From Puniceicoccus vermicola (lineage in GTDB: Bacteria > Verrucomicrobiota > Verrucomicrobiia > Opitutales > Puniceicoccaceae): a stretch of 64,000 nucleotides of DNA. Location: positions 124,001 to 188,000 of the forward strand of contig NZ_JACHVA010000126.1 of NCBI RefSeq assembly GCF_014230055.1. Direction: 5' to 3'. Both the position numbers and the translations under genes were made by a program. Shown here piece after piece: positions 1 through 64,000 of the stretch. The first letter of the stretch is position 1; each line of letters opens with the position of its first letter. The notes under the pieces are model-generated. The model worked only from the letters and a program-made list of their open reading frames with translations. It made no database searches and was not told where the DNA came from.

Positions 1-480
1 GGAGTCCTTTTCATCGATGAAGCCTATGGACTGTCCCGATCAGAGGGTGAGAGCGATTTTGGTGGTGAAGCCGTCGATACACTGGTGAAGAGGATGGAGG
101 ATGAACGTCATCGACTTGTGGTTATCGTTGCTGGATATCCAGAAGAAATGCAGGGGTTTCTCGACTCGAACCCCGGTTTGCGTTCTCGATTTAACACTCA
201 TTTGCACTTCGAGAATTATTCCGCTGCCGAACTCTGCAAGATCTTCAAAATTTTTTGTGATAATAATGATTATCGTTTGAGCGCGAAAGCAGAGACGAAG
301 CTGTTTGAAATTTTCAAAAAAGAGACCGAACGGGCTGGGAAAGGTTTTGGAAATGGTCGATTTGCGAGGAACTTATTCGAGCAGATTATTCGCAATCACG
401 CTTTTCGCTTGAGTCTCAGAGAGGGACCTTTGGATCGAGAGACCTTGGAAACATTGGCCTTGGAGGATATCGCAGAGTAG
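1..480 (+). CDS. CbxX/CfxQ-type AAA+ ATPase, C-terminal part (5' truncated by window edge)
   Basis: The reading frame is open from the first base, so the gene starts upstream of the window. The visible 159 residues open with the Walker B strand GVLFIDEAY, followed by a sensor-1-like VIVAGY and the arginine-finger-like NPGLRSRF, then a helical lid domain. This order is that of CbxX/CfxQ (CbbX-like) AAA+ ATPases, cytosolic chaperone-like ATPases that include the Rubisco activase CbbX but also many stand-alone members of unknown target. No Rubisco gene is in view, so the client is unknown. The next gene lies about 190 bp downstream on the same strand and seems unrelated. Confidence 0.85.
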   Translation, partial: GVLFIDEAYGLSRSEGESDFGGEAVDTLVKRMEDERHRLVVIVAGYPEEMQGFLDSNPGLRSRFNTHLHFENYSAAELCKIFKIFCDNNDYRLSAKAETKLFEIFKKETERAGKGFGNGRFARNLFEQIIRNHAFRLSLREGPLDRETLETLALEDIAE

Positions 481-670
481 ACTAGGCCCGCACGCCGGCG
501 TAAGGATTTAGATGGGCTTCCGGTCGTTCTCTATGTTGTTCGTTCGGAACTAAGTTCTATCTTTACCTTTTTTAAGGGAGAACGATTGAGGCGCGCTAAG
601 CCCCTATTCAGCTTACCCCGATCTGATCAAACCTTGCCACCTGTCGAATGCGGTGAGTAGCGTCGGATCC

Positions 671-1831
671 ATGGGGAGACATGCCACCGGAGAATTCAGG
701 GAGAGAATTTCGCATTTTTGTTGCGGGAGGGCGTTGCTTCGGCTTTCGGGTCCAAGGACTTGGCTGTGTCTGCTGGCGACCTTGGGGATCGGTTCGACTC
801 TTTGGGCAGAGGATGTTGATCCAGAGGATTGGATTCCACCAGCGGCCCGGGAAAACCCCAAATACGACTGGATGCAGCTGACTTCGGGGGAATGGCTCAA
901 AGGGGAATTCTCCCATATGTATGAGGACTCGGTCGTTTTCGACAGCGACATTTTAGGTGAACTGACGATCGGTTGGGGAGGTGTGAAACGGGTGCGTTTT
1001 CGGAACCCCATGGGGGTTCGCTTGGATGATCGGACGGTCCATTACGATACCATCCGCATGCTCGATGGGGATATCACTTTGGAAAGCTCCGAGGAGACTG
1101 TGCCCAAGAGTCAGGTTGTTTCGATCACTCCGGTTTATAAGACCGAGTGGAGCCGTTGGAAGTTGGAGGGAAAGGTCGCGTTCGATTTTCAGTCGGGGAA
1201 CACGGACGAGACCCGCTACACCACAACCCTATCCGCCACTCGGCGAACGGTCAGCACCCGTTTCAATGGCGACTATATCGGGAATTACACCAAAACCGAT
1301 GGGGACGAGACGGCGAATAATCATCGGGCCAGTTCCAACTTCGATTACTTTTTCGATGAGCGTCTGTTCATTCGCGCGATCGACGCGGAATACTACCGAG
1401 ACCGGTTCCAGAACATCAATACGCAGGTGACGGTGGGTGCCGGTGTCGGTTATAAGTTTATCGATACGAGTAAGTTGGACTGGGAAATCCAGTTCGGCCC
1501 CGCTTATCAATATACTGAATTTGCTCAGGTTCCCGCAGGGTCCGATCGGACGGTCAGCAGTCCTGCAATCGTCCTGTCCTCGACCTTGGGGTGGGATATT
1601 ACCGCAGACCTTGACTATACGCTCAATTATCAGGGCACGTTGACGAACCGGGAATCCGGGCTCTATTCACAGCATATCGTCTCGTCGCTGGATTATGAAC
1701 TGACCAGCGTCTTTGACGTCTTCCTGATGCTACAGCTCGACCGGGTGGAGGAGCCTCAGCAACGTGCCGACGGTAGCACCCCGAGAAAGAACGATCTGAC
1801 CGTCTCCGTCGGTCTCGGGATTGACATTTAG
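671..1831 (+). CDS. DUF481 (YdiY-like) outer-membrane-type protein
   Basis: The product is about 386 residues. A hydrophobic stretch ending in LGIGSTLWA at roughly residues 30-50 looks like a signal peptide with an unusually long n-region. After a short beta-rich N-terminal part, the segment from WKLEGKVAFDFQSGNTDETR to the end consists of alternating-residue beta strands with repeated SATRR / DYFFDERLF / GAGVGYKF elements typical of DUF481, a predicted outer-membrane beta-barrel family. It ends in a strand (VSVGLGIDI) as barrels often do. The start is uncertain: a GTG 18 bp upstream at 653 is also in frame and neither has a clear Shine-Dalgarno. Function in the family is not known beyond a putative salt-induced outer-membrane role. 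Confidence 0.8.
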   Translation: MGRHATGEFRERISHFCCGRALLRLSGPRTWLCLLATLGIGSTLWAEDVDPEDWIPPAARENPKYDWMQLTSGEWLKGEFSHMYEDSVVFDSDILGELTIGWGGVKRVRFRNPMGVRLDDRTVHYDTIRMLDGDITLESSEETVPKSQVVSITPVYKTEWSRWKLEGKVAFDFQSGNTDETRYTTTLSATRRTVSTRFNGDYIGNYTKTDGDETANNHRASSNFDYFFDERLFIRAIDAEYYRDRFQNINTQVTVGAGVGYKFIDTSKLDWEIQFGPAYQYTEFAQVPAGSDRTVSSPAIVLSSTLGWDITADLDYTLNYQGTLTNRESGLYSQHIVSSLDYELTSVFDVFLMLQLDRVEEPQQRADGSTPRKNDLTVSVGLGIDI

Positions 1832-1903
1832 GTCTCGATTTCCGGTAGACTAGTCGAAATGGCTGTCGCCCTTCCGCTCCGGGGATTTGGATTGCTGGAG
1901 AGG

Positions 1904-2040
1904 AACGACGAAAGTCGTTTCTATGACCTGCGGGTGAATTTCGGTCTTTCCGCTTGCTGAGAGAATCGGCGTTTGCGAGGAGGTTGTCTTGGGGCGGAAG
2001 CTTTTCCCTGCAGAGGAAATCGCACGACTAAAGTCATGCG
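1904..2040. repeat. Short inverted repeats (REP-like hairpins) between convergent genes
   Basis: Two hairpins sit between the convergent DUF481 and HugZ-like genes. The first (1904-1919) is AACGAC-GAAA-GTCGTT, a perfect six-base-pair stem with a GAAA tetraloop. The second (2021-2040) has arms CGCACGACT and AGTCATGCG with one mismatch. The same pair of arms occurs at 15080-15122, there separated by about 25 extra bases. A related string CGTTTCTACGACTT follows near 2066. These look like members of a dispersed hairpin family rather than simple terminators, because no T-run follows either stem. Confidence 0.55.
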
Positions 2041-2071
2041 AGAACGATGGAGAGAACGGTGATGTCCGTTT

Positions 2072-2623
2072 CTACGACTTCGCCGAGCGGTGACCTTTGC
2101 CGTTGAGGCCCTTGAGGTGCTCCACTTCGGAGAGGTCGGCGGAGATGGAGTAGGCGCGACCGAATCCGAGGACCAAACGTCCATTAGCCGGTTCGAGGCG
2201 GATGAGATGGAAGTCCTCCATGTCCTTGAGATGCTTCACGACGCGGCCAAACTTTTCTTCAAAGCGTCCAAGCATCGCCTCCCAGGCGGGAGTGCCTCGT
2301 TCGATGGTGGAGGCTTGGGCGGAGAAGGAAATGCGTTTGCGGGCGAAGATTTGGTGCGCCGCTGACTCGTCCTCAATGATCATGAAAGAGGCCTTTCCGG
2401 TCTCAAGGAGGTTCTCCGTGTGGTCGGCGATCTCACTGACGTAGATGTAGACGTTGCGATTTTCGTCCAAAACTGCCGGCGAATAGCTCGCAGTGGGTTT
2501 TCCCGCGGCGTCGACCGTCGCCAGCTGAATGCTCTGGAGGGCGCCGAGCATCTGCTCGTATTCCTCCTGAATTTTGGCGAGGTCGTTGGCTGGAGGGGTT
2601 GGCATTTCTTGAGTTTGAGTCAT
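2072..2623 (-). CDS. HugZ/HutZ-like pyridoxamine 5'-phosphate oxidase-fold protein
   Basis: The 183-residue protein begins with an acidic helix and continues into a split-barrel fold with SIQLATVDAAGKPTASYSPA, a strand-turn typical of FMN-binding PNPOx-like proteins. The C-terminal half contains FHLIRLEPANGRLVLGFGRA, matching the HugZ/HutZ pattern in which a basic or aromatic tail helps bind heme. Members take part in heme degradation or iron acquisition from heme in other bacteria. No heme transporter or TonB gene is next to it, so a general flavin reductase-like role is possible. It has no signal peptide and should be cytosolic. It is convergent with the preceding gene. Confidence 0.75.
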   Translation of the reverse strand: MTQTQEMPTPPANDLAKIQEEYEQMLGALQSIQLATVDAAGKPTASYSPAVLDENRNVYIYVSEIADHTENLLETGKASFMIIEDESAAHQIFARKRISFSAQASTIERGTPAWEAMLGRFEEKFGRVVKHLKDMEDFHLIRLEPANGRLVLGFGRAYSISADLSEVEHLKGLNGKGHRSAKS

Positions 2624-2878
2624 AATCTCAATAGGGTTTAGGGAAGTTGGCGCAGTTTGGAAAGGATTAGTTTTGGGGAAGAAGCATTTTGCTCCGAGGA
2701 GGGGAGGGGGGCCTTTGGTTCCAATCGGGAGTCTCGGGTCGATTTTGTTGATACCAGATTCTCCGGTTTATTTACCACGAAATGCTAGGGTTGAAACTTT
2801 TGTTCAGGTGGATGTCTATGGGATCCTTTCTGGGCCGTGGCGTTCTGATCTTTTTTGTTCAGTCGAGGCGTTTGGAAT

Positions 2879-4072
2879 ATGAATATAGAGAAATCTACCC
2901 CGCCCCCCAGTTCTGAAGCTGGCCTTCCTGGAAGAGTGATACGTCATCTTTCTTCGGAAAGCAGGCAATATATTGGGTCTCCAAGTCTGGCGGTCCTGCC
3001 GGATGGTAGTTATGTGGCCTCGCACGATGTTTTTGGCCCCGGAACGGAGGAGATGGACTCTGGCAAAACCCTTATCTACGAAAGTTCCGATTGCGGAGAA
3101 ACGTGGGAGGAAATTGCCGTGGTTAGATCCGCGTTCTGGTCCAATCTCTTTGTTCACGAGGGTTGCTTGTATTTGATGGGGACGACTCATCATCACGGTC
3201 TTGTCGTGATTCGCCGCAGCGATGACGGCGGGCACACTTGGTCGATTCCAGCAACGCCTGAGACCGGACTGCTGACGCCCTACGGACAATTTCACACGGC
3301 TCCGGTTCCGATGCTGATTCATCGAGGACGGATTTGGCGATCCATAGAAGATGCTACGGCGAGCACGAGTTGGGGGGTGCGGTACAACCCGATGATTATG
3401 TCGGCACCCTTGGGGGCGGATTTGCTCCGTCAGGATAGCTGGTCGTTCAGTCAGATTTTCCGTCAGGAGTCTGACTGGTTGAAGGGGAGTTTTGGTGGTT
3501 GGCTCGAGGGGAATGTCCTGGCTTTGCCGGATGGTCGGATCGCCAACCTACTTCGTGTGGATATTGATCAAGGAGGAGTGGCAGCTTTGGTAACCTTGGG
3601 TTCGGACGGAAAGAGTCTGAGATTCGATCCGGATCGGGATTTCGTAGATTTCCCCGGAGGCGCTACCAAATTTACGGTGCGAAAAGATCCTGTCACTGGA
3701 AGCTACTGGGGTCTCGTGAATGCAGTCCCTTCTCATCATGCAAAGGATCTGCCCCGTCATACTTTTATCCGAAATACTCTCTCCCTTCTCTATTCCGAGG
3801 ATGGGCGTCAATGGGAGTTGCGTTCGACCGTCCTCTATCACCCGGAAGCGAAGCGACACGGATTTCAATATGTGGATTGGCTCTTCGAGGGAGAAGACAT
3901 TCTGGCCGTAAGTCGAACCGCCTGGGATGACGCGAGCGGTGGGGCTCCCAACCAGCATGATGCCAATTTTCTGACCTTTCATCGCATTCGTGATTTTCGT
4001 TCACTGAATCCCGAGAACGATTCGGAAATATTTTCGACCAACGGAGATTCGTCGAAATCCATTTGCATCTGA
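2879..4072 (+). CDS. BNR-repeat sialidase-like protein (beta-propeller exo-glycosidase or lyase)
   Basis: The 397-residue product contains Asp-box motifs of the S-x-D-x-G-x-x-W type: SSDCGETW at about residue 69, SDDGGHTW at about 114 and a variant SEDGRQW near residue 300. These mark the turns of a six-bladed sialidase-like propeller. No signal peptide is seen, so a cytosolic enzyme acting on imported oligosaccharides is likely. The family includes exo-alpha-sialidases and related rhamnosidases and lyases, so the substrate cannot be read from sequence. The ATG at 2879 is preferred over the upstream TTG at 2855. It is followed 51 bp later by an SGNH esterase on the same strand, suggesting a small saccharide-processing unit. 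Confidence 0.75.
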   Translation: MNIEKSTPPPSSEAGLPGRVIRHLSSESRQYIGSPSLAVLPDGSYVASHDVFGPGTEEMDSGKTLIYESSDCGETWEEIAVVRSAFWSNLFVHEGCLYLMGTTHHHGLVVIRRSDDGGHTWSIPATPETGLLTPYGQFHTAPVPMLIHRGRIWRSIEDATASTSWGVRYNPMIMSAPLGADLLRQDSWSFSQIFRQESDWLKGSFGGWLEGNVLALPDGRIANLLRVDIDQGGVAALVTLGSDGKSLRFDPDRDFVDFPGGATKFTVRKDPVTGSYWGLVNAVPSHHAKDLPRHTFIRNTLSLLYSEDGRQWELRSTVLYHPEAKRHGFQYVDWLFEGEDILAVSRTAWDDASGGAPNQHDANFLTFHRIRDFRSLNPENDSEIFSTNGDSSKSICI

Positions 4073-4123
4073 TTTACGTCCGCGATCTCCAAGATTTGAA
4101 TTCACCTAACCTCCTATTCCCCT

Positions 4124-4849
4124 ATGCATTTTCCATCTCTTCCCCGTCTCTCGTTTTCTGCTTTTGCCGTGTTGATCTCTCTTGGCGGTGCGACCCTACT
4201 TTTCGGAGACAATCCGGCCATTGAGCCTGCCCCGCGCAATACCTGGATGGACCAGCATAATCGCTTGTTGCAAGTGGTGGAGCGAACTCCTGAGGCGCCT
4301 CTGATCTTTGTGGGGGATTCGATCACGCGAAATTGGAACAGTCGTGGGAGAGATGTTTGGAAAGAGCGCTACGCCGATCTCCCCGCGATCAATCTGGGGA
4401 TCAGTGGGGATAAGACAGAAAATATTCTTTGGCGTCTTCAGCACGGGGCTTTGGAGGGTTTGAGTCCCAAGGCGGTCGTGGTGATGGCGGGGACGAATAA
4501 TATTCATCGGGACGATGCTGAACAAATAGCGGAAGGTGTGGAGGCAATCGTAGACGAAATTCTAGAGCGTTGTCCGGACGGTCACATTCTTCTTATCGGG
4601 ATTTTCCCCCGCAGCTCGAACCCTCGGGCTCCAGAGCGTGTTAAAATCAAGGAGGTCAATTCGACGATTGCGGGGTTGGCGGCCGAGCCTCGGGTCGAGT
4701 TTCTCGATATCGGAGACTTGCTGCTGAATGAGGACGGATCGATGGACCGGGAACTTTTTCCAGATTCACTGCATCCGTTGAGTGAAGGGTATGTGATTTG
4801 GGCGAATGCGATGGCTCCACAATTGGACGAATGGATCGGTCAGCCGTAG
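4124..4849 (+). CDS. Secreted SGNH/GDSL-family hydrolase (carbohydrate or lipid esterase)
   Basis: The 241-residue protein starts with a signal peptide (hydrophobic run about residues 10-27). It has all SGNH blocks: FVGDSITRNW with the nucleophile serine at about residue 66, the glycine of block II in NLGISGDKTEN, the asparagine of block III in MAGTNN, and the D-x-x-H of block V in DSLHPLSEGY. This layout resembles the PAF-acetylhydrolase beta/gamma-like GDSL family, which in verrucomicrobia and bacteroidetes often deacetylates polysaccharides. It is most likely a periplasmic or extracellular esterase. It lies between a sialidase-like gene and an AraC regulator, consistent with glycan processing. 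Confidence 0.85.
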   Translation: MHFPSLPRLSFSAFAVLISLGGATLLFGDNPAIEPAPRNTWMDQHNRLLQVVERTPEAPLIFVGDSITRNWNSRGRDVWKERYADLPAINLGISGDKTENILWRLQHGALEGLSPKAVVVMAGTNNIHRDDAEQIAEGVEAIVDEILERCPDGHILLIGIFPRSSNPRAPERVKIKEVNSTIAGLAAEPRVEFLDIGDLLLNEDGSMDRELFPDSLHPLSEGYVIWANAMAPQLDEWIGQP

Positions 4850-5020
4850 TCTGAGAATTTGTAGGGTTGGCGGTAGGAGAGGATTGGAATTTCTCGCGGG
4901 AAATCCATTGAAGGTTTTGGATCGGAGCATTCGCAGTTTTCTTTGTCTCTGTGGGGCTTCGGAAGATGCAAAGGACGAGCACTGGAGACTTGCTCTCTTC
5001 GAAGAAAGAACGAGAATAGT

Positions 5021-6007
5021 ATGAGCGGAGATCGGAAAACGGGTCCGGCCGATTCTGTCCGTTTATGTATGGAATCGCTGGAATCACTTTGTGGCAGATT
5101 TGGAGGCAAGTTCAGTCGCCAGCGAGGTGCTTGGCCTTCGACTTCGCGTGACTACTGGCTGATTTTTGAGGCACTCCACCCGATTTCAGTCGGGTATGTG
5201 AGTCGAAGTTCGCAAATTCACAGTAGCTGGGGAATGCGGTGGCATTTTGAAAATCGGAAAATGCGTAGTTTGGACTACTATTCCTTGATTTTCATCACCC
5301 GTGGACGCGGGCTCTACTACGATCATCACACCGAGACGGATTTGGAGGTTTCTGCGGGGGATTTGATCTGTGTTTTTCCCAGCAAATCCCATGCCTATGG
5401 TCCTCGCCCTGGAGAATCCTGGGATGAAATCAATGTGGAGTTTGTCGGTCCGGTTTTCGACAGTTGGATGGGCGTCGGTCTTTTGGATCCTTCGCAGCCG
5501 ATTCGCTCTTTGGCCGCTTCCGATTCTCCGGAGAATATTGATTACTGGCTTCAGCGTTTCTATGAGGTCGTTTTGCCGATCGTGGAGACCAACACCTTTG
5601 AACCCACGTTGAGCGACACGGGGAGAATGGTGGCCCTGATTGCCGAAATGAGCGACACTTGGCAGACGGGTACCTGCGACACGGATCTGACTTGGATGAA
5701 TGAGGCAAAGAGACGCCTCAAGGAACTTCCCTTGAAAGAAAAGCCGGACTACGAATGGTTGGCAGGTTCCTTCTGTATAGGAGAGCAAGCGTTTCGTAAA
5801 AAGTTCAAACGACTCAGTGGGCTAACTCCGTCAGAGTATCGATCTCGTCTCCAGATCGAAGCGGCTTGTCACCTGTTGATTTCCGAAAAGCCGATTAAAG
5901 AGATTGGCTACGATTTGGGATTCGGAAGTTATTATTATTTCTCCCGACGTTTCAAGCAGCTTACGGGCATGACCCCGGGACAGTACCGCAAGAATGTGAC
6001 GGCTTGA
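5021..6007 (+). CDS. AraC-family transcriptional regulator
   Basis: The 328-residue regulator has an N-terminal cupin-like ligand-binding half, including LIFITRGRGLYYDHH and the DLICVFPSKSHAYGP turn. The C-terminal half is a double helix-turn-helix (WLAGSFCIGEQAFRKKFKRL, then IKEIGYDLGFGSYYYFSRRF and GMTPGQYRKN), the AraC/XylS signature. It probably senses a sugar and activates the genes that follow on the same strand: pseudopilin, PEP-CTERM protein and glycoside hydrolase, starting 146 bp downstream. The ATG at 5021 was chosen because the longer frame adds a basic, low-homology stretch that overlaps the end of the region after the esterase. Confidence 0.85.
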   Translation: MSGDRKTGPADSVRLCMESLESLCGRFGGKFSRQRGAWPSTSRDYWLIFEALHPISVGYVSRSSQIHSSWGMRWHFENRKMRSLDYYSLIFITRGRGLYYDHHTETDLEVSAGDLICVFPSKSHAYGPRPGESWDEINVEFVGPVFDSWMGVGLLDPSQPIRSLAASDSPENIDYWLQRFYEVVLPIVETNTFEPTLSDTGRMVALIAEMSDTWQTGTCDTDLTWMNEAKRRLKELPLKEKPDYEWLAGSFCIGEQAFRKKFKRLSGLTPSEYRSRLQIEAACHLLISEKPIKEIGYDLGFGSYYYFSRRFKQLTGMTPGQYRKNVTA

Positions 6008-6153
6008 TGGTTGTGCTTCCACGGGAGAGCATTCGGGGTGAAATGTCTTTGGATTGTGGGTGCTAATTTCGGTGTGCTGCTCGATACCAATTAAGACAAT
6101 ATAGATATTGAATTGTGTGGGGGATGGAATTTGCGGAAGAGTGAATTCTTTAG

Positions 6154-6900
6154 ATGATGGAGGGTATGAATCGCTCCCCACGCCCTTGGGTCAAGGTTTG
6201 CCCCATCCCAAGAATTTTTCCCCTTAGGTCCTCTTTGTCTAGAGATGGATTTACCTTAATCGAGCTCCTCGCTGTAATCGCAATACTGGGTGTTTTGACG
6301 TCCATACTGATCCCTGCGATCGGCTCAATTCGTAGCGGAGCAAAGAGTTCCCAGTGTAGGTCCAATCTTCGTCAGATCCATGGTGGTGTCATTCTTTATG
6401 CGACGGAGAATGAAGGTTGGCTGCCTCCGAATGAAGACGATAGAGGCCATGGAGCTTGGTGGAAGCAGATCTATCCCGCCTATATCGATGGACCGGGAGT
6501 ATTTCTCTGTCCGGCTGATGAGACGGAAGGCATCTCAGATGAGAATGCAGATCTGGCTTGGAATGGGAAACTTTCATACGGAGCCATGGGGAACGATGAC
6601 CCTTACGCCAAACAGGGCGTCATGGATAAGAAGTTAAGCATGTTTTCCGAGCCGAGCATTTCCGTAATGTTGGTGGACGCTCATCGAGAGGGGCGGCAGC
6701 TCGCCAAGAGTTGGTTCTACAATTGGCCCCGTTACTCTCCTGACATTGTTCCGGCCCATGGAGACAAAGTCAATCTGGCCTTCGTCGACGGTCACGTGGA
6801 GGACCTTTCGGTCGAGGAGATTGAGCAACGGTTCGATGAGGACCGTATCCGGATTTCTTACGGGGGAATGCCCTCAAGAACTGAAAAACTAACCCGTTAA
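6154..6900 (+). CDS. Solitary prepilin-type pseudopilin, H-X9-DG type
   Basis: This 248-residue protein has a basic leader ending in RDGFTLIELLAVIAILGVL, the type IV prepilin / type II pseudopilin cleavage and methylation signal (cleavage after G, Phe+1, Glu+5), with a hydrophobic helix behind it. The C-terminal half carries H-GDKVNLAFV-DGHVEDL, exactly the H-X9-DG spacing that defines the prepilin-type processing-associated H-X9-DG domain common in planctomycetes, lentisphaerae and verrucomicrobia. Cysteines flank the middle domain. No other pilus or secretion gene is adjacent, so it must use a shared prepilin peptidase elsewhere. It opens a plus-strand set with a PEP-CTERM protein 20 bp downstream. 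ATG codons at 6157 and 6166 are alternative starts. Confidence 0.88.
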   Translation: MMEGMNRSPRPWVKVCPIPRIFPLRSSLSRDGFTLIELLAVIAILGVLTSILIPAIGSIRSGAKSSQCRSNLRQIHGGVILYATENEGWLPPNEDDRGHGAWWKQIYPAYIDGPGVFLCPADETEGISDENADLAWNGKLSYGAMGNDDPYAKQGVMDKKLSMFSEPSISVMLVDAHREGRQLAKSWFYNWPRYSPDIVPAHGDKVNLAFVDGHVEDLSVEEIEQRFDEDRIRISYGGMPSRTEKLTR

Positions 6901-6920
6901 TCTTAGAACCCCAAAATATC

Positions 6921-8318
6921 ATGAATGCGACTTATACTTATTTCTCGGTGGTAATGCTCTCAGTGTTGTCTCTCCAGGCCGCCGACTTTTCCTGGACGAA
7001 CGGCTCCGTGGGAGGAAACTGGAGCGATGGAACGAATTGGAACCAGAGCGGCTCGGTCCCAGGTAGTTCCGATAATGTTGTGGCTCCGACCGCTTTCGGC
7101 CAGGTTGCTATCGACACGGATGTGGAGATTCAAAACTTCACTTATGCGACCGGAGGCAGTAGCTGGTCTCTGGTCAACATCGGAGCCGATCATACCATGT
7201 CGGTGAACCAACTCTATAAGGCGGGTGGATTGTCTCTCTACTTTACCTCGAATTCCGCCACCGAAAAACTCTCTTTGGAGGTAGGAGAGTTGGTGGCGAG
7301 AGACGGGATTCTGAATTTGGGAGGAGTCAATTCCTGGCAAGCGAATGCTCTGGGAAGTCTTTCCGTGTCCGGTACTACCCATGTGTATGGCAATTTGAAC
7401 GTGAATGCGGATAATGCCTCCCTCGGGTTAATTCATTTTCGCGAAGCGGGGGGGACCTTGGCGATAGCTTCATACCGGACGGGAGGTAATGCGACGAGGT
7501 CGGTTTCTTCCAGCGGTTTGACAGGAGATGCAGGGTCCCTGTACGTAACTTCCGCAAACCTTCAGAGTTCGTCGGCCAGTCTGGAAGGTCAGTTAACCGT
7601 CAATACAGATACGGATTATTCCTATTCCGGAGAGCTTGTTGATCGTGGAGGGTCCGGGACGGTTGGGGATGTCACACTTTCGTTGATCAAGGCGGGAGTC
7701 GGAACCCAAAGTCTCAACGGGTCCAACACATATAGTGGAACGACGACCGTGAACGGAGGGACTCTTCTCGTCAATGGGACGCATTCGAATGCCGGTTCGT
7801 ATCAATTGAATGGCGGAACATTGGGCGGTAGCGGAACCATTTCGACCACAGACGCAGACGTAACGGTCGCCAATTGTGCTGGATTGACCCCCGGCGATAA
7901 CGGTGTTGGCGTGTTGAGTCTTAACTTGGGAACCGGGACCCTCGATTTGTCTGCGGCCCTTGAGTCTCAGGACGTCTTGGCCTATGAACTCGATTCGATT
8001 GGAGCCAGTGATCGGATTGATTTGACCGGAATCTTGAACATCGGCTCGGGCGTTCTGGATCTGAGCAGCTTCTCTTTCGATTTTCTCAGCGGGGTTGAAG
8101 AGGGAAGTTACACCTTGATCAGCTCCTCTGAAATCATTGCGGGAACCTTGGGAACCAATTTGAGTGGCACACAAGATGGCTGGGAGTTGGATCTCTATCT
8201 TTCTGGAGACAATCAGAAGGTAATGATGGATGTTTCGGCGATTCCAGAAGTTTCTTCTACGGGACTGTTGATGGGAGTCGGTGTTCTTCTGTTCCTCGGT
8301 TCTAAGCGGAAGCGTTAG
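6921..8318 (+). CDS. PEP-CTERM-like surface protein with autotransporter-type beta-strand repeats
   Basis: The 465-residue protein has a signal peptide ending near LSLQA, then Gly/Ser/Asn-rich repeats such as FSWTNGSVGGNWSDGTNW and LNGSNTYSGTTTVNGGTLLV, the latter being the autotransporter-associated beta-strand repeat (passenger-type beta helix). The C-terminus has IPEVSSTGLLMGV, a hydrophobic helix and a basic KRKR tail. That is the PEP-CTERM layout with PEV instead of PEP, so exosortase processing is likely but not certain. It sits between a pseudopilin and a glycoside hydrolase that may even start only 2 bp after its stop. I infer a cell-surface or matrix protein helping substrate binding. 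Confidence 0.8.
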   Translation: MNATYTYFSVVMLSVLSLQAADFSWTNGSVGGNWSDGTNWNQSGSVPGSSDNVVAPTAFGQVAIDTDVEIQNFTYATGGSSWSLVNIGADHTMSVNQLYKAGGLSLYFTSNSATEKLSLEVGELVARDGILNLGGVNSWQANALGSLSVSGTTHVYGNLNVNADNASLGLIHFREAGGTLAIASYRTGGNATRSVSSSGLTGDAGSLYVTSANLQSSSASLEGQLTVNTDTDYSYSGELVDRGGSGTVGDVTLSLIKAGVGTQSLNGSNTYSGTTTVNGGTLLVNGTHSNAGSYQLNGGTLGGSGTISTTDADVTVANCAGLTPGDNGVGVLSLNLGTGTLDLSAALESQDVLAYELDSIGASDRIDLTGILNIGSGVLDLSSFSFDFLSGVEEGSYTLISSSEIIAGTLGTNLSGTQDGWELDLYLSGDNQKVMMDVSAIPEVSSTGLLMGVGVLLFLGSKRKR

Positions 8319-8377
8319 AAATGATCTATTCTTGTTTCGCCATTTGCGACTCTTATTGGGTGAGACGCTCGATCCCT

Positions 8378-9946
8378 ATGTTTACTCGAATCATGTATTC
8401 ATTCCGAAAAACATCTCGCATCTATCTCTCCGTTCTCGCTTTGGGTGTGGTCGGATTTGTTTCCCACACTTTTGGCAAGGAAGAGAAGCCGGACACTTCG
8501 ACGGAAGTGAGAAACCTGCGAATGGGAGTCTGCACACACTTCATTCAGAAAAAGGGAATGAAGCACTGGGATCCAGAAACCTATATGCCTCTCGTTGCCA
8601 ATCTGGGAGTCGGTTGGATACGCGACGAGATACTCTGGGGCCAGGTGGAACGGGAAGAAGGTGTCTACCAATTGCGGGATCACGATCGCGCCTGGATCGA
8701 TCTCGTAAATGAGTACAACCTCAACGTATGCCTGACGCTGGCGGGAGGGAACTCCCTGTACGAAAATCAGTTCGATCCCGAAGCATTCGGGCGATTTGCG
8801 GCCTATGTGGCTCAGGAGCTGGATGGGAAGGTTCAGGCTCTCGAGATTCAGAACGAACCTTTTAACTGGTACGCGCGCTACTTCAACGAAGGGACTAGTC
8901 GTGGCGGGGACTGGTATGGCCTGTCGGTGGAAACGGGAGAAGTGCAGAGCTGGGTCGATCGCTACCGGGTTCTTCTCAACACGGCTGCCGATGCGATTAA
9001 AGAGGCGAATCCGGAGATGGAGGTTATCGGATTGGGGTCCTTTCCCGCGATCAATTACCGTCAGATCGAAGGCGGCTTATCTCCTTCGGTTGACGGGATC
9101 ACGGCTCACCCCTACAGCTATCGAACGGTTCCGGAACTGGTCCCTTACGCCTCGAGTCCAGAAAAGTTTGAGCTTAATGGAGGGCGTGATGTCGCCGACA
9201 ACGAGGGCACATTTGCTTCCTTCATTCGGATGATTCGGGAGTTTTCGGAGGAGCACGGAGGCCCCTCGCAGATTTGGTTGACCGAGTGGGGATACAGTGA
9301 TTTTCGGGTCAGAGGAGGGTCGAATGGAAACTATTGGGGATTTACCCCCAGTGCGGTGGCTGCCTATGCGCAACGTCGATTTGTTGAGGGGCTGGGGTTG
9401 GATATCGAGATGAGCGCAATCTATTCCCTTATTGATGATCGATATAATCGGGATGATCGGTTGAAGGCTGAGACGAATGCCGAAAATCATTTTGGTCTTC
9501 TGCGCTCGGACGGTTCTCCCAAGCCTGTTTACGATGCGGTCCGGAGGGTTGCGATTGCTACGAATGGATTCGTTCCGAGCGATCAGATCGACTACGAGGT
9601 GACCGCCACTTCTTCGCGAAAGGACACTGCACCGATTGATTGGTGGGATGGAACTACGCTGACTGTCACGGATGACATCGCATCTTATCAGTTTGAGGAT
9701 GAGAATGGGGGTATCGTCATCGCCCTGTGGTCCATGGAGCGGATATCGGATTTCTCGGCACGTTCTGCCCGCGTCTCTATCGGGATTCCTTTCGGTCAGG
9801 GTGAATCGATTCGTGTAGAAGATCTGATGACCGGAGAGGAATATTCTCCCGTTACAGAAGAGGACGGTAAAGGAAATGTGCTGATTCCGGATTTGGGAGT
9901 TCCTCCGCACCCAGTTCTCATTTATCTGGATTCATCGGAGGCTTGA
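8378..9946 (+). CDS. Secreted clan-A (beta/alpha)8 glycoside hydrolase (GH39/GH5-like)
   Basis: The 522-residue enzyme starts with a signal peptide (SRIYLSVLALGVVGFVSHTFG). The catalytic domain begins at MGVCTHF and has GVGWIRDEILWGQVE, a strand-2 motif of clan GH-A. The acid/base is probably E160 in LEIQNEP and the nucleophile E303 in IWLTEWGYS, the strand 4 and 7 glutamates of retaining clan-A enzymes. A C-terminal beta-sandwich of about 110 residues follows. The family number cannot be fixed by eye; GH39, GH5 and related families share these motifs. It is the last gene of the AraC-pseudopilin-PEP-CTERM set. An alternative start at 8321 adds 19 residues and would leave only 2 bp to the preceding stop. 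Confidence 0.82.
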   Translation: MFTRIMYSFRKTSRIYLSVLALGVVGFVSHTFGKEEKPDTSTEVRNLRMGVCTHFIQKKGMKHWDPETYMPLVANLGVGWIRDEILWGQVEREEGVYQLRDHDRAWIDLVNEYNLNVCLTLAGGNSLYENQFDPEAFGRFAAYVAQELDGKVQALEIQNEPFNWYARYFNEGTSRGGDWYGLSVETGEVQSWVDRYRVLLNTAADAIKEANPEMEVIGLGSFPAINYRQIEGGLSPSVDGITAHPYSYRTVPELVPYASSPEKFELNGGRDVADNEGTFASFIRMIREFSEEHGGPSQIWLTEWGYSDFRVRGGSNGNYWGFTPSAVAAYAQRRFVEGLGLDIEMSAIYSLIDDRYNRDDRLKAETNAENHFGLLRSDGSPKPVYDAVRRVAIATNGFVPSDQIDYEVTATSSRKDTAPIDWWDGTTLTVTDDIASYQFEDENGGIVIALWSMERISDFSARSARVSIGIPFGQGESIRVEDLMTGEEYSPVTEEDGKGNVLIPDLGVPPHPVLIYLDSSEA

Positions 9947-10025
9947 TCGCGTATTGATCGGGTGTGCCCCGGAATGGCTTCCCGAACGCGCGACGCTGAC
10001 CCGAACCTTTTTCGGGCATGAAATT

Positions 10026-10850
10026 TCAGGAAAACCGCACGGGTACGACCACTCTCGGGAGATGGAGGATGGTCGAACGGGTACGGTCTCGTTCGGTGAC
10101 CTTGAGAGCCCAGAGTGAGGCGGCGAAGCGGTTTCTCTGCCCGGTCTTGGCGAAGATGTTGCGGATGTGCTCTTTGACGGTTTCGAGGGAGATGGTCAGG
10201 GAACTTGCGGTCTCCTGGTTGGAGAGTCCGTCGGCGAGGAGGGTGAGGACGTCGGCTTCCCGGTAGGTAAGACCTGCACGGACGAGGGCGGCGGGATTAG
10301 CCTTGCGGCTAATGAGCTTGTCTCGCTCAAGGGCGAGCCGCCGGGCGCTCCCGAGGAGAGTCTGGGCGAAGCAGAGAAAGGCTCGATCGGATTCGTTAAA
10401 GTCCGGCCCTCCTTTGCGCTCGATGCCAAAGAAGGAGATCTCGTCGTTTCCGGCGGGAACGTAGACGGCGCAGTGGTTGTCGACCCCGAGAGGTTTTAGG
10501 GTGAGGCAGTAGGGGGCCGTCTGGCGAAAGTCCCTTTCACTGTAGAAATCGCTTCGCTGAAACGGACGGCCCCGGTTGACGCTGGGGTCCCAGTTGAAGA
10601 GTTTGAATCGGCCCATGACCTGGCCTAGGCCGGTCATGGCCTCGTTGAAACGGGGCAGATATTGGTTTGCACCGATATCGAGGGTCTGCTTCCTAAGGTG
10701 AAGGGTGCCGAAGGCAATAAATTCGTTGGGGACGAGATCGCTCAGGAAACGGTAGGCGTGTTCGGCATAATTGGCTTTGCCCAGATTCATCTGGGAAAAC
10801 CGATTCGAAGCCGATTGAAATTGAAGAATCTGTTGTTCGTTCAGGAACAC
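10026..10850 (-). CDS. LuxR-type helix-turn-helix transcriptional regulator
   Basis: The C-terminal 60 residues (LTYREADVLTLLADGLSNQE through SLETVKEHIRNIFAKTG) are a clear LuxR/GerE DNA-binding domain with conserved Glu, Leu, Val and Lys positions. The N-terminal 200 residues resemble a GAF/autoinducer-like sensor but no family is recognisable. There is no phosphoacceptor receiver domain. I chose the GTG at 10850 (274 residues) because the longer frame up to ATG 11048 adds 66 Arg/Ser/Pro-rich residues that look non-globular; the long form cannot be excluded. It diverges from the protease gene starting at 11150, so it could regulate that gene or itself. Confidence 0.8.
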   Translation of the reverse strand: MFLNEQQILQFQSASNRFSQMNLGKANYAEHAYRFLSDLVPNEFIAFGTLHLRKQTLDIGANQYLPRFNEAMTGLGQVMGRFKLFNWDPSVNRGRPFQRSDFYSERDFRQTAPYCLTLKPLGVDNHCAVYVPAGNDEISFFGIERKGGPDFNESDRAFLCFAQTLLGSARRLALERDKLISRKANPAALVRAGLTYREADVLTLLADGLSNQETASSLTISLETVKEHIRNIFAKTGQRNRFAASLWALKVTERDRTRSTILHLPRVVVPVRFS

Positions 10851-11149
10851 GCAGCGATTGTCTCGGGAGAAGAGAGTCTTATTCAGGAAATCCCTTGATC
10901 GCGGTAGGGCAAGGGGAAAGCGGGTTAGCGTGGACTTTGGTCTGGCGAAACGAGTGGGACTGCTCTTTCCCCGGCGCGTAATGACCTGATCTGGAGCGCA
11001 AGAGAATCGATGTCGAAAATGACTCCCCCCGGAAGTGGGGGTGTTCATGGGATCTCTAATTGTTAAAATTAGGTCATCTCATCGGGGGTGCGGGCAACGG
11101 TTTCCAGTCCGTTTCCGTCGCTCGGGTTCATTCATCCACGCGCAATCTC

Positions 11150-12975
11150 ATGAAATATCTTCTCTTCCTGATCCTTCTTCCGTCGATCGGCTTTGCAGCT
11201 GCGTTTGTTCCGGACGATCCGTATTTTGATCCCTTCACTTACGACGGGGGCGAACTCTACGCCGGACAGTGGCACTTGCTCAATCAGGCGCCGGTCACCG
11301 GAGACAGTGCCGGACTTGACGTCAACATTTGGGAGGCGTGGAGTAATGGCTTTACGGGAGCCGGGGTGATCATTGGGATCGTTGACGATGGAACTCAGGG
11401 GAATCATCCAGACCTGATTGATAATTTTGAGAACGATTACAGCTGGGGTTTTGGCAAGGATGCGGCTACCAATCTCGGGGAAAGTTATCGGGGAGGTCCG
11501 GTTCGCTCTGGATTGGGGAGTGATGGAGATAGTCACGGCACCTCGGTGGCGGGTGTGTCGGCGGCGCGGGGCGACAACGGAATCGGGATGACCGGAGCCG
11601 CTCCTTATTCTGGGATCGCTGGTTTGCGGCTTATTAACGCAGAGGATCCGAGCGGGCGCAGTTTCGGGGAAATCGAGGCCGCGGCGATTCTATACCAGGG
11701 GCAGACGGACGGCAGTGGAAATTCCAACCCTTTCGTCGCCCCCTCCTGGGATTCCGTTCCGGTGCGGGTGAAGAATCATAGCTACGGGCCTCAAGAAGGT
11801 TTTCAGCTTTATCCCGGTTTTGATAAGGTTGTGAATGCTCTGGAGGAAAGCGCGAGCCATGGGGTCATTCACGTTTGGGCATCGGGCAACCAGAGGATGA
11901 CAGAGAGAAACCCTTGGCCGACGGCGGATGCCAGTAAGTCGCTCTCCGGAGCTCTGCCTGAGAATATCATTGTGGCCGCCTTGGGCAGTGACGGGAAATA
12001 TTCTTCCTACAGTAGTTATGGATCGAGTGTCTTCGTCACGGCACCCTCCAGTGGGATCGATGGATACGGCATAGCGACTACCGACAGGACCGGTTCTTCG
12101 GAAGGCTACAACAAAGTTCCGTCCGACCCCGATCAAGCCCTCGATTCGCCAGACGGTTATAATTATACCAGCCGTTTCGGTGGCACCTCTTCCGCCTCCC
12201 CCTTGGTCGCCGGGGTTATGGCTCTCGGTGTGGCGGCTAACCCGGATATGGACCATCGCATGGCAAAACACATTCTCGTCTCCACCAGCCGGGTTGTGGA
12301 CGCGGGAGATTCCTCGTCCACCGGTCGATGGATTGTCAACGGGGCCGGAAATGCCTTCAATAATAATTACGGATTCGGCTTGGTAGACGCCGGCGCCTTC
12401 ACTGAAACCGCCACCCGGGTCGATCGCGTTACCGAACAGACTTTCTACTCGACCGGTGAACAAGTCGTGAATCGATCATTTGCCTCTGAGGGAGATGATG
12501 AGATCTCCGAGTCATTTGTCGTCGCGGTGGATCCCGCCGAGAAGCAGGCGCTCGAGTATGTCATGGTCGAAATGACGATCATCGGTCTCGAGACTGATTG
12601 GAATACCTATGAAGGGGGATCGGGAGTATCATGGGGGACTTTTCTGCCTGGCTTACCTCTCCCTTTGGGACTCGCAATGAGCTGTTCTTCAACGATCGAG
12701 CCATGCCGGAGGCCGATTGGGAATTGCGTCGGGATTATCATGACGACGAGTTGGATTGGCAATTTGTCAGCAACGCGTATTGGGGCGAAGATGTTGAAGG
12801 CACTTGGATCCTGGAACTCTACAATGATACGGGCAATGACCTTACTGGCACTCTGCAGGATTACGAATTTACCGCAGCCATGGGCGAGCTCCTCCTCGTT
12901 CCAGAGCCGTCGGCCTATGCCTTTCTGATGGCTCTTGCCGTGATTCCCGTATTGCTCTCCCGGAGACGGCAGTAA
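11150..12975 (+). pseudogene. Kexin-like subtilase (S8) with P domain and PEP-CTERM tail, frameshifted
   Basis: A signal peptide (MKYLLFLILLPSIGFAAAF) is followed by a subtilase domain with the triad Asp in VDDGTQGNHPDL (about D79/D80), His129 in DSHGTSVAG and Ser347 in GGTSSASPLVAG, plus the oxyanion Asn in WASGNQ. Kexin-type S8B proteases are followed by a P/homo-B domain. Here that domain begins in frame 2 and continues in frame 1 from 12631 (SPFGTRNELFF, SNAYWGEDVEGTWILELYN), ending with VPEPSAYAF, a membrane helix and RRRQ, a PEP-CTERM signal. The change of frame falls at a G5 run at 12633-12637; one more G would restore SWGDFSAWLTSPFG. As read, the product ends at 12928 with about 95 out-of-frame residues and no sorting signal. 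Sequencing error, real mutation or slippage are all possible. Confidence 0.85.
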
Positions 12976-13036
12976 ATCTACCCGGTCAGCAAGGTAGAAC
13001 AGGCTGCCAGTCGGTTCTTCCGCGGAATCTTTCCAC

Positions 13037-13072
13037 AAAAAAGCTCCGCCGGACTCGCAGTCGGCGGAGCTT
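13037..13072 (-). terminator. Rho-independent terminator for the minus-strand DUF5069 gene
   Basis: The arms AAGCTCCGCC and GGCGGAGCTT (13041-13050 and 13063-13072) form a perfect GC-rich stem with a short loop. Read on the minus strand the stem is followed directly by six T residues (plus-strand A run 13037-13042). It lies 25 bp after the stop of the gene ending at 13098. It sits between convergent genes, so it may also act weakly on the plus strand. Confidence 0.85.
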
Positions 13073-13097
13073 GGGTTTCTGGAAAAACTACAGAAAT

Positions 13098-13538
13098 TTA
13101 GCCCTTGATGACTTCGGCGTGGAAATCTTGCCAGTCTTCGAGGTTGTTGAGGCTCACGGCATCGAGGATGCTGCCGTCGTCTTCGATTCCTGCGGCGCTG
13201 AGGATGCCCTTGCGGGTCTCATCGTCGTGGTTGTATCCGAGGATGCCGTTATTGAGTTCTTCTACCGCTGCGGAGTCGAGGGAGCCGCCTTTTTCGGAGA
13301 GGATCCAGGCTTCCAGCTGTGGGTAGGTGGGCTTACTTGCCATGAACTTGAGGAAGGATTCGTTGTCGATACCGAGGCCTTCGAGGACCATCTGGTCGAA
13401 TCCGTTGCCGATGGCTGGATACTCACTGTGGAGCTTCCCGGCGATGTCGAGTGAGACCTTTTGCCAGAGGCGGGGAAGGTGGAGGACGCCGAGAGGTCCG
13501 CGTGTGCCGGAACTGATGAGAGGAATGATTTGAGTCAT
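13098..13538 (-). CDS. DUF5069 family protein
   Basis: The 146-residue protein starts at ATG 13538 (MTQIIPLISSG). It contains a conserved segment around GFDQMVLEGLGIDNESFLKF and YPQLEAWILSEKG that matches what I recall of DUF5069, a small all-alpha family in verrucomicrobia and planctomycetes without assigned function. There is no signal peptide or membrane segment. It lies 75 bp downstream of the hydroxyacid dehydrogenase on the same strand and is followed by a strong terminator, so the two probably form one transcript under the ArsR-type regulator upstream. The longer in-frame frame upstream overlaps the dehydrogenase and is not coding. Confidence 0.75.
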   Translation of the reverse strand: MTQIIPLISSGTRGPLGVLHLPRLWQKVSLDIAGKLHSEYPAIGNGFDQMVLEGLGIDNESFLKFMASKPTYPQLEAWILSEKGGSLDSAAVEELNNGILGYNHDDETRKGILSAAGIEDDGSILDAVSLNNLEDWQDFHAEVIKG

Positions 13539-13612
13539 GATAGGATTTCTTTGGTTCTGAGGTTTTTGGGTGAGATCGCCGACCAGAGTCGGTGGCGATA
13601 AATGCTTTGGAA

Positions 13613-14512
13613 TTAGCTGCGACCGCGGAAGGTGAGCTCGGAGACGGCGGACTTGTCCATCTGCCCCTTGCCTAGCTCGACAAGTTTGTCGTACTGGCCT
13701 TTGGTGCTGTCGTTGAGCGGGAGGGAGAGTCCGGCCTCGTCGGCCAGAGCCTTGGCGATCCCACTGTCCTTGGCGGCGTGTTCGGCCATGAACCAAGCTT
13801 CGTGGTCACGAGCGATCATGTCCTCGGCGTCGGTTTCCAGAACTCGGCTGTTGGCACCGGTCTGGGCAAAGACTTCGCAGATCATCTCAAGATCCAGCCC
13901 GAGAGCGTCCGCGAGCCCCAGCCCCTCGGCGAGGGCGGCCGTGTTGATGTTCATGACCATGTTGACCAAGGCCTTCACTTGGGAAGCCTTGCCGACGGGG
14001 CCGACGTGCTTCAAGTTGACGCTCATTTGCTCGAGAATCGGGCGGGCTTTCTCAAAAGCCTTTTCGTCGCCTCCGATCATGAGGAATAGTTTTCCCTCAC
14101 GCGCTTGGCTGATGCTCGAGGCCATGCTCCCCTCAATAGCCATCGCACCGGCTTCCTTCGCCGCTGCTTCGATTTTCTGTTGGACGCTGGGAGTCAGGGT
14201 GGCGCAGTTGACGAAGAGCTTCCCGGAGGCGTCGGTTAGCAGGTTGTCGCCTTCGCCGGTGAAAATCTGGCGCATGGCGTCGTCGTTGGTAACCACCGTG
14301 AAAATAACGTCGGCCGAGGCCGTCACTTCGGCGAGGCTCGTGCAGTGCTTGGCGCCAATCTCTTTCGCGAGGGAGGCGGCTTGGTCGTGGTTGACGTCGT
14401 TGACGGCCGTGACGTTGTAGCCGCAGTCTTTGAGGCGACGGGCCATGTTCGCGCCCATCCGGCCAATACCGACAAATGCAATTTTTTCTGAGTTTTGGGT
14501 TTCTGTCTTCAT
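13613..14512 (-). CDS. NAD(P)-dependent beta-hydroxyacid dehydrogenase (3-hydroxyisobutyrate dehydrogenase-like)
   Basis: The 299-residue enzyme has the Rossmann motif FVGIGRMGANMARRL near residue 13, the substrate-binding EGSMASSISQAREGKL, and the catalytic lysine loop GPVGKASQVKALVNMVMN, in the order of 3-hydroxyisobutyrate / tartronate semialdehyde / GLYR-type dehydrogenases. It would reduce or oxidise small beta-hydroxyacids or semialdehydes in the cytosol. The particular substrate cannot be told by eye. A palindromic site at 14552-14569 lies 40 bp upstream of the start and matches one in front of the neighbouring ArsR gene, so the dehydrogenase is probably its target. Confidence 0.88.
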   Translation of the reverse strand: MKTETQNSEKIAFVGIGRMGANMARRLKDCGYNVTAVNDVNHDQAASLAKEIGAKHCTSLAEVTASADVIFTVVTNDDAMRQIFTGEGDNLLTDASGKLFVNCATLTPSVQQKIEAAAKEAGAMAIEGSMASSISQAREGKLFLMIGGDEKAFEKARPILEQMSVNLKHVGPVGKASQVKALVNMVMNINTAALAEGLGLADALGLDLEMICEVFAQTGANSRVLETDAEDMIARDHEAWFMAEHAAKDSGIAKALADEAGLSLPLNDSTKGQYDKLVELGKGQMDKSAVSELTFRGRS

Positions 14513-14551
14513 AGGATTGAGTGGGTTTGAGAAATGAAATCGTAATCTATA

Positions 14552-14569
14552 AATCGAGAATTGTCGATT
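14552..14569. promoter_or_regulatory. Candidate ArsR-type operator upstream of the dehydrogenase gene
   Basis: AATCGA and TCGATT flank the six-base spacer GAATTG, a perfect inverted repeat. The core ATCGAGAAnTGTCGAT recurs at 14942-14957 upstream of the ArsR gene. Its place about 40 bp before the dehydrogenase start fits repression of that gene. Confidence 0.7.
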
Positions 14570-14596
14570 CGTTTGGCGGGAAAGAATTTCGGTCGC

Positions 14597-14926
14597 TTAG
14601 AGGGTTAGTTGTAACTGGCTGAGATAGGTCCGCACCGTAGCGTCGTTGCGGCGGTAATAGGTCCATTTGCCGATGCGGGTTGCGATGACCAGATCGCAGC
14701 GCTGGAGGATCGCCATGTAGTGGGAGACTGTCGATTGCGACAATCCACACTTCTCTTGAATCACGGCGACACAAACGCCGTCGGAGAAATCCTTGCCATC
14801 CTTGTGCGGACGAAAATTCGTCTCCGGATCGCGCAGCCACCGGACGATGTCGAATCGCATCTCGTTGGCGAGCGCCTTGGTGATCTCGACTAAGTTCATG
14901 ACCTCAACCAAGGAGGGAAGCTCCAT
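14597..14926 (-). CDS. ArsR/SmtB-family winged-helix transcriptional regulator
   Basis: This 109-residue protein has the ArsR winged helix: ITKALANEMRFDIVRWL, the recognition helix region CGLSQSTVSHYMAILQRCDLV and the wing IATRIGKWTYYRRN. Two cysteines (GVCVAVIQEKCGLSQ) are present but the ELCVCDL metal site of ArsR is absent, so it may sense a thiol, oxidant or organic effector rather than a metal. It lies upstream of the dehydrogenase and DUF5069 genes on the same strand. Matching palindromes sit just upstream of its own start (14942-14957) and upstream of the dehydrogenase, which suggests autoregulation. An internal ATG at 14899 is an alternative start. Confidence 0.85.
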   Translation of the reverse strand: MELPSLVEVMNLVEITKALANEMRFDIVRWLRDPETNFRPHKDGKDFSDGVCVAVIQEKCGLSQSTVSHYMAILQRCDLVIATRIGKWTYYRRNDATVRTYLSQLQLTL

Positions 14927-14941
14927 TTTGTCAATCGATGT

Positions 14942-14957
14942 ATCGAGAAATGTCGAT
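14942..14957. promoter_or_regulatory. Candidate ArsR-type autoregulatory operator
   Basis: ATCGA-GAAATG-TCGAT lies 16-31 bp upstream of the ArsR start codon. It differs from the site at 14552-14569 at one base of the shared 16-base core. An overlapping ATCGATGTATCGA at 14934-14946 makes a second partial palindrome. Confidence 0.7.
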
Positions 14958-15079
14958 TTAAAGTGTTGTTAATTGATCTTCGTTCTTCGGTCTCTGCGAC
15001 CTTTGGTGATGGCTCTCTGGAAGGTTCCAGTGCCAAATTCAGGTTGCCGTGATGTTGGAGTCCTTTACTCCGAAAGGGT

Positions 15080-15122
15080 CGCACGACTGCATTCGACGAG
15101 CTCATGCCAGAAAAGTCATGCG
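15080..15122. repeat. REP-like hairpin, second copy with enlarged loop
   Basis: CGCACGACT (15080-15088) and AGTCATGCG (15114-15122) are the same two arms as at 2021-2040, here about 25 bp apart; both copies are followed by GAACG. The inserted bases contain a GACGAGCTC stretch. It sits in the gap before the trypsin-like gene. Confidence 0.5.
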
Positions 15123-15251
15123 CGAACGGAAGGCTGGACCGCGGTGGGAGCGGTGGATGCGGCGAGATGATTTTGAGTGTTTTGCTCTGGATTCGAATGG
15201 GTGCTTTTCTATAGGGTATCCTGCTCTTGCTTTTCTTTTCTGCGGTTTATT

Positions 15252-17096
15252 ATGCGAAGCGTTTACTCCCTTAAGTGGCTGATACTGATTTGGGTTTCGG
15301 GATGTTTTCTGGCGCCCATTGCCGGATGGGGAGGCGGACCACCGACTTCGCTCGTGAAGGCGGACGGATCAGTGGTTTCTGGAGAAGTGCGGGACGTAGA
15401 AGGCTCGGAAGTGTTGGTCGCTACCGGCCCGAGCGAAACCGAGAGGTTTCCTTTGGTAGATCTTGCTGAAGATTCCCGGGAGGAGGTTCTGCTATGGGCT
15501 CTTCCGTTGATTCTCGAGAATGACAACGCCTTTCAGGTTCGCTTCTATCGAAAGATAGAATCTTCTGTCGAAGATCCCGAAGTCGGAACCTTTGAGGTCG
15601 CGGTGAATAACCGGTCCCAACTGGATCTTCCTGAGGACCTTCATCTTGAGTTTGTCATTCACCGGTTGGATTTCCTCCCCCTCTGGGGATTAGATGATTC
15701 GAAGAAGTATCGGATGACCGAGGCGAGGAACGAGAAGATGGAGATTCCGTTCGACGGAATTCCGAGCGGGGAAGAGCGGTCTTATGGGATGGAGGCGGTA
15801 GAGCTTTCGGACGCCGATTTGAGTCTGCCATGGAGTGAAATTCTCGGTGAGGAGAAGAAAGAAGATCAGAGAGCCGAGATTTTGACGAAAGTCTTCCTGG
15901 AGGTGCGGTTGTTCGTGGGAGACCAGTTGGTAGGATCTTTTCCCGAGTCGGTAGCGGCGTCTGAATTGTTGGCGGAGAAGGGGTTGGGGGGTAGTCAGAA
16001 ACTGCGGAGAGGAAGGCAGGGGGCGGCCCCGGTTCGTTACGCACCCAGGGCAGGTCCCAGCATCGAGATTCCTCTCGAAACCCTTGTCATTATTGACGCT
16101 GACTTTTCGACCGGCAGCGGATTCCTCGCCAAGATCAAAGGGAAACCATTTTTGGTCACCAACGCTCACGTGTTGGCGGGGGCTCAAAGTATCAAAGCTC
16201 GAACCGTGGGAGGGCGTTCCATTGCCATCCCCGATTTCTGCTACCTGGCCGGCGATCGAGACTTGGCCTTGATTCCCGTGAAGGATGAGGGAGATTTTCT
16301 GGTGGTCTCCGAGGATATCGCAAAGACGGCTGCGATTGGGGATCCCATCACTGTATTTGGCAATGAGGCGGGAGCGGCGGTCGCAACGGAGCTGCGAGGC
16401 AATGTTCGCGGGATCGGGCCGAAGCAGGTTGAGATCGACGCCTTGATTGTGGAAGGAAACAGCGGAAGTCCTGTGATTCACGATAAATCGCAAGAAACTG
16501 TCGGGGTCGTCGCGTATTATATTGAGTATGAGGTCCCGCGGGCCGACGAAGCTCGCTGGCGGTCTGAGCGGGGGATTCCGAATGCTGACCCGCGTTCGGA
16601 TCTGCCACCGGAAGTCTTGGAAAATCTCCCTCCCGAGGTTCGTCGCAATCTGCCGGGGCGGGGGCCTACGGTCATACGGCGGCGATTCGCCGAGCGTTTG
16701 GACAATGCGGACTCTTGGGAGCAGATCAGCTTTGTTGACTTGTCACGCGAAGGCACGGCCTTCGAAGAATATCAAGAATTGGTGACTGGAGTTGCAGAGA
16801 TTGCCGTCCAGATTATGCGCACGGGCACCCTTCCTAACGGCGGCTACGATTCGAGAGAACTGCAGCGACTCGTTCGTCGTTTTCATCGCCAGTTTGACGA
16901 CGATAATCGGCCAGGATCCGCCGAGAACGAGAGGGCCCTGAATAGTCTGCGGTATCAACTGTTCTCGCTGATGGATTCCCGAAAACGAGAAACCCGGGGA
17001 AAAATCTCAACCGCCTATTTCCAGGGAGAGTTTGATCGTCTGAGTGTCTTCGGCGGTAAGGTGAGGACCTTCTGGGAAGGTTTGGAGGTCTACTAG
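15252..17096 (+). CDS. Secreted trypsin-like (S1/HtrA-fold) serine protease with long N-terminal domain
   Basis: The 614-residue protein begins with a signal peptide (SLKWLILIWVSGCFLAPIAG). A small beta domain (residues 30-75, VKADGSVVSGEVRDVEG) resembles SHD1-like modules seen in verrucomicrobial proteases. The protease domain spans about residues 275-435 with His306 in LVTNAHVLAG, Asp337 in GDRDLALI and Ser404 in EGNSGSPVI, an intact triad of the chymotrypsin fold. The C-terminal 180 residues are charged and probably helical. There is no PDZ domain. It stands alone between the ArsR cluster and a 400-bp gap. Periplasmic or extracellular protein turnover is the likely role. The first 25 codons of the longer frame lack a reason to be coding. 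Confidence 0.82.
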   Translation: MRSVYSLKWLILIWVSGCFLAPIAGWGGGPPTSLVKADGSVVSGEVRDVEGSEVLVATGPSETERFPLVDLAEDSREEVLLWALPLILENDNAFQVRFYRKIESSVEDPEVGTFEVAVNNRSQLDLPEDLHLEFVIHRLDFLPLWGLDDSKKYRMTEARNEKMEIPFDGIPSGEERSYGMEAVELSDADLSLPWSEILGEEKKEDQRAEILTKVFLEVRLFVGDQLVGSFPESVAASELLAEKGLGGSQKLRRGRQGAAPVRYAPRAGPSIEIPLETLVIIDADFSTGSGFLAKIKGKPFLVTNAHVLAGAQSIKARTVGGRSIAIPDFCYLAGDRDLALIPVKDEGDFLVVSEDIAKTAAIGDPITVFGNEAGAAVATELRGNVRGIGPKQVEIDALIVEGNSGSPVIHDKSQETVGVVAYYIEYEVPRADEARWRSERGIPNADPRSDLPPEVLENLPPEVRRNLPGRGPTVIRRRFAERLDNADSWEQISFVDLSREGTAFEEYQELVTGVAEIAVQIMRTGTLPNGGYDSRELQRLVRRFHRQFDDDNRPGSAENERALNSLRYQLFSLMDSRKRETRGKISTAYFQGEFDRLSVFGGKVRTFWEGLEVY

Positions 17097-17505
17097 ATTC
17101 TCCGTGAGTTGGTGAGAGTCGCTCTCCCCTCGACCTCTATCTTCCCCGAGGTTGAATTTCGGGTTCTTTGGTTGGGCATCATTGCCGACTGGGATTTTTC
17201 GTTTCAGAGACTTCTCTTGCCAATTGCTCGACTCCGGAGATGAGGGGCAGGTTCCGGTGCTCCGAAAGGTGCGTGTGTGAGATGAAGTGAACGAAGAGAT
17301 ACTTTGCTTTGATTGGGGTGAGGAATGTCTCCGCGAATTCGTCATTGTGAACTCAAAGTGCCCTCAGGCGGGAGAAATCTTTTGCGACCCCCTGGATCGC
17401 CGAGGTTGTAAAACTGCGGTGACAGCATTGTTACCTTTGCTCGATTGACGATGTGGCGGTGAGGCGGGCTAGTCTGGTGACGCCGTAATTCAACGGAGGT
17501 TTCCT
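17097..17505. other. Gene-free stretch of about 400 bp
   Basis: I see no convincing gene here; a 112-codon minus-strand frame has Ser/Arg-rich composition and no family resemblance. The last 15 bases contain a good GGAGG Shine-Dalgarno with a six-base spacer to the ATG at 17506. A weak TTGACG at 17445 with TAGTCT at 17470 could be promoter elements but the spacing (19) is poor. Confidence 0.5.
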
Positions 17506-18306
17506 ATGATTCGTCACTCTTCGCCAACACACATGCGGGCTTCTGCCCGCGAAACGCTCGGTCGCGGGTTCACGTTGATCGAGCTCCTAACCGTTATCGC
17601 AATTCTCGGTGTGCTTGCTGCGATTATTATTCCATCGTTGCGGGCGGTTCGTCTCCATTCGGTGAGGACGGCCAGCGCCAGCAATCTCCGTCAATGGTCT
17701 TCTGCCTTTCTTCTCTATTCGAGCGAAAATGGGCAGAGGATTCCCTACGAGGGTTCTTACGATCAACCTTCCTGGTCTCAGGTTCGGACTCCCAAGGAAT
17801 CCAACGCGTGGTTTAACGTCCTTCCTCCTCTTGTAGAGGCTCCGGCTCTCAATGAGATGCGCTCGGGTGATGAGCGGGCCGCGATGATCAATGGTCTAAC
17901 GATTCACAGCGGGCCCGGGCTCGAGGTCGACGCGAGAGAAAACCGGCGTCGGCCTTTCTTTTCCTACATGATGAACTCCCAGATCTACAGTGATGAGGAC
18001 GGCGCTCCGGGGAACTCAGGGGATGCGTTGATTCGGCTCGTGTTAATCCCAAATCCATCAAAGACGATATTTCTCACCGAGACTCGCAGCTCGATTGAAG
18101 AAGGTGCTCCGAATGAAGATGAGAGTCGAGTGGGTCGGGCGAAAGGAAGAAATAACAGTATAAGCTTCCGCTACGATGACCGGAGCAATGTTGCCTTTCT
18201 CGACGGTCACGTAGCGACGGTAGATAGCGAGACACTTTATAATGCCGGGAGGGATCCATCTGTCCCCGGTGGGCAACTCGATGACTTTGTCTGGTATCCT
18301 TGGTAG
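17506..18306 (+). CDS. Solitary prepilin-type pseudopilin
   Basis: The 266-residue protein has the class III signal RGFTLIELLTVIAILGVLAA at about residues 22-42 with Phe+1 and Glu+5, followed by a membrane helix. The C-terminal block DDRSNVAFLDGHVATV corresponds to the H-X9-DG element, but the expected histidine is a tyrosine here. The start is well supported: GGAGG lies six bases before the ATG. The next gene on the same strand, 61 bp later, encodes a giant lamin-tail protein, so the pair probably forms a transcript. The role is presumably a minor pilin-like component of a secretion or attachment apparatus encoded elsewhere. Confidence 0.88.
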   Translation: MIRHSSPTHMRASARETLGRGFTLIELLTVIAILGVLAAIIIPSLRAVRLHSVRTASASNLRQWSSAFLLYSSENGQRIPYEGSYDQPSWSQVRTPKESNAWFNVLPPLVEAPALNEMRSGDERAAMINGLTIHSGPGLEVDARENRRRPFFSYMMNSQIYSDEDGAPGNSGDALIRLVLIPNPSKTIFLTETRSSIEEGAPNEDESRVGRAKGRNNSISFRYDDRSNVAFLDGHVATVDSETLYNAGRDPSVPGGQLDDFVWYPW

Positions 18307-18367
18307 AGCCGGAGACCCCAGTGAAACTTTCCTTTTTGTTCTTTTCCATCCACGGACATCTTTTTCC

Positions 18368-21300
18368 ATGAAGCAGAAACTTATTCTACTATCTTATCTG
18401 ATTTGCACAATTTGTGCCTCGGCCGGGTCTGTTCTTTTAAATGAATACAATGCGGTTGCGGACGGTAATCTACTTGATGACGGGAGTGGCAGCGATTCGT
18501 TTTTCGGAACGGTCGCTGGCAATGGGGGCGATTGGATCGAACTCGTCGTCGTTGGAGACGGAACCTCTTCATCGACTGTGGATATGCGAGGTTGGACGAT
18601 CGAGCTCTTTGATGGTGACGGTGGAGCGAGCCAGGTGGTGCTTTCTCAGGACTCCTATTGGTCGAACGTCTCGGCTGGAACCATTCTCACTTTTATCGAA
18701 AACGATTCCTCGAGTGGAGGGTCGGACACCGAGTTTGAACGGATTAATCGATTGAACTCGGAGGGTTGGGCATGGACCAATGTCTATCTGGGGGATCCGG
18801 CATTAATCGATGCAGCCAACAGCAATCTCAATATCCATGTATCCAACAGCGATACCGATGTCACCGTAAAGGACTCTTCCGACAACGTGATCTTTGGTCC
18901 GGCGGGAGAGAGTATCTCCGAAGAGGGGGTCAACTCCGAGGAAGTTTTTGCGCTGCAAGCGAATCCCTCTCCTTCGATCGCTCCGACGGATGGGGCTTAC
19001 AACGATATTTCGAACTCCTCCTTTGGAGGGCCCAACATCATGGAGGACGGCTCCTCCGTTCAGAGTTTTCTGCCGTTCCGCACACCGGGGTCGGCTCCGA
19101 CTTTTACCATCCCGATCGCGGATGCCGAGTTGGTGGCGGGGAATGAGTTCGTCGTATCGACGGCAGCTGCCGATGACAATGGAGGAAACTTGACCTTTAC
19201 TCTGAAAGAGGCACCAGAGTGGCTGAGCCTCGATGATCATGGGGATGGAACGGCGGAGATTTCGGGAATCCCGAGTGACATGGATGCCGGTATTTATTCG
19301 GTCGAACTTTTGGTGGAGGACGATCCTTCGGACGGTTCGGACTCGATGACGTTTCAGGTTCGGGTTTTTCCGAGTTCGTCTCCGGTCATCTTGAATGAAT
19401 ACGATGGTGGAGGGGAATGGGTAGAACTGGTGGTGGTCGGCGATGGCACGCCGGGTGCGATGGTTGACCTCCGTGGGTGGATTGTCCGCATCTCGGAAGA
19501 AGAGGAAAGTGGTATCATCGAGTTTTCGGAAGATGATGTCTGGTCTTCGGTGCAAGCTGGTACGATACTGCTTTTCAGTGAAGAGAACGCGGCGAGTGGT
19601 GGATTCGATACCGATTTAAATGCAGCCGATTACCTCGCCGATTCGGGTTGGGGATCAATCCACGTCTGGATCGGAGATGAAATCTACTTGAATGCGGCCA
19701 CCACCGCTGACTCCTTGCCAGTCTCAAACGACGATTGCCAGATTGCGGTTGAGGATGATCAAGGGAATACGGTTTTTGGTCCAGCTGGCGAAGGGATCGC
19801 TTCTGAAGGAGGAGTGAACGACGAAGAACGCTTTCAGTTGAGGATCGATCCCGCTCCCTCTGTTTCTCCGATTGGCGGAAACTATGGAGATTCCGACTCG
19901 TCGACTCCGGGTGAGCCGAATGAAGTTGCTGGAGGTTCAGTTCAGAACTTTGAAGCGTTTGCGACCGGATCCGATCCGAACTCGCCGCCGTATTTTACCA
20001 CCGAGCCGACGGAACTCGCGGATTACACGGTGGATATCCCGAACGAATATTTTCGCATTGTCGAAACCGATGACCCCAACCCGTCGGATAGCCTAACTCT
20101 CACGCTGATCGAGGGGCCGGATTGGTTGGAGCTCGACGACTATGGAGATGGAACTGCCGATCTTTTCGGGTCTCCGTCGGAGGCGGACGCAGGGGCTTCT
20201 ACGGTGACCGTTGAAGTGTCGGATGGATCCTTTACGGCGATCCAAACCTTCGTACTTTTCGCCTTCAACGAAACCAGTCCGGTGATCGTAAACGAATTCA
20301 ACGCTGTCGAGGAAGATACCCTCCTGGATTCTGGGGAGAGTGAAGATTCTTTCTGGGGAGCCGTTGAGGGCAACGGTGGAGACTGGCTGGAACTGGTCGT
20401 CGTGGGAGATGGCACCGCCGAATCGACGGTCGATATGAGGGGATGGATAATTGAGATCGCCGAAGGCTCGGAAACTCCGGAGAAGATCGTCCTTTCGCAG
20501 AATGTCTACTGGCAATCGGTGCGGGCCGGAACCATCCTCACGTTTGGAGATAGAGGATTCGACGAAGGGGGGCTCGATAGTGGAGTCTATCGCGTTTCCC
20601 GATTCACTGACGAAGGATGGGGGTGGACTCATGTTCTTGTCTCGGACTCGATTTTCGTAGATCCCGAAGGTAGTAACTTTGGGAGTGGATTTTCGGTGGG
20701 GAGCAGTGACACGCGAATTACCCTGAAGGATCCTTCGGGATCCGTCCGATTTGGTCCTGATGGTGAGGAATTTCTCGCCGCGGGAGGTGCGGGATCGGAT
20801 GAGGTCTACAAGTTGGAACAAGATCCCCTCCCGACGAATGCTTCCCCACTGCTCGCGAATTATACCGATGGCTCCAGTAGTACCTTTGGTGCGCCAAACG
20901 TATGGGACAGTGGGAGCAATGAGCAGGATTTTTCCCACTATCAATCAGCGACAACACCCAATGCTGAGCCTTACTTTACTTTCATCTCGCCGCAATTTGC
21001 GAGACGAGGGGATGGCTTTGAAGCGGGAATCTCCGCCAGTGATTTTGATGGGATCAGTGGCTTGACTTTGACCTTGGTGGACGGCCCTTCCTGGCTCTCG
21101 TTGAGCGATCAGGGCGAAGGTGTAGGAAATCTAGTGGGCATTCCTCCAGAGTCCGCATCTCTGGGGATTCAGTCGATCACCGTATCGGTCTCGGATGGGC
21201 AGGCAATCGTGGAAAAAGATTTTTCGATCTTCGTTATGACGAGTTCTTCTCCGGTATTGGTGAACGAGTACAACGCGGTCGATTCGGACAATTTTCTCAA

Positions 21301-22480
21301 TGGAGGCGTTCTGGCCCAGGATGATGACGGGGGCGTCAGTTCCGATCCCGTATTCGGTCGGGTCGAAGGGAATGGGGGAGACTGGATCGAACTGGTCGTC
21401 GTGGGAGATGGTGGCCCGGGCTCAGTAGACCTCCGGGGTTGGACGATCGCGCTTGCCGACAATGCTTCCTCTCCGTTTGTTGCGGAAGAGAAGATCGTCC
21501 TCTCGCAGGATTCGTTCTGGTCTGCGGTTCCTTCGGGCAGTATTCTCACCTTCACTGAAAAAAGAGCGAGTGAAGGAGGGTTCGATACCAATCTTGATGC
21601 TTTCGATCAAAGTGATGCAGAGGGATGGCGCTGGTCCAATATTTGGATTGGCGACGGTTCTCTCATCCAGTTCTCCGATGAGTTGACCAACGGATACTCG
21701 CGGGATTCCGAGACTGGTGAAGTAAGCGGGGTCTCTTTTTCAGCGAATGATAGTTGGATTGTCCTTTACAATTCGGACGGCGAACCGGTATTCGGTCCGG
21801 TGGGAGAAGGAATTGCTCCGGAGTCTGGTGTCGGCGGAACCGAAGTATTCGAACTCGAAGGAGATCCCACTCCGTTTACTTCTCCGCTCGTTCAGGCGGA
21901 GGATGCACCACAGATCGTCCAGGGCTACGACGATGGGTCGACCAGTTCATTCGGACGTCCGAATCGATGGGATGGAGATTCGGTCATTCAGGACTTCACC
22001 CCCTTCATTCCAGGATCAAGTGGGCCGGATCCGCTCAGCGTTTACTTGAGTGGTTTTGGCCTATCCGGCAACGATCTTTTGCCGAACTCGGACTCCGATG
22101 GGGATGGCGCCGTGCAGATCGAAGAGTTTGCCTTTGGCACCGATCCGACATCCGGTGGTTCCTCTCCGCAGCTGCTCGAGAGTGCGGAGATGGAAGAGGA
22201 AGCTTTCTTCCTGCGCTTGACCTTTCTCCGGAGGACGGGCGGATCTGTCGAGGGAGATAGTTACTGGGCCGATGGCATTGCCTACACCGTCTTGGGATCG
22301 TTGGATCTCAACTCTTGGAATGAGCGAGTGAAGGTGACGACCAATCCAGTCGATTTGCCGGAACCTCCTGCGAATTATGAGTGGTCGACTTACCAGCTCA
22401 GTGAGCCGATCTCGGTGGACAGTATCTCGTCGGCGGGCTTTCTTCGAGTCCTCGTCGGAGCAGAACCGGACTCATTGTGA
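18368..22480 (+). CDS. Giant secreted protein with four lamin-tail-like repeats and interleaved Ig-like domains
   Basis: The 1370-residue product begins with a signal peptide (KLILLSYLICTICASAG). Four homologous repeats start near residues 22, 340, 639 and 963, each opening with V-[LI]-x-NE-[YF]-[ND] and containing a GGDWIELVVVGDG / DLRGW core, the hallmark of the lamin-tail domain fold. Between them are three putative-Ig (He_PIG/cadherin-like) domains with the motif LTLT-x4-WL-x-L-x-D-x-G-x-G. Near residue 1240 a thrombospondin-3/EF-hand-like SDSDGDGAVQIEEFAFGTDP is followed by a verrucomicrobial C-terminal beta domain. Repeat 2 lacks the stretch between NEY and WIEL that the others have. 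No PEP-CTERM is present, unlike the small lamin-tail protein next door. I infer a large surface or matrix adhesin; lamin-tail domains are otherwise linked to nucleases and secreted phosphoesterases, which are not seen here. Confidence 0.82.
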   Translation: MKQKLILLSYLICTICASAGSVLLNEYNAVADGNLLDDGSGSDSFFGTVAGNGGDWIELVVVGDGTSSSTVDMRGWTIELFDGDGGASQVVLSQDSYWSNVSAGTILTFIENDSSSGGSDTEFERINRLNSEGWAWTNVYLGDPALIDAANSNLNIHVSNSDTDVTVKDSSDNVIFGPAGESISEEGVNSEEVFALQANPSPSIAPTDGAYNDISNSSFGGPNIMEDGSSVQSFLPFRTPGSAPTFTIPIADAELVAGNEFVVSTAAADDNGGNLTFTLKEAPEWLSLDDHGDGTAEISGIPSDMDAGIYSVELLVEDDPSDGSDSMTFQVRVFPSSSPVILNEYDGGGEWVELVVVGDGTPGAMVDLRGWIVRISEEEESGIIEFSEDDVWSSVQAGTILLFSEENAASGGFDTDLNAADYLADSGWGSIHVWIGDEIYLNAATTADSLPVSNDDCQIAVEDDQGNTVFGPAGEGIASEGGVNDEERFQLRIDPAPSVSPIGGNYGDSDSSTPGEPNEVAGGSVQNFEAFATGSDPNSPPYFTTEPTELADYTVDIPNEYFRIVETDDPNPSDSLTLTLIEGPDWLELDDYGDGTADLFGSPSEADAGASTVTVEVSDGSFTAIQTFVLFAFNETSPVIVNEFNAVEEDTLLDSGESEDSFWGAVEGNGGDWLELVVVGDGTAESTVDMRGWIIEIAEGSETPEKIVLSQNVYWQSVRAGTILTFGDRGFDEGGLDSGVYRVSRFTDEGWGWTHVLVSDSIFVDPEGSNFGSGFSVGSSDTRITLKDPSGSVRFGPDGEEFLAAGGAGSDEVYKLEQDPLPTNASPLLANYTDGSSSTFGAPNVWDSGSNEQDFSHYQSATTPNAEPYFTFISPQFARRGDGFEAGISASDFDGISGLTLTLVDGPSWLSLSDQGEGVGNLVGIPPESASLGIQSITVSVSDGQAIVEKDFSIFVMTSSSPVLVNEYNAVDSDNFLNGGVLAQDDDGGVSSDPVFGRVEGNGGDWIELVVVGDGGPGSVDLRGWTIALADNASSPFVAEEKIVLSQDSFWSAVPSGSILTFTEKRASEGGFDTNLDAFDQSDAEGWRWSNIWIGDGSLIQFSDELTNGYSRDSETGEVSGVSFSANDSWIVLYNSDGEPVFGPVGEGIAPESGVGGTEVFELEGDPTPFTSPLVQAEDAPQIVQGYDDGSTSSFGRPNRWDGDSVIQDFTPFIPGSSGPDPLSVYLSGFGLSGNDLLPNSDSDGDGAVQIEEFAFGTDPTSGGSSPQLLESAEMEEEAFFLRLTFLRRTGGSVEGDSYWADGIAYTVLGSLDLNSWNERVKVTTNPVDLPEPPANYEWSTYQLSEPISVDSISSAGFLRVLVGAEPDSL

Positions 22481-22528
22481 CGGGTTTGTTGAATGTGAAG
22501 GATTTGTAACGAGAGGTCCGTTGACCTA

Positions 22529-22563
22529 GGCTTTCAGAGCCTTTGAAACCAGTTCTGAAAGCC
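22529..22563. promoter_or_regulatory. Ten-base-pair perfect stem-loop between the two lamin-tail genes
   Basis: GGCTTTCAGA (22529-22538) and TCTGAAAGCC (22554-22563) are perfect complements separated by 15 bases. There is no T-run, so it is not a classic terminator. It lies 50 bp before the small lamin-tail gene and could be a transcript-stabilising hairpin or a protein site; CTTTCAG/CTGAAAG also occurs in the palindrome at 25709. Confidence 0.5.
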
Positions 22564-22612
22564 ATTCGTAGTGGCTGAATAATCGTTGAACCAGAAAATT
22601 AAAAATACTGTC

Positions 22613-23290
22613 ATGAAAAATGAACTACTGATTTCCGCTGCTCTGTGTGTTGCAGCGACGACTGCCTCCGCTCAGCTTGTCATTACCGAAGTTATGTCCA
22701 ACTCCAGCCATCCTGGTGGGCCTGCCAATGGAGATTGGTGGGAGCTGACGAATACCGGAGGATCCTCCGTCGATCTGATGAACTATTATTGGGATGATAG
22801 CGGTCCCAATGGGGATGATGGAGCGCTTTTCCCGAGCATCACAATTGCTGCCGGAGAATCCATTGTCATTGTCGATGAAAATTCCGATAATATTGCGGGA
22901 TTTGTCGCTGCCTGGGGCGGTGGATTCACGGCTTACTCGAAGGACGACTTCAGTGGAAATAATACGTTTTCCGGACTCTCTGCGGGTGGTGATCAGATCC
23001 AACTGTGGGATGCTGATCCGAATGTGGGGAGCGCCAACTTGGTTGCGGAAGTGGTTTTTGGCGAATCGACCGATGGGCACAGCTTTGTCTGGGGCACCAA
23101 CGGGGATTACTTGGGGATCAGCCAGAATAATGTCGGCGGAGCCTTCGTCGCTCCCGGCAATGGAGCCGGGGGTGCGGGTACCGATGTTGGCTCGCCCGGA
23201 TTTGCCGCAGTGCCGGAGCCGGAATTCTTCGGAGCACTCGCAGGTCTCATGGTCTTTGGTTTCGCCGCTCTCCGGCGCCGCCGGAAATAG
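22613..23290 (+). CDS. Small lamin-tail PEP-CTERM protein
   Basis: The 225-residue protein has a signal peptide (NELLISAALCVAATTASA), a single lamin-tail-like domain (LVITEVMSNSSHPGG, NGDWWELTN, SSVDLMNYYWDDSG, SIVIVDE) and a C-terminal VPEPEFFGALAGL-helix-RRRRK signal for exosortase-dependent sorting. It follows the giant lamin-tail protein on the same strand and shares its domain type, so the two are probably partners: one large soluble or matrix form and one anchored at the envelope. A strong terminator follows 39 bp after the stop. The ATG at 22613 begins the typical signal peptide; an upstream in-frame start at 22586 is less likely. Confidence 0.88.
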   Translation: MKNELLISAALCVAATTASAQLVITEVMSNSSHPGGPANGDWWELTNTGGSSVDLMNYYWDDSGPNGDDGALFPSITIAAGESIVIVDENSDNIAGFVAAWGGGFTAYSKDDFSGNNTFSGLSAGGDQIQLWDADPNVGSANLVAEVVFGESTDGHSFVWGTNGDYLGISQNNVGGAFVAPGNGAGGAGTDVGSPGFAAVPEPEFFGALAGLMVFGFAALRRRRK

Positions 23291-23328
23291 AGTGATGTGA
23301 TCTTCGGTTCTTTTAGGGAACCTTGATA

Positions 23329-23354
23329 AGGGTCGCCGTTAGGCGGCCCTTTTT
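23329..23354 (+). terminator. Rho-independent terminator after the small lamin-tail gene
   Basis: AGGGTCGCC and GGCGGCCCT pair over nine positions (one G-T) with a GTTA loop, followed by a TTTTT run. It ends the pseudopilin / lamin-tail group. Confidence 0.85.
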
Positions 23355-23524
23355 GCGTCCCGAGTTTTATTTGAAGTCTTTTCTTTCTCGGTGGATGGCT
23401 GTTTTTGTGATCTGCCGGAGTCGGAGAGGAACGACGATGCACCATCATGATCAAACCTTCCTAAATTCGGTATAAGAACTTGTCTTGGTTAAGGGGAGAT
23501 GGTTCTTCATGATTCTTTTCTCGG

Positions 23525-24262
23525 ATGATGGATACCCTGTTGGAAAAGAATCGAAGTTTCTATGAGTCACTCTGGCGCAGAGCACGCTTGGTGACTCCTG
23601 ACCGCTTCAACACTTGGCCATTGATTCAGAAAGTTGCGGAGGATGCGCCGATGCGGCTGGAAGTCGGGCCGGGCATGCGCCCACGGCTTCCGATCGCGGG
23701 CACACATTTCGTTGATATCAGCCGCGCGGCGCTGGGAGAACTGGAGAGGGCTGGCGGAGCTGTCCATGAGGCCGGAATCCATCAGCTGCCGTTCCCGGAT
23801 GATCACTTCGATCTGGTCTCGGCTCTCGACATCGTGGAGCACGTCGATGCGGATGGGGATGCGGTTCAGGAACTCTGCCGAGTCGCAAAAACCGGGGCCA
23901 TTCTACTCCTCTCCATGCCACTGTATATGGACTGCTGGACCCCCTTCGACGAACTAGTGGGGCACCGCCGGCGCTACGAGATCGACGAACTCAAGGACTT
24001 GCTGGATCGGCACCAGCTCGTCGTCGAACAAAGTTGCGTCTACGGCATGCAGCCAAAATCGAGCCGGGTAGTCGACTGGGCCATGAATTATCTCAAGAAG
24101 AATCCGGAACGGGCCTTCTGGTATTACAACAAGATCTTTATGCCTATTGGGCTAAGGCTGCAAAAACCACTGCGCTGGGAAAAAGGATGGTGTGATTTGA
24201 AAGGCGCCGACGAAATCTTCCTCGTTTGCCGATTGCAGAGGCAGGGCAGAATGTCTCGGTAG
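23525..24262 (+). CDS. Class I SAM-dependent methyltransferase
   Basis: The 245-residue protein has a Rossmann methyltransferase core: MRLEVGPGMRP (motif I), THFVDIS (end of strand 2), LPFPDDHFDLVSALDIVEHVD (motif II region of methyltransferase type 11) and GAILLLSMPLY (motif III). The substrate is unknown; small molecules, lipids and polysaccharide biosynthesis intermediates are all possible for this family. There is no signal peptide. The stop codon TAG falls inside the first unit of a 108-bp tandem repeat, so the repeat has replaced or trimmed the original 3' end. It is flanked by unrelated genes. Confidence 0.85.
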   Translation: MMDTLLEKNRSFYESLWRRARLVTPDRFNTWPLIQKVAEDAPMRLEVGPGMRPRLPIAGTHFVDISRAALGELERAGGAVHEAGIHQLPFPDDHFDLVSALDIVEHVDADGDAVQELCRVAKTGAILLLSMPLYMDCWTPFDELVGHRRRYEIDELKDLLDRHQLVVEQSCVYGMQPKSSRVVDWAMNYLKKNPERAFWYYNKIFMPIGLRLQKPLRWEKGWCDLKGADEIFLVCRLQRQGRMSR

Positions 24263-24470
24263 CATCGGCGCTTCGCCGATGACGAGGAGGGTGGAGGTCT
24301 TGTCGGGAGGCTGAATTGGGGTGAATGCGGATCATCGAGCAAGGCTCGATGCTACGGCGGTGCTCGGTAGCATCGGCGCTTCGCCGATGACGGGGAGGGT
24401 AGAGGTCTTGCCGGGAGGCTGGATTGGGGTGAATGCGGCTCATCGAGCAAGGCTCGATGCTACGGCGGGC
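24255..24470. repeat. Two tandem 108-bp repeats, each with two hairpins
   Basis: The units 24255-24362 and 24363-24470 are nearly identical with a period of exactly 108 bp. Each opens with GGTAGCATCGGCGCTTCGCCGATG, stem CATCGGCG/CGCCGATG, and closes with CATCGAGCAAGGCTCGATG followed by CTAC, so that the two unit ends (GTAGCATCG ... CGATGCTAC) are also inverted repeats. This is the form of composite REP/BIME elements. The first unit contains the methyltransferase stop codon. A weaker relative may be at 53026-53055. Confidence 0.85.
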
Positions 24471-24510
24471 TCCCCGGCTCCTCAACGACCCTAGCCTAGG
24501 CGGCGCCAGC

Positions 24511-25347
24511 CTAGGCGACGCCGGCCTTCTCTTTCGCGAGCCAGCGTTCAATGCGGGCTACGGCATCGGGGCGTTTGGGATCGTCGCGCTTCATTCGATT
24601 GAGGATGTTGAGAGCGGTTTCGGCGTAGTCGATGGCGGTGGCGCTGAAAATCTTGTCGAGTTCGGCGTGGTTGATTTCCCCTTCGCGGATCATCTTCTTC
24701 GCGTCGGCTTCGATCTCCATGGAGGCTCCTCCGGGGGCCATGGCTTCTCCTTTGCCTTTGGGAGCTCCTCCTCCTCCGCCGCCTCCTCCGGAACCGCTTT
24801 GGGATCCGTCGTTCTCTACCCGTTGGCTCCCGCCGCGGGGCTCACGTTCGATCGCGGACGGGTATTGCTTGCCATCTTTGCCGGTGACCTGACGTTGGCT
24901 CTCAATCCGGTCTTCTTTCTCCATCTGGTTGCGGCAGCGGCGCACGAGGTCCGGCGATACTTTGCAAAGCTCGGCGATCACCGAATTGGACATTTCCGGC
25001 CACTCTTCGAGAGCAATTTCGGTCGCGTTGCGTTTGTCAGCGTTGGAACGGTAGATCCCGTTGGTCGCGTTCGCCCCGAGCGAGTGACGGAGGGCATCGG
25101 TTCGCGATCCTTCCCGGACCTCCGCCGAAATGCTGTCATACTCATTGCGTTGGGCAGCGAGATAGCGGTGAAATCCGTCGGCCAGCCAGAATTTGCTGCC
25201 GTCATAAAAGGTGATGACCGGGGGGAATTGCGCCCCTTCTTCCATGGCCTCCGCATAAGCGGAAATCGCCTCATCATTGGTGGCCACCCGCGCCTGGGTG
25301 CCCCCGTAAATATCAATTTGTTTGAGCTGTAGATCGGTAACTTGCAT
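24511..25347 (-). CDS. ParB/Srx-fold N-terminal domain protein with poly-glycine linker
   Basis: The 278-residue protein begins with a ParB-like nuclease-fold domain (LKQIDIYGGTQARVATNDEA, then VITFYDGSKFWLADGFHRYLAA with the GxHR box), followed by a helix-turn-helix-like stretch (MSNSVIAELCKVSPDLVRRC). A linker around residues 165-200 contains a run of eight glycines and then a helical C-terminus. No partner ParA is next to it, so it is not an evident partition pair; orphan proteins of this architecture are often phage- or plasmid-derived regulators. Coding-strand composition in the linker is low complexity. The start at 25347 is the first ATG after a region with no homology. Confidence 0.75.
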   Translation of the reverse strand: MQVTDLQLKQIDIYGGTQARVATNDEAISAYAEAMEEGAQFPPVITFYDGSKFWLADGFHRYLAAQRNEYDSISAEVREGSRTDALRHSLGANATNGIYRSNADKRNATEIALEEWPEMSNSVIAELCKVSPDLVRRCRNQMEKEDRIESQRQVTGKDGKQYPSAIEREPRGGSQRVENDGSQSGSGGGGGGGGAPKGKGEAMAPGGASMEIEADAKKMIREGEINHAELDKIFSATAIDYAETALNILNRMKRDDPKRPDAVARIERWLAKEKAGVA

Positions 25348-25708
25348 GAGAAGCCGGATGTTCTGATCGATGACTCGCCCGATGACAACGGGAGAATGCG
25401 TTTGCAGTCATTTTTGAACCTAAAGGGACGGATTCTGCCTTGGATCCGGTGGGCAAATTTGAATCCCAACTCTGGGAATCTCGTCAGGATCAGGGCCCTG
25501 GGAACCGACATTTCGTAACCTCAGTCCAGTAGGCCGAAGCCGCCGATTGGCCGAAAAAAAGTTCGAATATCTTCCTGCTTTGAGTGGATTCGTTCCGCCT
25601 TGGTACGGTGGGAGGGCAATCGTCCCGACGGCGGCGCCTTTTGAGTCAGCGCTGCTGTTCCGGTTCTCGTGCCGCCTTCTTTTTGTCGGGCTAAGATTTT
25701 TCTTGCTA
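25348..25708. other. Gene-free divergent intergenic region
   Basis: About 360 bp separate the divergent ParB-like and GbsR/MarR genes. I see no open gene with family resemblance; a minus-strand frame through 25511 is a shadow. The right end runs into the palindromic operator at 25709-25732. Confidence 0.5.
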
Positions 25709-25732
25709 AACTTTCAGTAATTACTGAAAGTT
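25709..25732. promoter_or_regulatory. Perfect 24-bp palindrome, candidate GbsR/MarR operator
   Basis: AACTTTCAGTAA is followed directly by its exact reverse complement, giving 24 bp with no spacer or mismatch. It ends five bases before the ATG of the GbsR/MarR gene, over the ribosome-binding region, so binding there would block both transcription and start-site access. Confidence 0.8.
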
Positions 25733-25737
25733 AGGGA

Positions 25738-26253
25738 ATGAAAGATGAAGATTTTCAGGCATTGCGAAATGAATTCATTGCTCAGTGGGGGACCTTGGGT
25801 GGGGGATGGGGGATCAACCGGACCATGGCCCAAATCCATGCGCTGTTGATGGTGAGCGTGGATCCCTTGGATACGAATGTGATCATGACGCGGCTGAAAA
25901 TCAGCCGGGGTAATGCGAACGCCAATCTACGGGATTTGGTCGGCTGGGGGTTGATTCGCCGGGTGACTTATCCCGGCGACCGGAAGGAGTATTTTGAAGC
26001 GGAGAAGGATGTCTGGACGATCTTCTGCACCATTGCTCGGGAGCGGAAGCGCCGGGAAATCGATCCCGCCTTGAATCTTCTGCGTGAATCCTCATCGCAA
26101 TCCTTCGAGGAGAAGGACCGGGAGCAGCAGCTCTTTGGGGAGCAGACCCGGGCGCTGGCCGACTTCCTCTCAACCGCGGATCAAATCATGGGACGGGTTG
26201 CCCGATCTGAGAAGAACAAGGTGATCCCGTTTTTGCTCAAACGATTCAAATAA
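25738..26253 (+). CDS. GbsR/MarR-family winged-helix transcriptional regulator
   Basis: The 171-residue regulator has an N-terminal ALRNEFIAQWGTLGGGWGINR segment and the winged helix with VIMTRLKISRGNANANLRDL (recognition helix) and GLIRRVTYPGDRKEYF (wing), which together mark the GbsR-type MarR proteins. In other bacteria such repressors control osmolyte or membrane stress genes. A 24-bp perfect palindrome sits just upstream, so autorepression is likely. A small membrane protein follows 12 bp later and is probably co-transcribed and the regulated output. Confidence 0.88.
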   Translation: MKDEDFQALRNEFIAQWGTLGGGWGINRTMAQIHALLMVSVDPLDTNVIMTRLKISRGNANANLRDLVGWGLIRRVTYPGDRKEYFEAEKDVWTIFCTIARERKRREIDPALNLLRESSSQSFEEKDREQQLFGEQTRALADFLSTADQIMGRVARSEKNKVIPFLLKRFK

Positions 26254-26265
26254 ACGAAAGGAAAA

Positions 26266-26637
26266 ATGATCATGAATGGAACAATCTTAGTCGCATACTT
26301 GCTCTACATCACTCTTACGGTTGGCATGACCATCTGGGTCGCGCAGACCTTGCATCGCAACGGTCAGATCTTCTTGGTGGAGGCCTTCCATGGAAACGAG
26401 GAGATGGCCCAAGCGGTGAACCACCTGCTCCGGGTTGGATTTTACCTGGTGAACTTGGGATTCGTCTTGATGTTTCTCAAACACGGCACGCGTCCAGAGA
26501 CCACCGTTGAGGCGATCGAATACGTCGCCACCAAGGTGGGGATTGTACTGATCGTTCTGGGGCTGATGCACTTCTTCAACATGTTCAACTTCGACAAGAT
26601 GCGGAAGAAAGGCCGCCGGGGCGTAGTGGAGGCATAG
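26266..26637 (+). CDS. Small integral membrane protein
   Basis: This 123-residue protein has three predicted membrane segments (about residues 5-26, 56-72 and 86-106) and a basic tail (KMRKKGRRG). Conserved-looking polar residues between the helices (LHRNGQIFLVEAF) may face the cytosol. AAGGA lies a few bases before the ATG and supports this start. No enzyme family is recognised. Its position 12 bp after the GbsR/MarR regulator suggests that the regulator controls it. Confidence 0.75.
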   Translation: MIMNGTILVAYLLYITLTVGMTIWVAQTLHRNGQIFLVEAFHGNEEMAQAVNHLLRVGFYLVNLGFVLMFLKHGTRPETTVEAIEYVATKVGIVLIVLGLMHFFNMFNFDKMRKKGRRGVVEA

Positions 26638-26932
26638 GGTTTTTCTCTGTCTTGAATGTAACTCGATGAAGAACCTGTGAATGCTAGACAACCACCCCAT
26701 CCGGCTCTGCATAGGCACGCAGGGACACGCCCGCTGTCGCGGGTCCCACCCCTTTCTTTTCCTAGCAAACTCCTCCCTTGCTTGTTTAAACCTTGAGCTT
26801 GTCGATAGGCAGGGGAGGGGGACCAGCGCCAGCTGGTGGAGGGGGTTCGACCAGTAGGGTTCATCCATCAGTCATCTAGTAGAGAAGGTTAAACTAGTTT
26901 CATCCATACTGCCCCCTTCGGATATCATCGTC
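26638..26932. other. Non-coding region with MITE-like inverted ends
   Basis: This 295-bp gap holds imperfect inverted ends GATGAAGAACC (near 26665) and GGTTCATCCATC (near 26859), a second GTTTCATCCAT near 26900, and internal hairpins such as GACACGCCCGC/GCGGGTCC. I see no gene. It may be a relic of a small non-autonomous element, but no flanking target duplication is evident. Confidence 0.35.
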
Positions 26933-27547
26933 ATGAAAGCGCAGAGCTTGAATCACCCGGCCCTCGTCAAATCCCTCCGGAAAGCCTACTCGGCGGAGAA
27001 GGCTGCGGCCTTCGCCTACATCGGCCATGCATCTTCGCTAAAGGAGGAGAAGGAGCGGACGAGAATTCGCGAAATCGAGAACGACGAGTGGGAGCATCGA
27101 CGGGAGGTCGGTGTTCTCCTCGATCACTATGGGATCCCCCGCTCGAGGTTCTACGAATGGAAATATCATCTCATCGGGAAATGCATCGGTCTCAGCTGCC
27201 ATCTCATCGGACGGTTCATGCCGTATTTTTTCGCCGGTAAGTTGGAGAGTGGAAACGTCTGCGAATACTTTGTCATGATTCGCTATTTCCACGAGCTTGG
27301 GATTCACGATCACGACGATGTGCTGCATGCGATGGGCATCAAAGAAAAGGAACACGAGGTCTATTTTCTGGAACTCATCGCGGATGAGCCTTGGCTGCCC
27401 TGGTTTGAGAAGGTCTTCGAATGGGGGAAGAAAAAGACCCTGAATGATGTCGATTTGGCTGATCCGTTGCCTCCAGGGGAGGGGGATCAGTATTGCCGTT
27501 CGAGAGGCAACGGCGTTGCCGTCTCGAAAAAGCCAGAACGGCGGTGA
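26933..27547 (+). CDS. COQ7/DMQ-like ferritin-fold diiron protein
   Basis: The 204-residue protein has two repeated helical halves, with metal-ligand candidates E22 (YSAEKAAAFAY), E-x-x-H in NDEWEHRRE, a glutamate in KLESGNVCEYF and E-x-x-H in IKEKEHEVYF. This EXXH pairing is that of the COQ7 / demethoxyubiquinone hydroxylase branch of ferritin-like diiron proteins. A true ubiquinone role is not supported by neighbours; a related aromatic or radical oxygenase role is equally possible. The last 20 or so codons and the stop lie in a 66-bp repeat that also occurs, without a gene, at 28482, so the C-terminus (residues after about 184) has been supplied by the repeat. Confidence 0.78.
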   Translation: MKAQSLNHPALVKSLRKAYSAEKAAAFAYIGHASSLKEEKERTRIREIENDEWEHRREVGVLLDHYGIPRSRFYEWKYHLIGKCIGLSCHLIGRFMPYFFAGKLESGNVCEYFVMIRYFHELGIHDHDDVLHAMGIKEKEHEVYFLELIADEPWLPWFEKVFEWGKKKTLNDVDLADPLPPGEGDQYCRSRGNGVAVSKKPERR

Positions 27548-27549
27548 CG
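27484..27549. repeat. 66-bp dispersed repeat, copy 1 (inside 3' end of COQ7-like gene)
   Basis: This copy matches 28482-28547 at about 60 of 66 positions. Its centre forms a hairpin with arms TTCGAGAGGCAACG and CGTTGCCGTCTCGAA, one bulge. It overlaps the end of the gene ending at 27547 and supplies its stop codon. It is directly followed by the duplicated gene 3' end at 27539-27598. Confidence 0.8.
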
Positions 27550-27598
27550 ATCCTACCGCCCGAGTTGCGGGACGATTTGGGGAAGAAAGCGGTCGCGA
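27539..27598 (-). pseudogene. Relict 3' end of a paralogue of the gene at 33484-34095
   Basis: The 60 bases match 33470-33529 at 53 positions. On the minus strand both encode RDRFLP-[QN]-IVPQL-x-R followed by a stop, and similarity runs on about 14 bases past the stop. Only the last 14 codons remain here. This suggests either a deleted paralogue or a repeat unit that carries a gene end. Confidence 0.65.
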
Positions 27599-27760
27599 GG
27601 TTTTGTCCTCTTTTGATCTTTTTGCGCTTTCTGTGGCTCGCCCGCAGTGGGTCCCGAATGGTGAACTGAGAAGGAGAAGTTGCTGGCGGGAGAATTCAGT
27701 CAAGAATCAAGCCAGCTGACGTAGCTTCGGTGTGCCTTTTGTGGGATCTTTTTATTTTCG

Positions 27761-28294
27761 TCATGATCTCCATTCCTTGCTGAGGATTGCGTACTGTCGT
27801 GTATCTACGAAGATGGGACTTCCATCACTGTCCTTCTCGAAGGAAACGTACTCTTTGAAGGTGCCTTCATGGCGCATTCCGAGTTTCTCGCACACGCGTT
27901 GTGAAGCGATGTTGTCTTCCTCGGCATAGGCGTAGAGTCGGCGAGCGTTCTTTGTGGAAAAAAGAAAATCAAACAATTTGTGGGCTGCTTCGGTGGCCAA
28001 TCCGGCCCCTTCGAATCGCGCATTGAAGTTCCAGCCAACGGAGAATGTATCCTGCTCCTCTCCACGGGTCGCGAACAGGTCACCGATAAGCTCGTTTGTG
28101 CTCTTCAGACAGACTGCGATGTTGTCTTCATTCTGGCTGCGCTTACTGGCCTCCCGTTGTGCAGCGGCGCTGTCCTCGAGCTTGAGAGAAAGAAAACAGC
28201 TTACTCTGGGCTCATGCAGGTAGTCGAATAGAGCGGACGCATCTTCGGGCACGAAGTTCCTGAGCAAGAGCCGTTTTGTTTCGATTGTATTCAT
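27761..28294 (-). CDS. GNAT-family N-acetyltransferase (RimJ/RimL type)
   Basis: The 177-residue protein starts with TKRLLLRNFVPEDASALFDYL, the usual opening of RimJ/RimL-like acetyltransferases, and has the acetyl-CoA region GAGLATEAAHKLFDFLF followed by RLYAYAEEDNIASQRVCEKLGM, with the conserved N-x-x-S-x-R-V-x-E-K-x-G-M. Members acetylate ribosomal protein N-termini or small molecules and antibiotics; the substrate here is not readable. It stands alone in a repeat-rich stretch. Confidence 0.88.
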   Translation of the reverse strand: MNTIETKRLLLRNFVPEDASALFDYLHEPRVSCFLSLKLEDSAAAQREASKRSQNEDNIAVCLKSTNELIGDLFATRGEEQDTFSVGWNFNARFEGAGLATEAAHKLFDFLFSTKNARRLYAYAEEDNIASQRVCEKLGMRHEGTFKEYVSFEKDSDGSPIFVDTRQYAILSKEWRS

Positions 28295-28745
28295 GGGGGA
28301 TTAGGGGAAGAGCCAAAATCTTTCGCAAAAAGGATGGAGAGTCTCCATGCGCTGCTGATTGGTTTATGATAGTCAGTTGATATTGGTGTCAATAGCACCC
28401 ATTGGAGGTCTCGATTTTCGTGCGGATTTCTAGATTTCGATTTCTTCGAGTCTGCTCATCTCCATGTATTTTTCTGGGATCGGATCAGTATTGCCGTTCG
28501 AGAGGCCACGACGTTGTCGTCTCGAAAAAGCCAGAATGAGGGTGACGGTTGCGGGAATAGATGTAATTGGAGCTCTTATCAATTCTCCTAAGGTATTTTG
28601 AGCGTCAGTTGTTTAGGGAGTGTGGCAATTTGTGTGCGCGAACTATCTGACTGAGCTCTATTGTGTCCTGAGGGAGCTCAACTTGTCGATGGTTCGGCCT
28701 GCGGCAGATGGAGTGGGTGATTGTCCGTTATCGAGAACCGATTAT
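28295..28745. other. Gene-free stretch of about 450 bp with one repeat copy
   Basis: No gene is supported here; a plus-strand frame at 28708-28998 overlaps the regulator gene and has no family features. The only structured element is the 66-bp repeat copy at 28482-28547. Confidence 0.5.
28482..28547. repeat. 66-bp dispersed repeat, copy 2
   Basis: Matches copy 1 at 27484-27549 with six differences. The hairpin arms are kept, with compensating as well as non-compensating changes (GCAACG to GCCACG). Here it lies in non-coding sequence. Confidence 0.8.
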
Positions 28746-29816
28746 CTACGCTTTTGATGAGTCGACTTTTTGGGGTGGAGTGCCTGTGGACTCCTTTGGA
28801 AATAGTTCAGCCTTGAGTTTTATACCCTTGAGGGGCGAATCGGGATTCTTAAAACGGTTTTTGAGCACTTCCACTACGGCTTCTCCCCACGCGTCATCCT
28901 GTGCTCCGGCCTCGGTAACCGATGGGACTAACAGGGAATTCTGCTCATGCCTGCCAAATGAGGCTAGACTGCAGTCTTTGGGGATCGATAGACCGTGATT
29001 ATGTAGGGCGCGCATGGCACCTACGACACCCGCGGAACTGGCGCAGATGAGTGCCGTGAAATCGACTTTCCCCTTTGTTTTTTGTAAGTGTTTTTCGAGT
29101 CCTTCTTTTGCCTTCACGGTGCTGCTTTCTCCGTACTCCGTGTCGCAGGGGATGATGATGCCAGGTTCGAGTTCGAGCATATCAAGCATCGTTTGGAAAA
29201 TATCGCAGCGATTGTGCATATTAATGGAAGCAGGTTCGTTCACCAGGAAAGCGATATTGCGGTGTTTCAAGGCTTTGAGGTGTTTGATCAGCAAGCTGAG
29301 ATAATGATGTTCGTCACCGGTAACGTACTCCAATTGGTATGGACTCCCCTCTCGGCCGTAGAGCACCGTTGGTTTCCCGCTCTCCAGAATGCTGTTTAGC
29401 CATCTGGGCGTCGATGCGACTAGGCTCGAAAGGACAACGTGAGCATGGGCCTCTTTGTTTGGAGTGATGTCCAAGCTGCTGTTTCCGCTATGATAGTTTT
29501 GGACGATAGTGCTCCATCCAGCTTTTCCTAATGCTTTGGCCAGAGAAGCTTCTTTGGTGTCAATTGAGACCTTCGGGTAGAGATCTCGGTGAAATTCTAT
29601 ATATCGAGTGCCTTTCTGCGAGTTGACGAAGACTCCGCTGCCGTGACGTATGGTGACCAGCCCTTCTGATTCCAGTTCGCGCAGGGCTATGTTTAGCGAA
29701 TGCAAGCTTGTTTGAAACTGCCGGATTAGGGTTCGGATCGAAGGAAGTTTTTGGCCTGGCGGGAGAGTTTCGATCTTTGAGCGTAGGCCCTGAATGAGAA
29801 ATTCTGACTTTTTCAT
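28746..29816 (-). CDS. GntR-type HTH fused to LacI-like periplasmic-binding-protein sensor
   Basis: The 356-residue protein has a GntR winged helix at the N-terminus (LPSIRTLIRQFQTSLHSLNI, then GLVTIRHGSGVFV), and from about residue 90 a type I periplasmic-binding-protein fold as in LacI (HVVLSSLVAS, HRNIAFLVNEP, TALICASSAGVVGAMRAL, CSLASFG). GntR HTH domains normally carry FadR or UTRA sensors; the LacI-type sensor gives an AraR-like chimeric architecture that senses sugars in Bacillus. The divergent neighbour is a PEP-CTERM LamG protein, and the palindrome ATACA-CTT-TGTAT lies between them. It probably controls the plus-strand set 29892-33439. The ATG at 29816 is preferred over 29831. Confidence 0.85.
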   Translation of the reverse strand: MKKSEFLIQGLRSKIETLPPGQKLPSIRTLIRQFQTSLHSLNIALRELESEGLVTIRHGSGVFVNSQKGTRYIEFHRDLYPKVSIDTKEASLAKALGKAGWSTIVQNYHSGNSSLDITPNKEAHAHVVLSSLVASTPRWLNSILESGKPTVLYGREGSPYQLEYVTGDEHHYLSLLIKHLKALKHRNIAFLVNEPASINMHNRCDIFQTMLDMLELEPGIIIPCDTEYGESSTVKAKEGLEKHLQKTKGKVDFTALICASSAGVVGAMRALHNHGLSIPKDCSLASFGRHEQNSLLVPSVTEAGAQDDAWGEAVVEVLKNRFKNPDSPLKGIKLKAELFPKESTGTPPQKVDSSKA

Positions 29817-29825
29817 AACTGTTCG

Positions 29826-29838
29826 ATACACTTTGTAT
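29826..29838. promoter_or_regulatory. Candidate operator of the GntR/LacI chimeric regulator
   Basis: ATACA-CTT-TGTAT is a perfect 13-bp inverted repeat 10 bp upstream of the regulator start, in the 75-bp divergent gap before the LamG gene at 29892. The A/T-rich stretch that follows (TGTAAAATATATTTG) could hold the promoters. Confidence 0.55.
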
Positions 29839-29891
29839 GGAAATCTGTAAAATATATTTGACTGTTTCTTTTGTATTTTTTCTTCTGAGGC

Positions 29892-30758
29892 ATGAAAAAT
29901 ATCCCAGCCTCCTCTCGTTCTATACTCTCAACCATCTGTGTGATTCTGACTTTAGCTTTAGTTTCCTCAGCATCAGTTTGTGCGCAAACTCCTCTGGCAT
30001 GGTGGGGGTTTGAAGGTAACACCACAGGCACCAATGGTTACGATTTGACCCCGGTCGGCACTTCAGCCAGCGCGTTCGATCCTCCTGCCTCCATGAGCTA
30101 TGAGACTGCCTCGGGGATTAATGCGGAGAATTCAGGTAGTCAGACCATCGGCTTTGACGGTTCCAGTGTTTTAAAAACCAATGACCCGGCTCTCCGTCTT
30201 GGGGGATCTCAAACATTCTGGCTTCGTGTAAATCTCGAGACCATGCCCGCCAACATAGCCTTGATGACTCGCTCGCGTGCTCTAAACGGGAGCCGGGGCA
30301 TCTCCTTGCAGTTAGTGAATGGAAAGGCTGCCGCCTATGTTTCCTCCGATGGTGATAGTTACGAAGTGGCACTGACCGATAATAGCTACACCTTGCAAAC
30401 CGGTACATGGTATGACATTTCGCTAGTCTATGATGCGTCGAATAGTGTGGCGCTGTCGATCTATAGCCCCGAGACGGGGAATCTGATCAGCGCAGCTGAG
30501 ACGACTTCCGATGTGCCCGCATCTATCTCGACGACGAACAATATCGGTAGCGGATATTTTCAAGTCGGAGCCATCAATAATGGTAGTGCCGGAAGCACAT
30601 GGGCTGTTCCGGACGGAACACAGATTGAATCAGCGGGTGTGTGGGATTCTGCTTTGAGTGGGACGGATATCGCCCGGCTTTCTTCCATTCCTGAACCTGC
30701 CAGTTTTGGTCTGCTGATAGGAGTGTTGGGGGCCGCATGGTGTGTTCGCAGACGCTAG
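29892..30758 (+). CDS. LamG-like (concanavalin A-fold) PEP-CTERM protein
   Basis: The 288-residue protein has a signal peptide ending near SASVCAQT, then a LamG/Laminin-G-3-like jelly-roll domain (LAWWGFEGNTTGTNGYD, TFWLRVNLETMPA, GTWYDISLVYDASNSVALSIY, ESAGVWDSALSGTDIARL), and an exosortase signal IPEPASFGLLIGVLG plus RRR tail. LamG domains of this kind bind carbohydrate in many polysaccharide-degrading bacteria. It is divergent from the GntR/LacI regulator and is followed 42 bp later by a beta-helix enzyme, so it likely presents or captures the substrate of that enzyme at the surface. Confidence 0.88.
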   Translation: MKNIPASSRSILSTICVILTLALVSSASVCAQTPLAWWGFEGNTTGTNGYDLTPVGTSASAFDPPASMSYETASGINAENSGSQTIGFDGSSVLKTNDPALRLGGSQTFWLRVNLETMPANIALMTRSRALNGSRGISLQLVNGKAAAYVSSDGDSYEVALTDNSYTLQTGTWYDISLVYDASNSVALSIYSPETGNLISAAETTSDVPASISTTNNIGSGYFQVGAINNGSAGSTWAVPDGTQIESAGVWDSALSGTDIARLSSIPEPASFGLLIGVLGAAWCVRRR

Positions 30759-30799
30759 CTTGCTCACGTTAGCTCAACCGGACCCCACCTCATCCCTCC

Positions 30800-32680
30800 A
30801 TGAAATATTTCCTTCTAGGATTCGTCCGGCTGGCTGCGATATTTTCAATAAGCCCTCTCTGCGCTACGACTTATTATGTAGATGGAGTAGTAGGCGACGA
30901 CAGCCTCGACGGTCTTGATCGCCGTCAAAGTCTTCGATCCATTCAGGAGGCCGCAAGTCGGGCTGTGCCAGGTGACGAGATATTGGTTGCAAAAGGGGTA
31001 TATTATGGCCCTATCGAACTCGGAATTAAGGGCACAGTCGATCAGCCGATCAAACTGACTGCGGAGAGTCGGGAAGAGGGGGCTGTTGTCATTACCAGTG
31101 CGGATTATGACCTCCGAGAGGGCCTAGAGCGATGGAACCTGGTCGACGAGAAACTGGGGCTTTATCAAGCGGGGTTAAACCGGCCAACTTGCCGGGTTCT
31201 GTATTCGGGTGTAGATTTGCAGCCCTATCATTCGTTGGATGGCTTGGAATCCTTTGTCACGAAAGAAGGAGATCCGGGGCCGAGGCACGGATATTTCTAC
31301 GACGAAGCCTCTGAGAAAATCTATGTTCGGCTCCATGCTTCCGGGGAATATGGTTCGACTGACCCGAATGAGCATACCATGGCAGTGGGACCAAGGACGG
31401 GTGGGGGATTTGCAGGGAATGCCTACAATGGGCCACTGTTCTACAATCTGGGACTTTTGGAGCGAGGAGAGAATCACGTTATTATCGATGGATTCACCTT
31501 CGAGACGCCGGGTTTTACCGGAGTCTACTGTAATGGTAGTCACGTGACGGTAAGGCATAGCTGGTTTTTGGGTTGTCGCAGTGGTGTCTCCGGGAGGAAA
31601 GAGTCTTCGGACGCTACTACCACCTCTAACTACATTACGATTGAGTATTGCGATTACTCGCAATACCCGGCCTTTGAAGATGCCTTGGAGCTGATGCGCT
31701 CGGCGAAAAAAGGTAGCTCAAAGTCGCTTCCGATCTATTGGTGGTCTCGCAAGGGGAATGGTGCCGGGAGTAATATGACTTACGAAACAGGCATGACGAA
31801 TCTCACTGGAAAGGGCTGGGTTCTGCGCAATAACTACATCCATGATGCTTTTGAGGGATTGTCCACCTGGGCCGTTCGTTGGAGCATGGATCTGGAGATT
31901 TACGAGAACGTATTCGAAAGGTTGGTAGACAATGCCATTGAGAGTGAGGATCACGCCTCGGGTATGGTTGTTCGAGACAACTTAATTGTGAACGTAATTG
32001 AGCCGCTTTCCTGGCAGCCTCTGGGTGGTAAGCCGTGGCCAGGACCTGTCTTCATTTTTCGTAATGTCATTCGTTCCGATGCATGGTTGAATGAATTGGT
32101 TGTGAACTCTTCGGGCTGGACCCCTGGTTGGTTTAAGGCTGGAGCCCCTTCCGGTAATTGGGAGGCTCCATGGAATGATCATATGAAAGGGCTCTCACGC
32201 GATTCGGTTCGTGCCGCTGGAGAAGGGGTAGTGGTTTTTAACAACAATGTTTTCTTTCCTCTGGGCTATTTCCTGACTCGGGTTCAGCCATCAAGTAGAC
32301 AGTTCGAGAACTTCTTCTTTTATAACAATCTTGTTCTGGCTAGTGCTTTTGGCAAAGCGCCTGATGAGACGATGCCCGTTGCGGAGTTCATGCACAATGT
32401 TTGGATTGAGTATATACCTAGTGATGAGGCAGGGGAGAGCTCAGTGCAGGGCAGTGTATTCTCGGGCGAGGGAGGGATCGCCTTGAGTTGCGTTGGGAAG
32501 AGTTGTCGGGAGTCTTACGAGCAAAAGTATTTTCTCAACGGTTCCTGTTGGGTGGGGCTGAGCGGGTCTCCGGTGCCTCAGGCCGCATTGGTCTATCCAG
32601 GTGCCGATTCGATTCACGAGATTGGCGCATCATTTGATGGCAAATCTTGGGAGTCACCTGTCGTTGGACCTCAGTGGTAG
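30800..32680 (+). CDS. Secreted right-handed beta-helix protein (pectate-lyase superfamily)
   Basis: The 626-residue protein begins with a signal peptide (LLGFVRLAAIFSISPLCA). TYYVDGVVGDDSLDGLDRRQ and SIQEAASRAVPGDEILVAKG are the normal opening of pectate-lyase-like beta helices, followed by repeated coils such as HVIIDGFTFETPGFTGVYC, HVTVRHSWFLGC and WVLRNNYIHDAFEGLSTW. Polysaccharide lyases, chondroitinase B-like and GH28/GH110-like enzymes share this fold, so the reaction is not certain. No calcium-site pattern is obvious to me. It lies between the LamG protein and a pseudopilin, whose gene overlaps its stop region by only a few bases, so all three are likely co-transcribed. Confidence 0.82.
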   Translation: MKYFLLGFVRLAAIFSISPLCATTYYVDGVVGDDSLDGLDRRQSLRSIQEAASRAVPGDEILVAKGVYYGPIELGIKGTVDQPIKLTAESREEGAVVITSADYDLREGLERWNLVDEKLGLYQAGLNRPTCRVLYSGVDLQPYHSLDGLESFVTKEGDPGPRHGYFYDEASEKIYVRLHASGEYGSTDPNEHTMAVGPRTGGGFAGNAYNGPLFYNLGLLERGENHVIIDGFTFETPGFTGVYCNGSHVTVRHSWFLGCRSGVSGRKESSDATTTSNYITIEYCDYSQYPAFEDALELMRSAKKGSSKSLPIYWWSRKGNGAGSNMTYETGMTNLTGKGWVLRNNYIHDAFEGLSTWAVRWSMDLEIYENVFERLVDNAIESEDHASGMVVRDNLIVNVIEPLSWQPLGGKPWPGPVFIFRNVIRSDAWLNELVVNSSGWTPGWFKAGAPSGNWEAPWNDHMKGLSRDSVRAAGEGVVVFNNNVFFPLGYFLTRVQPSSRQFENFFFYNNLVLASAFGKAPDETMPVAEFMHNVWIEYIPSDEAGESSVQGSVFSGEGGIALSCVGKSCRESYEQKYFLNGSCWVGLSGSPVPQAALVYPGADSIHEIGASFDGKSWESPVVGPQW

Positions 32681-32686
32681 ATCGTG

Positions 32687-33439
32687 ATGGACTATTTTGC
32701 ATCTTCCAATCAGATCCACCGAACCAGCGGGAAAATGAGGCGGAAAAACGGCTTCTCGTTAGTTGAATTGCTTGTCGTGATGGCGGTTGTCGGGCTGTTG
32801 GTGGCTATCACTGTCCCTGTTATTCATTCCATGCGTAAACGCTCAGAAAATACGGAGTGTGCTTCGAAGCTTCGTACTCTCGGTCTCGCTGGTTTGAGTT
32901 GGATTAACGAGAACAACGGGAACATGCTTGATTCCATGTTTTGGCGTGCTCCCGTAGAGACGAATTCTGGAACGCTGTTGCCCTATCTCGGTTTTACCAA
33001 TGACCAACTGGGAACGGAACAACCCACTCCGCTTTCATGCCCTGCCTCTTTCGCAGAGGTTGGTCCGAATCCTGATTGGAATCGGAGTTATTCGATCAAT
33101 ATTTACGCTTGCGCATCGGAAAATAATAAGCGCAAGGAAGATGGGCTCTACAGCCGTAATGTGACTAACATTTTTCAGATTGAGCAGCCCTCTAGAATGG
33201 CATTCTTTATGGATGGAAACTTTCTTGCCTCGGGAGCCGCCGAACGTAAGGCCGGAGTTCAGAGCGTGTCCATCCCTTGGAACGAAAACACTAAGACGGG
33301 GTTCTACAACCAGCACCCAGGGAATACATTCAATGTTGTTTTCATGGACGGGCACGTGGATTCTCTGACTTTAGAAGATTTGCCTACGGGCTCCGACGTT
33401 GAGAAACGCACAAGTCCTTTCTTTGGGAGTCTGAGGTAG
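32687..33439 (+). CDS. Solitary prepilin-type pseudopilin
   Basis: The 250-residue protein has a class III signal KNGFSLVELLVVMAVVGLLVA (cleavage after G, Phe+1, Glu+5) preceded by a basic leader. Its C-terminal half has HPGNTFNVVFMDGHVDSL, which is like H-X9-DG but with ten residues between His and DG. It starts only six bases after the stop of the beta-helix gene (a GTG at 32684 is also possible), so it is the third gene of the GntR/LacI set. Here the pseudopilin comes last rather than first, unlike other sets in the window. Confidence 0.88.
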   Translation: MDYFASSNQIHRTSGKMRRKNGFSLVELLVVMAVVGLLVAITVPVIHSMRKRSENTECASKLRTLGLAGLSWINENNGNMLDSMFWRAPVETNSGTLLPYLGFTNDQLGTEQPTPLSCPASFAEVGPNPDWNRSYSINIYACASENNKRKEDGLYSRNVTNIFQIEQPSRMAFFMDGNFLASGAAERKAGVQSVSIPWNENTKTGFYNQHPGNTFNVVFMDGHVDSLTLEDLPTGSDVEKRTSPFFGSLR

Positions 33440-33483
33440 GTGGGGTTACTGCCACTCCTCTACACTTACCGGCGGTGGCGATC

Positions 33484-34095
33484 CTACCGCTCGAGTTGTG
33501 GGACGATATTGGGGAGAAAACGGTCGCGATCGTAGGGTAGGTCTTCTTTGGGAGGGATGTCCTCGATCCATTCGCTTCGGAACTCCTCATCGGCGTAGTA
33601 GCGTAGGTAGCACTCGGGCAGATCCGTGTCCTCGTCGCTGAATTCGCAGATCGAGAAACGGCAGTTCCATCCGGCACTGACGGGTAAATCGACCGTATTC
33701 GAGCGAAGCACCTTTTCGACGAGAGTTCGGTAAAGCTCCTCGTCCGAAAGGTGGTCGGTGTCGTAGATAAAGACCCGCATTGAGGCCAAGGTGAAAAGAA
33801 GGAGCCATAGATTCTCGGAGAGATCGATGGGGTTCGACAGGCGGCTCAGAGGAGCCGGGGTAAAATTGCGGTGTTCTTTCAGCAGATCGGCCAGGGGAAA
33901 CTGGGGGCCGGATTCGATATTCTCAAGATGCTGGAGATGGGCGTCCGGCGAATCGTCGGGTAGATCCTCCGCCGTGTGCTCGGCAATGGGCTTCCCGGTC
34001 AGCTCCGCCAGCTCCATCTGCAGCTGAACAATACGAAGAGCTTTTACGATTCCCGATGCGAGTTCGGGGGAGTCGGGTTCCGATTCTTCGCTCAT
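33484..34095 (-). CDS. Hypothetical protein
   Basis: The 203-residue protein is acidic and has no signal peptide or membrane helix. From about residue 110 it has a mixed fold (RVFIYDTDHLSDEELYRTLV, WNCRFSICEFSDEDTDLPEC), which I do not recognise. Its last 14 codons (RDRFLPNIVPQLER and the stop) and 14 bases after them recur at 27539-27598 as an isolated relict. An upstream in-frame TTG at 34134 would add 13 residues. It lies between the GntR/LacI set and the small PEP-CTERM gene and seems independent. Confidence 0.65.
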   Translation of the reverse strand: MSEESEPDSPELASGIVKALRIVQLQMELAELTGKPIAEHTAEDLPDDSPDAHLQHLENIESGPQFPLADLLKEHRNFTPAPLSRLSNPIDLSENLWLLLFTLASMRVFIYDTDHLSDEELYRTLVEKVLRSNTVDLPVSAGWNCRFSICEFSDEDTDLPECYLRYYADEEFRSEWIEDIPPKEDLPYDRDRFLPNIVPQLER

Positions 34096-34280
34096 GGGTT
34101 TGGAAAGACTGGGAGAATGGGAGTAAGCATCCAATGAAAATGCATGATCCGTCTCTATAGTCCGAAGGAAGCTCTGACAATGTTAAATCGCTCTGATAAT
34201 GGATCGGTCGGAGTCGGGCTTGCTGGGTGGGAGGGGCACTTGATTCGGCGACCCTCAAGACCATGGGTTCGGGAAATGCC

Positions 34281-34829
34281 TTATTTCATGCGGCGGCGGT
34301 GAGCGAGTGTGAGAACGAGAGCGGCCAAGCCAGCGATCGCCCCGAAGGTCGAAGGTTCGGGGACGGCTCCGACTTCGAGGATAAAGCTGTCAGTGGAGTA
34401 CCCCGGGTTGCCCGTAAAGGTGCCGTCGCCCGAACTCCAGAGTCCAGCGCTGACAAAGCCTGAGGTGGAGTTCAGCACCAGAGAGCCGGTCTCCTCGGGC
34501 GTCGTATAACTAAACCCCACAAAATAGGCCTCGGAGGAATCGTAGTAGGCACTGTCGGCCACAAACGAAGTTCCGCCAACTGTTCCCGAAATCCCTTCAT
34601 CCCCGACCACGGCAATAAAGATGGCGTGCACCTCATTCGCGAAGCTTAAATCATATCCCCAATCCCAGTCGAAGGCGATCAGCGAACCTCGGTTGCTTCC
34701 CGGCCCCGCGGCGGTGCCGGAAATCGCGTAAGCCCCGGTGCTATTGTTGTATTCCAACGTAATGGCTGCCCCAGCGCTGGAACAGAAGAGACCTAAAGAT
34801 GCGAGTCTGAAGGCAACGGACGTTTTCAT
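34281..34829 (-). CDS. Small PEP-CTERM protein
   Basis: The 182-residue protein has a signal peptide (VAFRLASLGLFCSSAGA), a single Gly/Ser-rich beta domain without a recognised family, and a textbook sorting signal VPEPSTFGAIAGLAA with a hydrophobic helix and RRR tail. It is likely delivered to the outer envelope by an exosortase that is not in this window. It lies downstream of the 47.3-34.9 kb polysaccharide set on the same strand, about 70 bp after the last esterase, and may be its final gene. Confidence 0.85.
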   Translation of the reverse strand: MKTSVAFRLASLGLFCSSAGAAITLEYNNSTGAYAISGTAAGPGSNRGSLIAFDWDWGYDLSFANEVHAIFIAVVGDEGISGTVGGTSFVADSAYYDSSEAYFVGFSYTTPEETGSLVLNSTSGFVSAGLWSSGDGTFTGNPGYSTDSFILEVGAVPEPSTFGAIAGLAALVLTLAHRRRMK

Positions 34830-34897
34830 TGCGATCATTTTGTCTAAGCCTCGATATTTGCCAAGCTAATATACGATTTTTAGAGGCCTAATCAGGT

Positions 34898-35644
34898 CTA
34901 TTCGGTGAACGGCTCTACGGATGGCTCAAGCATCAGCATCTTCTCGGCGTAGCGCTGTCCGAGGAGGATCATGCTGTCGTGGTCGAAGTGCCATCGGTCC
35001 ATGGCGGTCAGGCCTTGATTGGAGACGACGGCGGTGTGCTCCACTACACTGGGTAGCTGGAGGATCAGCTGATTGAAGAGGTAGTCGCCGGAGGTGTTGA
35101 TCTGTCCGGCAATGAAGGGAATCTCGGGGGCATCCAGGTCTTCACGGAAATTGCGGATGAGCTGGCTGATTTTGTCGAGATAGGCGGGGTCGTTGGCGTT
35201 GGCCTCGCCTTGATGCCAGAGGATTCCTCGAAGCGTGCCATCTTTCAGTGCGATCTTGGTCCGGCGAAGGGCTTCCTGGTAGTATTCACTGTCGCGGGAC
35301 CATTCTTCTATTTTACTCCCTCCGCGAGCATTCACGACCAGCCCCAGTTCTCGTTCAGGTTGGGCCTCCCTCATTGCCAGAGAGAAGCTGTATCCGGGGT
35401 TCATTTTTTGCATGCTTAGATCCTTGCGGATCGTTGAGTAGCGGTTCAGGGGGTTGCTGGCTGGTTCCCATAGGTCTTCGCTATCCAAGAGAAAGACACC
35501 GGGGATTTCATGTGCATCAACTGGCGTATACGGTGCACGTCCAGCCATGTTCGATTGACCGATCAGCAAATAGAGATCGAGTTCCTTGGCGGTAACACTC
35601 GCGAGCGGGAGGAGGGCGATGAGGAGGATTTTGAATGATTTCAC
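34898..35644 (-). CDS. Secreted SASA-type carbohydrate esterase (sialate O-acetylesterase-like)
   Basis: The 248-residue protein has a signal peptide (KILLIALLPLASVTA). The nucleophile lies in LIGQSNMAGR (about S31), a GGSKIEEW block follows, then WHQGEAN and a C-terminal DRWHFDHDS with Asp and His of the triad. This is the SGNH-like SASA domain (CE6-like acetylxylan esterase / sialate O-acetylesterase). It would remove acetyl groups from sugars at the cell surface or periplasm. It is one of three tightly packed genes with an alpha/beta hydrolase and a GH1. Confidence 0.88.
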   Translation of the reverse strand: MKSFKILLIALLPLASVTAKELDLYLLIGQSNMAGRAPYTPVDAHEIPGVFLLDSEDLWEPASNPLNRYSTIRKDLSMQKMNPGYSFSLAMREAQPERELGLVVNARGGSKIEEWSRDSEYYQEALRRTKIALKDGTLRGILWHQGEANANDPAYLDKISQLIRNFREDLDAPEIPFIAGQINTSGDYLFNQLILQLPSVVEHTAVVSNQGLTAMDRWHFDHDSMILLGQRYAEKMLMLEPSVEPFTE

Positions 35645-35674
35645 AGCGATTTTGATTCGGTGGGGTTTTCCGGG

Positions 35675-36493
35675 TCAGAATCCGATTTCGCGCAACCAGC
35701 GTTCTGCCAGTGCCCTCCATTGTTCGACGGCGCCTTGCCGCCGAAAGTCGAGGGAGCAAATGCCCAGACCGTGAGAACCTTTGGGAAATACGTGAGCTTC
35801 GTGGGGGATTCCTTTCTCCTGGAGTCTTAGGGCCATGCGATAAGCGTTCTCGACAGGCACTGTGGCGTCTTCTTGCGTGTGCCAGATGAATGTGTCCGGG
35901 GCTTTCGAGTGGATCCTTTCGGGCCAATTGAGCTCCTCGGAGATAGAGGAGTTGGCGAACCCATTCCCGAGCAGGTTGTGCATGCTTCCCCGGTGGGCAA
36001 AGGGGCCCTGGGTATTTAGGACGGCATAGGCCAGGATGCAGGCGTCCGGTCGGGCCGGTATGGTTTGCAACGTCTGATCAGGATCGAGGAGCCAATCTTC
36101 TCGATCGAAGCCATTCGCGGTGCAGGCCGCGAGGTGCCCACCCGCGGAGAACCCAATGACTCCGATTTTCGATTCGTCGAGATTCAGATTCTCCGCTTGC
36201 TGGCGAAGCCACCGAAGCGTGTAGAGAGCCTGTTGTTGGGGGGCGGGATAGATCGTTTGATTCCGGTTCCCGCGGCTGACCGTGTAATCCAAAACAACGG
36301 CGGAGATCCCGATCGAGTTCAGCCAGGCGGCGACCGGAGGTCCTTCCGAGTGAACGACATCCTCATATCCTCCGCCGGGTAAAACGAGAAAGCAGGGAAA
36401 GCGCTCCCCATCCTCGAGGAGATGAAGGCCCAGGCGTGCCTGCGAGAGCACGAGATCGTCGGGGTGGAGTTTGTGAGAAGACTCGTTAGACAC
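35675..36493 (-). CDS. Alpha/beta-hydrolase (acetyl-xylan-esterase / BD-FAE-like)
   Basis: The 272-residue enzyme has the oxyanion loop LVLPGGGYEDVVHSEGPPVA, nucleophile S116 in GFSAGGHLAA, the Asp region WHTQEDATVP and the His in FPKGSHGLG, the pattern of BD-FAE-type and BAAT-like polysaccharide esterases. No signal peptide is present, so it should act on imported saccharides. The GTG at 36493 is chosen: it overlaps the GH1 stop codon by eight bases, suggesting translational coupling. The alternative ATG at 36574 would run 89 bases into the GH1 gene. Confidence 0.85.
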   Translation of the reverse strand: MSNESSHKLHPDDLVLSQARLGLHLLEDGERFPCFLVLPGGGYEDVVHSEGPPVAAWLNSIGISAVVLDYTVSRGNRNQTIYPAPQQQALYTLRWLRQQAENLNLDESKIGVIGFSAGGHLAACTANGFDREDWLLDPDQTLQTIPARPDACILAYAVLNTQGPFAHRGSMHNLLGNGFANSSISEELNWPERIHSKAPDTFIWHTQEDATVPVENAYRMALRLQEKGIPHEAHVFPKGSHGLGICSLDFRRQGAVEQWRALAERWLREIGF

Positions 36494-37901
36494 TGGTGGC
36501 AAGCTCGGGGAAGTTTGTGGAGAGAGGGGGATAGAGTGTATTATTCCGGATGACTTCGGAATACCAAATCGCACTCAGCTTGGGAGTCCGTTTGAGCGTT
36601 TCGTAGTCCATGTGGATGATGCCGAAGCGGATGCCGTAGCCCTCACCCCATTCAAAGTTGTCCATGAAGGACCAAAGGAAGTAGCCTCGCACGTCGATGC
36701 CGTCTTGGATGGCGCGGTGAAGTTCCTTCAAGTAGCTGCGGACCAAGTCGCGACGCTGTAGATCGAGGCACTCGCCGTTCTCGTTGAGGGGTTCGTCGTG
36801 GTAGCCGCATCCGCTTTCGGCGATGTAGATCTTTTGGTCCCCGTAGACGTCGCGGATGTGTCGCGGCCCCCAGTAGAGGGACTCGGGCGTGATCTTGAGC
36901 CAGTCGACGGAAGCGGTGGGATAGTCCGGAGGGAACGGAACTCGTTCCCGCTGGCCATCCGCGCCGGCTCGAACGTAGTAGCCCCAGTAGATATTCAGGC
37001 CGATGAAATCACACTCCGCGGTAATGAGCTCGAAGTCGCGTTCTTGCACGGTGGGGACGTTCTCCTCCCCAAATTTTTCGATGTACTCGGTCGAATATTC
37101 GCCCCGGTAAATTGGATTGAGAACGCGCATGCTATCTTCAATGAAGCAGGCCTGGGCGGCGTCGATGTCCCCTTGCGATTCGCTGAGGGGAATCGGGACG
37201 AGTGGGTTGTCCACCAAACCGACAATACTGCCTTCCTGGCCGTATTCGCGAACGGACCGCACCGCGTGGCCGTGGCAGAGAAGGGCATGGTGGAAGGTCT
37301 GATTGACGGTCTTAAGATCACAAACGATTCCGGGGGCGTTGCGTTCCATCCCGTAAGCGCGCTGCGTGAAGGCCACGATTTCGTTTAAGGTGAACCAGTG
37401 CTTTACGCGACTGCTGAAGGCCTTCACCACCGTTTCGGCGTAGCGGGCGAAGGCGTTGACGGTTTCGCGGGACCGCCAGCCTCCGAATCGTGCTTCCAGC
37501 GACTGGGGAAGGTCCCAGTGAAACAGGGTAACCCAAGGGGTGATGCCATTGGCCTCCATTGAGTCAAAGAGGCGGTGATAGTAATCGAGCCCGGCCTGGT
37601 TGACGTCGCCATCTCCCTCGGGGTAGATGCGGGGCCAGGAAATGGAGAGACGATAGTGCTCAATCCCAAGCTGGCGCATCAACGCGAAGTCCTCCGGGAA
37701 GCGATGATAGTGATCGCAGGCAACGTCCAGATTGTCTCCATTCTTAATCTTTCCCGGCACTTTCGCATAAGAGTCCCATACGGATTCGCCCTTACCGTCC
37801 GCATAGGCGCCTCCTTCGATCTGGGCGGCGGCGGCGGCGACTCCCCATTGAAAGGTTTCGGGAAAAGCGTATCGTGTAGCGTGGTGGGTGTTTGCGGTCA
37901 T
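36486..37901 (-). CDS. GH1 family beta-glucosidase-like glycosidase
   Basis: The 471-residue enzyme matches GH1 along its whole length: FPETFQWGVAAAAAQIEGG at the N-terminus, SISWPRIYPEG, and the acid/base E174 in FTLNEIVAF (usually TLNEP). The nucleophile is E362 in IYIAESGCGYHDE, where most GH1 members have TENG; the Glu is kept but the next residue is Ser. Length and layout are normal. With no signal peptide it should work in the cytosol on oligosaccharides or glycosides brought in by the neighbouring symporter. The ADP-ribosylglycohydrolase-fold gene lies 17 bp upstream. Confidence 0.92.
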   Translation of the reverse strand: MTANTHHATRYAFPETFQWGVAAAAAQIEGGAYADGKGESVWDSYAKVPGKIKNGDNLDVACDHYHRFPEDFALMRQLGIEHYRLSISWPRIYPEGDGDVNQAGLDYYHRLFDSMEANGITPWVTLFHWDLPQSLEARFGGWRSRETVNAFARYAETVVKAFSSRVKHWFTLNEIVAFTQRAYGMERNAPGIVCDLKTVNQTFHHALLCHGHAVRSVREYGQEGSIVGLVDNPLVPIPLSESQGDIDAAQACFIEDSMRVLNPIYRGEYSTEYIEKFGEENVPTVQERDFELITAECDFIGLNIYWGYYVRAGADGQRERVPFPPDYPTASVDWLKITPESLYWGPRHIRDVYGDQKIYIAESGCGYHDEPLNENGECLDLQRRDLVRSYLKELHRAIQDGIDVRGYFLWSFMDNFEWGEGYGIRFGIIHMDYETLKRTPKLSAIWYSEVIRNNTLYPPLSTNFPELATSV

Positions 37902-37918
37902 ATCGATGAGGGGATGGG

Positions 37919-39397
37919 TTATTGGTCGTTGGATGCGACTTTGGGCTCGGGAGCGGGAAGGGTGGCGGCATGCGGCAGCACACTTCCGTCCCAGGTGGTG
38001 ATGTGATAGTTTGGGAGGCCGATGTACGCAGAGGCTTCCTGATCCGCTGACCGGGAGTTCAACTCCAAACGGACGCGATAGGAGGCTTGGGAGGGTTGGA
38101 AGATGGTCTTTGCCTCTTGAATCGGTCGATGTACGGCTGGTACGAATTCGCTTTCTGTGGGACAGTCCAGAATCAATTGCTCATCGAGATAGAATCGGCA
38201 GCCCTCGCGGGCGAGGGCGACGAATCGGCAGCCGTTTCGCGATTCCGGTCCGACGGTCCAAGTCCATTCGGCACCACCGGCTTCCAGGACTTCCCGCGGT
38301 AATTCTCCGTTGGCCCAGGGGACCGGTGACGTCTCTCCGCGGGGGAGGATCCCAATGGTTCCGGGGAGGTCGTTCAAATTCACCACCGGAATTGCCGGTA
38401 ATGCTGGGAGCGGTGTCAGTGACTGTTTGGCAAACTTTTTCTGAAGCTTCAGGGTGCGGTCGGTGAGGTCTGCGAGAGTCTCCGCTGCCTGGATGCCGAT
38501 GATCCCGGGGCCGATGAAGACTCCATCACCAATCGGTGTTTTCCATCGCTCGTCGATTCCTTCCGGGCCGATCATCATGCCCAGTGTGGCGCCGACGGTA
38601 GCAGCGGTGCAGTCGGTGTCGTAGCCGCAGTTTGTTCCGAGAAGGAGCGACTTGTCGAAATCACCATCCCCGTAAAGCAGTGCCCACCCGATGAGCGCGA
38701 GATTCAAAGGAGCGTGGGTGAAGTTCTCCTGCCCATGCGTAGCCACGATCTCATGGTAGGCGTTCCATTCGCGGTGCCCGTGTGCATGGAGGTCGAAAGC
38801 GAGTTGGAGGGCTTTTGCGGTTTCGGATTGGGGGTCAATGGCTTCGAGAGCTCTTCGAAGAGCGTTCCGGAGTTCGACGTTGTCGAGGATCAGTGATTGA
38901 AGCACGGCGAGAAAAACCTCGCCGGCAATCCCCTCCCGGCCGTGATCGAGGGAGGCGTCGAGCCTCGCGTAGGCAGCGGCGTGTTCAGGTTTTCCGGCGC
39001 AAAGGATTGCCCAGATCTCGGAACGGATCGGAGAGCCCATGCTGGAGCCAAACCAGTTCTCGAAGGTGCCGACGGCTGCGGTTGGGACGCCGCGGCGTAG
39101 ATTCCAACGGCAGCGGCCGTATTCATCCCACATGTAGTGAATGTGGTCGATCCATGCTTGCCGGAAATCCTCCTGAGTGAGTTCGAAGCCCTTCTGTTCG
39201 AGTAGGTGTAGCCACACGAGTTGAAGTTCGAGATCATCATTGGGCGGAGCGATTGTCGGAACCGGATCGTAGTAGGTGAAATTGAGTGGGCCGATGTCGC
39301 CTTCTGCGGAAAGGCCGATCGTGCCTCCAATGGACTTGCCGAGCCAGCAGCCTGCGACACTTTCTTGCAGTGAGAGAGTTGTTTGCTTTTGTGTCAT
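37919..39397 (-). CDS. ADP-ribosylglycohydrolase-fold protein with C-terminal beta domain
   Basis: The 492-residue protein has the DraG fold metal ligands: NDDLELQL at about 53-60 and GTNCGYDTDCTAATVGA at about 255-270, matching the paired magnesium sites of ADP-ribosylglycohydrolases. The C-terminal 140 residues form a separate beta-rich module (PVPWANGELPREVLEAGG, FYLDEQLILDCP, YRVRLELNSRS), which resembles a carbohydrate-binding jelly roll. Its place between an FAD oxidoreductase and a GH1 in a polysaccharide operon suggests a sugar- or glycoside-hydrolysing role instead of protein de-ADP-ribosylation; that is inference. The stop is 17 bp before the GH1 start. Confidence 0.82.
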   Translation of the reverse strand: MTQKQTTLSLQESVAGCWLGKSIGGTIGLSAEGDIGPLNFTYYDPVPTIAPPNDDLELQLVWLHLLEQKGFELTQEDFRQAWIDHIHYMWDEYGRCRWNLRRGVPTAAVGTFENWFGSSMGSPIRSEIWAILCAGKPEHAAAYARLDASLDHGREGIAGEVFLAVLQSLILDNVELRNALRRALEAIDPQSETAKALQLAFDLHAHGHREWNAYHEIVATHGQENFTHAPLNLALIGWALLYGDGDFDKSLLLGTNCGYDTDCTAATVGATLGMMIGPEGIDERWKTPIGDGVFIGPGIIGIQAAETLADLTDRTLKLQKKFAKQSLTPLPALPAIPVVNLNDLPGTIGILPRGETSPVPWANGELPREVLEAGGAEWTWTVGPESRNGCRFVALAREGCRFYLDEQLILDCPTESEFVPAVHRPIQEAKTIFQPSQASYRVRLELNSRSADQEASAYIGLPNYHITTWDGSVLPHAATLPAPEPKVASNDQ

Positions 39398-39407
39398 GAA
39401 GCGATGC

Positions 39408-40820
39408 TTAGTGTGATGCGAGCGCGCTCGTCGTTGCCGGCAGTTTGGCTTTGCCTGCGATTAAGTGGGAACGCACGGATTCGTAGTCGATTTGGTTGGC
39501 TGGAAGCTTATTCTCGACCGCGACTGCGGCCATCGTTCCGGCGGCCTGACCGATGGCCATAGCGATTGGGCTGACGCGAAAGGCGGCCATGGCTTCGTGG
39601 GTGGCACTGATACAGCGTCCGGCGACGATCAAATTATTGGGCTGTTTCGGCAGGAGGCAGCGCATCGGAATTTGGTACTTTGTGTTGTCGGCTAGATGAT
39701 TGGAATTGGTTTCGACTTTATCGGGCGAGTGAATGTCGATGGGATAGCCACCCAGTGCGATGGGGTCCGGGAATGAGGTCTCGTTGAGCACATCCTCTGC
39801 GGTCATCGTATAGAGTCCTTCAATACGTCGTGTTTCCCGGATGCCTATCTGAGCCGCGCCGTCCATCTGGATCGCATTCTCAAAGCCTTTACAGTGTGTC
39901 TTGAGGAAATGGAATATCTGCAGATTTTGTTTGCGGCCAATGACTTCCGCTTTGCTCAAGTCATATGGATTGGTTCCGTCGAGTCCTTGGATACGTGAAG
40001 TATTCACAATGACGACCCCAGGTGTGGCCGTCTCGAAAAACAGAACAAACTCACGGGGCACATCCACTTCACCGCGTGCTTTGGCTGCTTTCCAAGTCTT
40101 GGTATAAGCTTTGAGACTGACGCGTGGCGTTTCTTTGAGTCGGCGGAGACCTTCTTCGGCTCCCAGATCGAATTCAAAATCGTCCGGATCATCGAAAACG
40201 CTTTGGCGAACGGCGGCCATGTCAACATTGCCGATTTTTAAATTCATGGTCATCGGCTGCGTGGCGTTGTCACCCGGTCGTCCCAAGGCAAATTTAGCGC
40301 CGAGAGCAGCCGATAAGTCACCGTCACCTGTGGCATCGATGAAGACCTTCGCCTCGTAGCGTTGTAGGCCAGCTTTATTGCAGAGTGTGATGGTGCTGAC
40401 TTGACCCGAATCGTCCTTTTCGGCGCAGGCAAAGTGTGTGTGGTAGAGTAGGTCGGCACCTGCTTCCAGTAGCATACTTTCCAGCTCGATCTTGAGTGCC
40501 TCGCTGTCGAAGGGAGTGACGGTGCTGCAGTAAGTGACGCTATCCGGGATGTGGCCAGGGCTGGCGTTTTTCTGCATCAGGCGTTGAATGAGTTCTTCCG
40601 CCTGTCCCATGACGACTTGCTCTCCAGCTGGGTTGTGAAAGCTCATCATGGGACCCACGCCCATGGCCGTGAGAGAGCCGCCAAGGAAGCCGTGTTTCTC
40701 AACGACAAGCACTTTCTTACCCTCACGAGCCGCTGCGATTCCGGCGTGCGCGCCCGATGGGCCGCCGCCCATCACGATGACGTCGTAATGATACTTTGGT
40801 AAATTTGTGGAATCAGACAT
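39408..40820 (-). CDS. FAD-dependent oxidoreductase (FAD_oxidored family)
   Basis: The 470-residue enzyme has the Rossmann motif VIVMGGGPSGAHAGIAAA near residue 15, VLVVEKHGFLGGSLTAMGVG behind it and the C-terminal IAMAIGQAAGTMAAVAVEN that closes the FAD site. This is the FAD_oxidored group common in planctomycetes and verrucomicrobia next to glycan genes. The dehydrogenase substrate is unknown; a sugar or sugar acid is likely from context. ATG 40820 lies two bases after the symporter stop. A TTG at 40826 would overlap that stop. Confidence 0.88.
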   Translation of the reverse strand: MSDSTNLPKYHYDVIVMGGGPSGAHAGIAAAREGKKVLVVEKHGFLGGSLTAMGVGPMMSFHNPAGEQVVMGQAEELIQRLMQKNASPGHIPDSVTYCSTVTPFDSEALKIELESMLLEAGADLLYHTHFACAEKDDSGQVSTITLCNKAGLQRYEAKVFIDATGDGDLSAALGAKFALGRPGDNATQPMTMNLKIGNVDMAAVRQSVFDDPDDFEFDLGAEEGLRRLKETPRVSLKAYTKTWKAAKARGEVDVPREFVLFFETATPGVVIVNTSRIQGLDGTNPYDLSKAEVIGRKQNLQIFHFLKTHCKGFENAIQMDGAAQIGIRETRRIEGLYTMTAEDVLNETSFPDPIALGGYPIDIHSPDKVETNSNHLADNTKYQIPMRCLLPKQPNNLIVAGRCISATHEAMAAFRVSPIAMAIGQAAGTMAAVAVENKLPANQIDYESVRSHLIAGKAKLPATTSALASH

Positions 40821-40822
40821 AT

Positions 40823-42580
40823 TCAATGATTAATGGAAGCGGCGAGCGATTTCGCCTTCATGCGCTTCCCTCCAATGCGAAGGAGGGCTCCGATGGTCAG
40901 GACAAAGCCCGCAACGAAGAGAATGCAGAGACGATTGAAGAGGTCGTTGGGGGCCAGGAGAATGAGGAGGATGAGGGCACCGACCGTGCAGACGGCTTTG
41001 GAGATGACAAAGTATTGCTCATAGTCGACCTCTGCCTCTCCCACCTCGTTCTGATAGTCGATTGGAGTGTGCATGTTTATGAAGAAGGCCCGGACATCGG
41101 CTTGGGACTTTTCGCTGGAGCGTTTCGACAGGATCAGGCAGACGATGGCTGCGACGGTGCCGAAGAGCATGATCCAGATCGCGCGTTCCTGAACGGTCCA
41201 GGCGTTCTCGAACATTTTTTCGTCGATGAAGGACCAGATTGACGGGGCGAGGCAGGCGAAGAAAATGGGGAAGTACGACCACTTCGGCAGCCTCTTTAGC
41301 CAGAGTCCCAGAAACATCGGAAACGACATCGGAACGCCGATGACCGAAGCCACGGTCAGGCTCGCGTCGAAAAGGGTGATCTGGCTGTAGAAGACGAAGA
41401 GTAATGCGTAGCAAACGATAAGAGTGCCGAGAAAGATGGTTGCGATGTGGCAGATCCGCATTTCGACCTTTTGCGAAAGGGGTTCGGTGCGGCCCAGGGC
41501 TCCCCGCAAACGGGGAATGATGTTGCGGACGATCGCCCCCACTTGGCTGTTGAGTCCGGTATCCATGCTGCTCATCGTAGCGGCGAACATGGCGGCGATC
41601 AGCATGCCCAGCAGCCCATTGGGCAGGAGCTTCATGGCGATGAAGGCGTAGGCGCTTTCTGCAGGCTTATCGAGTCCGGAGTTGAGAATGTCGGCCTCAA
41701 AGAGAAAGCGGGCGATCATCGGCGGGATAAACCAAACGGCACTTCCCAGAGCCATGAGGACGAAAGCCAGCCAGGAGGCGCGTGAGGCTTCCTTGCCATC
41801 GCGGGCGGAGATGAAGCGACCCGCAGCAGAGAGGCTGAGTTGGGAGTTTACCTGCATCAGGAAGATCGCGACGGCCCAAAGCCAGGTGTATCGGTTCCCG
41901 GGAAAGGCACCGCTTTCCTTGATGAATTGGAAGTCTTCTGCGAAGCGGGGGTCCTTGAAGAAAGAGAGAAACTCGGGGATGCCGCCAATGGCCCGCAATG
42001 ACAGAAAGCATACCAAAAGGGTAATGGAGAGCATGACCATGGCCTGCACGAAATCGGTCGCCATGACCGCCCACTTTCCGCCCGAGGTCGAGTAGAAGGT
42101 GACGATGACCGCAATCGAGATCATGACGGGAATGAGGGGCAGCCCCATCACCGTGCTGGCAAAGAGGGAAAGGGCGTAGAGTTGGATCGCTGCGGTTATG
42201 GGACCGATCAAGACTCCGAAGCAGGCGCCGAACTGCTCGACGGGCACTCCAAATCGCGTCCGGATGACATCCGCGGTTGTGTAGGCGCGGGTCTGGCGCA
42301 TCCACGGCCCGATGAAGAGACCACCACAGGCGAAGCCGGCACAGTTGGCGGCGTAAATGACGAGCAAGGAAGGGCCTCCCTCGAAAGCGGCGGAAGCATT
42401 TCCGGTGAAGGTGAAGGCACTGATCGCTGACATGAGAATACTCGTTCCGATCAGCCACCAGCTTCCTTGGCCACCTCCGCGGACAAAGTCACTTAAATTC
42501 GTGGTGAACTTCTTGAAGTAGGCCCCAAGAGCCAGAAGAACCCCGAGGTATACGGAGAGGGTAAGATATTCGATGATCAT
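40823..42580 (-). CDS. Sodium:solute symporter (SSS family)
   Basis: The 585-residue membrane protein has about 14 hydrophobic segments and SSS hallmarks: the N-terminal VYLGVLLALGAYFKKF, the DFVRGGGQGSWWLIGTSILMS opening and GLLIAAMFAATMSSMDTGLNSQ-like helix (here LIAAMFAATMSSMDTGLN). It would import sugars, sialic acids or sugar acids with sodium. It is the only transporter in the polysaccharide runs and replaces the SusC/D-type uptake found in bacteroidetes. It is tightly coupled to the FAD oxidoreductase gene and 16 bp after the lyase gene. Confidence 0.92.
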   Translation of the reverse strand: MIIEYLTLSVYLGVLLALGAYFKKFTTNLSDFVRGGGQGSWWLIGTSILMSAISAFTFTGNASAAFEGGPSLLVIYAANCAGFACGGLFIGPWMRQTRAYTTADVIRTRFGVPVEQFGACFGVLIGPITAAIQLYALSLFASTVMGLPLIPVMISIAVIVTFYSTSGGKWAVMATDFVQAMVMLSITLLVCFLSLRAIGGIPEFLSFFKDPRFAEDFQFIKESGAFPGNRYTWLWAVAIFLMQVNSQLSLSAAGRFISARDGKEASRASWLAFVLMALGSAVWFIPPMIARFLFEADILNSGLDKPAESAYAFIAMKLLPNGLLGMLIAAMFAATMSSMDTGLNSQVGAIVRNIIPRLRGALGRTEPLSQKVEMRICHIATIFLGTLIVCYALLFVFYSQITLFDASLTVASVIGVPMSFPMFLGLWLKRLPKWSYFPIFFACLAPSIWSFIDEKMFENAWTVQERAIWIMLFGTVAAIVCLILSKRSSEKSQADVRAFFINMHTPIDYQNEVGEAEVDYEQYFVISKAVCTVGALILLILLAPNDLFNRLCILFVAGFVLTIGALLRIGGKRMKAKSLAASINH

Positions 42581-42595
42581 TGGCGGACGCTCGGT

Positions 42596-45500
42596 TTAGA
42601 ACCAATCGAAGAGTCTTTCGAAGAACTCTTTCTGCTCCTCTGCCTCTCCTTTGGGTTTGTCGTGAGCGGTGGGTTCGATTGCTTTGGGGCTGAGGCGGGT
42701 GATGAATTCGGCTTGGCGGGTGGGGGCGGTTTCGATGTAGAAAACGGTGTGTGTGGCGGGAGGCTGTCCGGGGGCCTTTGCGATGAAAAGAGTGAAGGGG
42801 CCTTCATATTGAAAGGTGAGGTTCAAGATCAGTCCGCCCTTAAAGGTGACCGGGAGGGTGATGGAGTCTGTTACTGGTGAGGAAAACAGTTCGGACCAGT
42901 ATTGATATTGTGGGGGCCGTCCAGCGGTGAAGGTGTCGGGATCGACTGGTGCGAATGAATCGCCGGGATCGACGCTGCCCTCAAGGTGTAGAGTCATGCC
43001 AAGCACCTCCGGTTCGGCGGAGTTTTCGCTTATTTCGACGATTGTGGTATCGATTAAGGTGTCGCCGTGGATGCTTAGTGTGCGTTGGGCGGAAGCGTTT
43101 TCACGGTACTCCGGTTGCGCCGCGGTGACCGATGCATCCGCTTCATCGAAGTGCAGTAGCGTTCCGCGTTTCCAAGGGATTTGTCCCAGCCCGTTAATGA
43201 GGGGAACATTTTGCGCAAGTCCCAGACGGTAGTATCCCGTATACATGGGGGAGCTGTAGCCGACGGTGCCCGCATCCTGAGAGATCATGGTGTTTCCATA
43301 GGAGGCGGACCAATTCAGTGCTTCCGCCTGAGCATGAGAGCGATTGAGTTGTCCGTAGTGAAAAAAGATTTGCCAGAGGCCTTCCTTGATGAGGGCGAAT
43401 CGGGAGGACTCCAAGTTCCGGGTTACAACTTCGGGGAGTTCCGGTAGGGTGGGCGCGTCCGAGGGAAGAATGGCGGCGGGTGGATCGATCAAGGTCTCCC
43501 AGCTTTTCTGTTCAAGAGCATTGTTCAGCCCAAGGTAGGTCGGCAAAATTCGGTAGGTGCGGGTGAGCCATCCCGTGGATGCGCCCGGGATGTTGGTGTT
43601 GTCCGCAGGGTTGGGGAGTTTATTGTTGGGGAAGCGGAGAGCCAAGGGGGCAAGCATCATGTTTTGCGAGATCTCCGCTTCTTCCTGGAGCAATTCTCCT
43701 TGTCCGAGAAGCCCTGTGAAGGTGAAGAGGGAGTTGGAGGCCATCATGATGAAAGAGTTGTATCCCATTGATTGCTCATACCAGAGGTAGTCAGAGGTGA
43801 CGCCTCGTGAAAACTGGGCTCTCAGACCATATTTCGAATCGACAGCCTGCTTCCAAAGATCCTCGTCATCGTAGAGGAGGGCTATTTTGGCTTCGGTAGC
43901 GCGCTGCCAAGTCGCGATGTTGTGAATGGTTTGGTAGCTTTTGCTGAGGAGTTTAGCCTCAGGTTTGAAGAGGTTCTCGAACCAGTTCTGGCGGCGTTCG
44001 GGACCGGCATAGTCAAAGACGAGGCGGGCGGCGTCGATTTGCCGGGATATGATGACCGCATCGTCGAGGCTCTGATAGCCGAGATGGGAGTGTTTTTTCT
44101 GGTCGACCCCGTTTCCCCACGAGTCGTAGTGATCGGCATAAAAATCGAGTTGGGAGGCGACCCATTCGGCGTATTCCGGGTCCTCGGTGATATGATACAC
44201 GTAAGCCGCCTCAATCAGCATTGAGGCGTGATTTTTTCGGAAGGCGCCCACCCAGGCGCGAAACAGGGTCGGGGTGATCTCGACGCGGTCTCCGGTCTTG
44301 CTCACGAAGAAGTCGATGTCTTCCCCCGGGACATCCTTGGTCCAAACGAGGAAGGAGTTGTCCTGGGGGCTGATGAAAGCGTGGTTCCAGCCAGCCTCCC
44401 ATCCTGCGCGGTCTTCATTGTTGGCGATCCAATCGTCGACTTCCGCTTTCTTCTCCTCAAACCACTGACCCCATTCGGGGTCTTCCTGGATGAGATAGCG
44501 AGCCTGTTCCCAATTCTCTTCAGGCTGACGGAAGGCAGAACCATCTGGTTGCAGCACTTTGAGTTCTGAGAAATCAGCACTCGGCTTTTTTTTTTCAAAT
44601 GCGATTAACGTATTCGCATCACCAGTCCAAGCCGGCGCTTTCGTCGAGGCCTGGGTACTGGGGTTTGCCTCCACTTCATCTCTTGAAGCTGGTTTCAGGA
44701 CAAAATTATCAAAGGCCGCCTTAACTAGGTTGCCATTGAAAGAGTGAATCCAAATGTCCACTGAATTCGCGTTGTCCGGAGCGGTGGCCGCGAGTGAATG
44801 GGATTCCCAATCTTTTGCGGTGATGGTTCGCAGGATTTCGATATTGTCCTTCGCTTGAATCCTTCGGCCGATAGCATCGTAGAACTGTAGATAGACTGCG
44901 ATGCCCGCACCATCGATAAGCTTGGCATCGAAATCCAGTTGGTAGGAATGGCCTGATTGGATGCTGATTTTCTCGGATCGAACGTCGCTGCCGCGCTGAT
45001 TGTCTTGATCGTCCACGAGTAAGCCGAGCGTGCCGCTTTTTGCTGCTGACGGATCAACTTGGCTCATTTTGTCACGAATGATCCATCCTTCGCTGTTGTT
45101 TTCGAAGTCGGGGTTTTTGAGTGGAAGGGGTGCTTCCTGGGTCAACTCGAAGTGGTCGAAGTAAGCTTTGACTCGATTTCCATTGAACGAGTGAATCCAT
45201 ATTGCGAGTTTGGCAGTGCCTTCGGGGGCGGTTGCGCTGAGCGAATAGCGATCCCAGCCCTCTGCTCTTTGGGGAACCACTAGCAAATTCTCGTTTTTGA
45301 GTTTTGAGTTTGTGAGTAGTGTCCCGCTTTCGTCGAAATATTGGATATATACGGCGATTCCCCCTCCGTTGACTATTTTCGCATCAAAAGAGATGCGGTA
45401 GAGCTCGCCCGCATGTGCTGGAATGCAGGCAGAGCGCACGTTGCTCCCGTTTGAGCTGTCCTGGTCATCGACGACGAGGCCACGGTGTCCCTGATGAGCG

Positions 45501-45643
45501 GCTTCTGTCTGGACCGAGCTCATGCTGTCCAGGATGGACCATCCCGAGCTGCCTTCTTCGAAGCTCGGGTTTGTTAGACTTAGGCTGCTCGCGACTGCTG
45601 TGGATGCGAATCCTAGGAGCGCATAGAATGGGCTGTATTTCAT
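42596..45643 (-). CDS. Secreted heparinase-II/III-like polysaccharide lyase with two N-terminal CBM-like domains
   Basis: The 1015-residue protein has a signal peptide (FYALLGFASTAVASS), then two homologous jelly-roll domains (residues about 20-170, starting LTNPSFEEGSSGW, and about 175-325, starting LKNPDFENNSEGW), carbohydrate-binding-module-like. The body has an alpha/alpha-toroid region (EAAYVYHITEDPEYAEWVASQ, GWEAGWNHAF) followed by an antiparallel-beta region with FFHYGQLNRSHAQAEALNWSA, an element of heparinase II/III and PL17-type oligoalginate lyases. A short acidic tail ends it. It is likely the main polysaccharide-depolymerising enzyme of the 34.9-47.3 kb run. Uronate specificity cannot be read from sequence. 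Confidence 0.82.
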   Translation of the reverse strand: MKYSPFYALLGFASTAVASSLSLTNPSFEEGSSGWSILDSMSSVQTEAAHQGHRGLVVDDQDSSNGSNVRSACIPAHAGELYRISFDAKIVNGGGIAVYIQYFDESGTLLTNSKLKNENLLVVPQRAEGWDRYSLSATAPEGTAKLAIWIHSFNGNRVKAYFDHFELTQEAPLPLKNPDFENNSEGWIIRDKMSQVDPSAAKSGTLGLLVDDQDNQRGSDVRSEKISIQSGHSYQLDFDAKLIDGAGIAVYLQFYDAIGRRIQAKDNIEILRTITAKDWESHSLAATAPDNANSVDIWIHSFNGNLVKAAFDNFVLKPASRDEVEANPSTQASTKAPAWTGDANTLIAFEKKKPSADFSELKVLQPDGSAFRQPEENWEQARYLIQEDPEWGQWFEEKKAEVDDWIANNEDRAGWEAGWNHAFISPQDNSFLVWTKDVPGEDIDFFVSKTGDRVEITPTLFRAWVGAFRKNHASMLIEAAYVYHITEDPEYAEWVASQLDFYADHYDSWGNGVDQKKHSHLGYQSLDDAVIISRQIDAARLVFDYAGPERRQNWFENLFKPEAKLLSKSYQTIHNIATWQRATEAKIALLYDDEDLWKQAVDSKYGLRAQFSRGVTSDYLWYEQSMGYNSFIMMASNSLFTFTGLLGQGELLQEEAEISQNMMLAPLALRFPNNKLPNPADNTNIPGASTGWLTRTYRILPTYLGLNNALEQKSWETLIDPPAAILPSDAPTLPELPEVVTRNLESSRFALIKEGLWQIFFHYGQLNRSHAQAEALNWSASYGNTMISQDAGTVGYSSPMYTGYYRLGLAQNVPLINGLGQIPWKRGTLLHFDEADASVTAAQPEYRENASAQRTLSIHGDTLIDTTIVEISENSAEPEVLGMTLHLEGSVDPGDSFAPVDPDTFTAGRPPQYQYWSELFSSPVTDSITLPVTFKGGLILNLTFQYEGPFTLFIAKAPGQPPATHTVFYIETAPTRQAEFITRLSPKAIEPTAHDKPKGEAEEQKEFFERLFDWF

Positions 45644-45771
45644 AGGAGGATATCTGCCAATTGCACGATGGGTTAGTGCATCGCCCTTTGTGGTGATGCT
45701 TTATTGCTATCATGGCTTTCGAGCTCGGTATTTCGAAAGTTCGACGAACTCTGCCGGTGATGTCAGTGCAG

Positions 45772-46518
45772 TTAGCTTTTTCTGCGGCGACGAACTGACG
45801 CAATTGCTGCGAGGCTAACGATTCCGAAGGCGATCGCTGCCTGGCTCGGTTCTGGGATGGCATTCACCGTGATGTTGTCAAGCCGGATGACGTGATTGGA
45901 ATTGAGGCTGCCATCGCTGGTGACGTAAGTGTATAGGCGAAAGGTGATCGTGGAGTCGATGTCTTGGAAGCTGCTGATGTCGGCGGAGAATTCACCCGTT
46001 CGGTTCGATCCTGAATTCGCATCAGTAGAAGGTGTTGAAATGCTGCCTGTGCCGATGTTGGAAACGAATCCATCTTGGCTGGAGCGGAGGAGGTAATGAG
46101 CTTCGAATGAATTTCCTGGATCCGAGCTACTAATGACTTGAGCAGTGATATCAGCAGTAAGGGTTCCAAAGTCAGTAGCTGAGCTCGGAGTCAGCGTGAA
46201 TTCAAAGTAAGTCTGTCTCGTGTCGACGGCAATGCTTTCACTGGTGCCGAGGATGCGATCGCTTCCACCCGGTGCTTGAAATACCCGAGCAAAGAGGTCT
46301 TGTCCGCCTGAGGAACGAGTATAAGTGTTGCCGCTGGGTGAAAAACCACTGAAAGATCCGTATGAAACAGCAGATGCTGTGATGCCGGGTGCCTCTTCAG
46401 TGGCTTCGAGATTCGAGCTGAAGTCCCATTGGGCCAAAATTTGGGCATGAGCAATGGGCGCTGAAAGAGCCAGCGTGGCGATCAAGGCTGAGGTGTAGAT
46501 GCAGGATGTCGTTTTCAT
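45772..46518 (-). CDS. PEP-CTERM protein with jelly-roll domain
   Basis: The 248-residue protein has a signal peptide (SALIATLALSAPIAHA), a single beta-sandwich with ILAQWDFSSNLEATEEAPGI near the N-terminus (a pattern often seen in PEP-CTERM beta-sandwich proteins) and VIRLDNITVNAIPEPSQAAI, followed by a helix and RRRRKS. It sits between the pseudopilin and the lyase on the same strand, so all three are probably co-transcribed and act together at the surface. No catalytic motif is seen. Confidence 0.86.
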   Translation of the reverse strand: MKTTSCIYTSALIATLALSAPIAHAQILAQWDFSSNLEATEEAPGITASAVSYGSFSGFSPSGNTYTRSSGGQDLFARVFQAPGGSDRILGTSESIAVDTRQTYFEFTLTPSSATDFGTLTADITAQVISSSDPGNSFEAHYLLRSSQDGFVSNIGTGSISTPSTDANSGSNRTGEFSADISSFQDIDSTITFRLYTYVTSDGSLNSNHVIRLDNITVNAIPEPSQAAIAFGIVSLAAIASVRRRRKS

Positions 46519-46556
46519 TCTATCTTATTCTCTTGGTTTGGGTTGTGGTGGATAAC

Positions 46557-47291
46557 TTAATTGGTGATTGGTTTGGGCCAGTAGTAGGCTCCGTCGTTGG
46601 TGTAGGGTTCGAGCTGGTCGAAGGGTACCCATCGGACAGAGCCGTCGACGAAGGCTGCATTCATGCCTTCGATCGTTCCAGAGGTTGAGCGACCTTCCAT
46701 ATGGCCAAAGGTTCGGCTTCCGGTCGTGTAGGTCAGGCACCCCCACATGGCGCAATGACCGGGGGCATCCAGAATGTTACTGAACAGGTCGCTGTATTCC
46801 TCTTTCACATTGCCGGAGGGAGCCCCTGAGCTGGAGCCCTGGAAGTATTGATAGCTGACAAAATCGTTGGGTTCTGCGGAGGCTCGTTGTGCTTCGGGGT
46901 CGTAGGTGCCTTGAGGATCATCGCTGAGAGCGCCCGGACAGTACATGGAGTCAAAGCGATTCCCGAGGTAGGGGGCTAGAGTCTCATTATACGCGGCGAC
47001 CTGGTAATAATGGGGGGCGTGCGCATAGCTGGGGCTCCCGTCGTTTAGAACTCTCGGGTAAGGGGCTTTCCCTTTGTGATCATTCGCGTAAGTCTGGGTG
47101 GCAAATGCGAGCTGCCGGAGATTGCTGGCGCATTTGCTTTTCGTGGCAGACACCCGGTAGGAATGAATCGCTGGAATTGTGATGGCGATGAGAATGGAGA
47201 TGATTGCCAGGACCGAAAGAAGTTCGATCAGGGTGAAGGCGTGCTGGGGGGATAAACGCTTGGTGGGATCTGGTGCGAGGTGCGGGCGCAT
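46557..47291 (-). CDS. Solitary prepilin-type pseudopilin
   Basis: The 244-residue protein has QHAFTLIELLSVLAIISILIA near residue 17; Ala replaces the usual Gly before Phe+1, which some prepilin peptidases tolerate. Glu+5 is kept. The C-terminal block TIEGMNAAFVDGSVRWV matches the DG element, but Thr takes the place of the His and GH becomes GS. It is the first gene of the long minus-strand polysaccharide run, divergent from the LacI gene, and is followed 38 bp later by the PEP-CTERM gene. Confidence 0.85.
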   Translation of the reverse strand: MRPHLAPDPTKRLSPQHAFTLIELLSVLAIISILIAITIPAIHSYRVSATKSKCASNLRQLAFATQTYANDHKGKAPYPRVLNDGSPSYAHAPHYYQVAAYNETLAPYLGNRFDSMYCPGALSDDPQGTYDPEAQRASAEPNDFVSYQYFQGSSSGAPSGNVKEEYSDLFSNILDAPGHCAMWGCLTYTTGSRTFGHMEGRSTSGTIEGMNAAFVDGSVRWVPFDQLEPYTNDGAYYWPKPITN

Positions 47292-47318
47292 AAAAGAGGG
47301 GGCTGGGGGATTTATTGA

Positions 47319-47441
47319 TTTAGTAAAAAGTTAATAAGGTTAGTAAACTAAGGGTCAAGCTTTAAGAAGCCATCGGTGATGATAATTATGCAAGTCAAAG
47401 GTTCTGAAAAGGGAGTAGATTCCTCTTGAAGTTTACTAAAC
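47319..47441. promoter_or_regulatory. LacI-type operators in the divergent gap
   Basis: TTTAGTAAAA lies at 47319, the perfect palindrome TTAGT-AA-ACTAA at 47340-47351, and GTTTACTAAAC at 47431-47441. The last is the reverse complement of a TTAGTAAAC core shared by the other. They flank the starts of the pseudopilin (minus) and LacI (plus) genes, so one repressor could shut both off, possibly by looping. Confidence 0.6.
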
Positions 47442-47462
47442 AAATTGGGTATGCTCGTTTTT

Positions 47463-48581
47463 ATGCCACAATCCTTGGAAAAGAAAAGCACCCGAGTGAC
47501 GATGAGTCAGATCGCCGACCTCGCGGGGGTGTCGAAGACGTCGGTGTCCTTTGTCTTGAATCGAAAGGGTGCTGTGGGGGAGGAGGCTACGGCTCGGATA
47601 CTGGCCGCTGCAAAAGAATTGGGATACGCCAAGCCAACGCGAGCGAGTTCTGATCTAGTGAAGCCGGATCCCGGCGGCTCATCGGCGAAGCCTCATTGGA
47701 ACCAAACCATTGCCTTGATCTGGGTGAATACGACGGAAGCTTGGCGTCATTCTCATCTGTCGCATCTGCTAATCCATTCGATTGGTCGGCGCTTCGAGGA
47801 GTTTGAGAGTCGTCTCAAAACGATTTTCTACAACGAGAGCGAGGGAGATGCCTTTCCCGATCTCTCGGAGGTTGGAGCTTTGTTCGTGGCGGGGTCTCCG
47901 AATGCAGGATTTTGGGAGAAGTTACCTGCGGACCTTCCCCGATTGAACCTCCTCTGCAAACCTTTTTCGACCAATTGTAGTTTTCTGGACATCGATTCTT
48001 TGCATACCGGATACGAATTGACCCAGCACCTCTTGGACAAGGGGCACCGGCGAATTGGATTCGTCAGCAATAGTCGAAGTCACCGGATTTTCAATCTGCG
48101 GTACTTGGGGTATTATCGCGCGTTGGATGAATTGGAGATCGCTCCCCTTCCGGATTGGGTCGTGCGCCTCTCGCAGCCATCGGGGCCTGTCCAGGAGACG
48201 ACCCGTCCTGCGCGCGACATTGAGCCTGGCGTGGAAAGGATGTTGGCGTTGCCGCCGGAAGATAGGCCCACCGCCATTGTCGCGGCCAATGATTGGAACG
48301 CCGCGGCGGTCTATCAATTTGCGAATCGGATTGGTTTACGCATTCCCGAGGATCTCAGTGTGGTGGGGTGCGACAATGATCCGGGTATCTGCGACTTCCT
48401 TATTCCTCCGTTGACCACTTTCGCGATTCCTTACACGGAAATGGCTCACGATGCTGTCGATTGGATGTGCTCTCTCATGAAGGGGCAGCCCCTTCATTCG
48501 CAGCCGGGGCTGATGCAATTCCGCGGCAAGCTCATTGAAAGATCGTCCGTCCGGAGGATGGATGGGGAGGATAAGGATTGA
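47463..48581 (+). CDS. LacI-family transcriptional regulator
   Basis: The 372-residue protein has the LacI headpiece TMSQIADLAGVSKTSVSFVL followed by the hinge-type AAAKELGYAKP, and the periplasmic-binding-protein core (HRRIGFVSNS, PTAIVAANDWNAAAVYQFAN, DLSVVGCDNDP). It probably represses the divergent minus-strand polysaccharide run (47291 down to about 34.9 kb), releasing it on a sugar ligand. The ATG at 47463 is preferred to an upstream TTG at 47445. Operator-like repeats lie in the 170-bp gap. Confidence 0.88.
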   Translation: MPQSLEKKSTRVTMSQIADLAGVSKTSVSFVLNRKGAVGEEATARILAAAKELGYAKPTRASSDLVKPDPGGSSAKPHWNQTIALIWVNTTEAWRHSHLSHLLIHSIGRRFEEFESRLKTIFYNESEGDAFPDLSEVGALFVAGSPNAGFWEKLPADLPRLNLLCKPFSTNCSFLDIDSLHTGYELTQHLLDKGHRRIGFVSNSRSHRIFNLRYLGYYRALDELEIAPLPDWVVRLSQPSGPVQETTRPARDIEPGVERMLALPPEDRPTAIVAANDWNAAAVYQFANRIGLRIPEDLSVVGCDNDPGICDFLIPPLTTFAIPYTEMAHDAVDWMCSLMKGQPLHSQPGLMQFRGKLIERSSVRRMDGEDKD

Positions 48582-48650
48582 AGTGGGGGGCGGCAATTCG
48601 CTTGGCCTCAATGGCTGAGCGGGAGGTTTTCTCCTCAGGCGTGAGCGCAA

Positions 48651-49595
48651 TCAGTTTTCTACGTAAATGGTAATTTCCTCTGTGCCCGAAGGGAGTATCA
48701 TCTCTTCGAAGCCTTTCTCGGGTTTTCGGGCGATGGCGGAGGCCGAAAAGGCCTTGAGGTATACCGAGTAGCGGATCGATTGATCCTCGGTTTTCGGGTG
48801 AGGATAACGGAAATAGAGTTTGTTGTCTCGCTTTCGGTTGAAAATGAAGAGGCGGGCGTCGGGATAGGTTTCTTGGTGGTAAAGATAGATTCCTACCGAA
48901 TGGGTCGGATCGAACGCGAGGAGTCCGGTAACGTTTTTCTTCAGTGTCATGGATTTGTCCTCTACGAAACCGCCCGACTCTACGAAGGAATCCTCGTAGA
49001 ATGCATAATACAAATCGGTGGATTTCGGGAGCATGTGCATGAAGGGATAAACGAATACGATCTTTGCCAAGTCTCCGCTTCCACCGACTTCGGTGACTCG
49101 TTGTTCAATTCCCCCGGCGGAAATGATTGTGGTGGAGTCTATCGAAAGGAGGTGGCCGCTGTATTCCGACACGAAGTTGCTTTTCTTGTTCACGAGCACG
49201 CGATTCCCTTCCTCGAGGGAAAGCCCCGGCTCGAGGGGCGGCTCTTCGAGGAGTTGATCGTCTTGGAACACGCGAACGGTAAACTCCTGAATTTCCTCGG
49301 GCCTGTGTCCGGAACCGAGGAACGGATCTCCTTCCTTCCCGTGTCTTTCCTTCAACACGGTTCCGAGATAATAACCGCCGGAGCTATCGTTGATGCATCG
49401 GTCTTGATAGTAGACCGACCTCATCGTCCAGGATGCGGTTCGGTCAAATGAGGTCCGATAGTCGCCGACGCTGATTGTCAGCGTCTCTCCATCCTTACTC
49501 GAGACTCGTGCCAAGGCGTTCTCACTGGCGCTCAATGATAGGGTTGGAACGACTAAGGCAGCAAAGGGAATCCAGAGAGTTTTCAGGAAAGACAT
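48651..49595 (-). CDS. Secreted protein of unknown function
   Basis: The 314-residue protein begins with a signal peptide (LKTLWIPFAALVVPTLSLSA). It is beta-rich with aromatic motifs (FVYPFMHMLPKSTDLYYAFY, GIYLYHQETYPDARLFIF). I do not recognise the family; it could be a lyase accessory or a sugar-binding protein. It lies five bases after the stop of the broken beta-helix gene, so it is probably the last gene of that set. No cysteine pairs, repeats or sorting signal are seen. Confidence 0.7.
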   Translation of the reverse strand: MSFLKTLWIPFAALVVPTLSLSASENALARVSSKDGETLTISVGDYRTSFDRTASWTMRSVYYQDRCINDSSGGYYLGTVLKERHGKEGDPFLGSGHRPEEIQEFTVRVFQDDQLLEEPPLEPGLSLEEGNRVLVNKKSNFVSEYSGHLLSIDSTTIISAGGIEQRVTEVGGSGDLAKIVFVYPFMHMLPKSTDLYYAFYEDSFVESGGFVEDKSMTLKKNVTGLLAFDPTHSVGIYLYHQETYPDARLFIFNRKRDNKLYFRYPHPKTEDQSIRYSVYLKAFSASAIARKPEKGFEEMILPSGTEEITIYVEN

Positions 49596-49600
49596 GGAGG

Positions 49601-51418
49601 TCAGTTGTCGGAGGTTTTCGATTCTGCGGCTTCCGAGGAAGAAATGATCTTGGATTTGAGATTTTTCGCGCAGAAGGGACCGGGATCTTTGAATTCGTTC
49701 CGGGACAATTGGGCATTTGGGCAGTTCAGCAAAACGATCGAAGCATCCATATATAGGTCGTCGGAATGGGTATTTTGTCTGTCTTGTCGAACTTGGTTGC
49801 TGCCCACGATCGTGTTGTTTCGGATGACGAGATCGGTGACGTTGGTGAGAAGCATTGCGGCCAACGGAGGGTATTCGATGAGATTGTCTTCGATCAGAAT
49901 CTCTTGGTGGATCGACCGAGGCATTTCACTGAAAGGTTCTGCGGTGACTTTAATGGGAGCCTTGGCACCGCGCCCTTTCTGCCCTCCGAGGAAATGGTTC
50001 CCGGCGATGCGAAGGTTTTGAATCGGCACCCCGAGAGTCCAGTCGGATTCAATCGAAAGTTCCAGCCCTCCCGTGTAGTCGAAGGTTTTGTCAAGGATGA
50101 GCCCGTCTTGGCCGGAGGCTCGCATTGCGTGCGCCCAGCCGTTCCGGAAGTAGCATCCTTGGATGCGGTATCCCTTGCCCCCGTAGCGGTCCGAAAACAC
50201 GTTTGATCCTGCCTTTACCGGTCCCAGGTCCTCGTCGAGAAGAATTCGCCATGGAGTGATTCCTTTCTTCTTGCCCATCCAGCTGACGGGATGAAACTCG
50301 GGAATCGCATATCCGTTTGGATTTTGAACCGGGGTCACTTCGAGAACTCGGGAGGATCCTAGAAACGCAAAGTCGTCGAGACCATAGACGGAGACGGTCG
50401 CTCCCGGTTCGATGCTGAGAGGGATCGTCGCGTTTCTTGTCGTGACGATCAGTTCGTTTCCTCGAGGTTGCTCGAGGGCGATGGCGTTGAAAGCCGTGAT
50501 CGCGACCGAGTCATCCATTGCCGCTTCGATCTCGCAATCGATCAGCTCCGGACCCACGCGGCAATACCGAAGCATCATCCCATCCATGTTGCTCGAAATC
50601 AGTCGCCGAGTGTTCGGACGTCGCATCAATCGGTAGCGGAGGAGAGTCACTTTTTCCGACACTCTGCGGATGTAGAATCCCTGTTTTCCGCTCGCGTATA
50701 CGGTGACATCTTCGATTCGGGTTCTCCCAGTGTCTCTCAACTCAAGGGGGGCGAGCCCTCCGTAGCGAGGAGTTACGACGATTAAGTCTCCGACCCTGAT
50801 TCCGTATCCGGGCAGGTGGCGCGCATTCGTCGGTACGATCAGGTTGACGGTGGCGACGCGGCTGGCCGGATCGAATTTCCGAACCTGATTTGCTTTTTTC
50901 GGATGGCTCCTGCCATCGTCGGCACCCGCAATCCACAGCGGACTCAAGGGAAGCCCTTTGGAGTCGTCGTTGTTGAAAACATGTATCCGTCCCAGACCCT
51001 CGATCGGATTCGAAGAATACCTCTCCCAAGCCTCGTCAAATCCGGGGGAGAGTTCGAAGCTGACCGATGCATTCGAGCCGGTTTGAACTTCGGTCACTTT
51101 TCCCTGAACATAGGGAAGAGGATCGTAGTCGACCGTGAAGTTTTTGAGGGTAAGGTCACGGCAATCGGAAACCCGAAAAAGAACGATTTCCGGATCGGTG
51201 ATCCAAAAGGTGGATCCGTTCCCGTTTATTTCGATTCCTTCCAAGTCGTCGAGCAGGAAAAGAGCGTTCTCATCGGGGGTAGAAGACACCATCGCGGAAT
51301 CGACTCGATAGTCGCCGTAGGGAATGTGGATTTCAGTCTTCCCGGCCTCCAAGTCCCGCCGAAGCGTCTGAATCAGATCCCAGGTGTTCTGCTTTTGCGC
51401 CGCCTTATCCTCTTCGCT
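49601..51418 (-). pseudogene. Right-handed beta-helix protein, C-terminal part of a stop-interrupted gene
   Basis: The frame runs without a plausible start from just after the TAG at 51419-51421 to a stop at 49601, 605 codons. It begins with a beta-helix opening (WDLIQTLRRDLEAGKTEIHI, IPYGDYRVDSAM) and carries typical coils (EGIEINGNGSTFW, TRIEDVTVYASGKQGFYIR, NMDGMMLRYCRVG, DDSVAITAFNA). Such proteins act as polysaccharide lyases or glycosidases. The only candidate start, a TTG at 51352, would leave a secreted-type enzyme without a signal peptide, so the fragment most likely belongs to the same gene as 51419-51892. Readthrough or a real null allele cannot be told apart here. Confidence 0.78.
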
Positions 51419-51892
51419 CTAAGAGGCTATCTCAGGGGGATAGGCGTGATTGGAATCCTCTGGAGAAATGAACTGAATGGAACGTCCTTTATGCCGCCAG
51501 TGAATCGTTCCCAGATCTTTTCGTGCCCGCCCGTCGGAAACGGCTAAGCGGTAGAAACCATAGGAGGTCTCGTGATTTCCGCGCAGATGAAACTGGAGTC
51601 CCCCGGGGCGGGGCGGCTCCTCGGGATCGCGGATCACCGAGATGGTTTCGTCGCTGCCGATCTTTCGCGCGGAGACGACGAGGGCGTCGTTTTGTGAGGC
51701 TGGTTCGATCTCCCCTTGCAGCCGAAAGGATGCAGTGCCAATTCCTTCCTGCTGGTATTCGCTGACGGTAAGTTCGGAAAGGCGGTCTGGAAGAGCAGGG
51801 GGAGATGCCTCTTCTCTTGCCTGGATCACCGATCCGGTCGGCGAGAATGTGAGAAGAACGGCGGCGATGAAAAGAGGTGTCCTCGGGATCAT
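51419..51892 (-). pseudogene. N-terminal fragment of the stop-interrupted beta-helix gene
   Basis: This 157-codon piece has the signal peptide (PLFIAAVLLTFSPTGSV) and a beta-sandwich N-domain (SELTVSEYQQEGIGTASFRL, SYGFYRLAVSDGRARKDLG). It ends at TAG (51419-51421) in the same frame as the downstream beta-helix fragment, with 22 codons of continuous helix-like sequence between. On its own the fragment would be a small secreted protein. Confidence 0.72.
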
Positions 51893-52001
51893 TGAATCAA
51901 TTCTCCTGGTTTTAGCGAGTTTCGCTGTGCAGACGACACAGTCGGATTGAGGCACCGCAGTTGACCTGCGAGGTTCCTTCTTTGGGGATGGTGCGGTTTT
52001 G

Positions 52002-52754
52002 CTATCGGCGACGACGTAGTACGGAAGAGGCAACGATCACAATCCCCATCAGAAGCCCGGAGGTAGAGGGTTCGGGGATCGGGTTCACGTCGTAGCTGAT
52101 TCGAGGATACTGAGTGTCCAGTTCTGTGTCGTCGGAGCGCCAGAAACGGATGCCGGGATCTCCGGTTGATCCGTTCGAAGTGATGATCAGCGTTACGATT
52201 CCATCCGTGTCATTGGCGTATGAGTCATTGAGGAATGTATCCAAAACTTCGCCGCTGATCGAGAATGGTTGATCGCCAGTGACCGTGCTCGAATCGATCG
52301 TGAAGCTGCCCAGGTCAACCGTTCCGGAAGAAATCACGCCAGTGCGGCTGCCGGTGTCGTTTTTTGGGGCGTTGTTCCAAGTGACCGTGCTCTCAGACCA
52401 ATCATCATCGTTGTCTGTAATTCCGTAAACACTGAAGTCGATGTTCCCCGTTGCACCTCCCAGGAGGACGTCAGAGTTGTTTCCTGCGATTGTCGTGAGT
52501 CCGAAGCTCGTATTGGCAAACTCCTCACCGCTTCCCAGGAGTCCGTTGAGGTTGAATTTTAAATAGATTTTTCGGTCGTTATTGGCTCCTCTTGCGGCGA
52601 TTTGCAACTGGTTGATGGAATCGTAGTTTATATCAGCATTGTCGCCACTTTTGACGAAGCTCCCCTGCGAGCTGGAAATCGTATCGGCGTAAGTCGGAGA
52701 GAGGAGTAAGGAGAGACCGAGACAGAAATAGGAGGGGGCAGTGATGTGTTTCAT
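52002..52754 (-). CDS. DNRLRE-domain PEP-CTERM protein
   Basis: The 250-residue protein has a signal peptide (APSYFCLGLSLLLSPTYA), a DNRLRE-like (CBM96-type) beta domain with KIYLKFNLNGLLGSG, WSESTVTWNNAPKN and FWRSDDTELDTQYPRISYDV, and the sorting signal IPEPSTSGLLMGIV followed by RRRR. DNRLRE domains bind polysaccharides such as alginate in some marine bacteria. A LacI-type operator TTACACGTAA lies 100 bp upstream. The gene precedes the broken beta-helix gene, and the LacI gene at 53093 lies upstream on the same strand. Confidence 0.88.
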   Translation of the reverse strand: MKHITAPSYFCLGLSLLLSPTYADTISSSQGSFVKSGDNADINYDSINQLQIAARGANNDRKIYLKFNLNGLLGSGEEFANTSFGLTTIAGNNSDVLLGGATGNIDFSVYGITDNDDDWSESTVTWNNAPKNDTGSRTGVISSGTVDLGSFTIDSSTVTGDQPFSISGEVLDTFLNDSYANDTDGIVTLIITSNGSTGDPGIRFWRSDDTELDTQYPRISYDVNPIPEPSTSGLLMGIVIVASSVLRRRR

Positions 52755-53092
52755 AGACAAGCTTTTGGAGGGTTCTCTTGAGGTTGATGGAAGGAGGGTT
52801 CCTTTCATCGATAAACCTATCGGAGATCCGGGATGCTTCAATGAGGCGTCTGTCTTACACGTAAAAAAATGGACGAACCGGACCGGGTCGAGGAGGGGGC
52901 GGATCGTCGGATCTCGCAGATCGTTTGGTCGGGAAGGGGAGCCGTTTGCTCGAATGGCTCGTTTGTGGAATCCTCCACCACTTCTCTCCCACAACGTGGG
53001 GTTCACTTCGGGGACCCCCGCCTTCGTAGAAGCATCGAGCGCTGCGCCGATGACCTGCGTATCGGTGGGATGGCGAAACGTAGAGGGCCGGA
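52755..53092. other. Gap of about 340 bp with an operator-like site and a repeat relict
   Basis: TTAC-AC-GTAA at 52855-52864, followed by AAAAAA, matches the site at 57245. GTAG-AA-GCATCGAGCGC with CGCCGATGAC at 53026-53055 resembles the 108-bp repeat hairpin with an insertion. Open frames across here are shadows. Confidence 0.5.
52855..52864. promoter_or_regulatory. LacI-type operator candidate upstream of the DNRLRE gene
   Basis: TTAC-AC-GTAA followed by an A-run. The same core with one more pair (TTTAC-AC-GTAAA) lies in the divergent gap at 57245-57256, so the same LacI protein or close paralogues may read both. Confidence 0.55.
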
Positions 53093-54121
53093 TCAGCCGG
53101 GACTTTGGATCGTTTGCCCGTCCACCCATTTCCCTTTGGTATGGAGTGCATAGGGCAAGCGTGGCAGTCCGTATTCGTTTAAGCACAACTTATCGAGGAG
53201 CAATTGGACTGCGGTTTCGGAACGGGATTCGAAGTCTTGGTCGATGCCGCTGTAGTTCTCTTCGAGAAAGCCGCAATCCAAGTGAATGATGGAGAGATCG
53301 CGAGGCACCGAGTAACCCAGCTCGGACAGCAGGGATATCGTCTCTTTGTGGCAGGTGATGAGGCAGTCAAATTCGTTCTTTCGTAGCCACTTCTCGAGTG
53401 CCGTTTTCTCGAGATAGGGGTGGTCGAAGATTCGCCGTTTTACGAAGGTGAGATTCTTGCGAAAGCTGTTCCCGAGAAAACTGTCGAGCCAGCGATTTCT
53501 CGTGTTGATATGGCCTTTTTGGGAAACGAGCAGGCCCGGCGATCGAAAGCCGTGTTCCCACAGTTTGCTGAAGGCGAGCTCCATTCCGGAGAAATTGTCG
53601 TGGACAACCTTCGATACGGGGATCGATGAGAAGGACTCGGAGAGGGAGACCGGAACGAATTTCTCCCAGGACAGATCTAAATGCCCGAAGCGAAAAGGGC
53701 CGAGAATGAGGCCACAGACCCCTCGATTCCAGAGTACTTTCGAGATGAACGGCCCTTGATCCGGTTCGATTTCATGCAACTCGACATTGCAACCGACCCG
53801 ATGGCAATGGTCGGAGATGACTGAGAGCATTTGATCTTTCAACTGCTTCGAGCGCGGTCCGAGAACCTGGTCTTTGCGGGCAATGAAGGCAAAGGTCGGA
53901 TTATCTTTGATCGTTTTCCGGCTCCGGACGCTTTTCATGAGCGTCGAAACGTAGGGATTGACGCGGTATCCAAGCTCTTCGGCCGCCGCGAAAACCTTCT
54001 TTTTGCTCTTTTCCGAAACTCTCTTGTCGTTTCGCAGGGCGAGGGAAACGGTCATGGCTGAGACCCCTGCTTTGGCGGCTACATCACGGGTCGTGATTCC
54101 GACTATTTTCCCCATAGCCAT
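53093..54121 (-). CDS. LacI-family transcriptional regulator
   Basis: The 342-residue regulator has a LacI headpiece (TTRDVAAKAGVSAMTVSLAL, then KKKVFAAAEELGYRVNPYVS) and a binding-protein core with RNRWLDSFLG, CLITCHKETISLLSELG and DLSIIHLDCGF. It lies about 340 bp upstream of the DNRLRE PEP-CTERM and beta-helix genes on the same strand, and about 100 bp after the GH16 gene. ATG 54121 is preferred; ATG 54115 is also possible. It may regulate the 52.7-48.6 kb set through the TTACACGTAA site. Confidence 0.88.
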   Translation of the reverse strand: MAMGKIVGITTRDVAAKAGVSAMTVSLALRNDKRVSEKSKKKVFAAAEELGYRVNPYVSTLMKSVRSRKTIKDNPTFAFIARKDQVLGPRSKQLKDQMLSVISDHCHRVGCNVELHEIEPDQGPFISKVLWNRGVCGLILGPFRFGHLDLSWEKFVPVSLSESFSSIPVSKVVHDNFSGMELAFSKLWEHGFRSPGLLVSQKGHINTRNRWLDSFLGNSFRKNLTFVKRRIFDHPYLEKTALEKWLRKNEFDCLITCHKETISLLSELGYSVPRDLSIIHLDCGFLEENYSGIDQDFESRSETAVQLLLDKLCLNEYGLPRLPYALHTKGKWVDGQTIQSPG

Positions 54122-54220
54122 TAGATTTGACGCCTTTTCAGGGAGACGCAACCGCTATTGGTAGCTCTGCGGAATCGATTCATTTGAGCCGGTGGGGAGC
54201 GCGACAGTCTGGCCTGCGGT

Positions 54221-56371
54221 TCAATTTTTCGGGAAAAGCTGGTTCGCTTGGTTCAGAAGATGTCTCTCCAGCGGGACGTTGGTGCGGTTCTCGTCTCTCA
54301 AGATGAGGATGATGCCGGTTTTCCGGTCGTCGATTACGGAGATTCCGAAAATCCTCCCGGCTTCCGAGGCGGCGAGATAACGGATGTCCTCGATTTGATG
54401 AGTGGGAAAGGTGGCGTCGGGCGTGGGGGCTTTGACACCCGAAGAATGATCAGGTGCAAGCGTGCCGTTTGCGAAGTCGGGAAGGGTCCTCAGAGCCCAT
54501 TCGGCGGGGAGATAGATCTCCCCATCTTCATTGCGTACGGGGGTAATCGCAGGGTCGGACGGATCCATTCGCTGTCCATCCAGGTTGTCGAAAACGAAGT
54601 TGTGACCGACCTTGAGAATGAGTCCTTCGTCAAAGGGAGAGGGCGTTGCAGGAATAAAGCGAACGACATCGGCCCGAATGAATCCCTCGTGCGAATATTC
54701 GGCCGGGTAGCTCAACTCTACGGAATTCGCGTCTCCCTTCTTCAAAGAATGGATGCCGAGGTCTATCCATTCCGGTTCGTTTCCTTTGTGCCCGATAGAC
54801 TTCTCGGTTAGGCCGTCGGCACTGAATATCCGCAACGTCGCTTCGGGCACATTGTTGTCGTAACGAACGTTGTAGAATTCGATGCGGTATTGGCCGCTTT
54901 GAGGAATTTCCGGTGTCCACCGAACCCAGCTTTCCGGTTCTTTGGAATAACGGTGGGCCCCGACTTTTCCTCGGATGGTGCTCTTTCTCCAGTTGTCCGA
55001 GTTGTCGAAGGACGCCTGTTGGTCATCCAGGAGGATTTCTCCGAGAAACTTGGGGGAGGAGGGTGCGACATGTTCGACTTCGGCCTTCTCCCCCTTCCTC
55101 GCGAAGACGATGTCGTCCACTTCGAGCCAGTGCGCGGGTTCCGAGGAAGTGGAGATCGTGATCGAGCATTTGTTTTCCGTAACTTCGATGGGGGCGAGCG
55201 TGACCTTCTTCCATTGTCGCCCCTGTGTCTTGGGGATGGTTTCCCGTTTCGGTTCTCCGCCAAACCCTTCGGCTCGTATCTCGGCAAGTTCCTGACCGCC
55301 GGAGCTTCGTACTCGCGCAGTGAGCTCGTAGGTGCCGTTCGGGATGTGGGTGAGGTCTTGTCGAATTGCGCCGCGATAGGTTTTCTCGTATGCGAAACGC
55401 AGGTACGTCATCCCTTCGAACGATTCTCGACTTTCGACCAACGTGCCCGCCCCAATGTCGCCTTCTTGGATCCAGGCGACGGGATGGTGAAGATCGCGAG
55501 GGTTCTTGGAGGCAGCGTTGTTTCGATTGTCGTATTCGAAGCTGCCATTTCCGAGTAAATTGACGCCGGGAAGCGGTTTGGCGTAGAAGCGAAAGTAGTC
55601 CCAAGAGCTTTCGCCGGGGAGCGTCTCATCCTCGACGGGACTTCCGTCTCCAAAGCCGTTCGGCGTTCCCAACGCTGTCACCCAGACGTTTTGAGGTCCG
55701 TAGAACGAAGGGTGCTTCAAGGTCCGGATGAGGGTCCCGTTTAGATACCAGTTGATTCGGTCTGGAAGCCACTCGTATCCGAAAATAAAATCTTCTTCGG
55801 AGGTATTGACCGTAGCATCGTCTACGAGTCCTTCGAGCCGACCCGTGGCGACGTGTTCACCGATATAGTAGTGGATATTCGTGTGAATCTCGGCGGGGAA
55901 TTCCGAATCGACCTCGTAGCCGTCGATTTCGATAATACGGTTGTATCTCGGGAGACTAGGCTGATTCTTCTGGTTCATTCCCAAGCTCCAGAAAGACGAG
56001 TGGAGACCGGGGCCGCCTCCCCAGAGCTTGGCCTTGGCTTCGTAGTATCCGTATCCGAAAAGAGCTTTGGAGATAATGCCCCCCGACGTGTAGCGTTGTT
56101 CGCCGTCGACCATGTCTTTGGTGAACTCGATGACCAAGCGGCCATCCGAGAGTGAGACGTTGTCCGCCAGATTCACGCTATCGATTTTTTGTCGGGACCC
56201 GGTGCGGTAGTTCCAGTTTTCCCGGTTGAGGGTAGGCTCCTCGAAGTCCTCCTCGAATAACAGTTGGTAGGATTTGTCGAGACGGCTCAGGTCCGTATCT
56301 CCAGTGGCGAAATTCATGAGTCCAAGCAAAGATAGGAAGAGGAGACCGGTGGTTCGTGGAAAATGGATCAT
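54221..56371 (-). CDS. Secreted GH16 glycanase with CBM-like, golvesin-like and copper-amine-oxidase-like domains
   Basis: The 716-residue enzyme begins with a signal peptide (TTGLLFLSLLGLMNFATG). The GH16 domain (about 35-285) has the catalytic E148-I-D150-G-Y-E153 with nucleophile and acid/base Glu, and KAKLWGGGPGLHSSFWSLG for the substrate cleft. A jelly-roll module (about 290-420) and a golvesin-C-like module (about 440-570) follow, and the C-terminus (about 590-700) resembles the small copper-amine-oxidase N-terminal-like domain used for wall binding. The target may be laminarin, agar, carrageenan or porphyran type; it cannot be fixed from sequence. The pseudopilin gene is 94 bp upstream on the same strand. 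Confidence 0.88.
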   Translation of the reverse strand: MIHFPRTTGLLFLSLLGLMNFATGDTDLSRLDKSYQLLFEEDFEEPTLNRENWNYRTGSRQKIDSVNLADNVSLSDGRLVIEFTKDMVDGEQRYTSGGIISKALFGYGYYEAKAKLWGGGPGLHSSFWSLGMNQKNQPSLPRYNRIIEIDGYEVDSEFPAEIHTNIHYYIGEHVATGRLEGLVDDATVNTSEEDFIFGYEWLPDRINWYLNGTLIRTLKHPSFYGPQNVWVTALGTPNGFGDGSPVEDETLPGESSWDYFRFYAKPLPGVNLLGNGSFEYDNRNNAASKNPRDLHHPVAWIQEGDIGAGTLVESRESFEGMTYLRFAYEKTYRGAIRQDLTHIPNGTYELTARVRSSGGQELAEIRAEGFGGEPKRETIPKTQGRQWKKVTLAPIEVTENKCSITISTSSEPAHWLEVDDIVFARKGEKAEVEHVAPSSPKFLGEILLDDQQASFDNSDNWRKSTIRGKVGAHRYSKEPESWVRWTPEIPQSGQYRIEFYNVRYDNNVPEATLRIFSADGLTEKSIGHKGNEPEWIDLGIHSLKKGDANSVELSYPAEYSHEGFIRADVVRFIPATPSPFDEGLILKVGHNFVFDNLDGQRMDPSDPAITPVRNEDGEIYLPAEWALRTLPDFANGTLAPDHSSGVKAPTPDATFPTHQIEDIRYLAASEAGRIFGISVIDDRKTGIILILRDENRTNVPLERHLLNQANQLFPKN

Positions 56372-56465
56372 TTCTCAGAGAATGGTTCTTGTGCCAGATG
56401 GCCCCATCGTCCCGTTGAGGGTTTGGAAGAAGCGGGAGGGAATCTTTGCGAAAGAACCGGAGTCC

Positions 56466-57134
56466 TCATTTCGATTGTTCCGATCCGCTCCAGAAAACAT
56501 CTTCTTCTTCGGTGGCGATTTCGTCCTTGGCCAGTAGGTCGGTGTGTCCATCCAGAAAAACAACGGCCAGCTTTCCATCGTTTCGAAAATTGATCGTACT
56601 GAGCTTGGCGGCACTCGTTTCCTTTGTATCCATGATCAGCGCCGTCTTGGGAGTCGGGCAATTGAGAAGATAGCGGCGGTTTGGTTGCTGTTCCTGAAGG
56701 AGGCGGTTCATCCCATACGAGCGTGCCAGGGGCGTGTCCTCGATGAGAGGAGATTCGAAGACGGTTCCTTCCTGAACATGACCGTATCCGGGGAATTTCT
56801 GCTCAGGATAGATGTAGGGCCAGATCTTTTCGGACCAACCGATGCGGTCTTCGTAGTCCCAGTATTCTGGGAAAAAGCCATCCGAGTCTTGCACGTAGAG
56901 TGACATCCCCTGATGGAGTTGGCGGAGGTTGGCGATGGATTTGGAGATCCGGCTTCGCTCGAGAGAGTTGCTGACAATGGGAGTCACGATTGCGATCAGA
57001 ATCCCGAGGATGGCGATCACGGTGAGGATCTCGATGAGGGTGAAGCCGCTCCGTGAATCCCGCTTGATTGAACCGGGCAAAGAAAATCGCGGGGTGAGGT
57101 CGGTCGGCGGAGCCGAGGAGCTGGAGGGTTTCAT
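56466..57134 (-). CDS. Solitary prepilin-type pseudopilin
   Basis: The 222-residue protein has SRSGFTLIEILTVIAILGIL near residue 30 with G/Phe+1/Glu+5, then a membrane helix. The C-terminal element NDGKLAVVFLDGHTDLL matches H-X9-DG with Asn for the His. It is divergent from the LacI gene at 57453 and sits upstream of the GH16 gene, so this set lacks only a PEP-CTERM partner among the elements found elsewhere. Confidence 0.86.
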   Translation of the reverse strand: MKPSSSSAPPTDLTPRFSLPGSIKRDSRSGFTLIEILTVIAILGILIAIVTPIVSNSLERSRISKSIANLRQLHQGMSLYVQDSDGFFPEYWDYEDRIGWSEKIWPYIYPEQKFPGYGHVQEGTVFESPLIEDTPLARSYGMNRLLQEQQPNRRYLLNCPTPKTALIMDTKETSAAKLSTINFRNDGKLAVVFLDGHTDLLAKDEIATEEEDVFWSGSEQSK

Positions 57135-57452
57135 GTGGGGGAAGGAGGGGGGATCTTAAAGGAACGAAAATTTAACTAAAATTTGTATTTTTAGCATGGG
57201 TCCAAAGTGAAATTCCGCGAGGAGTGCCGCGAGACCTTTTATTCTTTACACGTAAAAATTGAATGGATTGGGCTTGGCTCTAGGCGTTTGCGGTCGGTAT
57301 TCCTCGTTCATTGTTTCTCTACTTGTAGGCTCTCATTCCCCTGGGATCAGGTTCTCTTTTTCTGGTCTTCCTGGTGGTGGATGAGCCCGCGGGTGATGAC
57401 AGCATGATGACAATAGAATCTGATTTTCTTAGTAAAATTTATTAGAGAAGTG
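57135..57452. other. Divergent regulatory region, about 320 bp
   Basis: The gap lies between the pseudopilin (minus) and LacI (plus) starts. AAATTT repeats occur near 57165-57185, the inverted repeat TTTAC-AC-GTAAA at 57245-57256 and TTAGTAAAATTTATTA near 57429, just before the LacI RBS (AGAGAAG). No gene is supported within it. Confidence 0.55.
57245..57256. promoter_or_regulatory. LacI-type operator candidate in the divergent gap
   Basis: TTTAC-AC-GTAAA, a 12-bp inverted repeat with a two-base centre, about 110 bp upstream of the pseudopilin start. It shares TTACACGTAAAAA with the site at 52855, differing mainly at the edges. Confidence 0.55.
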
Positions 57453-58463
57453 ATGTCCGCAGTTCGTCTTAAAGATGTATCCGAGGAGACGGGATTTTCT
57501 CTCTCGACGGTGTCCTTGGTGCTCAACAATCGTTCGGAAGCCTCGATCCCGGAAGATACGCGGAAGAAAGTGAAGGATGCCGCCACGAAGCTGGGTTATG
57601 TTCGCCGATCCCGATCGAGTTCGAGTCGGACCCTGGTCATTGCGATTTTCGAGGATTTGCGGGATTGTTTCGAGAATCCGTACTTCGGAGAGATTTATCG
57701 AGGAGTTCAGGAGGCTTTGAAGGAGAATGGATATCACTCTATTATCCAGCATCTCGGAAGGGGATCTGCCCTCCGCGAGGTTGAGATTGCGAAAAGCATA
57801 AAAGCCGAGGGGATCTTGGTTTTGGGAGCCCCGCCTGCTTCCTTTCGCGATTCGCTCCGGAAATTTCAGGTGCCGGTGGTTTTTGTCAATGCGACCGTGG
57901 ATCATGCTTGGGATTCGGTGATTCCTGATTTCGAGCACGGGTTCCGCATTGCGCTCCAGATCTTGAAGGATCACGGGCACCGCCGGATTCTCTGCGTGAA
58001 GTCGGCTTATACCGACGAAAAATTGCCCTATCTGTCCGATCATCTGATCCGGGCGATCCGCACGTCCGGAGTCTCGGAGGGGGACATCATCTATGTCAGA
58101 AGCAAGGGAAACTCGTCCGAAGACGGTTATTCCGCGTTGCTCGCTTTTCTCAAGGCAAACCCGTCCGTTGAATTCACCGCAGCGTTTTCCGGATTCTCGA
58201 AACCTTTTGGAATGATCCGTGCCTTGGAGGAGCAAAAGAGAGAGGTCCCGGGCGATGTCAGTGTGATTGCCATCGGCGGAGATCCCCATGTGTCGGAATC
58301 GCGCTTACCGATTTCAACGGTCTTGTACCCCCTGCGCCAGGTGGGGAAGGAGGGAGTGCATCGTTTGATCGCCCGTGCGCGCGGGACTCTTGATTCTCCC
58401 GCCACCGTGGTGCTTCCGGTTCGCTATGAAGATCGGGGGACGGTGGGTAAGGCTCGAATGTGA
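57453..58463 (+). CDS. LacI-family transcriptional regulator
   Basis: The 336-residue regulator has VRLKDVSEETGFSLSTVSLV and the hinge DAATKLGYVRRSRS, then a sugar-sensing core (LVIAIFEDLRD, GYSALLAFLKANPSVEFTAA, DVSVIAIGGDP). It diverges from the pseudopilin-GH16 set and is followed on its own strand by a GH43-like gene 35 bp later. Both sides are likely regulated. The GTG at 57450 adds one residue; the ATG at 57453 has AGAGAAG upstream. Confidence 0.88.
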   Translation: MSAVRLKDVSEETGFSLSTVSLVLNNRSEASIPEDTRKKVKDAATKLGYVRRSRSSSSRTLVIAIFEDLRDCFENPYFGEIYRGVQEALKENGYHSIIQHLGRGSALREVEIAKSIKAEGILVLGAPPASFRDSLRKFQVPVVFVNATVDHAWDSVIPDFEHGFRIALQILKDHGHRRILCVKSAYTDEKLPYLSDHLIRAIRTSGVSEGDIIYVRSKGNSSEDGYSALLAFLKANPSVEFTAAFSGFSKPFGMIRALEEQKREVPGDVSVIAIGGDPHVSESRLPISTVLYPLRQVGKEGVHRLIARARGTLDSPATVVLPVRYEDRGTVGKARM

Positions 58464-58498
58464 CGGGTTTTAGCGGACCCACCCGATTGATTTGTATC

Positions 58499-59521
58499 AT
58501 GAATTCCTCCAATTTGAATGCTTCCCCAAAACCTTCCCAATTTGCGACGCTTTTCAAACGTGGACCCGAAGCGTATGGGGAGGACCAGTGCTTCCGAGAA
58601 GAAGGATGGCATGTTTGGTGTGGTTCGATTCTGGAAGACCCGAAGGATGGGAAGTTTCACCTATACTACAGCCGGTGGCCAGTTTCCGAGGGGTATGATG
58701 CTTGGGGGACCCATTCGGAGATCGCGCACGCCGTCGGAGACTCCCTTGTCGGGCCATTCACCTACGTCGAGACAATCTTTCAGCGCGAAAAAAATTCCTC
58801 CCGGTGGGATGCTCACTGTTTTCACAATGTGACCGTCAAAGCTTTTGGAGGGCGATACTTCCTCTACTACATGGGCAACCGGGGGGATGGAGACTGGTGG
58901 AATCATCGCAATAATCAGCGAATCGGCGTCGCCGTAGCCGATTCTCCGAGCGGTCCGTGGCATCGGCAGTCGCAGCCAGTCATCGACGTGTCCCCGGGGG
59001 CCTGGGATGGCTTGATGGTCTCCAATCCGACGGTTGCGGATGCCGGAGACGGGCGTTTTCTAATGATCTATAAGGGAGTGGCCGAAGGCACTATGCCGTT
59101 CGGGGGAAGGGTGCTCCACGGTCTGGCCTGGAGCGATCGCCCCGATGGTCCTTTTGTCAAAGAACCGTATCCTATTTTCGATTACAAGAATGCGGATTTC
59201 GGCTTCGAAGACCCTTTCTTGTGGCGCGAGGGAAGGAGCTTTTACTGCTTGGTGAAGGATATGGGGGGAACTCTCTCTCCGAGTGGCGAAACGGAACTTT
59301 TGCTTTTGCAGTCGGAGGATGGAATCCATTGGAGCCCGAGCAAACCGTTGCAGGTGCTGGGACGGAGACTGGAAAATCGAAACGGGAAGACGATCGCATT
59401 CGAAAGGGTAGAGCGGCCTCATTTCTTCCAGGATAGCAGGGGAACGTTAACACTTTTGGTTGCCGTAAAGCCCGAAGATCCCGAAGAGCCCTCGTGCAAC
59501 ATTCGATTGGTCTATCGGTAG
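58499..59521 (+). CDS. GH43-like five-bladed beta-propeller glycosidase
   Basis: The 340-residue protein has repeated blade motifs, WHVWCGSILEDPKDGKFHLY, DAHCFHNVTVKAFGGRYFLY, DGLMVSNPTVADAGDGRFLM and FGFEDPFLWREGRSFYCLV. These repeats with conserved Asp/Glu at blade ends match GH43/GH117/GH130-like propellers; the catalytic set cannot be assigned by eye. No signal peptide is present, so it should act in the cytosol on imported oligosaccharides. It follows the LacI gene on the same strand. Confidence 0.8.
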   Translation: MNSSNLNASPKPSQFATLFKRGPEAYGEDQCFREEGWHVWCGSILEDPKDGKFHLYYSRWPVSEGYDAWGTHSEIAHAVGDSLVGPFTYVETIFQREKNSSRWDAHCFHNVTVKAFGGRYFLYYMGNRGDGDWWNHRNNQRIGVAVADSPSGPWHRQSQPVIDVSPGAWDGLMVSNPTVADAGDGRFLMIYKGVAEGTMPFGGRVLHGLAWSDRPDGPFVKEPYPIFDYKNADFGFEDPFLWREGRSFYCLVKDMGGTLSPSGETELLLLQSEDGIHWSPSKPLQVLGRRLENRNGKTIAFERVERPHFFQDSRGTLTLLVAVKPEDPEEPSCNIRLVYR

Positions 59522-59560
59522 GGGCTATTCGGCGGGCTCGTCTTCAGGGAGTGACGTCAT

Positions 59561-61078
59561 TTATCGAGCCGGCTGAGAGTCGGTTCGAAAGGGTGTCACG
59601 GGAAGGCCGATGCGGTCATAGAGGTTGCAGTCCGGGTTGGCCGCCCAAGCGTAGCGTACGGCAACGGGTTCCGGAACTTCCGAACTCCAGATTTTGACCG
59701 TATCTTTTGAGATGATTTCAGCCTCGGCGTTGACGAATTTCATATCGGCACCCGCAATGGTAAACCCATTCACCTCACTCGTATCGAAGGCGTACAATCC
59801 CTTGCTGATAAAGTCAAAGCGGACCTCGGCATACCCGTCCTTAAAAACAGCTTCGCTGTAGCGTGGGCTCTGGCTAGCCATTGCAAAACCATAATCATTT
59901 GCAAGAGCCAAGCGGGCGAGCCGATTGGCCACCACTTGCTTGTTACGCGGATGGATATCACGCCCCTCTCCCACATCAATCGCCACTGCCTGTCCAACAT
60001 GGTCCAGATTGTCCAGGGTCCTTGTCTGCGCCTCTCGTAGATACGACCATTCATGGTCCTCCGGAGCGGTCGCCTCTTCTTTGAAATCGGCAAGCTGAAC
60101 CCAGTAAAAAGGGAATTCTCCCTGTCCCCATGCGAGGCGCCAATTGTGAATGAGCTTTGTCATCAGATCGGTATAGCTCTCGGGACGTGTCGCATTTGTT
60201 TCTCCCTGATACCAAATGACTCCGCGGATACCATACCCTAGGGTTGGGTAGAGCATGCCATAGTAGATATTCCCCGGACGATGCTGTGTGTGCCGCTGGT
60301 CGCGAGGCGCCGTCTGCTTCGGTTCAGGTTTTCCGGAGTCCACCCAAGCCTGGTAGGCGGCCTTTTTTTCTGCATGGATTTCGTCCGTGTAGCCATGGAT
60401 GCGTTCGTCCCACTCCGCGAGGTATTCCGAATATTCAGGGTCCTCTTGCAGGACATCTCGGGGGATCCATGCCTCGGCGGCGGAGCCTCCCCAGGAATTG
60501 TCGATGAGGCCCACGGGCACCTCGAGTGCGTTATGCAACCGGCGACCGAAGAAGTAACCGACTGCGGAAAACCACTTAACGCTTTCAGGAGAACAGACCT
60601 TCCATTCGCCCTCGAAATTCTCCTGAGGCTCTTGTCTTCCCACCATCGGGATCGTAAGCAATCGTATCTCCGGGTAGTTCGCAGTGGCAACCTCCACATC
60701 GGCATCGTTGCTGTTTCCCACTGCCCATTGCATGTTGGATTGTCCGGAGCAAAACCAGACTTCTCCCACGAGGACATCGGAAAAGGTCAGTTCATTCTCT
60801 TCTCCGGAAACGGTGAGTTGGTAGGGTCCCCCAGCTTCCATGGGATTGAGAAAGATTCGCCATTTGCCATCCTCGCCAGCCACCGTTTCGTGGATCTGCT
60901 CTTGGATACGAACTGTTACCGATTCACCAATCCTCGCCTTTCCCCATACCGGGTTTTCCTGCGAACGTTGCAGGACCATATGATCACTGAAAATGTTCGG
61001 GAGACTCACCTCCGCCATGGCGGCGGAAAACCAAGTCGATAGAGCACTGGTTATCACTATGACTTTCTTTATATTCAT
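59561..61078 (-). CDS. Secreted sialate O-acetylesterase family protein
   Basis: The 505-residue enzyme begins with a signal peptide (VIVITSALSTWFSAAMA). After SDHMVLQRSQENPVWGKA it has the SASA core: nucleophile S114 in CSGQSNMQWAVG, DNSWGGSAAEAW, VIWYQGETNATRP and EGRDIHPRNK near the Asp-His pair. This is the sialate O-acetylesterase layout common in bacterial glycan operons, where it removes O-acetyl groups. It is convergent with the GH43-like gene and upstream neighbours on its strand are a heparinase-like and a deacetylase gene, so the three may act on one acetylated uronate-like polymer. Confidence 0.9.
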   Translation of the reverse strand: MNIKKVIVITSALSTWFSAAMAEVSLPNIFSDHMVLQRSQENPVWGKARIGESVTVRIQEQIHETVAGEDGKWRIFLNPMEAGGPYQLTVSGEENELTFSDVLVGEVWFCSGQSNMQWAVGNSNDADVEVATANYPEIRLLTIPMVGRQEPQENFEGEWKVCSPESVKWFSAVGYFFGRRLHNALEVPVGLIDNSWGGSAAEAWIPRDVLQEDPEYSEYLAEWDERIHGYTDEIHAEKKAAYQAWVDSGKPEPKQTAPRDQRHTQHRPGNIYYGMLYPTLGYGIRGVIWYQGETNATRPESYTDLMTKLIHNWRLAWGQGEFPFYWVQLADFKEEATAPEDHEWSYLREAQTRTLDNLDHVGQAVAIDVGEGRDIHPRNKQVVANRLARLALANDYGFAMASQSPRYSEAVFKDGYAEVRFDFISKGLYAFDTSEVNGFTIAGADMKFVNAEAEIISKDTVKIWSSEVPEPVAVRYAWAANPDCNLYDRIGLPVTPFRTDSQPAR

Positions 61079-61141
61079 GAGTATATGCTTTTTCTTTGAG
61101 AATGGTTCGTGCTCTAGCTCTTATGCCTCTCGTTCGTTTCT

Positions 61142-63037
61142 TCACCCGACTCGTGCAGAGGCGGTTGGGATGACGCGATAGGCAATCCTGCTGGAGGTAT
61201 CCAAGCTCACGGGAGAAAATCGGATTCGATGAACATGTGCTTCCGCGCCATGATGATCGGTGAAGGACAGATGCTCGAAGTCTTGGATGCGAGTGCCCTC
61301 CAAAGGAACGAGAGCCACCGAGGTGTCCTGATGGGAAAGGACTGCCCGGTCGCTCAAAACCTGGACCGAACAATTCGTGATCACGGCGCTTTCGAGCGAA
61401 TCCACGGACTCAAGGTCAAATTCATCGGTAACTTCAAGAAAAGGCGCCCCTTGATGAAAACGAAAAGTCCGTCGATATCGACGGCAACGCGCTGCAACCG
61501 GATAAGCCTGAGTCAGATCCATCGTCACCTGCAATTCGTCCTCAGCTGCCAGGTGACCGAGAATTTCAGAATGGAACGCTGCGCCAGCGGCTTGTTCCTG
61601 GCCGTTAATTACCGCCAGTGAATGGCCCTTGGTCCGCGCGGCGAGATATTCATGGCGCCGTTTAGGATCGAAGTAGTCCTTGTTATATTCGGGGGTGCCG
61701 ATTTCCTGAATCATGGGAATCTCCCCGATGTTCAAAATGTAGCTGCCACAATCGTTGTGATTGTGCGATTCGTCATTGTGACCACCTTTGGCGGCGAAGT
61801 GCCATTGCGGGGCATCGCTATTGTGGCTGTGTGCGATTGTGACGTTTAGGTCTTTTAGGAAAATGTCCTCAGAACGACCAGCCTCTTGACCGGAGTCGAT
61901 CGCTCCCGGATCGCGCAGTAACAAATCGGAAAACAGGAAGAAATCCGACCTTTCCTTATTCAGCTCGATCTGACGCTCCAGAAGCTTCCGGTAGTTTCGT
62001 CTGCCGTGGTCCAGGCATAGAGGATCCTGCAATCGCTCACCGAGGTAAGTCAGCACGCTTGGACGCAAAAGGGCCTTCGAAGGACAGTCTGCAAAATTGA
62101 CGAGGCAATCCCCGGGCAGGGTCATTAGAGAGCCGAAGCGGGCAATTTTCTGAATTTTGTCACTCCCCTCAAAGAGCGAAAGACGGCCATCGCTCCGCGC
62201 TTCCAGTTGAGCATTCAATTTCGAAAACCAACCGAAGCCATAGCTCCAATAAATCGGGCCTTCAGAGCATCCGCCATCATCTGCGAAGCCACCAATGAAG
62301 GTGTTAAGATAGTGGCAGGACAGATTCAGAATTTCAGCTAGTTTGGCAGTGTCTTTCAGCAACAGTAGTGCTGCTCCAACCACACCTTGATGGCAGACAG
62401 CATTCCAGTTGTTTGAGGTTTTTGTCCACCAAAATTCCTCATGCCGTTCGAGGTAGTTGTCAAAGAATTGAGTCTCGATCCGCTGTCTAAGTTTCTCAGT
62501 CAACGAACGGGGTATCAAGGAGTTGAAAAGGACGAGAAGCTCGGCAACCAAACTCGCTGTTTCTCCACCGAACAGGTCAATCTGAAACGGATCCTTTCCA
62601 CTGGTCGACTCTACATGCGCCGGCACCGCCCATGATTCATCTTCTCCGAGTGCCTCCAGCTTCTCGATTAATGAACGGCCCATGCGCTCGCGAGCCGCGG
62701 TATCATGGTCAAGTCGAAGGTAGGCGATGGCGGCCCGGGCGATTCGCCGCCTTCTTTCGAAATACACGGTCTCAAAACGCGAACGATTCCCGGACCGATG
62801 AAACTCGGCATACAGGTCATTCGTCAATTCAGGGAGCGCCTGCTCGGCCTCCTGCTCCGCTAAAGCGATTAGCGGCTTGAAATAAGTATCATACCTGGCG
62901 TTCCGCCAGATAGCATGATCTGCTGGCGGTAGAAGAGCCTTCCCTTGGGAGTTTTCCAAAATCCGCAGCAACTTCTCTTTGGAGTAGCTGGCTTCCAGGA
63001 GATTGATGCAACCTTCTTTGGATTCGGGTTGAGGCAT
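61142..63037 (-). CDS. Heparinase II/III family polysaccharide lyase
   Basis: The 631-residue protein lacks a signal peptide, so it is cytosolic or exported otherwise. The N-terminal alpha/alpha toroid (ARYDTYFKPLIALAEQEAEQ, WWTKTSNNWNAVCHQGVVGA, GGCSEGPIYWSYGF) is followed by the heparinase II/III beta-region with FAAKGGHNDESHNHNDCGSY, a motif with histidines that belongs to this family, including oligo-alginate and heparin/heparan lyases. Final residues end in a beta-sheet tail. It lies 34 bp after the deacetylase stop and 63 bp before the sialate esterase start, and is probably co-transcribed with both. Confidence 0.88.
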   Translation of the reverse strand: MPQPESKEGCINLLEASYSKEKLLRILENSQGKALLPPADHAIWRNARYDTYFKPLIALAEQEAEQALPELTNDLYAEFHRSGNRSRFETVYFERRRRIARAAIAYLRLDHDTAARERMGRSLIEKLEALGEDESWAVPAHVESTSGKDPFQIDLFGGETASLVAELLVLFNSLIPRSLTEKLRQRIETQFFDNYLERHEEFWWTKTSNNWNAVCHQGVVGAALLLLKDTAKLAEILNLSCHYLNTFIGGFADDGGCSEGPIYWSYGFGWFSKLNAQLEARSDGRLSLFEGSDKIQKIARFGSLMTLPGDCLVNFADCPSKALLRPSVLTYLGERLQDPLCLDHGRRNYRKLLERQIELNKERSDFFLFSDLLLRDPGAIDSGQEAGRSEDIFLKDLNVTIAHSHNSDAPQWHFAAKGGHNDESHNHNDCGSYILNIGEIPMIQEIGTPEYNKDYFDPKRRHEYLAARTKGHSLAVINGQEQAAGAAFHSEILGHLAAEDELQVTMDLTQAYPVAARCRRYRRTFRFHQGAPFLEVTDEFDLESVDSLESAVITNCSVQVLSDRAVLSHQDTSVALVPLEGTRIQDFEHLSFTDHHGAEAHVHRIRFSPVSLDTSSRIAYRVIPTASARVG

Positions 63038-63070
63038 TCGATGGAGTGGACGGAGGGAAGAGAGTAGGGG

Positions 63071-63892
63071 TTATGGATTACTCGTAGCCTGCGACTCGGT
63101 CCAGTCGATATATTCTCTCGGAAGCATAAAAGTCCATCCTTCTTCTTTCAGGAACTCGACGATCTTCTCAAACTCGGCAAATCCCTCTTCGGAAAAGTAG
63201 GGAGGATGGAATTGGAGGGCGGTAAAAGTTAATTCTTTCTCGCGGCTGGCATACTTCGCCTTGAACTTTTCAAAATTCGGCTTTCCCGTGCCGTCGTTTT
63301 CTCCGGGCAGATACATGTAAAGCATGCATTTATCCAGCGAAGAGGATTTCAGGGGTTCCTTCAGGTGGTAGTAAAAAACCCCACGGAACTCAGGCATCTC
63401 CTCGAGCACGGTCAGGGTGTCCTGGTCCATCGCGTTAAAGGGGGAACCAAAAACCTCTGCGGGATGGCCCAGTATGCTCACTAACTTCTTCTGCGATTTC
63501 TCCAAGTTTTCTTTCTGGTGCTCATAACCGGATCTGAAAAATTCGGAGACCCTACGTCCATCGGGATCCTTCCAATGGTTATGGTCCCAGCCATGATTCC
63601 AGAACTCCACTCGACCACTCTCTTCCAGTCCTCGGGTCCATTCCACCGCTGTTGAATCGTAAAGAGGAAACCCGTAGGCAATGATTCCTATGGATACTTT
63701 GATGTCCTGCTCTTCGGCGATCTGGACGAAGCGCTTCCACTTCGCATTGGGCTCCCGCAGGTCATCTGCCTTGACCACGACGATCCGGCCCAAGGGCTCA
63801 CTGCCCGCTTCCGTTTCAGCAGAAGCGACTGAGCCCCAGATGCCGACCATCGAAGACAGCAAACAGCAGGAGTACTTCATCAGGCTCATCAT
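63071..63892 (-). CDS. Polysaccharide deacetylase-like protein
   Basis: The 273-residue protein starts with a signal peptide (CCLLSSMVGIWGSVASA). The NodB-like fold is marked by the ADD of VVKADDLRE at about 42-44 and the WNHGWDHNHW motif with His100 and His104 as metal ligands. It would remove N- or O-acetyl groups from an extracellular polysaccharide. The start ATG at 63892 overlaps the TGA of the upstream gene (four-base ATGA), with GAGG about four bases before it, so translational coupling is likely. An internal ATG at 63880 is weaker. Confidence 0.85.
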   Translation of the reverse strand: MMSLMKYSCCLLSSMVGIWGSVASAETEAGSEPLGRIVVVKADDLREPNAKWKRFVQIAEEQDIKVSIGIIAYGFPLYDSTAVEWTRGLEESGRVEFWNHGWDHNHWKDPDGRRVSEFFRSGYEHQKENLEKSQKKLVSILGHPAEVFGSPFNAMDQDTLTVLEEMPEFRGVFYYHLKEPLKSSSLDKCMLYMYLPGENDGTGKPNFEKFKAKYASREKELTFTALQFHPPYFSEEGFAEFEKIVEFLKEEGWTFMLPREYIDWTESQATSNP

Positions 63893-64000
63893 TGTGCCTC
63901 AGTATTTGAATCGTCCGGCAGGAAGAAGAATGCGACTGAGTCCGGAGGAAGATCAATGCCGCGAGCGAGTTCGGAAAGGGAATGAGTCATCTCCTTCAGT
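63889..64000 (-). CDS. C-terminal end of an upstream gene, cut by the window edge
   Basis: The minus-strand frame from the right edge encodes about 36 residues (LKEMTHSLSELARGIDLPPD and on to a TEAQ end) and stops at TGA 63889-63891, overlapping the deacetylase start. The fragment is too short to name. Confidence 0.6.
   Translation of the reverse strand, partial: LKEMTHSLSELARGIDLPPDSVAFFFLPDDSNTEAQ

Follow-up and report, generated by a model that had tools for sequence, protein, structure and literature searches.

The closest described proteins to the product of the gene analysed here are the GH110 enzymes PdGH110B (PDB 7jw4/7jwf) and Alpha-1,3-galactosidase B (8pvs). According to the accessible part of the report on PdGH110B (PMC7939477), Asp-344 is the likely catalytic acid of that enzyme, and Asp-321 and/or Asp-345 activate water. 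The gene lies in the window, by which we mean the whole stretch of 64,000 nucleotides of Puniceicoccus vermicola DNA that was analysed, and its product resembles both enzymes in the sequence of the beta-helix and in a D-(23)-DD spacing. It differs from them in being distant, in carrying an extra N-terminal stretch and in being interrupted by a TAG codon.

The part of Belinky et al. 2021 (PMC7918605) available to us reports that stop codons within the frame are widespread in bacterial genes, and the finding is for this reason an ordinary one. The cases in that part of the study resemble the present one, a bacterial gene that is intact except for a single in-frame stop. Its focus there, however, is on stops found in orthologues of at least two species, whereas the stop described below was found in one genome only.

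An interrupted gene for a GH110-like protein

We reread the minus strand of the window from 51892 to 49601. The frame contains a single in-frame TAG and is otherwise open, giving 763 residues with X at the stop, which confirms the original prediction that the two fragments share one frame with only the TAG between them. The gene (49601-51892) consists of 157 codons, the TAG at 51421-51419 (residue 158 of 763) and a further 605 codons up to a TGA at 49603-49601; a second stop is absent from its 762 sense codons. A probable ribosome-binding site, AGGAG (51903-51907, same strand), ends 10 bases upstream of the ATG. At the local base composition, 605 open codons would arise by chance with a probability of about 1e-11. 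Codon usage downstream of the TAG looks coding: the first 80 codons scored 0.21 bits per codon and all 605 together 0.11, compared with 0.09 for the 80 codons before the TAG and 0.13 for the median gene of the contig. The scoring model had itself been trained on long frames from these contigs.

The part after the stop (49601-51418, minus strand; 605 residues) narrowly passed the gathering cut-off of the Pfam family Beta_helix (PF13229; 26.1 bits versus 25.9). A phmmer search with this part alone matched 7jw4 with an E-value of 9.8e-8, the best stretch being residues 10-100. A ten-row profile of the window protein and its relatives (alignment A2) matched five GH110 sequences with E-values from 5.4e-43 to 3.9e-40, the best of them 8pvs (5.4e-43), 9beh (3.7e-42) and 7jw4 (1.9e-41). 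Judged by these matches, the beta-helix part is related to GH110 alpha-1,3-galactosidases. All rows of A2 share three aspartates in the D-(23)-DD spacing, namely D280, D303 and D304 (alignment numbering that counts the TAG as residue 1), and in the alignment of the profile to 8pvs the D and the DD fall on D and DD. By spacing and by this alignment, the catalytic triad D321, D344 and D345 of PdGH110B, as given in the accessible part of PMC7939477, has counterparts in the window protein, and the predicted catalytic Asp pattern survives after the stop. The product of the gene is probably a secreted GH110-like sugar-cutting enzyme, its activity being predicted.

We compared the window protein with the other members of A2 at conserved sites. 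Of the 57 columns that are near-invariant among the other nine members, it matches 39, which ranks it last of the ten rows. It deviates at 4 of 21 columns at which nine of the ten rows agree, a count made on alignment columns and not on the published residues of the conserved -1 subsite around the triad. Compared with the near-invariant residues of the sampled relatives, A is replaced by M before the first Asp, and after the DD there is a T where the other nine rows have H. However, a paralogue in the same genome whose frame is open is close behind (39 of 55 near-invariant columns matched), and the departures are thus no clear mark of decay.

The N-terminal fragment (51422-51892, minus strand; 157 residues) opens with a stretch, residues 1 to about 25, that is signal-peptide-like as judged by eye. 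Between it and the motif described below lies an extra stretch of about 120 residues (about residues 26-145; 51458-51817, minus strand). The original description of this piece as a signal-peptide fragment thus holds for its start and passes over these 120 or so probably beta-rich residues. The motif-bearing relatives that we inspected do not have the extra stretch. It gave no match in Pfam or NCBIfam, no relative at an E-value of 0.001 in 285 other genomes of the class, and no second copy at an E-value of 1 in its own genome. A single-sequence AlphaFold model of the N-terminal part was weak (mean pLDDT 58.5), and its Foldseek matches were mostly to generic immunoglobulin-like beta-sandwiches (best 5.9e-3, none at or below 0.001). 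The model suggests that the stretch is beta-rich, perhaps immunoglobulin-like.

A conserved motif across the stop

The read-through protein was matched in 44 of 384 genomes of the class at an E-value of 1e-6 or better (the window's own genome counted), with 22-41% identity over the matched pieces. No close orthologue was found among them, nor in the two congeneric genomes that were searched. The relatives that reach the region carry an N-terminal motif, roughly [YF]P-x-E-x-A-x-W, that crosses the position of the TAG; examples are AYPAEIAAWDSAVKDKQRQ (L044), NQAYPAEIAGWSDKVIQAQRD (L043), NAAYPPQVAAWTEEEIQRQR (L042), ANDAYPPEIAKWTEADLAAQR (L155) and DNYAYPEPIASWSEAVKEGQR (L157). It mostly stands soon after a start that looks signal-peptide-like by eye, with L158 and L170 showing no such start. 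The counterpart in the window (51389-51448, minus strand) reads HAYPPEIAS-stop-SEEDKAAQKQ, with the stop sitting on the Trp. TAG is one step from the sole Trp codon.

When the stop was written as X for pairwise alignment, the Trp of L042, of L043 and of both units of L044 fell on the X and the alignment continued on both sides. The same placement was obtained for these relatives in a MAFFT alignment (A1). We then counted residues at the TAG column with a profile built from A1. Trp was found at 13 of 21 distinct places with at least 5 residues before the column (Y at 3, P at 2, and G, T and V at 1 each), and at 16 of 25 when four shorter rows were included (Y at 3, P at 2, and G, T, V and M at 1 each; 9 of 25 non-Trp). 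The count covers relatives with fetched DNA, six stretches having been chosen since their match reached the region and many listed matches having been left out; L158, L159 and L170 are near-identical in the motif. The profile aligned 114 rows (88 distinct). In 78 of them the column was empty, the 4 short ones (W in 3, M in 1) were first dropped, and the 32 retained comprise 22 distinct rows, including one truncated duplicate. As the four Trp rows of A1 were part of the profile, it leans towards aligning Trp there; minus the four places used in A1, Trp accounts for 9 of 17 places, or 12 of 21 with the shorter rows. The pairwise alignments are free of this bias and give the same register.

The alignments show that both fragments are one gene, not two, because in the relatives one unbroken frame runs through the motif from before the site of the stop to after it, most often with Trp at the site. 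The original prediction had proposed looking for a sense codon in orthologues, and what most covering relatives (distant ones, no close orthologues having been found) have at the site is Trp; two genes with proper starts, the arrangement that it had set against its own reading, are absent from all relatives aligned across the site. In annotation, both fragments are best recorded as one interrupted GH110-like gene, and separate entries for a hypothetical protein and for a beta-helix protein that lacks a start are to be avoided.

L044 (G164:C3:74500-81500) is a tandem pair of GH110-like units in one open frame of 1256 residues, each unit with its own [AP]YPA[ED]IAAW motif.

Readings of the TAG

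The reading that we favour, with rather better than even confidence, is that the gene of a probably secreted GH110-like enzyme carries a recent nonsense allele. On this reading, one gene for a GH110-like beta-helix glycosidase, made up of a signal peptide, the extra N-terminal stretch and the catalytic helix, would have recently gained one nonsense codon where relatives mostly have Trp. Translation from the normal start would halt at the TAG and leave a stub of 157 residues, while the catalytic part would be unmade or, at most, poorly restarted inside the domain with no signal peptide. The sampled strain, or part of the population, would then lack the enzyme. That the base is real, the event recent and the product lost, we infer in all three cases. 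In the relatives, the site of the stop falls in coding sequence, as it would for a nonsense pseudogene.

The frame after the TAG keeps register with the relatives to near its end. Under neutral substitution, about 0.036-0.043 substitutions per site (a range spanning transition bias from 1 to 4) would be enough to bring the probability of no second stop down to 5%. With no second stop and the frame in register, the gene therefore has a young lesion, a lesion that is not real, or a frame that is still in use. A search for other strains, made by protein in genome contigs, gave no relative, and plasmids, searched by megablast only, gave no match to the gene. A degenerate DNA pattern across the stop had one match, in a Thiomicrorhabdus contig; its translation, judged by reading, looks like an unrelated protein.

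It is conceivable, though we consider it rather unlikely, that the TAG stems from an error in the consensus of the draft assembly, or from a minority or mixed-strain base, and that the gene is intact in the organism. The genome is indeed a draft of 143 contigs, and the rest of the gene looks intact in its 762 sense codons, its coding signal and its catalytic spacing. However, the site lies deep inside a contig of 217 kb (position 175421), and the lesion resembles a substitution, not an indel. We also screened two contigs (437 kb) by codon usage for other split genes and obtained 21 candidate in-frame pairs from 362. Seven of the 21 translations were read by eye: the window case, two ordinary neighbouring genes and four apparent antisense shadows; in each of the other 14 candidates, a start is possible within 8 codons. 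The seven include no second convincing in-frame split gene, and the consensus is thus not evidently error-rich, as far as can be told from a crude screen whose first pass, with a stricter whole-frame threshold, missed the window case altogether. A genome-wide excess of TAG-split genes is likewise unsupported by these seven translations.

Programmed or tolerated readthrough of the UAG, which would yield a little full-length enzyme at a level set by the stop, seems improbable to us. The frame past the stop is open and coding, and bacterial in-frame stops with dN/dS below 1, among them a TAG/CAG example, are described in the accessible part of Belinky et al. 2021 (PMC7918605). The evidence says, however, that TAG is an ordinary stop in this genome. 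It terminates 52 of 218 frames picked by codon usage in two contigs (23 of 114 and 29 of 104), and release factor 1 (RF1) is present. None of the 42 tRNA genes found has a CUA anticodon, although, with genome completeness at about 96% and several of the expected tRNAs (for example, Ile) unseen, a CUA tRNA may have been missed. PylS is absent from the genome, the control search having found it in Methanosarcina; together with the lack of a CUA tRNA among those found, the use of TAG and the presence of RF1, this led us to reject pyrrolysine decoding.

Nor does the RNA around the stop look stimulatory. The predicted fold of 116 nt from just before the stop onward was no better than that of shuffled sequences (z 0.66; 156 of 200 shuffles at least as stable). 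The stop itself shows no conservation: no relative among the matches listed, all of them distant, has one inside the gene, the window gene excepted, and two other stop-bearing matches in the scan of the class overrun the C-terminal end of their frames. Support for programmed readthrough is thus limited to the open frame. Nonsense mutation, assembly error and readthrough had all been named in the original prediction, and that choice of readings is borne out; TAG use, RF1, tRNAs, PylS, the fold and the relatives tilt the balance away from readthrough and towards the first two. A variant in which the stop is maintained, the GH110-like gene being held at low output through rare UAG readthrough and the secreted stub being a product in its own right, we judge very improbable.

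We give still less credence to two working proteins, a secreted N-terminal one and a separately started cytoplasmic beta-helix one. The part after the stop had been described as having no ATG; in fact, it has an in-frame TTG at 51352 (codon 23) and an ATG at 51292 (codon 43). In addition, two of the 14 relatives inspected (L158 and L170) have no obvious signal peptide by eye, and L159 has a near-identical motif; going by L158 and L170, cytoplasmic members of the family may exist. But both candidate starts fall within the beta-helix domain, and no start in the first 160 codons after the TAG has a Shine-Dalgarno match of more than 3 bases. Moreover, the conserved motif spans the stop, and the other relatives inspected open with a stretch that looks signal-peptide-like by eye before the domain. 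We rejected two separate genes on the grounds that the motif of the relatives spans the stop and that there is no good restart.

A reassigned TAG that this organism reads as an amino acid, for which the single open frame and nothing more speaks, has a negligible probability as a genome-wide code, given the 52 of 218 frames ended by TAG, RF1, the lack of a suppressor tRNA among those found, and the absence of PylS.

The neighbourhood of the gene

Judging by domain matches, the neighbourhood of the interrupted gene is sugar-related. LacI-type regulators are encoded at 47445-48581 (plus strand) and 53093-54151 (minus strand), and a GH16-domain protein with a golvesin C-terminal domain at 54221-56371 (minus strand). 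If the nonsense allele is real, this neighbourhood may be losing one enzyme, perhaps since its substrate is not always present.

The two genes flanking the interrupted one lie on the same, minus, strand. The next gene (48651-49595), which begins 5 bases past the end of the beta-helix frame, encodes 314 residues with a signal-peptide-like start by eye, and matched nothing in NCBIfam and no Pfam family above its cut-off. Just upstream of the interrupted gene, 52002-52754 encodes a CBM96-domain protein, its start judged by eye, with a C-terminal PEP-CTERM-like motif that scored just below the cut-off (19.7 versus 20.7).
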